In this document: positions 1 to 39,419 of the stretch, one piece after another
Numbering within the stretch: the first letter of the stretch is position 1
Layout: every line of letters begins with the position of its first letter
Virus record (IMG/VR): IMGVR_UViG_3300008993_000095
Span: 1 to 39,419 of that record
Source: a virus
Reading direction: 5' to 3' (one strand)
Length of the DNA: 39,419 nt
The notes under the pieces: model-generated
The model's input: the letters and a program-made list of their open reading frames with translations, nothing else
Database searches by the model: none
Told to the model about the DNA's origin: nothing
Position numbers and translations under genes: made by a program

Positions 1-659
1 ATTGTTACAGGAGCTTGAGCTCCATTGGCTCTAGAATTAGCTTGGCCATTTAAACTATATTTATAAACTTGTTTTTTTCCATCTTTATCAATATATTCTT
101 GACTAAACACAGTGTTTCCATTTTGAATTTCAATCTGCACGGCTTTAACTCCATTTACAGAACTTCCAGCTCCGCCATATAAACCCATGTTGCTGTAAAA
201 CTCTCTTGCGCCTGGTTGACTAGAAAGACCTATTAAACCTGATTCACCATTGTTTATCATGTCTACCATTTTTTTAGATTCTAGTTGAATAACACCTAAA
301 TTACCACCTAAATCTTGAACTGCATTAATTATGTTTTGTTCTTTTTTTATAGTATCTGTTTGGTCTTCACCCATTGAATTAATAGTAGTATAATATAGAT
401 CATCAGCTTGTGCTCTTAATTGAGTTGCTAAACTACGAGCTACAGAATTTTCAGCAGCATTAGGATCATCTATTTCTTCAGCTTGTCTATATACTTGCAT
501 CTGCTGAGTTAAGGCAGCTTCTTCGTTTAATCTTATATTTGCTTTTGCAGTTTCAAAATTAACACCGAAATCAAGCAATTCTTTGTTTATCTTAGAACCA
601 CTTTTGTCTATTAATGCGCTTTCTCCTTGTGTTAGTCCTGGTCTTGAGTATGTTCCCAT
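1..659 (-). CDS. Partial hypothetical virion-associated protein (C-terminus outside window)
   Basis: An ATG at 659 opens a frame that runs to position 1 without a stop, giving about 219 residues; the C-terminus is missing. It begins MGTYSRPGLTQGE and continues with Gln/Glu/Ala-rich, probably helical sequence (about residues 20-130), then a more beta-like, Asn/Gly-rich part. It follows the 302-residue coiled-coil protein by about 20 bases, with an A/T-rich leader and no Shine-Dalgarno. Last in the tail module and rich in helix, it could be an internal (ejected) virion protein, but that is inferred from position and composition only. I see no catalytic motif. Confidence 0.75.
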   Translation of the reverse strand, partial: MGTYSRPGLTQGESALIDKSGSKINKELLDFGVNFETAKANIRLNEEAALTQQMQVYRQAEEIDDPNAAENSVARSLATQLRAQADDLYYTTINSMGEDQTDTIKKEQNIINAVQDLGGNLGVIQLESKKMVDMINNGESGLIGLSSQPGAREFYSNMGLYGGAGSSVNGVKAVQIEIQNGNTVFSQEYIDKDGKKQVYKYSLNGQANSRANGAQAPVT

Positions 660-679
660 AATTTATTGATTTTTAAAAA

Positions 680-1588
680 TTAATTGATTGGATCCATTTT
701 ACTAGCTTGATTTAGATCAATAATAGGTATAAAGTCATCATCATCAACATTTGTATTTAAATTTAAATTATTGGCTAATTGCTGTTGCACTAAATTTTCA
801 TCTTCAATTTTTTGAAGTGCTATTTGTTGAGGTGTAGGATTTGTAATACCAAAACCTTTTTTATTTCCTTGGCGTGACATGTTTTTGACTATTGCTTTAT
901 CTTCTGGTTTACTAACCCCTGTTGGTTTATTAACTATTGCTTTCTCTTGTTCATTGCCCTCACCATTTGGATTTTCTCTATCTTGAGAAACCATACCAGC
1001 AGTAAATGCTTTACCCATGCCACCTATACCAGCTATCATAGCATTTTGAGATTCAAGTTGTTGTCCTCTTAGTACATCAGCTTGGCTTTGCAATCTATCT
1101 AATTGAGATACCTCTCTAGCTTCTTGCATTTCCATTCTTTTAATTTCACCTTTACCTTTTGCAATATCAACTTGTAATTGACCTTGAGCTTGAAGTTTTT
1201 GATTATTAACCTCTTGCTGTTCGATGCTAGCACTAATGCCTTGTTTACTTTTTAAAGCTGCGTTAGCTAATGCAGTTGCACCACCACCAGCAGCTCCAGT
1301 AGCTCTTAAATAGTCTAATGTAGTAGCTAAAGCCTGATCTGTTTGTTCCATTTGTATTTCAGCTGCTTGAGTAGCAACAGCTAAATTTTTATATGGATTT
1401 TCCAATGCTCCAAAAGCATTTGTTATCTTTTGTCTACCAAGTTCATAAGCTTTAATTTCATTCATTTTATTTCCATAGTCTACTTTAGCTCTTTGAGCTT
1501 GCCAACCACTTAATAAAGCTCCTGCACCTTGAACACCTATTTGCATTCCAGTACCTGGTTTTAAATCAAATCCTTTAAATATATCCAT
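680..1588 (-). CDS. Probable internal virion (ejection) protein, coiled coil
   Basis: 302 residues. The N-terminus (about 15-30) is Gly/Ala-rich (GVQGAGALLSGW). A long helical, Gln/Glu/Ala-rich stretch follows from about 35 to 180, typical of coiled coil, with the motif GALENPYKNLAVATQAAE near residues 59-76 and a Gly/Ala-rich ATGAAGGGATALANAAL turn near 95-112. The C-terminal third is polar and Asn/Asp-rich and looks disordered. Such proteins downstream of the tail genes of short-tailed phages are usually internal virion proteins ejected with the DNA (T7 gp14-like in role). That role is inferred from composition and position. No enzymatic motif is visible. Confidence 0.65.
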   Translation of the reverse strand: MDIFKGFDLKPGTGMQIGVQGAGALLSGWQAQRAKVDYGNKMNEIKAYELGRQKITNAFGALENPYKNLAVATQAAEIQMEQTDQALATTLDYLRATGAAGGGATALANAALKSKQGISASIEQQEVNNQKLQAQGQLQVDIAKGKGEIKRMEMQEAREVSQLDRLQSQADVLRGQQLESQNAMIAGIGGMGKAFTAGMVSQDRENPNGEGNEQEKAIVNKPTGVSKPEDKAIVKNMSRQGNKKGFGITNPTPQQIALQKIEDENLVQQQLANNLNLNTNVDDDDFIPIIDLNQASKMDPIN

Positions 1589-1597
1589 AATTTTTTT

Positions 1598-3547
1598 TTA
1601 TCTTGATGATACTACAAACTCTGATGACACAGCAAACAACTCTTTTACTCCTCCTGGAGAGGTAGTATCGTCTGTTGACATTTTAACTGTAGCGAAATAC
1701 CCTTTTATACCCGTCATAGACGCTCCGAAAACAACTTCTCCAGGTGTTACTAAAGTATTATTAATTAAATTAGCGTAGTATTTATTTTCTTTTTTAGTAA
1801 ATCCTGCTCTATATGTTATACCGTTTTGTATGTAAGAACCTTCGTCATAACTTCTAACAGTATTAGTTTCATCTAAACCTTGATTTACGTTTGGCAAAAT
1901 AGTAGCTTCGTCTGATATAAAACTATCAACCTGCCACCCGTTGCTACCTTCGTAATTAATTGTTTTAAAGTTTTTATTAATAGATGGATTTGGATTAAAT
2001 ACAAAAGTTATAGAAGATTTGTAACCAACACCGTAAAATTCATTAGCAGATACCGACGGAGAATAGTGTAAATATAAACCATCATCTTTTGTTGTAAAAA
2101 AATTATTTTTTAAACTAAAAATAAAATCAGGTCTAAAAGTATAAAACGTAGTCCAACCTTGTACACTTTCTTTAAAAGTCAACGTACTATAATAATCACT
2201 TGTATTATCTAATGTTTTACTACCAGAGTGCTGTTGCATAGATATTATGTAATTATCTTTATAATTATCAAAACCACCTTCTATTTTGTCTTTTTCAAAA
2301 TAAGCAAATTTTACTTTAGGAATTTTAGCGTCACCAGGAGTTACTGGTATGTTTAAGGGGCCAATATCCGTAAACACACATCTTTTAGTAATTAAATTAC
2401 CACTAGCAGAGCTTTTAACTTTAACAGTACCTATGCCAGTCACGATAGCTCCTGTATTTATCCAACTACCACCAGAGGTAGTGTCAATATTTAAATATAC
2501 TATAGAGCCAATAACTATATTTTCTAATAAATTAGGTGCGCCAACTATAGATACTCTACCAGTGTCTACAGTAAACCAAGGCCCTAGAGGATCTGGAACT
2601 CTTTGAGCTGCAAACCCAGGTGCTGTTGGTATCCCACCAGGAACTTGAGGCCCTTGAGTAATTGAACCAGCTGTTGTATTGTACTGTAATTCATACTCTT
2701 CTGAAAAAACCTGTTGTTTGTCTTTTAATTTAGCTAGCTCATCTCTAAAAAAATCCTTCATGCCATATTGAGATATTTCAGTTATACCGTCTCTAGACAG
2801 CCTTAAAATAGCACTTCGGTCTTTGTCTGCGAAATATCTTCTAAATCCAAAACTAGCAAAGCTTTCTGGGTTTCTACTAATGCCATATTCTCCTGTATAA
2901 GGGGTTACTTGGCCAATAACAACATTTGAAACAGTATTTATAGGGGTTCCTTCAGCCGAATATATAGCATCTTTGTCTATTAATGCTGTGCTAACTTTAT
3001 TTTCTTGAAATATAGTTAAGTTATTGTCCATTGCATATATAAGCTGAACTGAACCATTGTGTGGATCTACACCTTTTGTTATATCTTCTGCAACAGAAAA
3101 AACATTAGTTTGATTTATGTCAGTTCTAGAATTAAAAACTCCTGAATAGATTAAGGCATTTTTTCTATACCTAACACTATTAGATTCTTCCATTAAATAA
3201 GCTCTTACACCTAAATCAACTTGAGTATTATTAAAACCACCTCTTATTCTTGATTCTTCAATAACCCAATTAGAACCTTTATTAGATAAAAAGCTACTAT
3301 TAGGAACTTCAAAAACATTTGATTTTGGAGGATCTATATACTCACCAGCTGGATTAACTGATTGAGGAAAATTAGGATACCCATCATCTGTGTAATTCAA
3401 GTAGGGCATGCCTGGAAACAAGCTAACATAAGTTGGTAAAAAATCACTAGTATCGGTTGATGAGTCTTTGTCAGTTCTCAACAACGGTGTTGTTACCTGT
3501 TTTAACCAAAACGTATTGTAGTATTTTACTTCTAATCTAAATCCCAT
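1598..3547 (-). CDS. Probable tail structural protein
   Basis: 649 residues, starting MGFRLEVKYYNTF. It is rich in beta-strand-like, Asn/Ser/Thr/Tyr sequence, without signal peptide or membrane segment. The N-terminal part (about 90-280) has long ordered-looking segments, for example RIRGGFNNTQVDLGVRAYL and RNPESFASFGFRRYFADKD, which I associate with tail proteins of podoviruses of Bacteroidota. The gene starts only 5 bases after the 1538-residue tail protein ends, so the two are probably co-translated partners of the short tail or its distal part. Exact role (hub, muzzle or stopper) cannot be assigned from the sequence alone. Confidence 0.65.
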   Translation of the reverse strand: MGFRLEVKYYNTFWLKQVTTPLLRTDKDSSTDTSDFLPTYVSLFPGMPYLNYTDDGYPNFPQSVNPAGEYIDPPKSNVFEVPNSSFLSNKGSNWVIEESRIRGGFNNTQVDLGVRAYLMEESNSVRYRKNALIYSGVFNSRTDINQTNVFSVAEDITKGVDPHNGSVQLIYAMDNNLTIFQENKVSTALIDKDAIYSAEGTPINTVSNVVIGQVTPYTGEYGISRNPESFASFGFRRYFADKDRSAILRLSRDGITEISQYGMKDFFRDELAKLKDKQQVFSEEYELQYNTTAGSITQGPQVPGGIPTAPGFAAQRVPDPLGPWFTVDTGRVSIVGAPNLLENIVIGSIVYLNIDTTSGGSWINTGAIVTGIGTVKVKSSASGNLITKRCVFTDIGPLNIPVTPGDAKIPKVKFAYFEKDKIEGGFDNYKDNYIISMQQHSGSKTLDNTSDYYSTLTFKESVQGWTTFYTFRPDFIFSLKNNFFTTKDDGLYLHYSPSVSANEFYGVGYKSSITFVFNPNPSINKNFKTINYEGSNGWQVDSFISDEATILPNVNQGLDETNTVRSYDEGSYIQNGITYRAGFTKKENKYYANLINNTLVTPGEVVFGASMTGIKGYFATVKMSTDDTTSPGGVKELFAVSSEFVVSSR

Positions 3548-3552
3548 ATTTT

Positions 3553-6500
3553 TTATCTTGAAAGCATAAATTGAATAGCGTAAGTATTTGAAGATAAAGA
3601 TCCAGTTCCACCACTAGCATCTTCAATGTGAAATTTAACTTGGTATATAAAAGCCCCTTGTCCTTTATTACCGTTTAATCCAACTGTTTTGTTTCTTGGC
3701 ATGTCACCATTGGTTGGTATACCAGCTGAAGGCTCGTAATAAAGTATGAAAACAGCTCTTTTATCAGGTGAGTTTACAGGCGTATATGCCTTAAAATTAA
3801 AATCAGTAAGCTGACTTCGCCAGTTAGTTCCATCTGGGTTACCTATTTTAGAGACTCTTAAATTAACACCTCGATGATGACTAAAATATGCATATTGTTT
3901 TGCCGGTGGTTCTTGTCCATTGTTAAATTTATTAGTTCTAGCATTTCTTCTTGAAACTTCAGTAACTACAGCGCTTAAATCTTGAAGTCTTCTGCCATCT
4001 TCAACTTGACTTACTGGTATGTTTTCAATATCAGAAGGTTGGAAACGAGCCATCGCTCCAGGTCCAAAATCTGAAAAATCTGCGTTTACAGCTTGATACC
4101 CATTGGTGTAGTGAGATATATAACCAATAGGGTATCCTGGAGAAGAACTTGCTGACGAAAGAAATGGCCATTGGTTGTCAACAGCATTAATAAAATATCC
4201 GCCAGAGTAAAAATCACTATTAGGATTTCTTTCTGGATAAGTACTTCCTGGACCTCCAATAAATCTAGTGTTCTTCTTACTGTTGTTACTAGCAGAGTTG
4301 TATATAGAAACCCAATCAACTCCTCCTGTTATTGTGCTAGGCCCGTTACCATCTAGCATAAGCATATCTGTTGGAACACCATATTTCGTACTAGTAGAGG
4401 TATGTCCTAGACCTTGAAATCTGTAAATTATAGGAGGTAGATTTGTTTTAGCACAGTTAACTGTCGTTGTAGTAGATATACCACTAACGCTGTCAACAGC
4501 TTTTAAAACAATTGTATAATTCTCTAAATTTGAAGAGTATCTAGTAAAAGGACCAGCGCTGTGATAATTTGCAGGAGCAGACGCTGCATTAGAATCAATG
4601 TCTTCCAATTGTAACTTGTAAATAGGTGGATCATCTGGAAAAACAGCTGGAGAAACTTCTTGTATAGTTATAGGATCGTTACCTGCTCCTAATGGATATT
4701 GTGTAGTAGAATTTGTATTTGGATCTACATAGCTTATTGATTCAATAGTGATTGTAGTATTCATTGCTCCAGAACCACTTATCGCTCTTCCATTAACATT
4801 TAAAATAGAAAAATTATTAGAAAGACTATGACCTGCAACAGCACTTTCAGGCCAACTACATGTAACTGGATCTATACCACCTAATACAGTTTCTCCACTA
4901 GGATCTAAATTATTTAATACTGCAAAGTTTAAATCTGATATTAAACCAGAAGTAGAAGTTTCATAATATATGTCTAAGTTTGACTTAAAAGGTTTTGTTT
5001 CAAAAACCATTAGCTGTTTAGCAAAATTAAAACCAGAACCACTTTCTGGGTCTTTATATTCTTGGTCTCTTTTTTTAAATCCAACTCTTGTTTTTGTAGA
5101 TACAGTTGCTATTAAAGGGTTTTTATTATTTTCTAAATAAAAAGGATCAACTTCACCTTCTATGCCTGGATATATAAAAGTACCTAACTCATATTGAGAT
5201 CTATCTTCTGAAGCAACATTTGGATCAGGATTCATATGCAAATAATGCATATCTATATTTTTATAGTCAGTCCATTGGCCAAGCTCTTTAAAAGGTCTAA
5301 CAGTATTAACTTCTTGTTTTAAAATATCATCTCTTTCGTTTTGAGAGTTTATATTTGGAATATTAACATCAGTGTCTAATTCAGTGTTTTTTACTCTATT
5401 ATATAGCACTACATTAGAAGAGTAAACGGCTTCTGAAGGACCTACCTCATTTAATTCTCTTGGTATTTTATTTATATTATCATTAAATAAAGCGATTTGA
5501 AAAATTTCATTAACACCGGAATATCTTAATCCTTTAACAGTAACATTAACGCCATCTTGAACCTCTTCTACTGAAGCGTCGTTCTTTGTGTATATTATAT
5601 TACCACTTAAAGCCCCAGGAGTATAAACATTATAATAGTCCTGCTCTTGTTGTTGAACAACTATCTTATAAGTGTACCAACCAAGTGGGTTACTCTCAGA
5701 ATATAAACCATTGTAAGTGTCTGTTTTTACAGTATCTACAGTGTTTAATATTTCAACCTCTAAAGATTCACCCATCCAGGCCATCGGATTTGTGCCAGCA
5801 TTGGTGTATTGATTAAAAATAGTAGAGTTAAAAGTTGTCGAAGAGGTACTTGAATCGTTTATAATTACGTTTGACGCTCTTCCAAATCTGTCTTGAAGTA
5901 CTATTCCAACTTGGTAAGATCTACCTTGCTTTAAAGTGCTGTTATTGTATTCTCTATCGGTTTCACTTGTTCCAGATCCTTTTTGAACAGTATCTAAAGA
6001 GTACTCTATATTAGTTGGTGTAGTATTATTTTGTAAAAAGTTTCCATATATAATTCTATTACCAACCGCCTCTTGTGTTTGAGCTCTCATAGGTACTATA
6101 TCACTTACTCTTGTGACTTCTTTTGATGTTAAAACTTTTATAGGTTTTTGAGAGCTGTAAGTGTATATATAAGTGTTTTCTAAAGATCCTATATTAATTT
6201 TAGATCCACCACCAGTACCGGCGCCACCTAGTGGTAGACTTGGTACATTTAGTAAATCTCCTACTCTATAGTTTTCTCCAGTTGTCAAACCACTACCAGA
6301 TAACATGCTAGCTGTTAAAACAAGGCTTAATGAGCCTGACACATAACCGGAAAAGCTTGATGCATCAAAAATTATTGTTTCACCTGCGCCATATCCATTA
6401 CCACCGCTAATACAAGTTAAAGAAATGTCAGTAGGGCTATTTACAGTACATCTAAAATTAGCAGAGTTATTACCACTTGTGATTGGAGGAAAAAATGTAC

Positions 6501-8169
6501 CTACACCAGTGCCTGAATCAAATATTGTTGTAGGCACATATTCGCCTTCTAAAACTGAACCTCCTGAACAAACCTCTGCAGCAACAACAACTCCGTCAGT
6601 AACCGTAACTTTAGCTAATAATCCAGTGCCTATATTTAAAGGAGATGTAGATGAGTAGTCGGCTTCTGTAAATGGAATATAATAAATTTCTGTGCCAGAC
6701 AAAGGTGTATAACCAGAACCTCCACCAAATTTTAAACTTAAAGTCTTAGGAAGACCTAATTGAAAAGAATTAGGCCCTTTTGTAGCCAGGTCTATATCAT
6801 CTATTATTTTAACATTTTCTTCATCTGAAGCTTTAAATAACAGTTGTAATTCTTTTACTTTTAATTTTTGTGTAATTTCATTTGGTGCATAAGGAAGATC
6901 TAAAACTAAACCTACAGTGGTTATTTGATTTTCCATAAAATCAACAATACTTGATTCTTTAGTTCTTTTTTGATCTCCTTGAACAAAATAACCAAATTGT
7001 TTTGGAACAAAAGCATGCTGAGAAAATGGGGCTGTTAAAGAATACTCATTATCGTCGTATTTAAATCTATAACTAAATCTTACAAACTTGTCTTCTAAAA
7101 GCCTTTTATCTCCAGAGAACTGAGGGTTATATTTAGGATTTTTTAAAGAAAACATAAAAACATTAGGCGAATCCCAACCTAAAGTTTCTTCAATACTATT
7201 TATTGGATTATCAGTAGAATCTTTAAGAGTAATATAGTTATTTGGAGTAGTTGTAAATAATCCATCTACATAAGCCTCTGATCCATTAGTTTCGTTTTGT
7301 AAAGTTATTTTTATATTTGGATTTGGAGTTGTCCCGTAAAAATCCTTAAGTAAACTATATTCAGAATTAAGATTAACATTACCTCCGTCTCCATTGAAAA
7401 CTAAAACATCTCTTGATAGTGACGCAGAGTTTTTTATTTTAGCTGGAGATCCAAAAAATGGTGGCAACCACTCTTCCGTTTCATTTATTAAAGTAGACTC
7501 TATAAATCCTTTAGTTTTTTTTATAAAAGAAATTGCTGAATAAGGAGCGTATTTAGCTACAGATATATGATCTTCTTTTGTATAGTACGAAGCATTAGAA
7601 ATAGCTTTATTTATATTTATTTTTCTTGGTTGATTTCTGTTATCTGTCCAGAACAACAAATCTTCAATTACATTTATGCCACTTATAGGATGTGTTTTAG
7701 AAAAATTTAAAAATGAACCTTTTACTAGAATTCCAGAAGTAACATTAGATAAGTTTATTTGAGAAGAATTAGTAACATTAGGAAGGCTACAATAACATAT
7801 ATAGTTTACACCTCCACTTCTAGTAAAAGCAGTATAATCTTCACCACTTAATTCAGGAGTTGAAGCACTTTCTAAAGCTAATCCACTCAAGGATGTATTA
7901 CTTGAGTCACTATAATTAGTTATAAAGAAAAACATTCTATTATTGTCTACATCAGAGTATTGACCAATCACTTCTAAATTAGGGTCTGTTAAATTAAATG
8001 TAGATATTAATTGGTTTCCTCTAATATTTTCTAATGAACCAACGCTAGCATCTTCTGATGCGCTAACACTTGCGTTTTGTGCGTCTCTATATTCTCCATT
8101 ACCTATTATTCTAGAGTCTAGATCTTTATTCATTCTAGACTTAAGAAAAGTATTTTTAATTTCTGGCAT
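3553..8169 (-). CDS. Large tail protein, P22 gp10-like stabilization / muzzle-type
   Basis: 1538 residues, the longest product in the window. The N-terminus has the pattern NKDLDSRIIGNGEYRDAQN (residues 14-32), followed by SEDASVGSLENIRGN. I recall this pattern from proteins annotated as phage stabilization (P22 gp10-like) in many podoviruses. Repeated beta-strand blocks follow. Residues about 478-660 are a Gly/Ser-rich insertion with at least three imperfect GGxGYxxGD-type repeats, lying between a segment ending near LPKTLSLKF and one starting TYIYTYSSQKP. The C-terminal 400 residues look like further beta domains. Probably the head-proximal or distal part of a short tail. Family assignment is from memory; the insertion is directly visible. 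Confidence 0.7.
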   Translation of the reverse strand: MPEIKNTFLKSRMNKDLDSRIIGNGEYRDAQNASVSASEDASVGSLENIRGNQLISTFNLTDPNLEVIGQYSDVDNNRMFFFITNYSDSSNTSLSGLALESASTPELSGEDYTAFTRSGGVNYICYCSLPNVTNSSQINLSNVTSGILVKGSFLNFSKTHPISGINVIEDLLFWTDNRNQPRKININKAISNASYYTKEDHISVAKYAPYSAISFIKKTKGFIESTLINETEEWLPPFFGSPAKIKNSASLSRDVLVFNGDGGNVNLNSEYSLLKDFYGTTPNPNIKITLQNETNGSEAYVDGLFTTTPNNYITLKDSTDNPINSIEETLGWDSPNVFMFSLKNPKYNPQFSGDKRLLEDKFVRFSYRFKYDDNEYSLTAPFSQHAFVPKQFGYFVQGDQKRTKESSIVDFMENQITTVGLVLDLPYAPNEITQKLKVKELQLLFKASDEENVKIIDDIDLATKGPNSFQLGLPKTLSLKFGGGSGYTPLSGTEIYYIPFTEADYSSTSPLNIGTGLLAKVTVTDGVVVAAEVCSGGSVLEGEYVPTTIFDSGTGVGTFFPPITSGNNSANFRCTVNSPTDISLTCISGGNGYGAGETIIFDASSFSGYVSGSLSLVLTASMLSGSGLTTGENYRVGDLLNVPSLPLGGAGTGGGSKINIGSLENTYIYTYSSQKPIKVLTSKEVTRVSDIVPMRAQTQEAVGNRIIYGNFLQNNTTPTNIEYSLDTVQKGSGTSETDREYNNSTLKQGRSYQVGIVLQDRFGRASNVIINDSSTSSTTFNSTIFNQYTNAGTNPMAWMGESLEVEILNTVDTVKTDTYNGLYSESNPLGWYTYKIVVQQQEQDYYNVYTPGALSGNIIYTKNDASVEEVQDGVNVTVKGLRYSGVNEIFQIALFNDNINKIPRELNEVGPSEAVYSSNVVLYNRVKNTELDTDVNIPNINSQNERDDILKQEVNTVRPFKELGQWTDYKNIDMHYLHMNPDPNVASEDRSQYELGTFIYPGIEGEVDPFYLENNKNPLIATVSTKTRVGFKKRDQEYKDPESGSGFNFAKQLMVFETKPFKSNLDIYYETSTSGLISDLNFAVLNNLDPSGETVLGGIDPVTCSWPESAVAGHSLSNNFSILNVNGRAISGSGAMNTTITIESISYVDPNTNSTTQYPLGAGNDPITIQEVSPAVFPDDPPIYKLQLEDIDSNAASAPANYHSAGPFTRYSSNLENYTIVLKAVDSVSGISTTTTVNCAKTNLPPIIYRFQGLGHTSTSTKYGVPTDMLMLDGNGPSTITGGVDWVSIYNSASNNSKKNTRFIGGPGSTYPERNPNSDFYSGGYFINAVDNQWPFLSSASSSPGYPIGYISHYTNGYQAVNADFSDFGPGAMARFQPSDIENIPVSQVEDGRRLQDLSAVVTEVSRRNARTNKFNNGQEPPAKQYAYFSHHRGVNLRVSKIGNPDGTNWRSQLTDFNFKAYTPVNSPDKRAVFILYYEPSAGIPTNGDMPRNKTVGLNGNKGQGAFIYQVKFHIEDASGGTGSLSSNTYAIQFMLSR

Positions 8170-8171
8170 AT

Positions 8172-9407
8172 TTAATGTTTAATCCATTTTGATTTACCAC
8201 GCATGACTTGAGTAAATTCTTCTAGTTTTATATTAGATAATCTTATTTTAGCATTTCTAAGAGCACTAGACCTGTCTTTTTTAAATCTTTGCACTACATA
8301 TTCTGGAATATTAGCTCTCCCAGATAAGATTCCATGAGCGATATGCATATAAATAGCCTGTTCAGCCATTTTAGGAACTCTAGTATCTTCATCTGCTGCT
8401 AAGCCGTCTGATATGTATTCTAATATAATTATTTTACCAGCTAATTGATTTGAAAAACTAAAAGTACCTAGTCTTTCGTTTATAGTAAACCAACCATTTT
8501 TTTGTGATACTTCAGGCTCTAACCCATACCTTTGGCCATAAGCTAATCTATCCCAGCCAAAGCCATAAACGTTTGCATTTTCAAATACTTCATCAGTTAT
8601 CTGACCTGTTATATTTAAAGCATTATTTTTTGCCCAACGTTCTTCGGTAAAAGATTGTTTAGCTTCATTATTACCTCCATTAGCATTTTGCGTAGGTACA
8701 CCAGCGTCATCTTGTATTGGTAATTCAGTTGGATTAGAAGTTAGTGTTGTTGGGTATATTATGTGTTTTACCCCTGTTGTATCAACCCAAGATGCTTGAA
8801 CATAGTTTACGTAGTCTTGTGGAATTATAACAGAAAGACTAGGTGGTATAGTAAGTTCCTGAGCTTTTATACTTCTTAATGTATCGTAGCTAAACTCTTG
8901 TAGTCCTCTTTTAGCATGAAACATTATGTCAGTTCTTTTAGCATTAGGTATTAATTTACCAACGCCTATATAAGCAACTATAAAGTTGTTTATAATATCG
9001 TTTAAACTTATGTATTCATAACTACCGTTCCTAGAATTTCTAGTAGGTTGAGTTAATTGGAAATAAAAATTACCAGTGTAATTAGTTCCATTAGTTGAAT
9101 TTGTGTTAGGCGCTATTACGGTTATTTCGTCTGTGCTACTAACATATACTAACTCTTGATTTATTTTAGTGTATGTGTTAGGTGTTGCTTGAGGAGCAAA
9201 ATAAACATCAAAATTTGACGCAGCTTTTATATGAGTTAATTTTAAATTAGGAGTTGCAGATGTTTTAGGTAAACCAAAAGCGCTTACAGGGTCTAAGTTA
9301 AAAGTCCAAGTTGGTAAAACTAAGTTTGCTCCAATTGTAGATGTTAAAAAACCTAAATTCTGCTGACCGGCGTAGTATTGAGCGTTTGTTTCCTTTATAA
9401 GTCCCAT
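8172..9407 (-). CDS. Probable tail hub / tubular structural protein
   Basis: 411 residues. The N-terminal 130 residues are Asn/Thr-rich and beta-like. The centre (about 133-205) has the well-ordered block ISLNDIINNFIVAYIGVGKL and then FHAKRGLQEFSYDTLRSIKA, a pattern I associate with structural proteins of podoviruses of Bacteroidota. The C-terminus is helical and basic (FKKDRSSALRNAKIRLSNIK). The gene lies 3 bases after the preceding connector-type gene and 2 bases before the large tail protein, so it is part of one tail-assembly operon. A T7 gp11-like adaptor or tail-hub role is plausible but inferred. Confidence 0.65.
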   Translation of the reverse strand: MGLIKETNAQYYAGQQNLGFLTSTIGANLVLPTWTFNLDPVSAFGLPKTSATPNLKLTHIKAASNFDVYFAPQATPNTYTKINQELVYVSSTDEITVIAPNTNSTNGTNYTGNFYFQLTQPTRNSRNGSYEYISLNDIINNFIVAYIGVGKLIPNAKRTDIMFHAKRGLQEFSYDTLRSIKAQELTIPPSLSVIIPQDYVNYVQASWVDTTGVKHIIYPTTLTSNPTELPIQDDAGVPTQNANGGNNEAKQSFTEERWAKNNALNITGQITDEVFENANVYGFGWDRLAYGQRYGLEPEVSQKNGWFTINERLGTFSFSNQLAGKIIILEYISDGLAADEDTRVPKMAEQAIYMHIAHGILSGRANIPEYVVQRFKKDRSSALRNAKIRLSNIKLEEFTQVMRGKSKWIKH

Positions 9408-9410
9408 TTA

Positions 9411-10508
9411 TTAAGATTTTTCGTTTTGTTTATCTTGTTGTAATTCACTTTGAGCAATTTGTATTATCTGAGGATCTCTTATTACTATACCAGCATATAG
9501 AAGTATGTTTAAAACAAGTTCAGTTTGTTCTGATGTTTGTAAGCCAAAGTCAGTATGACCAAATGTTGTTCCTGAATATAGACTTGAATCTGTGACTATT
9601 AATTGAGCATCTACTCCACCAGGTACAGTTTGAAGAGTGTCTGAGAAATTAAAAACATCACCAATCAAATAATTTTTACCAGGTGAGACAACAGTTAATT
9701 CAGATATAATACCATCAGCGCTTAATTCTAAATTAAAAACTAATCCAGATCCAGTGCCTGCTCCTCCATCTTCGCTTAGATAAGTAATCCTTGCATCGTC
9801 TTGGTCTAAAGATAAATAAGTAGCTGAAGATCCAGAAGCCGTAAAATTAGTTTGCAAACTTTCAAACAAATAATTTTCTACAACAAAGTTTTTTGTTACT
9901 GGAAAGCCTGAAGCTACATATTTATTTGTATCAAACACGTACTGTCCTAGTTTTCCAGAGTAATAACCCCATCTAACATCATTAGGCTTTTTAACATATT
10001 GCATTTTAATATCATTAGCACTAATAATATCTGAAGGATATATTATACACTTGTTATCTTCATAAAGATATACAGGAAAATCTTTTGTAGGAGCCACTAA
10101 AGGGGCTTTTCTTATGTTATAGAATTCAGATCTACCTAATCTTTGCATTTCAGGGTAAACATGAATATTCGGCTCGTAAGTAACAGAACCTAGTTTATAC
10201 AGCTCAGAAGGAACTGTAAACGTGTTAGGGGAAGTAGTAACACCTATAGCTTTTTCAGCTACTGATTGATCACTTTCAGTTTTAAATTCTGCAATTTTTT
10301 CATCAGTGGCAGCAACTCTATCTGCATAGTCCATATCTGTTTGAGGAACACGAACCTGTTGATTCAAATCCTCAAAGCATTTTTCAAAGAGTTCTCTTTG
10401 AACTTGAGTACCTATTCTGTTGAACTCATCAGGAGTCATATAACCCCTTTGTTCTTTGTTCAAAATAAGTAATACAGTTTTATATACAGTATCTACGCTT
10501 ATTGCCAT
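9411..10508 (-). CDS. Probable head-tail connector (ring/adaptor) protein
   Basis: 365 residues from the ATG at 10508 (MAISVDTVYKTV). An in-frame GTG at 10538 would extend it by 10 residues, but it lies inside the terminator hairpin at 10521-10550, so I reject it. The N-terminal helical part (ILNKEQRGYMTPDEFNRIG) and the middle with PSELYKLGSVTYE resemble head-tail ring proteins. The C-terminus (TELVLNILLYAGIVIRDP) is helical. Between about residues 205 and 305 is a Gly/Ser-rich insertion with one GKNYLIGD repeat, related to those in the large tail protein. Position after the capsid genes and before the tail genes supports a connector role. Confidence 0.65.
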   Translation of the reverse strand: MAISVDTVYKTVLLILNKEQRGYMTPDEFNRIGTQVQRELFEKCFEDLNQQVRVPQTDMDYADRVAATDEKIAEFKTESDQSVAEKAIGVTTSPNTFTVPSELYKLGSVTYEPNIHVYPEMQRLGRSEFYNIRKAPLVAPTKDFPVYLYEDNKCIIYPSDIISANDIKMQYVKKPNDVRWGYYSGKLGQYVFDTNKYVASGFPVTKNFVVENYLFESLQTNFTASGSSATYLSLDQDDARITYLSEDGGAGTGSGLVFNLELSADGIISELTVVSPGKNYLIGDVFNFSDTLQTVPGGVDAQLIVTDSSLYSGTTFGHTDFGLQTSEQTELVLNILLYAGIVIRDPQIIQIAQSELQQDKQNEKS

Positions 10509-10520
10509 TTTAAATATTTT

Positions 10521-10550
10521 TAAAATAAAGGGAGCCACTTACGTGACTCC
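10521..10550 (-). terminator. Intrinsic terminator upstream of the connector gene
   Basis: On the minus strand an 8-bp stem GGAGTCAC / GTGGCTCC (one G-U pair) with loop GTAA is followed by CTTTATTTTA. It lies between the end of the 261-residue gene (10570) and the connector ATG (10508). The T-tract is interrupted, so termination may be partial, which suits an attenuator inside a late operon. Confidence 0.6.
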
Positions 10551-10569
10551 ACTTAATTATAATCACTTG

Positions 10570-11355
10570 TTATTTGAACTTTTTCTCTATAGACTTGTAA
10601 ACTTCAACTCCTTCATCTGTTTTAAACCACGCAGCCATTGCTGAATAAGGGTTTTCATCAAAAGGAACATTCATTAATTTACGGCCATTACTAGCCCAAG
10701 TAAAAGTTCTTTGATCTTGCGCTAAACTTATAATACCAGCTTCAGTAGCTCGTATACCAAAGTTTCTAAGTTCAACGTTTTCATCATTAACTAGATCTAA
10801 GAACAATACTGGATCGCTCTTAGCAAATAGTAGTAAATCTCTTTTAAGTTCTTTAGAACTCATTTTAGATACTCCTGAGCCTAATTCAACTCTTAGTATA
10901 GCTTCAGCTTTATCTACATCCATATTCATTGCCATAGCCATTGCTTCAACTTGTAATTCAAGGTTATCTAGTTCATTACCAGCTTCAATTACTTCATCTC
11001 TTTCAGAATATACACCACCTTTGTTTGGGTGATATAATGAAAGTAACTTTTGTAAAGGTTGATTTTGTTTAGGTACCATTAAAACACCATTTTCAAAAAC
11101 AATATGACCTAGTGTTGCTGTACCTTTTTGTTCGTCCATAAATGGACTCTTCATATTGGTAGCATATCTAAGTTCTCTACTATATCCTTTCTCTTCATCA
11201 AACCACATTAAAGGTTTTCTTGAAGAGTGTCTTGAGTTTAGTCTAGTTGTTAAAGGTGATTGGCCATTTAATAAATGATAATACCTATCTTTTAACTCCC
11301 ATGTATCTTTTTTTGCCACAGCTTTAGCTGGAGCTTTCTTTTCTTTTGTTTCCAT
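10570..11355 (-). CDS. Conserved hypothetical structural-module protein
   Basis: 261 residues, from METKEKKAPAKAVAKKD, a Lys/Ala-rich probably disordered N-terminus of about 17 residues. The rest is mixed: residues 20-115 contain Arg/Tyr-rich ordered sequence (RYYHLLNGQSPLTTRLNSRH, then MWFDEEKGYSRELRYATN), and 120-200 are acidic helices with a DVDKAEAILRVELGSG segment. It is flanked by two terminators, between the paralogous small capsid-downstream genes and the connector gene. I do not recognise a named family. The place in the operon suggests a head-completion or head-internal protein, but nothing in the sequence proves it. The leader is an ATTAT repeat with no Shine-Dalgarno. Confidence 0.65.
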   Translation of the reverse strand: METKEKKAPAKAVAKKDTWELKDRYYHLLNGQSPLTTRLNSRHSSRKPLMWFDEEKGYSRELRYATNMKSPFMDEQKGTATLGHIVFENGVLMVPKQNQPLQKLLSLYHPNKGGVYSERDEVIEAGNELDNLELQVEAMAMAMNMDVDKAEAILRVELGSGVSKMSSKELKRDLLLFAKSDPVLFLDLVNDENVELRNFGIRATEAGIISLAQDQRTFTWASNGRKLMNVPFDENPYSAMAAWFKTDEGVEVYKSIEKKFK

Positions 11356-11373
11356 AATATAATATAATATAAT
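11356..11373 (-). repeat. ATTAT pentamer repeat leader before a start codon
   Basis: Immediately upstream of the ATG at 11355 the minus strand reads as repeated ATTAT units (about three copies). A shorter version stands before the scaffold ATG at 14711. It replaces a Shine-Dalgarno and fits A/T-rich Bacteroidota leaders. Confidence 0.55.
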
Positions 11374-11377
11374 AATT

Positions 11378-11403
11378 AAAAAAGATCCTACCTAAATAGG
11401 ACC
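11378..11403 (-). terminator. Intrinsic terminator after the small paralogue pair
   Basis: On the minus strand GGTCCTA, loop TTTAGG, TAGGATC (7-bp stem, one G-U) is followed directly by TTTTTT. It lies 30 bases after the 93-residue gene ends and before the 261-residue gene. This is the cleanest terminator in the window. Confidence 0.75.
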
Positions 11404-11432
11404 TTATATTTGTTTTTTTATTTTATCTAATC

Positions 11433-11714
11433 TTAAGTAGCTATAGTTGCTTGAACGTCCTTAATCGGTGAAGATAATTCCACATCTAATGACGAGCCAG
11501 AAGCTCCATTAAGAATGTTTACACCTTTGATAACGGCATTAACATCATCTTGAGTCATAGTACCACCATCGTCTTCTAATTGAAGTAAAATCCCAGTACT
11601 ATAAGCAATTTCTAAGACTCCACTATCTTCTCTAACTGTGTCAACGTTTTCAGTGGAGATCAAACCACCGAAATCTCCTATATCTGAAGTTGTTTTATAT
11701 TTTAAATATCCCAT
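11433..11714 (-). CDS. Small capsid-linked protein, paralogue B
   Basis: 93 residues, MGYLKYKTTSDIG. It is beta-like and acidic, without Cys. It aligns along its whole length with the 90-residue product encoded just upstream: both begin MGY(V/L)K, both have a YSTG(T/I)(I/L)L core near residues 38-46, and both have an (I/L)(E/N)GASG turn followed by a short strand and a C-terminal xxAT/xKITT end. This points to a tandem gene duplication. With the major capsid gene immediately upstream, decoration or head-stabilising proteins are a natural guess, but the family is unknown to me. It ends 30 bases before a strong terminator. Confidence 0.7.
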   Translation of the reverse strand: MGYLKYKTTSDIGDFGGLISTENVDTVREDSGVLEIAYSTGILLQLEDDGGTMTQDDVNAVIKGVNILNGASGSSLDVELSSPIKDVQATIAT

Positions 11715-11725
11715 AATTTATTTTT

Positions 11726-11998
11726 TTAAGTTGTTATTTTACTTTTAGCAACACTTGTTATAGGCACGCTTAACTTGTCTGGAGCAATACCTTCTCCTGA
11801 AGCTCCCTCAATTTTTAAAGCAGCTTTTATTATTTTTTCAGCATCTTTACTTCCAACACTTGACATAGTTACAGTGAGTATAGTCCCAGTTGAGTATTTA
11901 AACACAATGGTTGTAGCAGTTGTCGAAACGCTTATTATGTCATCTGCAGGTAATAAATCAAAAGTTTTATCAGCTTTGAATAATTTTACATATCCCAT
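11726..11998 (-). CDS. Small capsid-linked protein, paralogue A
   Basis: 90 residues, MGYVKLFKADKTFDLLPAD. Predicted beta-rich with the strand pair TATTIVFKYSTGTILTVTM (about 27-45), a helix (KDAEKIIKAALKI) and a GASGEG turn. It is a paralogue of the 93-residue neighbour 11 bases downstream. It lies after the major capsid gene and its terminator, so it may be expressed at a lower level than capsid through readthrough, or from a promoter in the gap that I cannot identify. Decoration protein is a reasonable but unproven idea. Confidence 0.7.
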   Translation of the reverse strand: MGYVKLFKADKTFDLLPADDIISVSTTATTIVFKYSTGTILTVTMSSVGSKDAEKIIKAALKIEGASGEGIAPDKLSVPITSVAKSKITT

Positions 11999-12020
11999 AT
12001 TTTCTTATTTTTTAAATGTT

Positions 12021-12048
12021 AATAAAGTGGAGAGCGTTAACCCTCCAC
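12021..12048 (-). terminator. Intrinsic terminator downstream of the major capsid gene
   Basis: On the minus strand the 8-bp stem GTGGAGGG / CTCTCCAC (one G-U) with loop TTAACG is followed by TTTATT. It begins 13 bases after the capsid stop codon. A terminator just after the capsid gene is common in tailed phages and lets capsid be made in excess. Confidence 0.7.
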
Positions 12049-12061
12049 ATTTATATAATAA

Positions 12062-13552
12062 TTATATAGTTGACTTAAATAACACGAAGTTATTAGCAGC
12101 TTGTGTAACTAAACATCTTTCAGATAAGAAATTCACAGTCATTGCATCTAAATCAGAAGTGTAAGCACCTCCAACAGATCCAGTAACCCATGACTTCATT
12201 CTACGATCATCAGCTTCAGAAGCTCTATATCTTACATGTAAGAAAGGACGTCTGATATTAGATCCTAAACTTTGATCATAAACAGTTGATGTTCCAGCAG
12301 GAATCATTACACCATCGATGTCTCCGATTAATCCTCTTGTTGAAAAGTCATTTAGATATTTCCAGTCAGTCTTATAAAAATCATAAGAACCTCTTCTAAA
12401 TCCTGAAAATCCAAAATTCATTGCCATTTCAGCTTCGTTGTCAAAAAGACCGTAAGAAGCAGAAGCAGTAGAAGGAAATCCTCCACCAGCTTGAGCAGCA
12501 ATCATATCATCAAAATCAAGAGCAGTAGCTCTAGACAAGAATAACATGTTTTCTTCAATAGCACCTTGAGTATCTAATTGTTTTAGGATAGTATCAAAAT
12601 CACCTAAAGCACCAGATCCAGGAGCAGCAGCACCAGCGAAATCGTTATAAACGTTTCCTCTTGCTTCGATAGCAGCAAATAAACCTTCAGAACCAGGTCC
12701 ATTTTCATCAGCAGCAGGAGCGCCTAAACCTAAAGTAACCGCACCAGCAGCGCCATTATTAACAGCTTCAACCATAGACATTTCTAGGTAATCTTCAAAT
12801 CTTAATCTTGTTTCAGACTCAGACTTTAAATACCATAAGTATCCATTTGTTCCATCTTCAGTAGCAACTTCTACCCAACCAATTTGAGCTGTATCAGAAC
12901 CTGATACTTCAAACTTATCTCTTAAGATAATTGGCTTGTTAGAAAATTGTGTTAAAGTTGGCTCAATGCTAGACATTGCAGAGTAACCGGCAGTTCCGTC
13001 AGCAGCACCAGAGCCTTTAGCAAATTCAGAACCATACACAAATACTTTAACAACTGTACTAGCTAGCGCTGTTGCAGCAGCTACACCGTAGGTATCAAAA
13101 GCTACAGTAGAAACTAGTGGATTTCCAGCAGGAACTCCAGGAGCTGCATTTACTCTAGCTTTAAGAGTAGTTAATCCATCAGAAATAACTATTGTATTAC
13201 CAGCTTTTATAGCGCAAGTTTTATTAGCTTCAATTGGAACTGTCATTGACAGGCCATTAGCAGCTACAGTACAACCTTCGTAAGAAACGTGTAATCTATT
13301 TTGTTCAGACCAAATTACTTGATCAGATGTCATAGGCATTTCAGCGCCTACCATTCTCAAGAAACCACCTAAAGTTCGGTTTCCGTATCTTTCTACTTCT
13401 GCTTCGTAAAGCTCAGGTAGATATTGTTGTGCAAAGTTTCCACCAGTTGCATTGTCAAAACTCAAGTAATTAGACTGTAAAGTCATTTGAGTTTGATGAG
13501 GCAAAAGTGATGGAGGAAATGCATTTGTTGGGTTTAATGTTGCAAAACTCAT
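12062..13552 (-). CDS. Major capsid protein (HK97-fold type, inferred)
   Basis: 496 residues. It begins MSFATLNPTNAFPPSLLPHQ, continues with PELYEAEVERYGNRTLGGFL (an N-arm/helix typical of capsid proteins of this phage type) and ends in a beta-rich part with HVRYRASEADDRRMKSWVTG near residues 443-462. Ala/Gly-rich, without Cys-rich or enzymatic motifs. It follows portal and scaffold and is followed by a terminator, the classical position and expression design of a major capsid gene. An HK97 fold is expected for any tailed phage but is not shown by a motif here. The leader is A-rich (AAATAAAAGATAAAAC) with no Shine-Dalgarno. Confidence 0.85.
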   Translation of the reverse strand: MSFATLNPTNAFPPSLLPHQTQMTLQSNYLSFDNATGGNFAQQYLPELYEAEVERYGNRTLGGFLRMVGAEMPMTSDQVIWSEQNRLHVSYEGCTVAANGLSMTVPIEANKTCAIKAGNTIVISDGLTTLKARVNAAPGVPAGNPLVSTVAFDTYGVAAATALASTVVKVFVYGSEFAKGSGAADGTAGYSAMSSIEPTLTQFSNKPIILRDKFEVSGSDTAQIGWVEVATEDGTNGYLWYLKSESETRLRFEDYLEMSMVEAVNNGAAGAVTLGLGAPAADENGPGSEGLFAAIEARGNVYNDFAGAAAPGSGALGDFDTILKQLDTQGAIEENMLFLSRATALDFDDMIAAQAGGGFPSTASASYGLFDNEAEMAMNFGFSGFRRGSYDFYKTDWKYLNDFSTRGLIGDIDGVMIPAGTSTVYDQSLGSNIRRPFLHVRYRASEADDRRMKSWVTGSVGGAYTSDLDAMTVNFLSERCLVTQAANNFVLFKSTI

Positions 13553-13562
13553 GTTTTATCTT

Positions 13563-14711
13563 TTATTTGTTTTTATTTATTCTTAATTTTAACTTTGAAC
13601 TATCCACACCACTAATTGCTTTTACTTTCATACCTCCAATGAAAACATCTCCCGTAGACGTTGGTCTAAGTTCATTGTTTAAATTTTTGGATTTAGCCAT
13701 TACATCTTTAACAGCGTCGGCTTTCCCTTGCTCGTAAAAATGATTAGCGATTGTATCCGCATTTTGTGCTGCAAAAATAGCTTTGTGATAACCTTTATAG
13801 TCTTTAACTTCCCCTTTATTATCTAAGAACTTCCCGATTAGGTTCGTAAGATCAGATTGATTACTAGCAACTGAGTCTACATCTTTAACACCGTATCTAA
13901 ACTTCTTATCACTTAAATTGAATTCAAAACCTTTGAACTCTTGATTAAAGAAATTTTTAGTGGTTGATTTAAACTTATCATGTTGCTGTTTAACCATTTT
14001 TTGTTCTTCGTTGTGTCTATTGAAAAAGTCCATAGCTTTTTGTTGTTCCTGAGTGACGCCCGGTCTCAACTTGATCTCGTCGTAATATTTACTCTTGGTT
14101 TCTTCCAAAAAGTTAGTGGCTTTGGCAATTTCTTCTTTATAAGCGAGTTTTTTCTTTCTTATATCTCGCTCTTCATCCAAATCTTCATCATAGTGAAAGT
14201 TATCTTCTAATAAGAAGTTAACCTCTTCTAAATCAAGATGTGGTTTAGTCTGTTTGTAATACTCTTTTAATAAAGTATCTTTATCTACATTTGAATAATC
14301 AGCGTTTAATCTAACGTAATCTTCAACGGTTCCACCTGTATCTTCCATAAAATTAACCAGTTTCTCTATGTTTTCTGGTAGTTTTATTTCTGGTTGCGTT
14401 TCAACAACATCTTCAATTACAGGTTCTTTTACTTCTTCAGTAACTTCTTCTTCAGTAATTTCAGATATAGGAGATGTAGTTTCTTCTTTTGCTTCAACTA
14501 CTTCTTCTTTTATCTCTTCTTTAACTACAGGTTCTTCTTTAATAACTACTTTATCTACAGGTTTTTCTTCTTTAACCTCTTCTTTTTTAGATAAATCTAT
14601 TTTAGATTTTGTAGCTTTTTTATTAGTAAGTTTTTTCATTTTAGGTTTCTTAACCTTAAACTCACCTTGTTCTAATTCCCCTTTAGGGTTTTCTTTTATT
14701 TCTTCTGACAT
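13563..14711 (-). CDS. Probable capsid scaffolding protein
   Basis: 382 residues. Residues 1-110 are extremely Glu/Lys/Val-rich with repeated KEE/VKEE blocks and look disordered. The rest is charged and helical (for example YYDEIKLRPGVTQEQQKAM and NHFYEQGKADAVKDVMAK), and a short basic C-terminus (SKLKLRINKNK) could bind capsid subunits. Charged helical proteins between portal and major capsid protein are scaffolds in most tailed phages. The role is inferred from that. The start is preceded by a short ATTAT repeat. No protease motif is seen. Confidence 0.75.
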   Translation of the reverse strand: MSEEIKENPKGELEQGEFKVKKPKMKKLTNKKATKSKIDLSKKEEVKEEKPVDKVVIKEEPVVKEEIKEEVVEAKEETTSPISEITEEEVTEEVKEPVIEDVVETQPEIKLPENIEKLVNFMEDTGGTVEDYVRLNADYSNVDKDTLLKEYYKQTKPHLDLEEVNFLLEDNFHYDEDLDEERDIRKKKLAYKEEIAKATNFLEETKSKYYDEIKLRPGVTQEQQKAMDFFNRHNEEQKMVKQQHDKFKSTTKNFFNQEFKGFEFNLSDKKFRYGVKDVDSVASNQSDLTNLIGKFLDNKGEVKDYKGYHKAIFAAQNADTIANHFYEQGKADAVKDVMAKSKNLNNELRPTSTGDVFIGGMKVKAISGVDSSKLKLRINKNK

Positions 14712-14737
14712 AATATAATATAATAGTTAATATAAAA

Positions 14738-17149
14738 TTATTTAGGGCCAAACTGCTCTAAACCAAAACCGCCCATTGTATCATTACCTGCGGATTCAAA
14801 GTTTTTAGGTAATAAATCATTTTTTCTTTGATCAATAAGCTCAGACTGTTGTGTTGCTTGCATTTCTGTTCTTTGATCTTTTCTATCCTCTTTTACGTCT
14901 TCGTTCTGTTGCTTTGCTTTTGCTTGTGCTTGAGTTAACTGCATGTTGTAGTTAAATTCAATCTCCATCAACTGCTGCTTGATCTGAGCTTCTCTTTCCA
15001 TTTTCTGAATAGAAAACTGAGACTTGGCTTGTTCGTAGTTTATATTTTGCTCTGCTATAACTTGTTGTTTTTGAGCTTCAGCCAATGATATTTGTTCAGC
15101 TGCTTGAGCATTAGCCTGCGCTTGTGCTTGCATGTTCTCTTGCTGCATTTGCTGATCTTTAGCTTGTTTATCTTTACGCCTTTTCTTTAACATTTGATTA
15201 GCAAGTTTTAAATTATTAACTTGCCTAATATCTATAGCATCTTCAAGATCTATTTGACCACCTTTTAAAGCTATTTGAATATTTTGTTCTAGTATCTGCT
15301 TTTCTTCTTCATCAGGTTCTAACTCTAAGAATATACCAAAGTCATGAATATTAACTTTAGATAATTCTTGTAGAGTAGCTACATTATATCTTGATATACT
15401 AGACATTAACGTTTGTTTGGTAAGTGGAAAAGCTAAAGCATCAGCTATTCTTAAAGATATATTCTCACAAGATCTTAACGTTAAGTATAAACTAGCTTGT
15501 AATATGTGTCTAGTTGCTACATTAGAGTTAGCAGCTGCTAGTTTTTGTAAACCAACTAATGACTGCTTGTCAGGTAAAGTACCATCTCTAGCTTCATTAA
15601 GCCCCGTCACATCTCTTATCATCTTAAGATAATACTCGTAAGTTTGTATTAAAGACTGTATTTTAGCACCACCAGAACTTGATTGTAATTCTTGCACTGG
15701 TATTTTACCAGGATTCATACCACCATCTTGAGTCATGGATCTACCTATTACAGAACCTGTTTGGAAATACATATTTAAAGCTTCTGCTGGGTTATAGTTA
15801 GTTCCATTACCTAAATCAACTTCTGCCAAACCATCCATATCTAAGTAAACACCGTCAGGTACTACTCTAGACATTACTTGTTGTAATTTTAAATGAGTTA
15901 ATTGAATCATATCAGCAAAACCTGTAATACGAGATACTATAGATTCTATTCTACCTTTGTACATTCTAGGAGCAACTATGTTGTAATTCATATTAACCTT
16001 AACAGTATCAGACATAGGTCTAGTCATGTTCTCAGCTAATTCCCATTTTAACATTTTATTGTGTCCTAGTATTTTAGCTCCAGAGTAAAGAACTTCAATA
16101 GATCTAAATGCTTTTTTAAAACCATCAGTTTCTGCAGGTGGATTAAATGAATCAGTTTTTTCAATAGCTTTTTCTAAACCATTTGCTGTTTCTTTAATTT
16201 TAAATACTTGATTAGCAAAAGTTTTATATTCAAAATATAATACTTGAATTGTATTGTCGTCGTATCTACCGCTCCAGTTTCTAGTATAGTTTTGATTACC
16301 TGGATATTTTTGTATTTCTTTAAGTTCTTCTGGCGTTAAGTAAGGAAATTGCTTTTTAAGCTCTGGCATACTTATAGACTTCACTTCACCAACGTAGTAT
16401 AAGTCTTCAAAATTAGGATCTTCACTATATGAATAAACTAAACTAGCTGGATCAACATAATCTAAAGTAACACCTTCAGATCTATTAAAGCTAGTTTTAA
16501 CAGATGATATACCTAAAACAGTTAAATCATAATTTAATCTTCTTCTTATTAAATCGTACTTATTGTTTGCTAAAACATTGTTTATAACCTCTTCCTCTGC
16601 TACTTCTATAGACTCTTTGTAATTCATCTGCATGTGAAGTTGTATATCTTCTTCACTTTCCATATCTTTAGCTATACCTTTAGAAGCTGATATATCTAAA
16701 CCTGTCATATCTTGAAGCTTAGCTAAAAGCTCTTTTTGCATTATATCTTTTTGTAATCTCTCTGCGTAGTCTGTTCTTTTCTTTAATGACTCAGGATCTT
16801 GAGCGTAAGCTTTAATTTCGTAATTTCTTTGTGACATACCATTTACAACTATGTCAACAAACTTAGGTATAACTGGTACAGGTTTCCAGTCTAAGTTTAA
16901 ATAAGATAAATCGCCATTAATAGATAGCTCATCTTTATATTTTTGAACTGATTGCTCTCCTCTAGCATATAATCTTAAATTGTGAAAAGAATTATAGTTG
17001 CTACCAAACCTGTCTGAATAACCATTGCCGTTAGTAAACCACTCAGACTCTACAGCTCTACCTACTTGTAAGCCATACTCTTCTGTAGCTTTTTCTGCAT
17101 CTGGGACTACTTGATCTGGAAATATGCTATTATAATTAGTATTTATCAT
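14738..17149 (-). CDS. Portal protein
   Basis: 803 residues. The order of terminase, portal, scaffold and capsid and the length point to a portal, the dodecameric ring through which DNA is packaged and ejected. The N-terminal half has the pattern LDWKPVPVIPKFVDIVVNGM (about residues 85-104), then helical stem-like sequence, and a segment DVTGLNEARDGTLPDKQSLV (about 513-532), typical of portals of Bacteroidota podoviruses as I remember them. Residues about 640-770 form a long Gln/Ala-rich coiled coil that could be the barrel/C-terminal extension. The ATG directly abuts the terminase stop codon. Confidence 0.85.
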   Translation of the reverse strand: MINTNYNSIFPDQVVPDAEKATEEYGLQVGRAVESEWFTNGNGYSDRFGSNYNSFHNLRLYARGEQSVQKYKDELSINGDLSYLNLDWKPVPVIPKFVDIVVNGMSQRNYEIKAYAQDPESLKKRTDYAERLQKDIMQKELLAKLQDMTGLDISASKGIAKDMESEEDIQLHMQMNYKESIEVAEEEVINNVLANNKYDLIRRRLNYDLTVLGISSVKTSFNRSEGVTLDYVDPASLVYSYSEDPNFEDLYYVGEVKSISMPELKKQFPYLTPEELKEIQKYPGNQNYTRNWSGRYDDNTIQVLYFEYKTFANQVFKIKETANGLEKAIEKTDSFNPPAETDGFKKAFRSIEVLYSGAKILGHNKMLKWELAENMTRPMSDTVKVNMNYNIVAPRMYKGRIESIVSRITGFADMIQLTHLKLQQVMSRVVPDGVYLDMDGLAEVDLGNGTNYNPAEALNMYFQTGSVIGRSMTQDGGMNPGKIPVQELQSSSGGAKIQSLIQTYEYYLKMIRDVTGLNEARDGTLPDKQSLVGLQKLAAANSNVATRHILQASLYLTLRSCENISLRIADALAFPLTKQTLMSSISRYNVATLQELSKVNIHDFGIFLELEPDEEEKQILEQNIQIALKGGQIDLEDAIDIRQVNNLKLANQMLKKRRKDKQAKDQQMQQENMQAQAQANAQAAEQISLAEAQKQQVIAEQNINYEQAKSQFSIQKMEREAQIKQQLMEIEFNYNMQLTQAQAKAKQQNEDVKEDRKDQRTEMQATQQSELIDQRKNDLLPKNFESAGNDTMGGFGLEQFGPK

Positions 17150-19372
17150 TTATTTTATTTTTGAAACATAACCTGTGTTATCATATCTTTTAATGCCTAA
17201 GTTTATAGACTGTTTCTTTCTAGCAGCTACTGGTGTATACCTGTTCTTGTGACAAGCCATGATAGCTAAGCCAGAACTAATAGAAGCATCATGTTTTGTT
17301 CTATTATTTATATTAAATACAGCCCAATCTTCTAATGTACTTTGATGATACATATCACCATGTCCACTTTCTGTTGCTCCTACATGTTCTTCTATGTAAG
17401 ACTCTATAGCAGCAGCGTGTGCTTGCTTAATATCTTCACTTGAATTAGGTATTCCACCTATTTCTTTTTCAGTTACAGAAAGTTTGTTCCAAATTTTATC
17501 AGGACGATTAATTGAAAAACCTCTATAACCTCTACGCTTAAAATAATATAATAATCTAGGTTTATTATTCTCAGCTAGTATTGGCATACCATAAAACACA
17601 CAAGCCATAAGTACATCTTCAAAAAATATTTCAGCCGTTTGAGGTCTTGATATATATTCTAAGAAAAAGTGATTAGGTGGTGAATCTTCCATAGAAAACT
17701 TAGTTAATCCATGTAGTGAACCATTAGATCCTTTTCCATCTACAGTTCCAGAGATGTCATAACTATCACAACCAAATGCACCTATATGATCATTACCAGG
17801 GTATTTCCCATTATTTTTGTTAATTATTTTATTTTGCAAATTAACAGGTGGTACCCAACTTATTTTAAATCTACCATCTTTATTAGGAGAAAATATAACC
17901 TTACTATCTTTAATTCCGTTTTCCCACATGAAGCTACCCGTTGTTACAGCAGCTGCATTATTAGACTCTAAGTTGTAATCTATTTGTTGGTATATTTTAG
18001 TTAAGTTAAATAAACTTTCTTTAGCTTCATCTCTAAAGGCGTGCATTTCAGTTCTTGGAAACTGCCTGTAATATTCATTTAAACTGTCTTGATCGTTTCT
18101 TAAACCATCTACTTCGTTTTCCCAGTGTTCAATAACGCCTGTTGTAATGTCGTAACCGTCTGCTCCTTTGACGCTATCTTTTTCTCTAATGAAAACAGGT
18201 GATCCGTAAGAATCCATGAATCCTTCGTAGTTCCACTCCATAGGGATGAACATAGAATAGAGTCCAGAAGAAGTTTGTCCGTTACGATTTCTTTTTGTAA
18301 CGTCTGAATTATAGTATAACTTTTTGAAGTTGTTTCCACCTTTATCTAACGCGTTTGAAGTTGAGCCCATCATACACTTGCCTACGATTCTTGATCCTAG
18401 CCTTAGTGTTGTTTTTGTAACTCGCCAATTGTTTAATATGTTGTCCGGTCTTTCCCATTTTCCGCTTTCGTCGTGTGCTAATAATTTTAATTTCTCACCA
18501 TCGTAAGAGTTGTCACCAGTGTTTTTCCAGTCAATAGTTGTATCAAGCCCGTCAAGTTCTCTTAGTTGCTCATTACTCTCAAGCTTTCTTCTAGTAAGTT
18601 TTGAAGCCGGAACCCTATACGCCAGTTCTGTCTTAGGACGATCCATACCGTCTTGGATCGGCTTGAAGAAAAACGGATAGTTAACGGATATTGGCACGAC
18701 TTTATCTGTAAACATTTTTTTAGCATCTGATCCAGACTTAGATAATATACCGAATCTGGAGTCACTGGATATCGTCGCTTGATTAACAAGCTCTGCTGAG
18801 GACATAAATGAAAATCCAGACCTTCTGTTTTTAAGATAGCACATCCCGTAACATCTGTTATCTGCCTTGCATGCTTCCCAAAATATAAAGAATAATCTAT
18901 TTGCTTCTCTATAGTCTGGTGCTCCAACGTCGATCTTTGACCATTGTAAGTACATGTAATGAGTACCAGTAATATAAGTAGGTAAACCTTTATTATAAAA
19001 CCAAAACCCTTGATCTCTTCTTGTAAATTCTTTATCGATATAATCATACCACTTTTCTTTAAATTCAGTGTCATAATCTTCCCAGTCAAACCTTGATTTA
19101 ATTCTACTTAGTTCTTTTGGGTAATCTGCTTTTTCCCATCTTTGTTCCGCTTTTTCTTTGCTTCGTTTAAACGGTTCATTTGTTGCTGGTAAAGCAATCC
19201 TGAGATTTTGTATTTCAATGATTTGTCCAATTTGTCCAGTTTTACTTATTACTATAAAATCATAATCAGAGTTATAACCATACTCCCATTTTTTGAAACG
19301 ATTTTGTTTCTTTAACATCTTAGGGTTAACAATATCTTTAACTTCCTTCCAAAGCGTTTGCTCGTAACTCAT
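17150..19372 (-). CDS. terL: Terminase large subunit
   Basis: 740 residues. The packaging motor ATPase and nuclease. A degenerate Walker A is KNRRSGFSF at 181-189 (Arg-Arg in place of the usual Gly-Lys arrangement). Walker B is LLAHDE at 297-302, and a motif C/coupling segment GSTSN is at 336-340. The RNase H-like nuclease has the likely acidic residues D536 (GCDSYD), E601 and D695 (KHDASISSGLA). Length is at the large end for TerL. The start overlaps the 3' end of the small helical gene by 4 bases (ATGA), which supports that neighbour being the small subunit. The catalytic residues are my reading of motifs and are not experimentally known. Confidence 0.92.
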   Translation of the reverse strand: MSYEQTLWKEVKDIVNPKMLKKQNRFKKWEYGYNSDYDFIVISKTGQIGQIIEIQNLRIALPATNEPFKRSKEKAEQRWEKADYPKELSRIKSRFDWEDYDTEFKEKWYDYIDKEFTRRDQGFWFYNKGLPTYITGTHYMYLQWSKIDVGAPDYREANRLFFIFWEACKADNRCYGMCYLKNRRSGFSFMSSAELVNQATISSDSRFGILSKSGSDAKKMFTDKVVPISVNYPFFFKPIQDGMDRPKTELAYRVPASKLTRRKLESNEQLRELDGLDTTIDWKNTGDNSYDGEKLKLLAHDESGKWERPDNILNNWRVTKTTLRLGSRIVGKCMMGSTSNALDKGGNNFKKLYYNSDVTKRNRNGQTSSGLYSMFIPMEWNYEGFMDSYGSPVFIREKDSVKGADGYDITTGVIEHWENEVDGLRNDQDSLNEYYRQFPRTEMHAFRDEAKESLFNLTKIYQQIDYNLESNNAAAVTTGSFMWENGIKDSKVIFSPNKDGRFKISWVPPVNLQNKIINKNNGKYPGNDHIGAFGCDSYDISGTVDGKGSNGSLHGLTKFSMEDSPPNHFFLEYISRPQTAEIFFEDVLMACVFYGMPILAENNKPRLLYYFKRRGYRGFSINRPDKIWNKLSVTEKEIGGIPNSSEDIKQAHAAAIESYIEEHVGATESGHGDMYHQSTLEDWAVFNINNRTKHDASISSGLAIMACHKNRYTPVAARKKQSINLGIKRYDNTGYVSKIK

Positions 19373-19644
19373 TTGCTTCTCCCTTCAGCAAAACCTTTAA
19401 AAGTTTTTTGATCTTTAACTTCTTTAGGTTTTTCATTTAAAATATCTTCCTCTATTTGTATACGAGTTAATATTTCAAAAGCATCGAATATTGCTAATTT
19501 TTTTGTTGCAGCAGCATTTTTTAATCTATCAGCGCTTACATCGTCGTCTGAGTCTACAATCTTTTCTTTTGCTACTTTAATTAATTCTTCAACTGCTTTT
19601 TGCCCAGCTTGGATTATTTTCTTTTTCGTTTCCTTTATATTCAT
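19369..19644 (-). CDS. Probable terminase small subunit
   Basis: 91 residues, entirely helical and charged: MNIKETKKKIIQAGQKAVEE, then KNAAATKKLAIFDAFEILTR near residues 42-61. It lacks Cys. It ends with ATGA overlap on the terminase large subunit and begins inside the last 56 bases of the GroES-like gene. Small terminase subunits are usually the gene just before terL and are short helical DNA-binding proteins, which this matches in position, size and composition. No helix-turn-helix is obvious, so the call rests mainly on context. Confidence 0.6.
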   Translation of the reverse strand: MNIKETKKKIIQAGQKAVEELIKVAKEKIVDSDDDVSADRLKNAAATKKLAIFDAFEILTRIQIEEDILNEKPKEVKDQKTFKGFAEGRSK

Positions 19645-20182
19645 GGGTTAAAGCTATATCATTTGATTTCATACAATAAAGTCGTTCACCATCTATAATA
19701 AACTCAAATTCAGAGTTTGGGGTAAACGTAATAAGTGTTCCAGGTGTTATTCCTAGCGCTTCTAAGGTGTTGTTAGTATATTTCACTACACCAACGTTAG
19801 GTTGTTCTTTTCTGTTCTCTAAAAAATGGTTGTTTAAAATTGGTTTTATAAAGCAATAATCTAAGTGCGGTTTTAAGTTATACATGTAAATTTGCTCAGG
19901 AGAACAAAAGCACATATCATCTTTGAAGTAGGTAGAGCTATTACGTTCTCTTCCTTTTTGATCATACCATCTTCTAAAAACATTATGATGTATATAAACT
20001 TCATCACCAACTTTTATTTCTGTAGTATAAGCAGCTGGAGTAGAAACTACAACTGCTTTTTTACTTACAAAAATATGGTTTTCTATACTAGAGTTAATAA
20101 TTAATTCTTTATCATTAACTTTTTTAGTATTGTTATACCTATCTTCAAAAGGTTTAACAATAAAACTATATAGACTTTTCAT
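19589..20182 (-). CDS. Tandem GroES-like (co-chaperonin-like) protein
   Basis: 197 residues containing two GroES-like segments in one chain. Segment 1 (about 5-101) matches the phage's own GroES in order: FIVKPFEDR, a possible mobile loop around KELIIN (25-30), a V-rich strand (KKAVVVS), a GDEVYIHH turn (59-66) and a closing SPEQIYMY strand. Segment 2 (about 108-180) has CFIKPI, no obvious mobile loop, GVVKY, PGTLITFTP, IIDGERLYCM and SNDIAL. A GroES-like beta barrel in phages can be a co-chaperonin or a structural or regulatory adaptation. The gene lies between small hypothetical genes and the terminase, not beside groL, so the role is open. Confidence 0.6.
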   Translation of the reverse strand: MKSLYSFIVKPFEDRYNNTKKVNDKELIINSSIENHIFVSKKAVVVSTPAAYTTEIKVGDEVYIHHNVFRRWYDQKGRERNSSTYFKDDMCFCSPEQIYMYNLKPHLDYCFIKPILNNHFLENRKEQPNVGVVKYTNNTLEALGITPGTLITFTPNSEFEFIIDGERLYCMKSNDIALTHEYKGNEKENNPSWAKSS

Positions 20183-20410
20183 TTAATATTTCAAGTCGTA
20201 CTCTAAAGATACTGCCATATTACGATTAAACTTTTTCCAAGGAAGTATCTCATTATTTTTAGTTATAAAAACGTTGTAAGACTGATCTTCTTCTTTAAAA
20301 ATTATATCGTTAATTATGTGACCACCATAAACTTCTTGACCAACAGAATAATGCATAGCTTCATTCTTATAGTCAGCGCCTATACTAATCTTCCTTATTA
20401 TCTTCGACAT
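20183..20410 (-). CDS. Small conserved hypothetical protein
   Basis: 75 residues from the ATG at 20410 (MSKIIRKISIGADYKNEAMH). An in-frame TTG 9 bases upstream would add three residues and is unlikely. The protein has a short basic N-terminus, a strand-rich middle (GGHIINDIIFKEED) and a hydrophilic C-terminus ending EYDLKY. The start lies inside the 3' end of the preceding coiled-coil gene (26-base overlap), and the following GroES-like gene begins at the next base after the stop. I do not recognise a function. It may be a small regulator or virion component. Confidence 0.6.
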   Translation of the reverse strand: MSKIIRKISIGADYKNEAMHYSVGQEVYGGHIINDIIFKEEDQSYNVFITKNNEILPWKKFNRNMAVSLEYDLKY

Positions 20411-20633
20411 CTTTTTCAATTACAGTATATTCGCCATCTTCAACATTAATGTTAATAGCTCCGTATTCTGCTTCTAAAACTTCTTTGTACTCTTCAATAC
20501 TCTGATTAGCTACTCCAATCTCATGCAACAATCCGTGCTTTTGAGTTTCTAAAACCCCTACATTATTTATTAATTCACTTAATGCTTTTTGTTGCTCTTG
20601 AATTAACTTTAATTCTTCTTCTTTAATTTTCAT
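20385..20633 (-). CDS. Small acidic coiled-coil protein
   Basis: 82 residues. Residues 1-55 are helical with heptad-like spacing (EEELKLIQEQQKALSELINN). The C-terminus is acidic (EKDVEDNKED). Similar short coiled-coil proteins are frequent in marine phages, but I know of no function. It is the first gene after the 61-base gap that contains the inverted repeat at 20663-20690, so it could begin a transcription unit that also includes the GroES-like, terminase and portal genes. Confidence 0.6.
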   Translation of the reverse strand: MKIKEEELKLIQEQQKALSELINNVGVLETQKHGLLHEIGVANQSIEEYKEVLEAEYGAININVEDGEYTVIEKDVEDNKED

Positions 20634-20662
20634 TTGATTTGATTTAATTGTTTATTTATCTG

Positions 20663-20690
20663 TTACTTATATATTTACTTGTATAAGTAA
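20663..20690. repeat. Perfect inverted repeat between gene blocks
   Basis: A 9-bp perfect stem TTACTTATA / TATAAGTAA with a 10-base loop lies in the only sizeable gap between 20633 and 20695. On the plus strand it is followed by TTTTTT, but all genes run on the minus strand, where no T-run follows. It may stabilise or cap the mRNA of the upstream 80-residue gene or be an operator. A terminator is not certain. Confidence 0.5.
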
Positions 20691-20694
20691 TTTT

Positions 20695-20937
20695 TTACTC
20701 TTCTGGCATAGGCTCTGACCAATCTGATGTAGCCATTAAAGCTAAAGCTTCTTCATGAGTAAGTGTACTAACAGGAGTTAAAGATCCATCTGTGATAAAA
20801 CTAGGTTCTACTTGAAAAGATAATAACCCTTGAGTATTTGCTAAGTTTCTACGCATTGTTTGTGCAGTATTTTCGTTTACTTGGCTAAACAATACAATGT
20901 TTGTGTCGGTTAAATTTATTACTATATATGTTGTCAT
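20695..20937 (-). CDS. Small hypothetical protein
   Basis: 80 residues, starting MTTYIVINLTDTNIVLFSQV. Strand-helix-strand-like composition with an acidic C-terminus (SDWSEPMPEE). No Cys-rich or membrane segment. It follows the 1271-residue adhesin-like gene by 13 bases and precedes the inverted repeat, so it probably closes that transcription block. Proteins with this look are common hypotheticals in marine phage genomes in my memory. I cannot assign a role. Confidence 0.6.
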   Translation of the reverse strand: MTTYIVINLTDTNIVLFSQVNENTAQTMRRNLANTQGLLSFQVEPSFITDGSLTPVSTLTHEEALALMATSDWSEPMPEE

Positions 20938-20950
20938 TTTTATTTGTTTA

Positions 20951-23900
20951 TTAAGTCGTGTATACTGTGCCAGTATTTACAAAATTCCAATTTGCATTAG
21001 CTATCACGACTGTTAATATATTCCAAGTACCATTTTCTGGTCCTTCTTGTAAAGTCGCGCCACCTGTATCGGTATCTATTGTAGCGCCAGATTTTTTAAA
21101 TTCCCATACTGATCCACTCCACTCAAAAGTAAAATCAGGAACTGTTACTCCAACTAATTTAGTAGGGTAGCTAGAAGTAGCTGTATCTAAAAAATCAGCA
21201 GTATATAGTTGGATAGCATCTTCGTATTCTTCTTCGATTTCTACAATTTCTACATCTGATGTTAAATAACTTAAAGCTCTACTTATTGTTGTGAAGTGTT
21301 GAACTCCTCCCGAAGAAGTTGGAGCAGATCTATTAACTTTAATCTTAGCGGGATTATTTTGAGCAGTAGCGTTAACTCCACTAGGAAAGTTAGGAGCAGC
21401 GCCACCACTTGCGGAATTATCATCCTTAACACTATTAGCAAATATAGCCCAATTATCACTAAAATTATCGTCTGAAATAGAGTTGTTACTAATAAAAAAC
21501 TGTGCCATATTTGATAGGTTAGCGTTTAATTCCCAGTTATCAAGAGTATTATTAAAGGCAATACACGAAGTTAACATTCCAAACATATTAGTTACTTTAC
21601 TAACATCCCAAGCTGTATAAGTAACACCATTTACAGTTACTTGTTTAGTACTTATATCTTGATTAAAAGCAAAAGCACCCGAAAACATTGTAGACATATT
21701 AGTTACTTTGCTAGTGTTCCAATTTGATATATCTTGATTAAACGCTCTAGCTTGGTAAAAAGCGGTGGCAAAATTAGTTACATTTTGAGTATCCCAAGCT
21801 ACATAAGCAGATCCAGTTGGTGAATTTGCAGCAGATATATATTTCGTGCTAATATCTCTATTAAAAACCGAGCATTGCGAAAACATTTGGTTAATTGATG
21901 TAGATCTTGTTGTAAACCAGTTTGTGATATCACCATTAAAAACAGTATTAGTAGTAAAGGTTAAACTTGTTAAGTTTACTATACCAGCTTCTGATTGACC
22001 TGGTCTTGTACTGCTAGTATCCCAATTGTTTAAATCTTGATTAAATGCTCTTGCCTTGTAAAACAGTCTATTAGCGTTGTTAACCGTACTTATATCCCAG
22101 CTATTAATCGTTGAAGGGTTTGCATTAACAGTGTGATCAAGAAGTTTGTCAAAAGAAGTTCCTTCAAATTTAAGATTATCACTTGCTGTAACTAATATGT
22201 TTATACCCGGCGATTCACTGTACAAATTGAAACTCGTAAAATTTGCTTGACCAAATTGTTTTAAATCAAAAAGCTGAAATTTACTACCCCCATTATCCAC
22301 CCTGAAAAAAACAACTTGCCCTACGTCAGTTGATTTACCTATTTGAATAACTGGACGTGGATATGTGTCAGTATCGTAAGTGTGGCTTAGTCTACCAACA
22401 TTTGGTGAACTTAAAAAGAAAGTGGAGTTAGTTATTGTTTCAACGTTTCCATCACCCCAGTCTACAGTAAATGGATATGTTACGCTAGTTTGCATTCTTG
22501 GAGTAATAAAATCATAACTACTAGTCTCACCTGTTAAATCTAATTCAAAAATAAGTGGATATGGATCACTAGCTTGAGAATCATCTCTATTTGATATTGC
22601 CATATTCTCGCTTAATGCATTATTAAATGAATAAGGAGCTTGTTTTTCTAAAACTAGTGTTGAAGTTCCAGTTGCGTTGGTGCTATATCCAGGTCCGTTA
22701 ACTAAATCATCTTCTGTCATATTAGCTTCACTTACAGCAGCATAATTAGTTTTTGTATTGCTTATAGCAGTCCATATTCCAGTAGAAGAATTAAATCCTG
22801 TCATTACACCTAACTCCCACCAAGCTAAAGGATTTAATGAAGATATATCACCTGGAATACCGTTGTTATACATAGTGGATATTTGAGATGAGCTTAAATT
22901 CGTATTCCAAATAGCCACGTTTGATAACTGTCCATCAAAAAAACCAGTACTATCACCTCTTGCTCCTATTTGTAAATTGTTAACGGCGTTGTATTGAGAG
23001 CTAGTAGAAGTTGGTGTTGTGTCCACTGATTGACCATCAAAATAAAGTTCTAAAGAAGTTGACGGATTAAAAACACCAACAATGTGATGCCAGTTAGTAT
23101 CTGGAGTGTGTGAGTAACCTGCAGATATAAGAGAACTTGCAGTTGGTGCTATATAAAAAGTAATAGTGCCACTGCTAGTCATTCCAAGAAGAAAACCTCT
23201 GCTACCATTATTGCCTAATTTTCCAACACCTCCAGCTGTTGCGCTTCCTCCTTGTCCTTTAAACCAATAACTGACTGTTATAGCTCCAGTAATTTGTAAA
23301 CTACTATCATTACTACAATTAAAAAGTTGATCTGTTCCGTTTAAATCTATTGCCCAAGGACTGTATCCAGAAGTGTATTGTAAGTTGCTTTGAACTAAGT
23401 TAGCTGAAGTCATATTAAAACTTGTTCCATCGTTGCTACCAGCATAATCTTTTATTGTCCAGTCATTACCGTCAAAAGTATCTTGAGCGTTTAGCTTCCA
23501 CCAAGAAACAGGATTTAATGAAGATATATCTACTGGACTTCCGTTATTATAAATAGTAGTTACTTGTGCAGGTGTTAAACCACTATTCCAAAAAGCTACA
23601 TTTGACAACCTACCATTAATAAATGATGAACCTTGGTCTGCTCTTTTTCCTATTTGAAAATTATTATTCCAGCCAGATATAGTAAAAGGTTGAGTAGGAG
23701 TCCAGTTATTTCTTTCTATACCGTTTATATATATTTTTGCGTTAGTACCATCAAAAGCGCCTATAATATGAAACCATTCGCCCGTATTAACATAATTTGA
23801 GAGAGTTATTCTACTGTTATTCCAAGAATCATTTGAACCATCACCTAGCTGAAAAATTAAATCTCCAGCAGAAAAATTTAATCCTGTTCCAAAATTAGAA

Positions 23901-24766
23901 CTACCTTTATTTCCTATAATATCACCACTAAAATTGACAAGATTAGCCCATACTGAATAAGTTATTTCTTGACCTCTTGCCATTGTAGAACCATTTGCAA
24001 AATTTATATAATCACCATCACTAGGGTTAAAATCAAATACATAATCTTGTAAACTATTATTTAGTATACGCCAATCTGTTGAGTCTACAGTTTGTTGTAC
24101 ATCTTTATCTCCTAATGGATAAAAAACCACAGGATTTGGGGTAAGCGCCATTGGATTACCTATTTGAAAATAACCAGCTGAGCTGTTGCCATAAAGAGTA
24201 GAAACTTGACTTTCCGAAAGTGCATAATCAAAAACGCAAACTTGGTCAAGTTCTCCATTGAGAATATTACTGTTTGCTGGACTATATTTTCCTATTGTAT
24301 TAAATTTTAGTGCAGCAGGGGCTGTTATTGTTGTGGTGACTGGGTTAGATCCATCTTTGTAAGTAGTTATTGTAGTACCATCAAATACTATAACAACGTG
24401 ATTCCACACATTCTCAGTTAACGTAACATTTAAGATAATTGAAGCTGATCCATTGTACCAATATAAAACACCAGGTGTATAAGTTCCCCCACCTGTACCT
24501 CCCTCACTCATTGCTAGACCTCCATCTGTTTGTAAACTTCCAGAAAAGAAATATCCATAATTATTTCCACCATAAGTATTTGGATTTGACCAAAATGAAA
24601 AAGAAGCTTGTCCAGATTTTAAGAAATCTGTTTCTGGAAACTCTATAAAATCAGTGCTTGCGTTACTAAACTTCATAGAATAGTTAGAAATCTTACCTTG
24701 ATTAGATTCGTCTACATTCCAGCTATTTGGAATACGCCATTGTTTGTCTACAAATTCTGTTGCCAT
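20951..24766 (-). CDS. Adhesin-like tail fibre protein: three LamG domains, PKD-like and BspA/DUF285 repeats
   Basis: 1271 residues. LamG/concanavalin-like domains lie at about 28-193, 241-407 and 471-634. The last two share a repeated seam (LSNVA(F/I)WN, then NNGxPxDISSLNP), and the coding DNA there has 20-base identical repeats. A PKD-like segment with VDWGDG sits near 735-810. BspA/DUF285-type 26-residue repeats (FNQDISNWNTSKVTNMSTMF) fill about 886-1095, with a unique C-terminus after about 1120. Such domains bind glycans and proteins at cell surfaces, so a receptor-binding fibre is likely. No signal peptide is seen, which suits a virion protein. The next fibre gene upstream has the same modules in another order. 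Confidence 0.8.
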   Translation of the reverse strand: MATEFVDKQWRIPNSWNVDESNQGKISNYSMKFSNASTDFIEFPETDFLKSGQASFSFWSNPNTYGGNNYGYFFSGSLQTDGGLAMSEGGTGGGTYTPGVLYWYNGSASIILNVTLTENVWNHVVIVFDGTTITTYKDGSNPVTTTITAPAALKFNTIGKYSPANSNILNGELDQVCVFDYALSESQVSTLYGNSSAGYFQIGNPMALTPNPVVFYPLGDKDVQQTVDSTDWRILNNSLQDYVFDFNPSDGDYINFANGSTMARGQEITYSVWANLVNFSGDIIGNKGSSNFGTGLNFSAGDLIFQLGDGSNDSWNNSRITLSNYVNTGEWFHIIGAFDGTNAKIYINGIERNNWTPTQPFTISGWNNNFQIGKRADQGSSFINGRLSNVAFWNSGLTPAQVTTIYNNGSPVDISSLNPVSWWKLNAQDTFDGNDWTIKDYAGSNDGTSFNMTSANLVQSNLQYTSGYSPWAIDLNGTDQLFNCSNDSSLQITGAITVSYWFKGQGGSATAGGVGKLGNNGSRGFLLGMTSSGTITFYIAPTASSLISAGYSHTPDTNWHHIVGVFNPSTSLELYFDGQSVDTTPTSTSSQYNAVNNLQIGARGDSTGFFDGQLSNVAIWNTNLSSSQISTMYNNGIPGDISSLNPLAWWELGVMTGFNSSTGIWTAISNTKTNYAAVSEANMTEDDLVNGPGYSTNATGTSTLVLEKQAPYSFNNALSENMAISNRDDSQASDPYPLIFELDLTGETSSYDFITPRMQTSVTYPFTVDWGDGNVETITNSTFFLSSPNVGRLSHTYDTDTYPRPVIQIGKSTDVGQVVFFRVDNGGSKFQLFDLKQFGQANFTSFNLYSESPGINILVTASDNLKFEGTSFDKLLDHTVNANPSTINSWDISTVNNANRLFYKARAFNQDLNNWDTSSTRPGQSEAGIVNLTSLTFTTNTVFNGDITNWFTTRSTSINQMFSQCSVFNRDISTKYISAANSPTGSAYVAWDTQNVTNFATAFYQARAFNQDISNWNTSKVTNMSTMFSGAFAFNQDISTKQVTVNGVTYTAWDVSKVTNMFGMLTSCIAFNNTLDNWELNANLSNMAQFFISNNSISDDNFSDNWAIFANSVKDDNSASGGAAPNFPSGVNATAQNNPAKIKVNRSAPTSSGGVQHFTTISRALSYLTSDVEIVEIEEEYEDAIQLYTADFLDTATSSYPTKLVGVTVPDFTFEWSGSVWEFKKSGATIDTDTGGATLQEGPENGTWNILTVVIANANWNFVNTGTVYTT
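22830..23530 (-). repeat. Direct repeat inside the LamG modules
   Basis: The 20-base string GGATTTAATGAAGATATATC (plus strand) occurs at 22830-22849 and again at 23511-23530, 681 bases apart, matching the spacing of adjacent LamG modules. It encodes the shared DISSLNP seam. Two identical copies indicate a fairly recent module duplication. Confidence 0.75.
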
Positions 24767-24775
24767 ATATATTTT

Positions 24776-27517
24776 TTAATCTCCCATTCTGTTCCAGTAA
24801 ACTAAGTTACCACCTAATCCATCATACTTAGATAAATCAACTGTTTCGTTTGTGACGCCTAATCTTCCGTTATAAATATCTAATATTTGAGCATCTGTTA
24901 GTGTTGTATTCCATACAGCCATTTCATCTATTTTACCTAATAGGTTGAAAGTGTTATTAGGATAGCCTGATATTCTAGTTAATGCTGTTGGATACCTTGA
25001 AGTGGCTGCAGTAGAGTTCATTTTTTGACCATTTATATAGAAATCCAAACCAGTGCTAGATTGAGCTATAGCCAAGTGATACCATTCGTTAGCGTTAAAA
25101 TCTACAGATGTTGTCATACTGGTAATTCCTGCAGCATCTCTTACATACATCTGAATTTTACCAGCTGCCGTTTCGTCTATATATGGGAAATATTGACCTT
25201 GTTTAGAAAATAAAACTGTTAATGTTCTATTTCCGCCAGTTGGACCTCCAATATCAGGAGAATTAAACCACATAGTTAAGGTACTATTAGGGCTTGGGAT
25301 ATCAAAAGGATCCATTGTTAAATTATCATTAATTCCATCAAAATTAAACGAAAAGTTGTTAGCTATTAACGGTATTGTAGCTGTAAAATTAACTTCGTTA
25401 TAACAACCATCAGTTAGTGTATATCTTATAACTCCATTTCCACTAGTGGCTGCTGTAATAGTAGGACTAGCTGGTGTTGAATTATCTATAGTAGCTACAC
25501 TAGATGGTGTTACCGTCCAAGTACCATCCGTTGCAACACCTGAAGCAAAAGTAATATTCTGTGTAGTTCCGGTAGGTGAAACATAGTTTGGTATAGAGAA
25601 ATACGGAGCTTCTGAAGCTAAAGTCCCAAACGTCCATCCATTTGAAATTAATGTGCTATAGTCGTTACTTACTAAAGCTTGAGGCCCTGAATATTTACAA
25701 TTATCTAAAACAATATCTGCATCTGCGCCTGGTGTGTCTAAAGTATTTTCTAATGCTCTTAACAAATTATTTGTTTGGCAAGGGTTTAATGCGTTCCAAA
25801 GAGTAGTACTAGTTCCAGTCGATCCAGGACCTTTTACTTTATAAAACATATTTCCGAATGTGGAACCACTTGCTAAATCTGCTCCCGCAAAACTCATATT
25901 AGTAGGTAGGTTTATATCTGTTGTTGCTGGATCAGTATCTTGGGATCCTTTAACTAAAGAAAATGAAGACAAAAAATCGTCACATTGAGAAAAGTCTACA
26001 TTGTTGCTAAAAGAAATTTTTCTTACTATAGCATTACTGAAAGCATTATCCATAGCATTGGCTCCTGATATAGTCATTGTTCCAGGGAAATTTAAATGAG
26101 AATCTGTATTAGAAAAAACTATATTGTTGAAAGCGTAGTATAAACTTATGTTAGATCCAAAAGTAACTGAACTAAAATCTAAATTAGTAGAGAATCTAGC
26201 GGCTCTAAAAGTATTTACAAGAGTAGTTTGAGCTGATAAATCTAGCTCTGCTAAGTTTGGAGCTGCACCATAAGAACTAGTAAGAAGACTTCCTACATCT
26301 CTAAAAGAACTTCCAAATCCATTTAAAGACAAGTCAAGGCTGTTCATAAAAGCATCGCTTAAGTTATCTAATGGATCAATAGCTAAGTTTCTTTGGTAGA
26401 ACATAAATATTGCAATTGAAGTTATTAAAGGAGAAGCAATTAATGTACTCAGTCCTATTATATTTTTTAATCCAAGTGTGGAATGAGTGGTGGAGTTTGC
26501 AAATGCATAAGCAAATGTAGTAATAGTAGAAGTATTTAAGTTAGATATGTTTAATGTATATTTGTATATATCAATTCCATTAGCAGCAGGCAAATTAGGC
26601 CCACCATTTATTTCATAAAACATAGCACTTGCGCTAGTGGAAGCATTAAAATCTGTCCACCCAGAAACATCTAATACAGGATCTTCACCTGTTATGACCG
26701 ATGATCTAAATAAATTTGCGATACTGGTTAATGTACTTAGTCCGTTAAGACCAGTTCCAAAAACCCAATTAGTAAAATTACTTAAAGGGTTTATTCTTGA
26801 ATTCATAAACATTTTCTCCATCACTGATAAGCTTCCTCCAGTAAAGTTTAACTCTTTTAAATGAAAAATACAACCATCAGTTACAGAAGTACCTACTCCT
26901 GAAAAAGCTTCTCCCCAAGACCCTGTTCTAGGGGTTAATTTAGGTAAGTATAGATTCTCTATTAAGACACAGCCAAAAGCAAATCGATATAAAGTAGAGC
27001 CTAGAGAGATATCCCAATTTCTTGTGTCTATAGACGCTAAAGATGTACACTCTTGAAAACAAGATGTTAAATTTACCGAAGCAAGTCCTTTAAATTTTCC
27101 AGTGTCAAAAGAAGTTAAGTTAACGCAATCTTTAAATGCACTATTAAGACTATACCAATCATTATCGCCCCAAGAAGTTATTTTTTTAACCATAGCTTTA
27201 CCTTGCTTGGTTGCTAAAACTGAAAAATTATTAACAGGTATACTAGTACCTGATTTATTTATTTTTATAACGTATGTACCTGTATTAGCGTAAGTATGAC
27301 TAGGTGTAGTTGTGCTAAGTGTTTGGTCAGGCCCTTCACCCCAATTGATTTTAAAGTTAGGTGCTCCACTACTTCCATTTTTTGTTTCTAAATCTATAGT
27401 GTCACCTGCATTAGATACTAAAACCTCAAAAACAAACTCAGGCTTATCTACAACAGCACCAGGTCTAATAGGTGTTGAGTGATAGTAAATTGGCGTACCT
27501 ATTCCAATTGCTCCCAT
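24776..27517 (-). CDS. Adhesin-like tail fibre protein: PKD-like, BspA/DUF285-like, Ig-like and LamG domains
   Basis: 913 residues. A PKD-like segment with INWGEG near residues 57-62 follows a 25-residue N-terminal part (MGAIGIGTPIYYHSTPIRPG), perhaps the attachment end. Residues about 100-640 are leucine/serine/phenylalanine-rich repeats of BspA/DUF285 style (SAFKDCVNLTSFDTGKFKG and many similar). A beta-sandwich-like segment (about 650-719) with VATIDNSTPASPTITAA comes next. The C-terminus from about residue 720 is a LamG domain ending KIDEMAVWNTTLTDAQILDI. It is encoded 9 bases before the 1271-residue paralogue. A glycan-binding tail fibre or host-surface adhesin of the virion is the best reading. 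Confidence 0.75.
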   Translation of the reverse strand: MGAIGIGTPIYYHSTPIRPGAVVDKPEFVFEVLVSNAGDTIDLETKNGSSGAPNFKINWGEGPDQTLSTTTPSHTYANTGTYVIKINKSGTSIPVNNFSVLATKQGKAMVKKITSWGDNDWYSLNSAFKDCVNLTSFDTGKFKGLASVNLTSCFQECTSLASIDTRNWDISLGSTLYRFAFGCVLIENLYLPKLTPRTGSWGEAFSGVGTSVTDGCIFHLKELNFTGGSLSVMEKMFMNSRINPLSNFTNWVFGTGLNGLSTLTSIANLFRSSVITGEDPVLDVSGWTDFNASTSASAMFYEINGGPNLPAANGIDIYKYTLNISNLNTSTITTFAYAFANSTTHSTLGLKNIIGLSTLIASPLITSIAIFMFYQRNLAIDPLDNLSDAFMNSLDLSLNGFGSSFRDVGSLLTSSYGAAPNLAELDLSAQTTLVNTFRAARFSTNLDFSSVTFGSNISLYYAFNNIVFSNTDSHLNFPGTMTISGANAMDNAFSNAIVRKISFSNNVDFSQCDDFLSSFSLVKGSQDTDPATTDINLPTNMSFAGADLASGSTFGNMFYKVKGPGSTGTSTTLWNALNPCQTNNLLRALENTLDTPGADADIVLDNCKYSGPQALVSNDYSTLISNGWTFGTLASEAPYFSIPNYVSPTGTTQNITFASGVATDGTWTVTPSSVATIDNSTPASPTITAATSGNGVIRYTLTDGCYNEVNFTATIPLIANNFSFNFDGINDNLTMDPFDIPSPNSTLTMWFNSPDIGGPTGGNRTLTVLFSKQGQYFPYIDETAAGKIQMYVRDAAGITSMTTSVDFNANEWYHLAIAQSSTGLDFYINGQKMNSTAATSRYPTALTRISGYPNNTFNLLGKIDEMAVWNTTLTDAQILDIYNGRLGVTNETVDLSKYDGLGGNLVYWNRMGD

Positions 27518-27520
27518 ATT

Positions 27521-28111
27521 TTAATATAGAGCTATAAATTCTCCAGCGTCGGTATTGGCTGGAACAATTCTTTTTATTAATATCGGTAAAAACGATCCTG
27601 AAGTTAAGTTTTTAAACACAACCGTGGATCCGTCTTTGCTGCCTTCCATAACAACTTCTACATTGGCCCCATTAGTATCTACATCTCCAACATATAAACA
27701 ACAACCTCTTTCTTGAGTATTTGGTATATCTATATTTGTTACAGTAGCTGTAAAACCTGTTCCATCAACTGAATTTGTCGCTGCTTGAGATATAGCTTGT
27801 GATAAAGGGTATGTTGCTCCAGGGGTTGTGATGCTGTAATCTGTTATTACTCCTCCTGCACCATCTGCTATAGCAGTAGCTGCTAAAACAGTCAATACGG
27901 CCCTATCGCCTACAACACCGCCAGTTGGCGTTGTAAAAGTTATAGTATCTCCTACTAAGTATAAAGTTCCTCCACTAGTCATGTTTATACCGTGATTTGC
28001 GTCTGAATTATTTATAGCTCCTATTACTATTTCTTTAGCATCGTGAGCAAATACCCTTGGTTGAGCTTGAAAGTTTCCTTCTAAACCCCTTAATTGACTT
28101 GTTTGTATCAT
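27521..28111 (-). CDS. Probable virion surface or fibre-base protein with GGSGY-type insertion
   Basis: 196 residues. The N-terminus (TSQLRGLEGNFQAQPRVFAH) and C-terminus (VEVVMEGSKDGSTVVFKNLT) look like a compact beta protein. Between about residues 40 and 130 is an insertion with YLVGDTITFTTP and DGAGGVITDYSITTPGATYP. This recalls the GGSGY-type repeats in the large tail protein and the connector, but the match is weaker. Position between the holin-like gene and the two adhesin-like genes suggests a fibre base or a head decoration. No enzymatic motif. I do not recognise a named family. Confidence 0.6.
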   Translation of the reverse strand: MIQTSQLRGLEGNFQAQPRVFAHDAKEIVIGAINNSDANHGINMTSGGTLYLVGDTITFTTPTGGVVGDRAVLTVLAATAIADGAGGVITDYSITTPGATYPLSQAISQAATNSVDGTGFTATVTNIDIPNTQERGCCLYVGDVDTNGANVEVVMEGSKDGSTVVFKNLTSGSFLPILIKRIVPANTDAGEFIALY

Positions 28112-28112
28112 T

Positions 28113-28562
28113 TTATTTGTTTATTTTTGTAATTTTTTCAGCTCCTCGACTACCGAAGTACGCTACGTAAACTGTTATTAATAGTGTTTTTAAAAGTTCT
28201 ACCCAAGCTGTATCTATACTAAATAATATACTATGGAAAGAATCTAATATCATTAATGTTGTTGAAGCTAGAGTTAAGTATATAAGAGTAAGTGGGCGAG
28301 TATTCTTAGAAAGCCATGAATCACTTTTCATATCGCTAGACCAACGTTTAGAAACGTTTTCCATCTCTGTGAGATCTTGTTCTATTAACTTCATTGCCGT
28401 TTCTTTGTCAACGGCCTTAATCTTATTATCACTTGATATAAGATTTTTTACAATAGCTAGACTACCTTTGTCAGGTAATAATTCTCCTATTTTCTTAAGT
28501 AAAGTAGGAGCTTTTGTTTTTAAAAAAGCCCCTATTTTAGTTTCATTAAATTTTTTAGCCAT
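28113..28562 (-). CDS. Holin-like membrane protein (3TM-holin superfamily style)
   Basis: 149 residues. An N-terminal helical, charged half (1-75) is followed by WSSDMKSDSWLSKNTRPLTL (74-93), a pattern I link to phage holins of the DUF3154/3TM type. Membrane segments lie at about 90-108 (LTLIYLTLASTTLMILDSF) and 119-137 (AWVELLKTLLITVYVAYFG), with a basic C-terminus. Holins pore the membrane to let the amidase reach the wall. The amidase gene lies about 2.3 kb upstream in the same operon, not adjacent. The start overlaps the previous stop as TAATG. Confidence 0.65.
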   Translation of the reverse strand: MAKKFNETKIGAFLKTKAPTLLKKIGELLPDKGSLAIVKNLISSDNKIKAVDKETAMKLIEQDLTEMENVSKRWSSDMKSDSWLSKNTRPLTLIYLTLASTTLMILDSFHSILFSIDTAWVELLKTLLITVYVAYFGSRGAEKITKINK

Positions 28563-28912
28563 TATCTGCTATTTCTACCAGCAATTCTACTAACTACGTG
28601 CATATGCTTCTTTTTAGCTATATCTTCTTTGTGTATTTCTTTTTTAGCATCGTATATGAGCTCTCTTTCATGCATCATATCTTTATCGTAACTATTCATC
28701 CTAGAAGGTGATTTATACATAGTAGCCATAGACTGATCTTTCATTAATTGTTTACCTGCAGCACCTGGATTCTTAGCGGTATAACTACCACCGTCTTGAT
28801 TTGTTTTCATCTTTGTTGCGGGTGATTTTAATATTTTTTCTTTTAATTCCTTTGGTAAATTCTTTTGTTTACCTACTAAAGGTTTTTTTGCTGGTGATTT
28901 TTTGTAAGGCAT
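28562..28912 (-). CDS. Small basic hypothetical protein
   Basis: 116 residues, Lys/Met/Ser-rich, with the N-terminus MPYKKSPAKKPLVGKQKNLP and a helical segment EIHKEDIAKKKHMHVVSRIA near the C-terminus. No Cys and no membrane segment. It contains SPxxK/KSPA-like motifs that can bind DNA in other proteins, but this is only a resemblance. It is co-translated with the holin-like gene (TAATG overlap) and follows the peptidase gene. Function unknown; possibly a virion or nucleic-acid-binding protein of the small-gene cluster. Confidence 0.6.
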   Translation of the reverse strand: MPYKKSPAKKPLVGKQKNLPKELKEKILKSPATKMKTNQDGGSYTAKNPGAAGKQLMKDQSMATMYKSPSRMNSYDKDMMHERELIYDAKKEIHKEDIAKKKHMHVVSRIAGRNSR

Positions 28913-28922
28913 AATATTTGTT

Positions 28923-29285
28923 TTATTTTTTTTCTTTTTTATAGGCTTCTTGTTCCCAAGGAAAATTTTTACTTCCTTCTTTGATCCATTTACCTTTATA
29001 TTTAATCTTATTGTTTTTTCTTGGATATTTAATGCCGTCCCAAGTGACGCTATTGTCAGTATAATCTAAACCTTTTCTACCATTTGACTTCTCAAAGTCT
29101 TTAAACTGCTTAACATGAACTTCTTCATGGCTAATTACTTCTTTCGCTTGTTTAGGATCTTTTATTTTATTGTTAATAACAATAGTTCCATTATTGTTAG
29201 CTCTACCTAAAACACCATCTTCTTCGTCAATATGGTAAACAGGAGTTATACTAGTTTCGTAAGGTGCTCTTATTTTAAAACCCAT
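28923..29285 (-). CDS. HEExH-type putative metallopeptidase
   Basis: 120 residues. The motif HEEVH at 53-57 (in the segment VISHEEVHVKQ) is an HExxH zinc-binding motif, and a later FPWEQEAY (108-115) offers a Glu for the third ligand (E111 or E113), as in gluzincins. The sequence between is Lys/Asn-rich. At 120 residues it is much smaller than typical cellular zincins, but small HExxH proteins are known in phages. It could cut wall peptides, scaffold or another virion protein. No signal peptide is seen. The start overlaps the neighbour's stop as TAATG. Activity is inferred from the motif only. Confidence 0.6.
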   Translation of the reverse strand: MGFKIRAPYETSITPVYHIDEEDGVLGRANNNGTIVINNKIKDPKQAKEVISHEEVHVKQFKDFEKSNGRKGLDYTDNSVTWDGIKYPRKNNKIKYKGKWIKEGSKNFPWEQEAYKKEKK

Positions 29286-29542
29286 TACTTTCTTTTACAG
29301 CCAAAATTATTAGCATAATTAGCCATCTTAACAACGGCTGGTTTATATTTCTTAGTATTTTTCATTACTTTACTAGCTGCAGAACAAGTAGACTTGCCTG
29401 GCATATTTTTTTCTACCCAAGCAGTAAACTTACCCTCGTTTTTTTCTTTTATTTCTGGAAATTCTTTTTTTGTTGCAACAGATTTCTTTTCAGCTCTTGA
29501 TGCATGAACAGCTTTTCTTTGTGCGTCGTTTTTATAACCCAT
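29285..29542 (-). CDS. Small Lys-rich Cys-containing protein
   Basis: 85 residues, strongly basic, with two Cys: one in GKSTCSAASKVMKNTKK and one in the C-terminal NNFGCKRK. The sequence begins MGYKNDAQRKAVHASRAEKK. It has no membrane segment or catalytic motif. It lies in the cluster of short basic proteins, with TAATG coupling to the peptidase gene. I do not recognise a family with certainty. A virion or DNA-associated role is suggested only by charge and company. Confidence 0.6.
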   Translation of the reverse strand: MGYKNDAQRKAVHASRAEKKSVATKKEFPEIKEKNEGKFTAWVEKNMPGKSTCSAASKVMKNTKKYKPAVVKMANYANNFGCKRK

Positions 29543-29543
29543 T

Positions 29544-29690
29544 TTATTTGTTTTTATATGGAAAGTAATCGTTTAATATATTTTGTCTATTCTTACACCC
29601 ACATCCACCGGGTATCATATCTGCCATTTTTTTTATTCCTGTAGCTTTAGTAAATCTAGCTATTGTATCTCCTAGTCCTTTATCTTTCAT
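29544..29690 (-). CDS. Very small Cys-containing protein
   Basis: 48 residues, ATG at 29690: MKDKGLGDTIARFTKATGIK, then MIPGGCGCKNRQNILNDYFP. The CGC pair with the aromatic C-terminal helix (DYFPYK) resembles short proteins I remember from marine Bacteroidota phages (GLGDTI, then KATGIK, then CGC). The Cys pair could bind metal, but two Cys alone are weak evidence. One base separates its stop from the start of the next gene. Function unknown. Confidence 0.65.
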   Translation of the reverse strand: MKDKGLGDTIARFTKATGIKKMADMIPGGCGCKNRQNILNDYFPYKNK

Positions 29691-29699
29691 AATACTTAA

Positions 29700-29960
29700 T
29701 TAAAATATTGAACAAAACCATCTTTTTCTAGCAGCTCTACCTCTTTCACCATCCCAACTTTTTGATCTACTACAAAATGCTTTTTGTCTTTTGTAAGCTT
29801 TTGTACCAACTTTCACATCACACTTAGTTACTGCTGTTTTAAGTTTACTGCCAGGATTAGCTTTTCTATAAGCTTTAACGCCTTTAGATGTCATACCAGC
29901 GCCTTCATCTGTACTTCTAAAATTACGACCTTTTCCTTTTGTAGTTTTTCTTATAGCCAT
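29700..29960 (-). CDS. DUF6321-like small basic protein
   Basis: 86 residues. It carries the pattern GAGMTSKGVKAYRKANPGSK (about 20-39), a Lys-rich connector, then FCSRSKSWDGERGRAARKRW (about 62-81). I associate this with DUF6321, a short protein found across marine phages and large DNA viruses. Three Cys and a very high pI are evident. Its function is not known to me. TAATG links it to the next upstream gene of the cluster. The family name is from memory and unsearched. Confidence 0.75.
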   Translation of the reverse strand: MAIRKTTKGKGRNFRSTDEGAGMTSKGVKAYRKANPGSKLKTAVTKCDVKVGTKAYKRQKAFCSRSKSWDGERGRAARKRWFCSIF

Positions 29961-30247
29961 TACTTTTTCTTTTTTGTTGACTCACCGCATTTTAAACTAG
30001 GATTAGCTACTTGCCTCCAATCTTGCTTAACCCAATTTTTTAAACTACCACCACTACTAGTTCCAGTAACATTGCTTTTGCTTGATCTTTTGTATTTACC
30101 AGCAGCACCAGCTTTTCTTTTAGCACTTATAACAGCTGATCTTTCAGATTTACTCATGCTTTTTATCTTAGCGTAAGGTAAGCAAACTTTTTTAGTGCCT
30201 CCGCCTTTGGCTTTTGTTTTTCTAACTTTTGTAAATGGTGATCTCAT
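29960..30247 (-). CDS. DUF5872-like small basic protein, possibly permuted
   Basis: 95 residues. Two recognisable blocks: VCLPYAKIKSMSKSERSAVI (about 22-41) and SLKNWVKQDWRQVANPSLKC (about 68-87), with Gly/Lys-rich linkers. In the DUF5872 proteins I remember, the Trp-containing block comes first and the Cys-Pro-Ala/Lys block second. Here the order is reversed, as if circularly permuted. If my memory of the family is right this is unusual; otherwise it is simply a variant. Very basic, two Cys. Function unknown. Confidence 0.6.
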   Translation of the reverse strand: MRSPFTKVRKTKAKGGGTKKVCLPYAKIKSMSKSERSAVISAKRKAGAAGKYKRSSKSNVTGTSSGGSLKNWVKQDWRQVANPSLKCGESTKKKK

Positions 30248-30388
30248 TTAGCACTTACCTTTACCTTGTTGTTTAGAAGCCCACATATTAGCATAAGCCG
30301 ATGGGTATACGTCAAACTTTTTTTTAGCTGCAGCTTTACAAGATGCTGATAGTTTTCTTAATGCTGGTGATAAATCTTTATTTTTCAT
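30248..30388 (-). CDS. Very small Lys-rich protein with VYPSAYAN motif
   Basis: 46 residues, ATG at 30388 (MKNKDLSPALRKLSASCKAA). The segment FDVYPSAYANMWASKQQGKG includes the VYPSAYAN motif, which I recall from short proteins of marine phages and giant viruses. Two Cys, one at the very C-terminus. The start overlaps the upstream stop as TAATG, so it is translationally coupled. The function is unknown; charge and company suggest nucleic-acid or virion association. Confidence 0.65.
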   Translation of the reverse strand: MKNKDLSPALRKLSASCKAAAKKKFDVYPSAYANMWASKQQGKGKC

Positions 30389-30519
30389 TATTTTTTACAG
30401 TTTTTAGATTTTTTGTGATCATAACCTTTTTTCTTTAATGAAAGATGTTTCTCCATAGTCTTAGCCATAACTTCTTTACAATCTTTATACATCATATGAG
30501 GTTTATATTCTTTTTCCAT
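30388..30519 (-). CDS. Very small Lys/His/Met-rich protein
   Basis: 43 residues, ATG at 30519: MEKEYKPHMMYKDCKEVMAK, then KHLSLKKKGYDHKKSKNCKK. Two Cys and several His, very basic. Both ends overlap neighbours as TAATG (30519-30521 and 30386-30390), which makes it very likely translated despite its size. No recognised family. The Cys/His content would allow metal binding, which I cannot confirm. Confidence 0.6.
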   Translation of the reverse strand: MEKEYKPHMMYKDCKEVMAKTMEKHLSLKKKGYDHKKSKNCKK

Positions 30520-30875
30520 TATCTACGTTTTTTTGATTTTAATGCTAAAACTTGTTTGGCTAATTCATCTAATTTGCCATCAGTCTTTGTGCCATCTTTC
30601 ACTAATGTAGAAAGCACTTTAATTTCTTCAGATAGTATATCGTTCATCTGTTCCATCATATCAACTCTTTCTTTTAGATCTTTTATGTTAGCATGATTCC
30701 ATTTTTCTTTTAAATCATACTCTAGTCTCTTAACTTCCGTAGGTGGCATTCTCTTCGCTAAATCAATATCTTCTTGTAATGTATAGTACATACCAACTAA
30801 AGTTGTTGTTAACATGATTATACCTATTACTGTTTTTATATCAATTTTAAATTCTGTGTTTTCAGATATCTTCAT
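30519..30875 (-). CDS. Membrane-anchored coiled-coil protein, i-spanin-like
   Basis: 118 residues from the ATG at 30875 (MKISENTEFKIDIKTVIGII), which overlaps the end of the amidase gene by 14 bases. A longer frame exists to 31046 but reads through the amidase in another frame, so I reject that start. A single membrane segment lies at about 11-33, then a charged coiled coil (35-100) and a basic C-terminus (KQVLALKSKKRR). One N-terminal anchor plus coiled coil just after an amidase is the design of lambda Rz-type inner-membrane spanins. No outer-membrane lipoprotein partner (Rz1) is visible, so the function is inferred. Confidence 0.6.
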   Translation of the reverse strand: MKISENTEFKIDIKTVIGIIMLTTTLVGMYYTLQEDIDLAKRMPPTEVKRLEYDLKEKWNHANIKDLKERVDMMEQMNDILSEEIKVLSTLVKDGTKTDGKLDELAKQVLALKSKKRR

Positions 30876-31272
30876 ACTCTTCTGTTGCATCAAATGACGG
30901 GCATGCTTTGTTAGCAAACTCGCTGTGTGAATAAATAACTGCCTCTGGGTACATTGCCTTAAGTGTTTTAAGCACATGTAAGAGACTATCTTTCTGTTCT
31001 TGTGTTCTTGTATCCTTAGGTGTTTTGCCGTCAGCCTCAACACCACCGCAATAGCAAATTCCTATTGAGTTACGATTGTGACCTTTGCAATGAGCTCCTA
31101 TTTTATCAATATCACGACCTTTGTTTATTGTTCCGTCTAAATCAATATAAAAATGATAACCTATATTGTTCCAGCCTTTAGCTAGGTGCCAGTCTCTAAT
31201 GGTATCTACAGAGACCTGCTGTCCTTCTCTAGTAGCAGAACAATGTACTATAATTTCATTTACATTTCTCAT
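30862..31272 (-). CDS. N-acetylmuramoyl-L-alanine amidase (T7 lysozyme-type endolysin)
   Basis: 136 residues. Cuts the bond between muramic acid and the peptide stem of peptidoglycan. The zinc and catalytic residues match T7 lysozyme in spacing: H10 (IIVHCSATREG), Y39 (NIGYHFY), H116 (IYSHSEFANK), K122 and C124 (KACPSFD). The distances H10-Y39 (29), H116-C124 (8) and K-C (2) are the same as in T7 lysozyme as I know it. No signal peptide, so export needs a holin. The start overlaps the previous stop (ATGA). Confidence 0.9.
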   Translation of the reverse strand: MRNVNEIIVHCSATREGQQVSVDTIRDWHLAKGWNNIGYHFYIDLDGTINKGRDIDKIGAHCKGHNRNSIGICYCGGVEADGKTPKDTRTQEQKDSLLHVLKTLKAMYPEAVIYSHSEFANKACPSFDATEEYEDI

Positions 31273-31421
31273 AAGTTATTTTTAGGTCTATATTCTCCAA
31301 ATAATCTTTTAATTAAACCAGGATGGTCTTCTCTATAACTTTTTTTAGCAGATTTTATTGCGTCTTTATCATTTAAAATTCTACGCTTTTCTCTTCTTGC
31401 TCTTCTTTCTTCTTTACTCAT
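31269..31421 (-). CDS. Very small basic protein
   Basis: 50 residues, ATG at 31421: MSKEERRARREKRRILNDKD, then HPGLIKRLFGEYRPKNNL. Highly Arg/Lys-rich with a short hydrophobic C-terminal part. ATGA overlaps link it to the 51-residue membrane protein upstream and the amidase downstream, which is strong support for translation. Function unknown; it sits in the middle of the lysis genes. Confidence 0.6.
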   Translation of the reverse strand: MSKEERRARREKRRILNDKDAIKSAKKSYREDHPGLIKRLFGEYRPKNNL

Positions 31422-31573
31422 TTCTTCTTATGTAATAATAACCACTTGTGTACAGTGTACCCTATGGTTAAAGTTAACAATAAAATCTCTAACATTGGCT
31501 CCACCCAGTTTAACGTAGCTAAAGCAAATGAAGATGCATTTAATAAATACAGCTTCACATCTTCCATATCCAT
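31418..31573 (-). CDS. Small single-membrane-segment protein
   Basis: 51 residues, ATG at 31573: MDMEDVKLYLLNASSFALAT, then WVEPMLEILLLTLTIGYTVHK and a basic tail HKKK. One hydrophobic segment (about 27-46). Overlaps on both sides (TAATG and ATGA) indicate coupled translation. Placed just before the amidase it could be a holin or antiholin of unusual size, but the better holin candidate lies at 28113-28562. I am not sure which is used. Confidence 0.6.
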   Translation of the reverse strand: MDMEDVKLYLLNASSFALATLNWVEPMLEILLLTLTIGYTVHKWLLLHKKK

Positions 31574-31743
31574 TATTTATTTGCGTTGAGTACTGCGTTT
31601 CCTTTGTAAGGTATATTATCTATTCTTTTTAGCGTTGGTGTTATAGTTGAATTATTAGATCCCATAACTCTAGTACCTACTACAGGTATTTTACAAGGTA
31701 TGTTGACACCTGCTGGCATTTGTTTTTCTCCGTAACTTGGCAT
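31573..31743 (-). CDS. Very small hypothetical protein
   Basis: 56 residues, ATG at 31743: MPSYGEKQMPAGVNIPCKIP, then VVGTRVMGSNNSTITPTLKR. One Cys. No membrane segment or motif. Its TAATG overlap with the membrane protein downstream is the main support. The upstream gap to the 306-residue gene is 12 bases. Function unknown. Confidence 0.55.
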   Translation of the reverse strand: MPSYGEKQMPAGVNIPCKIPVVGTRVMGSNNSTITPTLKRIDNIPYKGNAVLNANK

Positions 31744-31755
31744 AATTATTTATTT

Positions 31756-32676
31756 TTATTTATTCATGTTTTTATCAATAGCGTAAGTTCCAGCTCCTGT
31801 AATTGCGCCCTTTGCTAATTTTGTTAATACATTTTTAGCTCCATCACCACCTGTCGACGCGCCTACACTTAGCTTTGTTAATACATTTTTAGCTCTATCG
31901 CCACTTGTAACTGTTTTTGGTTGATTGTTAGTTCCTGAATTATCTTTAAAGCCTGTTCCAGGAGTTGCAAAGTTTTTATTAGTTTTAATATCATTAATAG
32001 GTTTAAAGGACCTGGAATATGCTCCAGCCTTATCGGTTTTAGATATGCCTTCAGCAGAACCTTCAGCAACCATACTTTTAGCTATTGCACTAAATTTCTT
32101 TTCGTCTTTATATTGAGCCATAGACATATTAGGTGATATAGTACCTGTAATAGCTCCTAGTTTTTTCATTGGTTTCATTTTTATTTCTCCTTTTTTAGTT
32201 AAAAAAGATTTGCTTTCTAAATCTCTTCCTTGACCGTATTTGTTTTCTAAAAGTTGATTTTGTGCTTTAGAAGCTCCTACAGTTTGATCTTGTAATATTT
32301 TTTGTTCTTTAGCTTTTTCTTTTTCTTTATCAGCATTAATTACTGCCACAGTACCTCCAATCAATGCGCCAGCAGCCATACCATAAGGACCTAACGCAGC
32401 GCCCATTTGAGCACCTTGAGCAGCTCCACCAAGTGCTTTAGTAGCTCCATAACCTTGTTTTAAAGGATCTTGTTCTCCAAATGTATTAGTTAGCATGCCA
32501 ACACCTCCAGCAATAGCTCCAGCTCCACCAGTGTTAAAACCACCACCAGCAGCTCCAGCAGCTCCAGCAGCTGAAGATTGTTGCGCGGGATTTATATAAC
32601 CACCACCAGTTCCACTAGTTGTCAAAAAATCTAAATTTTTCGCAGGTGATTCATCTTGTTTCATTTTATAGCCCAT
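31756..32676 (-). CDS. Gly/Ala-rich probable internal virion protein
   Basis: 306 residues. Residues about 30-115 are Gly/Ala-rich with glycine-zipper-like runs (GGAAQGAQMGAALGPYGMAA), then a helical, charged region (KEKEKAKEQKILQDQTVGAS). Such Gly/Ala hydrophobic helices occur in phage proteins thought to cross the membrane during DNA ejection. The C-terminus has an 18-residue in-frame tandem duplication (AKNVLTKL occurs twice), visible as a 54-base DNA repeat. Role inferred from composition and position between the winged-helix gene and the small lysis genes. Confidence 0.55.
   Translation of the reverse strand: MGYKMKQDESPAKNLDFLTTSGTGGGYINPAQQSSAAGAAGAAGGGFNTGGAGAIAGGVGMLTNTFGEQDPLKQGYGATKALGGAAQGAQMGAALGPYGMAAGALIGGTVAVINADKEKEKAKEQKILQDQTVGASKAQNQLLENKYGQGRDLESKSFLTKKGEIKMKPMKKLGAITGTISPNMSMAQYKDEKKFSAIAKSMVAEGSAEGISKTDKAGAYSRSFKPINDIKTNKNFATPGTGFKDNSGTNNQPKTVTSGDRAKNVLTKLSVGASTGGDGAKNVLTKLAKGAITGAGTYAIDKNMNK
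31805..31912 (-). repeat. 54-base in-frame tandem duplication
   Basis: Two adjacent 54-base copies (31805-31858 and 31859-31912). They share the identical 20-base run TTGTTAATACATTTTTAGCT at 31821-31840 and 31875-31894. It encodes the duplicated AKNVLTKL segment of the 306-residue protein and keeps the frame. The copies differ in other positions, so it is not brand new. Confidence 0.8.
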
Positions 32677-32677
32677 A

Positions 32678-33112
32678 CTATCTGGTTTTATCTTTGTTAA
32701 CGTATTCTATTGACTTAGTAATTACCTTGTAACTATATCTATTACTTTTTTCTAATTTTTTAGTAGGCATATCTTCTTCGCCTAACATTATACGGTACAT
32801 GCGACTTATCAGCTGTTTGCACTTATATGAAACTTTGTATATGTGATATTTTTGAGTGGTGTGGTTTCTTTTACGCCACACTGTAATCCACCCTTGTTTC
32901 AATAATCTGTTCCAGCGCCTATTGTCCCAGCTGAATGAGTACGTACCTTTTATAAAATCATTTTTAGTAAACATATCTATAGCGTCAAGATATATTAATA
33001 ACTCTAGTTCTGCATCGTTTAAGTCATTAGTTTTACAAGCCCATTTTCTAATTATTCTATAATGCTTAAGTAAACCTAGTTCTTTTAAATCACTAGATAT
33101 TAATTTTCTCAT
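32678..33112 (-). CDS. Putative winged-helix (MarR-like) protein
   Basis: 144 residues. Helical N-terminal part (LLKHYRIIRKWACKTNDLND), another helical block (ELELLIYLDAIDMFTKNDFI), a probable recognition helix (SWDNRRWNRLLKQGWITVWR) and a basic beta-hairpin-like segment (RKRNHTTQKYHIYKVSYKCK) give the order of a winged helix-turn-helix. Very Arg/Lys/Trp-rich. I recall similar proteins in marine Bacteroidota phages annotated MarR-like. It directly follows GroES with ATGA-type overlap (ATG at 33112). It may regulate the late genes or be packaged with DNA. No ligand-binding domain is visible. Confidence 0.6.
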   Translation of the reverse strand: MRKLISSDLKELGLLKHYRIIRKWACKTNDLNDAELELLIYLDAIDMFTKNDFIKGTYSFSWDNRRWNRLLKQGWITVWRKRNHTTQKYHIYKVSYKCKQLISRMYRIMLGEEDMPTKKLEKSNRYSYKVITKSIEYVNKDKTR

Positions 33113-33369
33113 AATATAATAACTACATCAAACTCTTTAATAACTTTATATTCTTCTTTATTTATTTCTATTTTAAATCCAGATGATTTATCGTAATAAA
33201 TTTCATCACCTTTTTTTAAAACAGATACATCAGAGCCAGGTTCTATAACCTTAGCTCTTCTATATCTAATATCTTCTCTTTGCTTCTCAGCTAAGATTAA
33301 TCCACCTTTTGTAGTTACATCAGTTTCCTTGACTGGATCTATAACTATAAATTTACCTACTGCTTTCAT
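33109..33369 (-). CDS. groS: GroES-type co-chaperonin
   Basis: 86 residues, shorter than the usual ~95 of bacterial GroES. The order of elements is complete: FIVIDPVKETD (7-17), mobile loop with GGLIL (22-26), an IRYRRAKVIEPG strand (34-45), a GDEIYY turn (54-59), and the closing EEYKVIKEFDVVIIL. The mobile-loop GGLIL corresponds to the GGIVL tripeptide region of E. coli GroES that binds GroEL. It lies directly after groL and overlaps its stop (ATGA), so the two are translationally coupled and presumably made in matching amounts. Confidence 0.92.
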   Translation of the reverse strand: MKAVGKFIVIDPVKETDVTTKGGLILAEKQREDIRYRRAKVIEPGSDVSVLKKGDEIYYDKSSGFKIEINKEEYKVIKEFDVVIIL

Positions 33370-34913
33370 GCTCTAATGTTGTTAATAACACAATCAGTAG
33401 ATAATATTGTTGTGGCTACTGAGGCTGCGTTCATTAGTGCACTTTTAGTAACTAGCAAAGGATCTATAATTCCGGCTTTTACCATATCAACCGTATTTCC
33501 TGTAACCACATCTAATCCCGTGCCTTCTACTTCTGGTGTTTTATAATCTTCAACGCCAGCATTTTTAAGTATCAATTTATAAGGCTCCTTAATAGCACAG
33601 TAAAGTACTTCTTCGCCTATTGACATTGGTTCTAATTGCTGTGCAGCGTTTAATAAAGCTATACCACCTCCTGGCACTATACCTTCTTTGATCGCAGCTT
33701 TTGTAGCACAAATAGCATCTTCTACTCTATCTCTTTTTTCTTTTAATTCCATTTCAGAATTAGCCCCAACTTTAACTGTAGCAACTTTAGCTTTTAGTTT
33801 AGCTAATCGTTTCTCTAGCCTAATTACTATATTAGGGTTTTTAGTTTCTTTAATTTGATCTTCTAATAACTTAATAATATCTTTAACGTCTTCGTTACTA
33901 GATAAATCAACTTGCATAATAGTTTCTTCATGATTAGTAACAGATCTTAGACAAGTTCCTAAGTGCTCTGGATCTATAATATCCATATCATCACCTAGAT
34001 CTTCATTAATTAGTTTAGCACCAGTAACCGCGCATAAATCACTTAGAGTATCCTTTTTACTAATACCATAAACCGGTGCATCTATAATGTTAACCTTTAT
34101 GTTTCCTTTTACTTTGTTCATTGAAAGTGCTGAAACTACTTGAGGGTCAACATCCGCTATTATAAGCAAACTTTTACCTGTCTTTATTACATGTTCAAGA
34201 ACTGACTGAATCTTCCGCACGTTGGGTATTACTGATTCTACGATTAGAACCAACGGATTTTCAAGTTCAGCCGTGCCCTTTTCCTTATTGGTAATGAAGT
34301 GGTTGTTTTTCAAGGGCTGATCATACTGCACGCCTTCTATTAACTCAACTACTGTTTCAGGCTGTTCGTTTGTTTCCATCATAACAATACCTGTTTCGTC
34401 TACTAATCTAAACGCTTCACCTATAACCTTCCCAAGCTCTTTGTCATTGTTGGCTGATATTGTAGCCACTTGGTCAATCTTTTTACCTTTTACTTTCTTT
34501 GATGCTTTTTCTAAATAAGCTAATACTTTCTTAACGCCTGAGTCAATACCTTCTTTTAATTCTCTTGAAGTATCTAATTCACTGTGTTTATAAGCCTCGT
34601 CTAAAATAGCTTTTGCTAGTACTGTAGCAGTCGTAGTACCGTCACCTGCGTCTGATACTGTTCTTTGTGCTGCTTGTTTTATTAACGTAGCTCCAATATT
34701 TTCTAAAGAATCTTGTAATGTAACTGCGTTAGCTACTGTTACTCCATCTTTTGTTATCTGTGGCATACCATTTGCGTCTTCTAATATAACACATTTACCA
34801 CTTGCTCCTAAAGTTGATCCTACTGCATTAGTAAGTTTTTCAACTCCAGTTAATATCTGACTTCTGGCACCATCACCAAAAGCCAGATTTTTAACTAACT
34901 TTATTTCTTGCAT
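33366..34913 (-). CDS. groL: GroEL-type chaperonin (phage-encoded)
   Basis: 515 residues, against 548 for E. coli GroEL. Two-ring chaperonin that folds proteins with ATP and GroES. ATP-site segments are present: TLGASGK (34-40, E. coli has TLGPKGR), ITKDGVTVA, DAGDGTTTATVLA with D91 equal to D87, and RVEDAI with D399 equal to catalytic D398. The C-terminus ends NNIRA with no GGM repeat tail. Several apical hydrophobic residues are changed (see findings). Order is groL then groS, inverse to bacterial operons. The leader is AAATTAAATTAA with no Shine-Dalgarno. Phage capsid or fibre proteins are likely clients; this is inference. Confidence 0.95.
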   Translation of the reverse strand: MQEIKLVKNLAFGDGARSQILTGVEKLTNAVGSTLGASGKCVILEDANGMPQITKDGVTVANAVTLQDSLENIGATLIKQAAQRTVSDAGDGTTTATVLAKAILDEAYKHSELDTSRELKEGIDSGVKKVLAYLEKASKKVKGKKIDQVATISANNDKELGKVIGEAFRLVDETGIVMMETNEQPETVVELIEGVQYDQPLKNNHFITNKEKGTAELENPLVLIVESVIPNVRKIQSVLEHVIKTGKSLLIIADVDPQVVSALSMNKVKGNIKVNIIDAPVYGISKKDTLSDLCAVTGAKLINEDLGDDMDIIDPEHLGTCLRSVTNHEETIMQVDLSSNEDVKDIIKLLEDQIKETKNPNIVIRLEKRLAKLKAKVATVKVGANSEMELKEKRDRVEDAICATKAAIKEGIVPGGGIALLNAAQQLEPMSIGEEVLYCAIKEPYKLILKNAGVEDYKTPEVEGTGLDVVTGNTVDMVKAGIIDPLLVTKSALMNAASVATTILSTDCVINNIRA

Positions 34914-34945
34914 TTAATTTAATTTGATATAATTGATTTTGAATA

Positions 34946-35239
34946 TTACTCGAAGGTTTTAATTACTTTCGGTCCATTGGTAAACTCTAGCTTTTTAGCA
35001 TAATGTTCAATAGAACTATCTATTGCTTGCTCTGCTCCACCTATAGTTTCTCTTCTGGTAACATCAGTCCATATCTCGGGATCATCGATGTCTCTATATT
35101 CGGTTTGTAAGAATCCATTTGGCAATTGAACTATTCTCCAGTTTTTCTTCTGTGAAATATGTTTCCATGCTTTTATGGTGTCTTCTGTTGGTTGTGGTGC
35201 ACTAGACCACGTATTGGTGCGGGTATATAAAAACGTCAT
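34946..35239 (-). CDS. Small conserved hypothetical protein
   Basis: 97 residues, MTFLYTRTNTWSSAPQPTED. It has the compact acidic/basic segment DIDDPEIWTDVTRRETIGGA (about 51-70) followed by a helix (EQAIDSSIEHYAKKLEFT) and the C-terminus GPKVIKTFE. I recall similar proteins as frequent hypotheticals in marine phages. It lies between the small fibre protein and groL, with 76 bases upstream that contain a palindrome. No function can be given. Confidence 0.6.
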   Translation of the reverse strand: MTFLYTRTNTWSSAPQPTEDTIKAWKHISQKKNWRIVQLPNGFLQTEYRDIDDPEIWTDVTRRETIGGAEQAIDSSIEHYAKKLEFTNGPKVIKTFE

Positions 35240-35274
35240 TGTATTTGGTTTTAAGTTAAACGTTGGTTATTTAT

Positions 35275-35290
35275 ATTATCACTTGATAAT
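35275..35290. repeat. Short palindrome in the gap before the 97-residue gene
   Basis: ATTATC, loop ACTT, GATAAT is a perfect 6-bp inverted repeat in the 76-base gap between the fibre-like gene (end 35316) and the gene starting at 35239. No T-run follows on the minus strand. It may be an operator or an mRNA hairpin. No consensus promoter is evident beside it. Confidence 0.4.
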
Positions 35291-35315
35291 TCGGTTATTT
35301 AATATTTTAGTAAAA

Positions 35316-36098
35316 TTAATATATAAGTAAAAAAGGTCTAGATGTTGTTGGGTTGGCTCCACTGAGAGTAGTTAAAAGCCCAGTTATTGTGCTCGGAAAT
35401 TGTGAAGCTGTAATTGATGTACTATCAAACAGTGCTAGTTTTTCATTATTTACAGGGTTCGCGTTAGTTAGAGCTATTTCTCCACTTGCGGTAATAGGTA
35501 TAACACCTAAAGGGCTTATATTTGAATCAAATGATAAGCACACTAATATATCATCGCCGGCTGATATTGCTGTAGCTGAATCTTCTACTGCTAAAGTTGA
35601 ACCAGATATTTTAGCAGCGCTTAATAGCCCTGCTATTTGACCTGTGCTTTGTAGAGAACCGCCATTATCAAGATCACCTTTATATATAGCTACTGCTACT
35701 TTATTCTCTTCTGTTTGAGCAAGAAGATTATAAAATTTGAAATTTGCTGGTGCGCAATTAGAAGGCGCTATCATTTGAAAAACATAAGTTCCTGTTGCAG
35801 TTATATATCCATTTGCAGTTGTAAAAGGAAGTGTTTCAAAACCACTTGTACCACTACCACTTCCACCTGAACTATTTATTTCTATATTATTACCAGAAGC
35901 GTTTAAAGTAACATTAGTTCCACCTGTTATAGTAACAGCGCCTGTTAAAGAATTAAATGAATCTACTACATCTATAGTGTCTTTTAAAGAAGTTATAGTA
36001 GCACTTTTAGTAAGCTTTTTAGCCGACATATCTGATATTAAGATTAAATCTTCTAGTGCAGGCGTAGATTTTAAAGGATATGTATATATTATTGCCAT
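35316..36098 (-). CDS. Short fibre-type protein sharing the N-terminus of the S74 fibre
   Basis: 260 residues. The first 20 residues (MAIIYTYPLKSTPALEDLIL) nearly repeat the start of the 979-residue fibre encoded just upstream. This N-terminus probably anchors both proteins to the same virion site. The remainder is beta-like, Ser/Thr/Asn-rich with GGSGSGTSGFETLPFTTANG and a jelly-roll-like pattern. It ends TSRPFLLIY. No S74 chaperone domain. One base separates it from the end of the fibre gene. Likely a short tail spike, a fibre-tip component or an adaptor competing for the same site. Confidence 0.65.
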   Translation of the reverse strand: MAIIYTYPLKSTPALEDLILISDMSAKKLTKSATITSLKDTIDVVDSFNSLTGAVTITGGTNVTLNASGNNIEINSSGGSGSGTSGFETLPFTTANGYITATGTYVFQMIAPSNCAPANFKFYNLLAQTEENKVAVAIYKGDLDNGGSLQSTGQIAGLLSAAKISGSTLAVEDSATAISAGDDILVCLSFDSNISPLGVIPITASGEIALTNANPVNNEKLALFDSTSITASQFPSTITGLLTTLSGANPTTSRPFLLIY

Positions 36099-36099
36099 A

Positions 36100-39039
36100 T
36101 TATTTTTTTAAACTTTTTATTTCAGCTTTTAATGAATCTACTTCATTTTTTAATTCTTTTATTGCAGAAACTATATCTGTAATAAATTCCCCTTGACTCA
36201 ATGTTTGCATTATGTCTTCACCATTTTTATCAACACCGTCTTTAATACCTTGCACAGCTGAAGGTATATAATCTTCTACTTCATGAGCTATAAATCCTCT
36301 TACTGTTTCATCTGGATGAGATTTCATTTGATAAGTTACAGGTCTTAAGTTAGATATATTATGTAAACCTTTTTTATAATCTTTAACATTTTGTTTTAAT
36401 CTATAATCAGAACCAATTCCAAAATTTACAGTGTTTGAGCTTGTGGCAAGAATACGGCCATTCACATTGGATGTAGAGAAAGCACTAGTTGCGCTAGAGA
36501 AAAAAGATATAAAAGTAGCGTTTGATAGAGATGGTTCGTTGGCAAAAGTGTTTGCTTGATATAGAGACAATACTGTTGTGTCAATATATGATTCCGAAGC
36601 TACGCCAGTCCATATTTTAAAAGCTCCTGCACTAGCGTCATTCCATTCATGAGTAGTATAAGCACCATCTACTACCATATACTTTGGACTACTAGATGAA
36701 TTTACATTATCTTGCCTTAGTGCTGAATCTCCTAAAGTTTGTGATGGATTTGCGTTTTGAGTATATAACGGTAAAGTTAAATATGTACCACTTACTGATC
36801 CACTTGGTGTAGCCCAAGAATTATCTCCTCTTAAAAAAGTTGTAGTACCTGCTGTTCCTGAAGCACTTAAATCAGCTGTAACGGTAACAGCACCTGTAGC
36901 AGCTGCAGTAGGAGTAAGATCAATAAAAGTACCATTTGTAGTAACAACTGAATCAACACCGCCGCCTGAAAAAGTAAATGTATTACCACTTTGACTAACA
37001 CCTGTGCCATTGAAAATTATTTCAGGACCACTTGCTTTACTGCTGCCGGTTATGCCTACTATTCCACTAGTGCTAATCGTAGCCCAAGTTGCGTCACCTC
37101 TTAAAAACTTTAATTGATCACCAGCAACAGAAGAAGGTACTAAACCTGGTAATCCTCCAGCTCCAGCATTAGCAGCTGTCATTACGTCAATATTTACATA
37201 ACCTTGATATAACGGTGCTGTTGTAGTTAATTGTAATGGATAATTTCTAGCAGATTGACTTTTTGTAAAACCTATTAATACACCTCCTAAATTAGTTGTA
37301 GTGGCTTCTGGTAGTAAATAATTACTTGCAACCCAAGGTACATTTACATAAGCTTGTTCACTGGATAATTCTACTGGGTAATTTCTTCCTGCTTGAGGAA
37401 AACCAATTTTTATACCACCTCTAACATTGGCACTTGCAAGCGGTAGTTGATAACTGCTTTTTGCAAGAATTTGAGAAACAGTTGTTTTATAAACTTGAGT
37501 AGGGTTTGCACTTTGATCGCTGAATAAAATAAAATCTTGATTTTCTGGAACTTGCTGTGTAGTAGCAGCATCAATAAAGTTAAGTATATTAGGCTCGCCA
37601 CCTGATGACACATATCTTAAAGAAACACTACCTGTAGTTGTTATTCCAGCAATAGGTGTAGTTACAAGTCCTATTCCAGAATCAACTTCAGTAACAGTAC
37701 CTCCGCCATTAAAATCTATCCAATCAACGCCATTACCAGCGCCCGTGCTTGATAAAACCTGACCAGCTATTCCAGTTGTATCATTTTTATCGTATAAATC
37801 TCCTTGTATTTTAATGTTTCCACTAGAAGCATTGGTTTGTACAGTGAATGTTAGTCCAGTTACAGCATTTCCGTTCCCATCTATAAAAGGTGTCTTAGGG
37901 GTTATTGCTTCTCCATCAACATATCTACCGTTACCTATTTGCTTAACATACATTGTGCCTAGCTGAGCGTCATTTACATAAGCTTGAAGTCCAGCCCCAG
38001 TAGTACTAATCATTTCTATTTGCTGAGGCGTAGCTAAAGTAGCAGACGGTGTGCCTGTAGTTGTAATAGTTAAAGGTAAATTTCTTTCAAATACTGTTGT
38101 TCCATCTCCTTGTATTCTAACTGCCTCTTTAGCGTCTCCGGATGATCCTGCTACTGCGGTTGAAATACCAAATGATATCTCTCCTTGAGGTATTGCTCCA
38201 TTACTTGCTCCAGTGTCAGAATGTATGTAAGCTTCTACCCTATCATTGCCAGTATCTGATTCGTTTGAGAAGAATTGAATCTCTGAAAGTTTTTGATATG
38301 GTATCCAATCACCTTGCCAATTGATTTGAGTCCTTATTTTAGGCACAAATAGCCTTGAATCGTCACCAGGGCCTGCGTTTACAGTGAAAATAGTTCCATA
38401 TCCAGTAGATAAACCACCTATTATTCTTGTATCAGGTACTAAACTACCTAATTCAACTAAATTTATATTTCCAACTAAACCCGCATCATATTGTGAGCCT
38501 CCAAAAGTTAAACCACCATTAGCAGAGCTTGGACCTACTTGATTAATGTTTCTTATATAAGCATTTAATCTATTACTATCAGTATTGTAGAACTCTAAAG
38601 CACCTACAATATCTCCACTTGCCCAAGCTGTACTATCAGAAGTGTTTTGTATTCTAAGTATTGGAGTTTTTAATGAAGGATCTGCGTTATCACCTGATTT
38701 TATAGTAAATATAGAACCATCAACTGATTGAGAAGCCATTGAATCTTCTATTCCAGTTCCAGCACTGTTCCATTTTGGTACAGTATTAAACGTACCAGTC
38801 CCTCCAACGTTCCCAGCGCCAGCAGATATTGTTACATTTCCAGTTCCACCTGCTCCAGTGGAAGAAATTGTTATACCAGAGCCTTGTATTATCGATGTAA
38901 CACCTGCTGAAGATCCGCCAGGTAATTGAGAAACTCTAATTTGTTTAGTTATATTCTCATTTTCAGAATCAGATATTATTATTAAATCATCGCCTGAAGC
39001 TGGAGTTACTTTTATTGGATACGTGTATATTATAGCCAT
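36100..39039 (-). CDS. Tail fibre with C-terminal S74 intramolecular chaperone domain
   Basis: 979 residues. The N-terminal anchor MAIIYTYPIKVTPASGDDLI is shared with the next gene. The shaft is beta- and Gly/Thr-rich with collar-like motifs LRGDATWA and LRGDNSWA (about residues 650 and 790). The C-terminal about 100 residues form a peptidase S74 domain. It begins SDYRLKQNV with the Ser-Lys pair S877 and K882, spaced as in endosialidase-type S74 domains (S911 and K916), and it has the GFIAHEVEDYIP segment and a coiled-coil end. The chaperone helps the fibre trimerise and then cuts itself off before S877. Receptor specificity cannot be read. Confidence 0.9.
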   Translation of the reverse strand: MAIIYTYPIKVTPASGDDLIIISDSENENITKQIRVSQLPGGSSAGVTSIIQGSGITISSTGAGGTGNVTISAGAGNVGGTGTFNTVPKWNSAGTGIEDSMASQSVDGSIFTIKSGDNADPSLKTPILRIQNTSDSTAWASGDIVGALEFYNTDSNRLNAYIRNINQVGPSSANGGLTFGGSQYDAGLVGNINLVELGSLVPDTRIIGGLSTGYGTIFTVNAGPGDDSRLFVPKIRTQINWQGDWIPYQKLSEIQFFSNESDTGNDRVEAYIHSDTGASNGAIPQGEISFGISTAVAGSSGDAKEAVRIQGDGTTVFERNLPLTITTTGTPSATLATPQQIEMISTTGAGLQAYVNDAQLGTMYVKQIGNGRYVDGEAITPKTPFIDGNGNAVTGLTFTVQTNASSGNIKIQGDLYDKNDTTGIAGQVLSSTGAGNGVDWIDFNGGGTVTEVDSGIGLVTTPIAGITTTGSVSLRYVSSGGEPNILNFIDAATTQQVPENQDFILFSDQSANPTQVYKTTVSQILAKSSYQLPLASANVRGGIKIGFPQAGRNYPVELSSEQAYVNVPWVASNYLLPEATTTNLGGVLIGFTKSQSARNYPLQLTTTAPLYQGYVNIDVMTAANAGAGGLPGLVPSSVAGDQLKFLRGDATWATISTSGIVGITGSSKASGPEIIFNGTGVSQSGNTFTFSGGGVDSVVTTNGTFIDLTPTAAATGAVTVTADLSASGTAGTTTFLRGDNSWATPSGSVSGTYLTLPLYTQNANPSQTLGDSALRQDNVNSSSSPKYMVVDGAYTTHEWNDASAGAFKIWTGVASESYIDTTVLSLYQANTFANEPSLSNATFISFFSSATSAFSTSNVNGRILATSSNTVNFGIGSDYRLKQNVKDYKKGLHNISNLRPVTYQMKSHPDETVRGFIAHEVEDYIPSAVQGIKDGVDKNGEDIMQTLSQGEFITDIVSAIKELKNEVDSLKAEIKSLKK

Positions 39040-39054
39040 TTATTTTCTTTTATT

Positions 39055-39414
39055 TTAATTACCACAACCCCCAGCTAACATTTTAGCTTGAGTACACACA
39101 TTTCCAGCACCTCTGCCTTTACTAGCTTTTGCTATTTCCTTACTCTCTTGGCCTTTACCTTCTAGTTTATTTACTTTTCCTTTTGTATTATATCTAGTCT
39201 TTGATTTTTTGTTTTTAGCTATAAACTTACTAACCTTAGATTGAGGCTTTGTGTTTTTGCTGTGGGCTTTTGATTCTTTCTTTTTATTTTTTTGTTCAGC
39301 TCTAACTTCTTTTCTAGTTTGGTCACGATCTACTCCTTGTCTAAAGCTACTTGTTGGATCATCCGGTGGGTCAACTCTAAGTATTGCGGATTTATAAGGT
39401 TGTTTATATGCCAT
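39055..39414 (-). CDS. Small Lys-rich hypothetical protein
   Basis: 119 residues, ATG at 39414: MAYKQPYKSAILRVDPPDDP. Very basic through the middle (residues 30-90, repeated Lys/Ser/Thr), then GAGNVCTQAKMLAGGCGN with two Cys at the C-terminus. It looks disordered apart from the ends. It precedes the S74 fibre by 15 bases. The Cys-ended Lys-rich design recalls the small-protein cluster at 28.5-30.5 kb, though no sequence homology is clear. The function is unknown. Confidence 0.65.
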   Translation of the reverse strand: MAYKQPYKSAILRVDPPDDPTSSFRQGVDRDQTRKEVRAEQKNKKKESKAHSKNTKPQSKVSKFIAKNKKSKTRYNTKGKVNKLEGKGQESKEIAKASKGRGAGNVCTQAKMLAGGCGN

Positions 39415-39419
39415 AATCT

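Follow-up and report, generated by a model that had tools for sequence, protein, structure and literature searches.

A phage-encoded groL-groS gene pair predicted to form a group I chaperonin with a roof-reduced lid

The groL-groS gene pair

The window analysed here, i.e. the whole stretch of 39,419 bases of an IMG/VR-type sequence from a marine bacterial virus, encodes both subunits of a chaperonin on its minus strand. The groL gene (33366-34913), which encodes a GroEL/Cpn60 chaperonin of 515 aa, comes first and is followed by groS (33109-33369), which encodes a GroES/Cpn10 co-chaperonin of 86 aa. Both frames are open at full length, and the stop codon of groL and the start codon of groS share the 4 bases of an ATGA overlap (33366-33369). 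The predicted GroEL matched PF00118 with 180.9 bits (cut-off 34.3; 5e-53) over positions 1-488 of 490 and phrog_5725 with 6.5e-131, and its ATPase residues were conserved. Judged from its sequence, by this full-length match and the intact ATP-site signature, it is a group I chaperonin. The GroES was recognised by PF00166 (42.6 bits, cut-off 21.1; 6e-11) and by its AlphaFold2 model and PDB matches.

When IMG/VR was scanned with a single protein, 67 loci were found with a GroEL 73-99% identical to that of the window, and the identical 4-base overlap and gene order were seen in all 65 close relatives that reach groS. Both genes were under purifying selection (median dN/dS 0.11 for groL and 0.15 for groS). 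A frameshift, which the first-pass annotation had named as a possible refutation, or an assembly artefact was ruled out because of the 67 independent contigs carrying groL, the overlap identical in 65/65 and the purifying selection. Its description of an intact GroEL and a complete GroES in inverted order with an ATGA overlap was confirmed by the open frames, the Pfam and PHROG matches and these 65 relatives.

A different pattern of divergence was observed in three contigs (L005 4470-4730, L015 7548-7808 and L016 7041-7301), where groS was about 70% identical to window positions 33109-33369 and 97-98% identical from one contig to another. Their groL was 89-98% and their downstream flank about 90% identical to the window, and the mobile loop was nearly unchanged despite the divergent groS. 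The alignment suggests a local exchange of groS by recombination.

Gene order in related phages and in bacteria

Wider scans added about 170 more distant contigs with the same order, giving about 240 related viral contigs in all, in which groS, where found, was downstream of groL. Among the next relatives groS was downstream on the same strand in 77/77, and among Elemovirus-type loci in 13/14, the remaining locus stopping at the contig edge. The order was also found in 79 of 81 MW202828-type sequences, which comprise MW202828 (Podoviridae sp. ctfjg026, Manatee Spring) and 80 related IMG/VR contigs; here groS often lies 0.1-3.5 kb from groL with other genes between. Because these phages tolerate genes between groL and groS, tight coupling of the two genes is not essential, and a functional meaning of the order itself is at most hypothetical.

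The bacterial order, said in the first-pass annotation to be normally groES-groEL, was indeed groS-groL in 49 of 50 Bacteroidota loci, with no groS seen in one truncated locus. The groS-groL order was also found in immuto and Bacteroides phage SJC03. The Cellulophaga phages phi38:1 and Calle (Pervagoviridae) encode, like the window, their own GroEL, a Cpn10 and a tandem GroES-like gene, but their order is cpn10, a small ORF and groEL, beside replication genes. In phi38:1 the small ORF is a hypothetical gene of 90 aa (gp006; L071 2729-3001), which was not recognised by the GroES profile. No recognisable groS was found near groL in the Vibrio phages examined.

The inverted order is not new, since it is shared by MW202828 and by public isolates of Elemovirus (Flavobacterium phage vB_FspP_elemo, e.g. 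MT497071), in whose database records an annotated GroEL/GroES pair is found in groL-groS order. The Elemovirus genes abut or overlap as in the window, and their products are 38% (GroEL) and 35% (GroES) identical to those of the window. Many phages encode only GroES, some both subunits and few only GroEL (PMC7185714). The earlier view that a matched pair is uncommon thus holds for phages generally, where the pair is not the commonest state; within this lineage it is the rule. GroEL has been reported in 36 environmental genomes of a marine Bacteroidetes phage group including phi38:1 (Nishimura et al. 2017; PMC5332604), and both GroEL and GroES are mentioned in a paper on Maribacter phages (PMC11590407).

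Predicted structure of the lid and the barrel

A Cpn10 fold was predicted for the window GroES with high AlphaFold2 confidence (pLDDT 91, single-chain model), and the best 28 matches of this model in the PDB were all Cpn10/GroES, the top one being a GroES with a TM score of 0.79. By alignment, the mobile loop covers residues 17-36 (33262-33321, minus strand), with the GGLIL tripeptide at 22-26; in 81 sequences G23 was invariant and L24 and L26 were at least 90% conserved. The mobile-loop span is 27 residues against 24 in E. coli, i.e. 3 residues longer, and the roof region, residues 44-52 (33214-33240, minus strand), is reduced to 9 residues compared with 18 in E. coli and 12-18 in Bacteroidota. 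The window GroES therefore combines the two features of a Gp31-type lid, a reduced roof and a lengthened mobile loop. In phage T4, the missing roof loops and longer mobile loop of Gp31 are held responsible for a larger cage, and these differences are held to let the 56-kDa capsid protein gp23 fit and fold (PMC6318259). The same paper gives about 194,000 cubic angstrom for the GroEL-GroES cavity. Gp31 was found as a structural match (1g31, E 2.5e-3). It differs from the window protein in that T4 has no GroEL of its own, and at 13% identity the window lid is nearer to bacterial Cpn10 by both sequence and fold. A short roof (span 9) was also found in a GroES-like protein of Bacteroides phage SJC03 that is annotated as hypothetical (L075 2724-2987). 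Because SJC03 has this short roof despite its groS-groL order, roof loss looks convergent among phage lids as far as the alignments can tell.

In GroEL, the checked ATP-site residues were essentially invariant across the window clade. In E. coli numbering, the residues kept in the window were T30, G32, K51, D52, D87, G88, T89-T91, S151, D398, G414-G416 and D495, and the GDGTTT and GGG motifs were present; D398 corresponds to D399 of the window. In the apical groove F204, L237 and E238 are kept and other contacts are replaced (Y199L, Y203H, L234Q, V263S and V264M); since several apical contacts differ, the protein may bind its lid differently from GroEL and accept another range of clients. The C-terminus (33366-33389, minus strand) lacks the bacterial GGM-type tail, with 7 residues after E. 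coli position 520 compared with 24-26 in most Bacteroidota. As the GGM-type tail is a common and not an essential trait of group I, its absence was treated as a variant and not as an exclusion.

Differences were also found at the contact between rings. The pair R452-E461 was R/E in 47 of 49 Bacteroidota and mixed in the window clade (E/E, K/E, E/K and others). Its counterpart in the window lies in the equatorial segment K446-E455 (33549-33578, minus strand), placed by alignment, where a salt bridge is still possible because K446 and E455 are present; the alignment near 461 is uncertain because of a deletion. Nearby loops are shortened, 421-440 having 13 residues instead of 20 and 457-475 having 13-14 instead of 19. 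The reduced roof, the longer mobile loop, the loss of the GroEL tail and the ring-ring change are common to the window clade. In Elemovirus, unlike the window, the mobile loop is not lengthened and T91 is replaced by G or C.

A tandem GroES-fold protein near the terminase

A second protein related to co-chaperonins by its predicted fold, with 197 aa, is encoded at 19589-20182 on the minus strand, just upstream of terL with one short ORF between. It belongs to phrog_13932, which is annotated as co-chaperonin GroES, and its score against PF00166 was 15.5 bits, below the cut-off. A sequence search against the PDB gave nothing useful and only fold comparison found a match, the best being Chlamydomonas Cpn20 (7ekq_R) over the full length with E 2.5e-6. 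Because the pLDDT of the model is 70, confidence in this tandem, Cpn20-like fold is moderate. Segments at or near both mobile-loop positions were of low confidence in the model, and a hydrophobic stretch in the first of them is kept in most relatives. Both the tandem protein and GroES are encoded in all 42 larger contigs checked (43-68 kb), as well as in phi38:1 and Elemovirus; the tandem gene lies near terL in Elemovirus too, and in Elemovirus, phi38:1 and Calle it stands directly before terL. The protein might be a second lid, a packaging protein or both.

Genomic context and host

The neighbours of the groL-groS pair are phage genes, encoding a tail fibre with an S74 chaperone domain, an amidase, a holin, the terminase, the portal and a run of virion structural proteins, and they share its direction. 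The called genes are co-directional with mostly small gaps, and lysis, terminase and head genes lie downstream of the pair. In the first-pass annotation the pair was assigned to a late phage operon. This is plausible for the window from the arrangement of its genes, but in Elemovirus the neighbours of the pair and terL lie on the other strand, so the pair is not co-expressed with virion genes in every case. Scans of the window for sigma-70-type promoters and for terminators gave no matches above chance, and TTTG-N17..23-TANNTTTG, a promoter motif of Bacteroidota, was absent from the minus strand of the window.

The large terminase subunit (17150-19372, minus strand; phrog_6681, 5e-164) was used for placing the phage. 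It was 64% identical to that of MW202828 and 45% identical to that of Elemovirus, and other matches came from Cellulophaga (including Pervagoviridae), Tenacibaculum and Maribacter phages. With matches of this kind, an assignment to Crassvirales was unsupported as such. Flavobacteriaceae are the hosts of the isolates with related terminases. In addition, a Flavobacteriaceae MAG bin (G001, the genome of locus L084) contains three contigs with a phage-type GroEL (C19, C47 and C59) besides its own GroEL, which either points weakly to the host or results from binning. Isolate hosts and MAG contigs together suggest Flavobacteriaceae as the host group.

Phylogenetic analysis

A maximum likelihood tree of GroEL was built with 67 taxa, in which the bacteria were Bacteroidota and two Gammaproteobacteria sequences; the very long branches of MaF61, phi14:2 and two Vibrio phages led to their exclusion from its final version. 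Two records filed as Acinetobacter phage MD-2021a and as a Salmonella contig (L083 and L138) turned out to be bacterial groESL sequence and were used only as bacterial controls. A branch with support 98/93 separated all groL-groS phages from all groS-groL sequences, bacterial and phage, and gene order needs a single change on this tree. Marine et al. (ISME J, 2017) reportedly linked the order of large- and small-subunit genes in virioplankton to GroEL phylogeny, and the present tree agrees with such a link. The branches of Elemovirus and of the MW202828-type sequences are long, and long-branch attraction between them may affect the tree. The GroEL of MW202828 (L002 4368-5996) is only about 33% identical to that of the window, below the more distant Elemovirus at 38%, despite the closer terminase. 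Going by these identities, the MW202828 branch could reflect a past GroEL replacement or faster evolution.

The AU test rejected trees in which the window clade was forced to group with Flavobacteriaceae (p 9.5e-6) or to be sister to Bacteroidota (p 3.3e-5). The GroES tree (85 columns) was poorly resolved, GroES being too short for a firm tree. A single clade of groL-groS phages was not recovered, yet it was not rejected (p 0.34), and grouping with Flavobacteriaceae was disfavoured (p 0.01). Of the two trees proposed in the first-pass annotation, that of GroEL with Bacteroidota and phage chaperonins thus placed the window outside the host clade, and that of GroES spoke against a Flavobacteriaceae grouping and left the phage clade poorly resolved. 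The claim that the pair was not simply copied from a host groESL operon was borne out by the GroEL tree and AU tests, which reject a Bacteroidota source; the gene order is also the reverse of the host operon. Sequence comparison therefore argues that the pair is inherited across a large virus lineage, and hence that it is an old viral machine and not a recent host copy.

Proposed function and alternative explanations

The reading that we favour, and consider likely, is that the pair encodes a working group I chaperonin of the phage, passed on vertically and equipped with a dedicated lid, which folds phage proteins in a somewhat enlarged cage. GroEL and its GroES lid would be made together from one message, with translation of groS probably coupled to that of groL because of the ATGA overlap. 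The cage would be somewhat larger than that of the host, given the reduced lid roof, the longer mobile loop and the missing GroEL C-terminal tail. By analogy with Gp31, we infer both this enlargement and a role for the phage's own large proteins as clients. These would be large or aggregation-prone, most likely capsid or other virion proteins, and the first candidate is a virion structural protein of 496 aa (12062-13552, minus strand; phrog_13704, 7e-87). The phage chaperonin would act beside or instead of host GroEL/ES. Complex formation between GroEL and GroES, client identity, translational coupling, timing, ring state and independence of host GroEL are the points that we infer in this proposal.

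A recent capture of a host groESL operon with later inversion of the gene order would account for a GroEL that is recognisably group I and whose closest sequence with a solved structure is an ancestral reconstruction of the Bacteroidetes group. This origin is nevertheless extremely improbable, as neither a grouping with Flavobacteriaceae nor one with Bacteroidota survived the AU tests, the groL-groS order is common to lineages whose GroELs are only 33-38% identical, and the clade-wide deletions in lid and barrel are absent from hosts. It is also conceivable that host GroEL is the main partner of the phage GroES, as it is of T4 Gp31, with the phage GroEL being secondary, held in reserve or mixed into rings with host subunits. 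The GGLIL tripeptide resembles host loops (SGIII, GGIIL), and Gp31, whose roof is reduced in a similar way, is a precedent for a lid acting on host GroEL (PMC6318259). However, the phage GroEL is more constrained than GroES (dN/dS 0.11 vs 0.15) and its ATPase site is complete, and both genes are kept together in essentially every checkable relative, a linkage which a lid-only role does not need. We regard such a take-over of host GroEL as quite unlikely.

Less easily set aside, though still rather doubtful, is a chaperonin that is single-ringed or separates its rings, as in the giant phages phiEL, OBP and AR9, but also uses GroES, so that the larger volume would come from ring separation and not from the lid. 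The mixed state of the R452-E461 pair in the window clade, compared with R/E in nearly all Bacteroidota, and the shortened loops 421-440 and 457-475 point in this direction, and phiEL and OBP form single-ring intermediates (PMC5934643). On the other hand, K446 and E455 of the window can still pair as a salt bridge, the double ring could have acquired a new interface in evolution, and the uncertain alignment near 461 weakens the comparison. The giant-phage chaperonins share with the window a phage-encoded GroEL and possibly weak ring-ring contacts; they are very divergent and have no known GroES (PMC7185714, PMC5934643), whereas in the window a GroES partner is retained and the group I signature is intact.

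If the favoured reading is right, a large lineage of aquatic viruses inherits a complete chaperonin with matched parts and does not owe it to an accidental capture of host genes. The lineage would also offer natural GroEL/GroES variants that lack parts whose roles were investigated in E. coli, namely the lid roof, the C-terminal tail and the ring-ring pair of bacteria. Since an Elemovirus isolate of Flavobacterium exists with the same arrangement, direct tests are possible of the reason for which certain phages carry an entire barrel and of a specialisation of lid and barrel for virion proteins. Further work seems most worthwhile on the Gp31-like lid, the changed contact between the rings and the possible second lid.

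The tandem protein further allows a speculative and on balance unlikely extension, a three-part chaperonin in which a GroEL with an altered ring-ring interface would work with two lids of differing geometries for different clients, the roof-reduced Gp31-like Cpn10 and the tandem Cpn20-like protein whose gene accompanies those for packaging. The chloroplast Cpn60 system with Cpn10 and Cpn20 similarly combines a single barrel with a one-domain lid and a lid-like protein of two tandem domains (PMC5780408), but in the phage the tandem protein is a putative lid and its gene is far from groL-groS. If true, two lids in the manner of Cpn10 and Cpn20 would exist together outside plastids, and this arrangement would be conserved across a large lineage of marine and freshwater viruses. 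Neither the tandem protein at 19589-20182 nor the way in which lid and barrel are structurally specialised was noted in the first-pass annotation.
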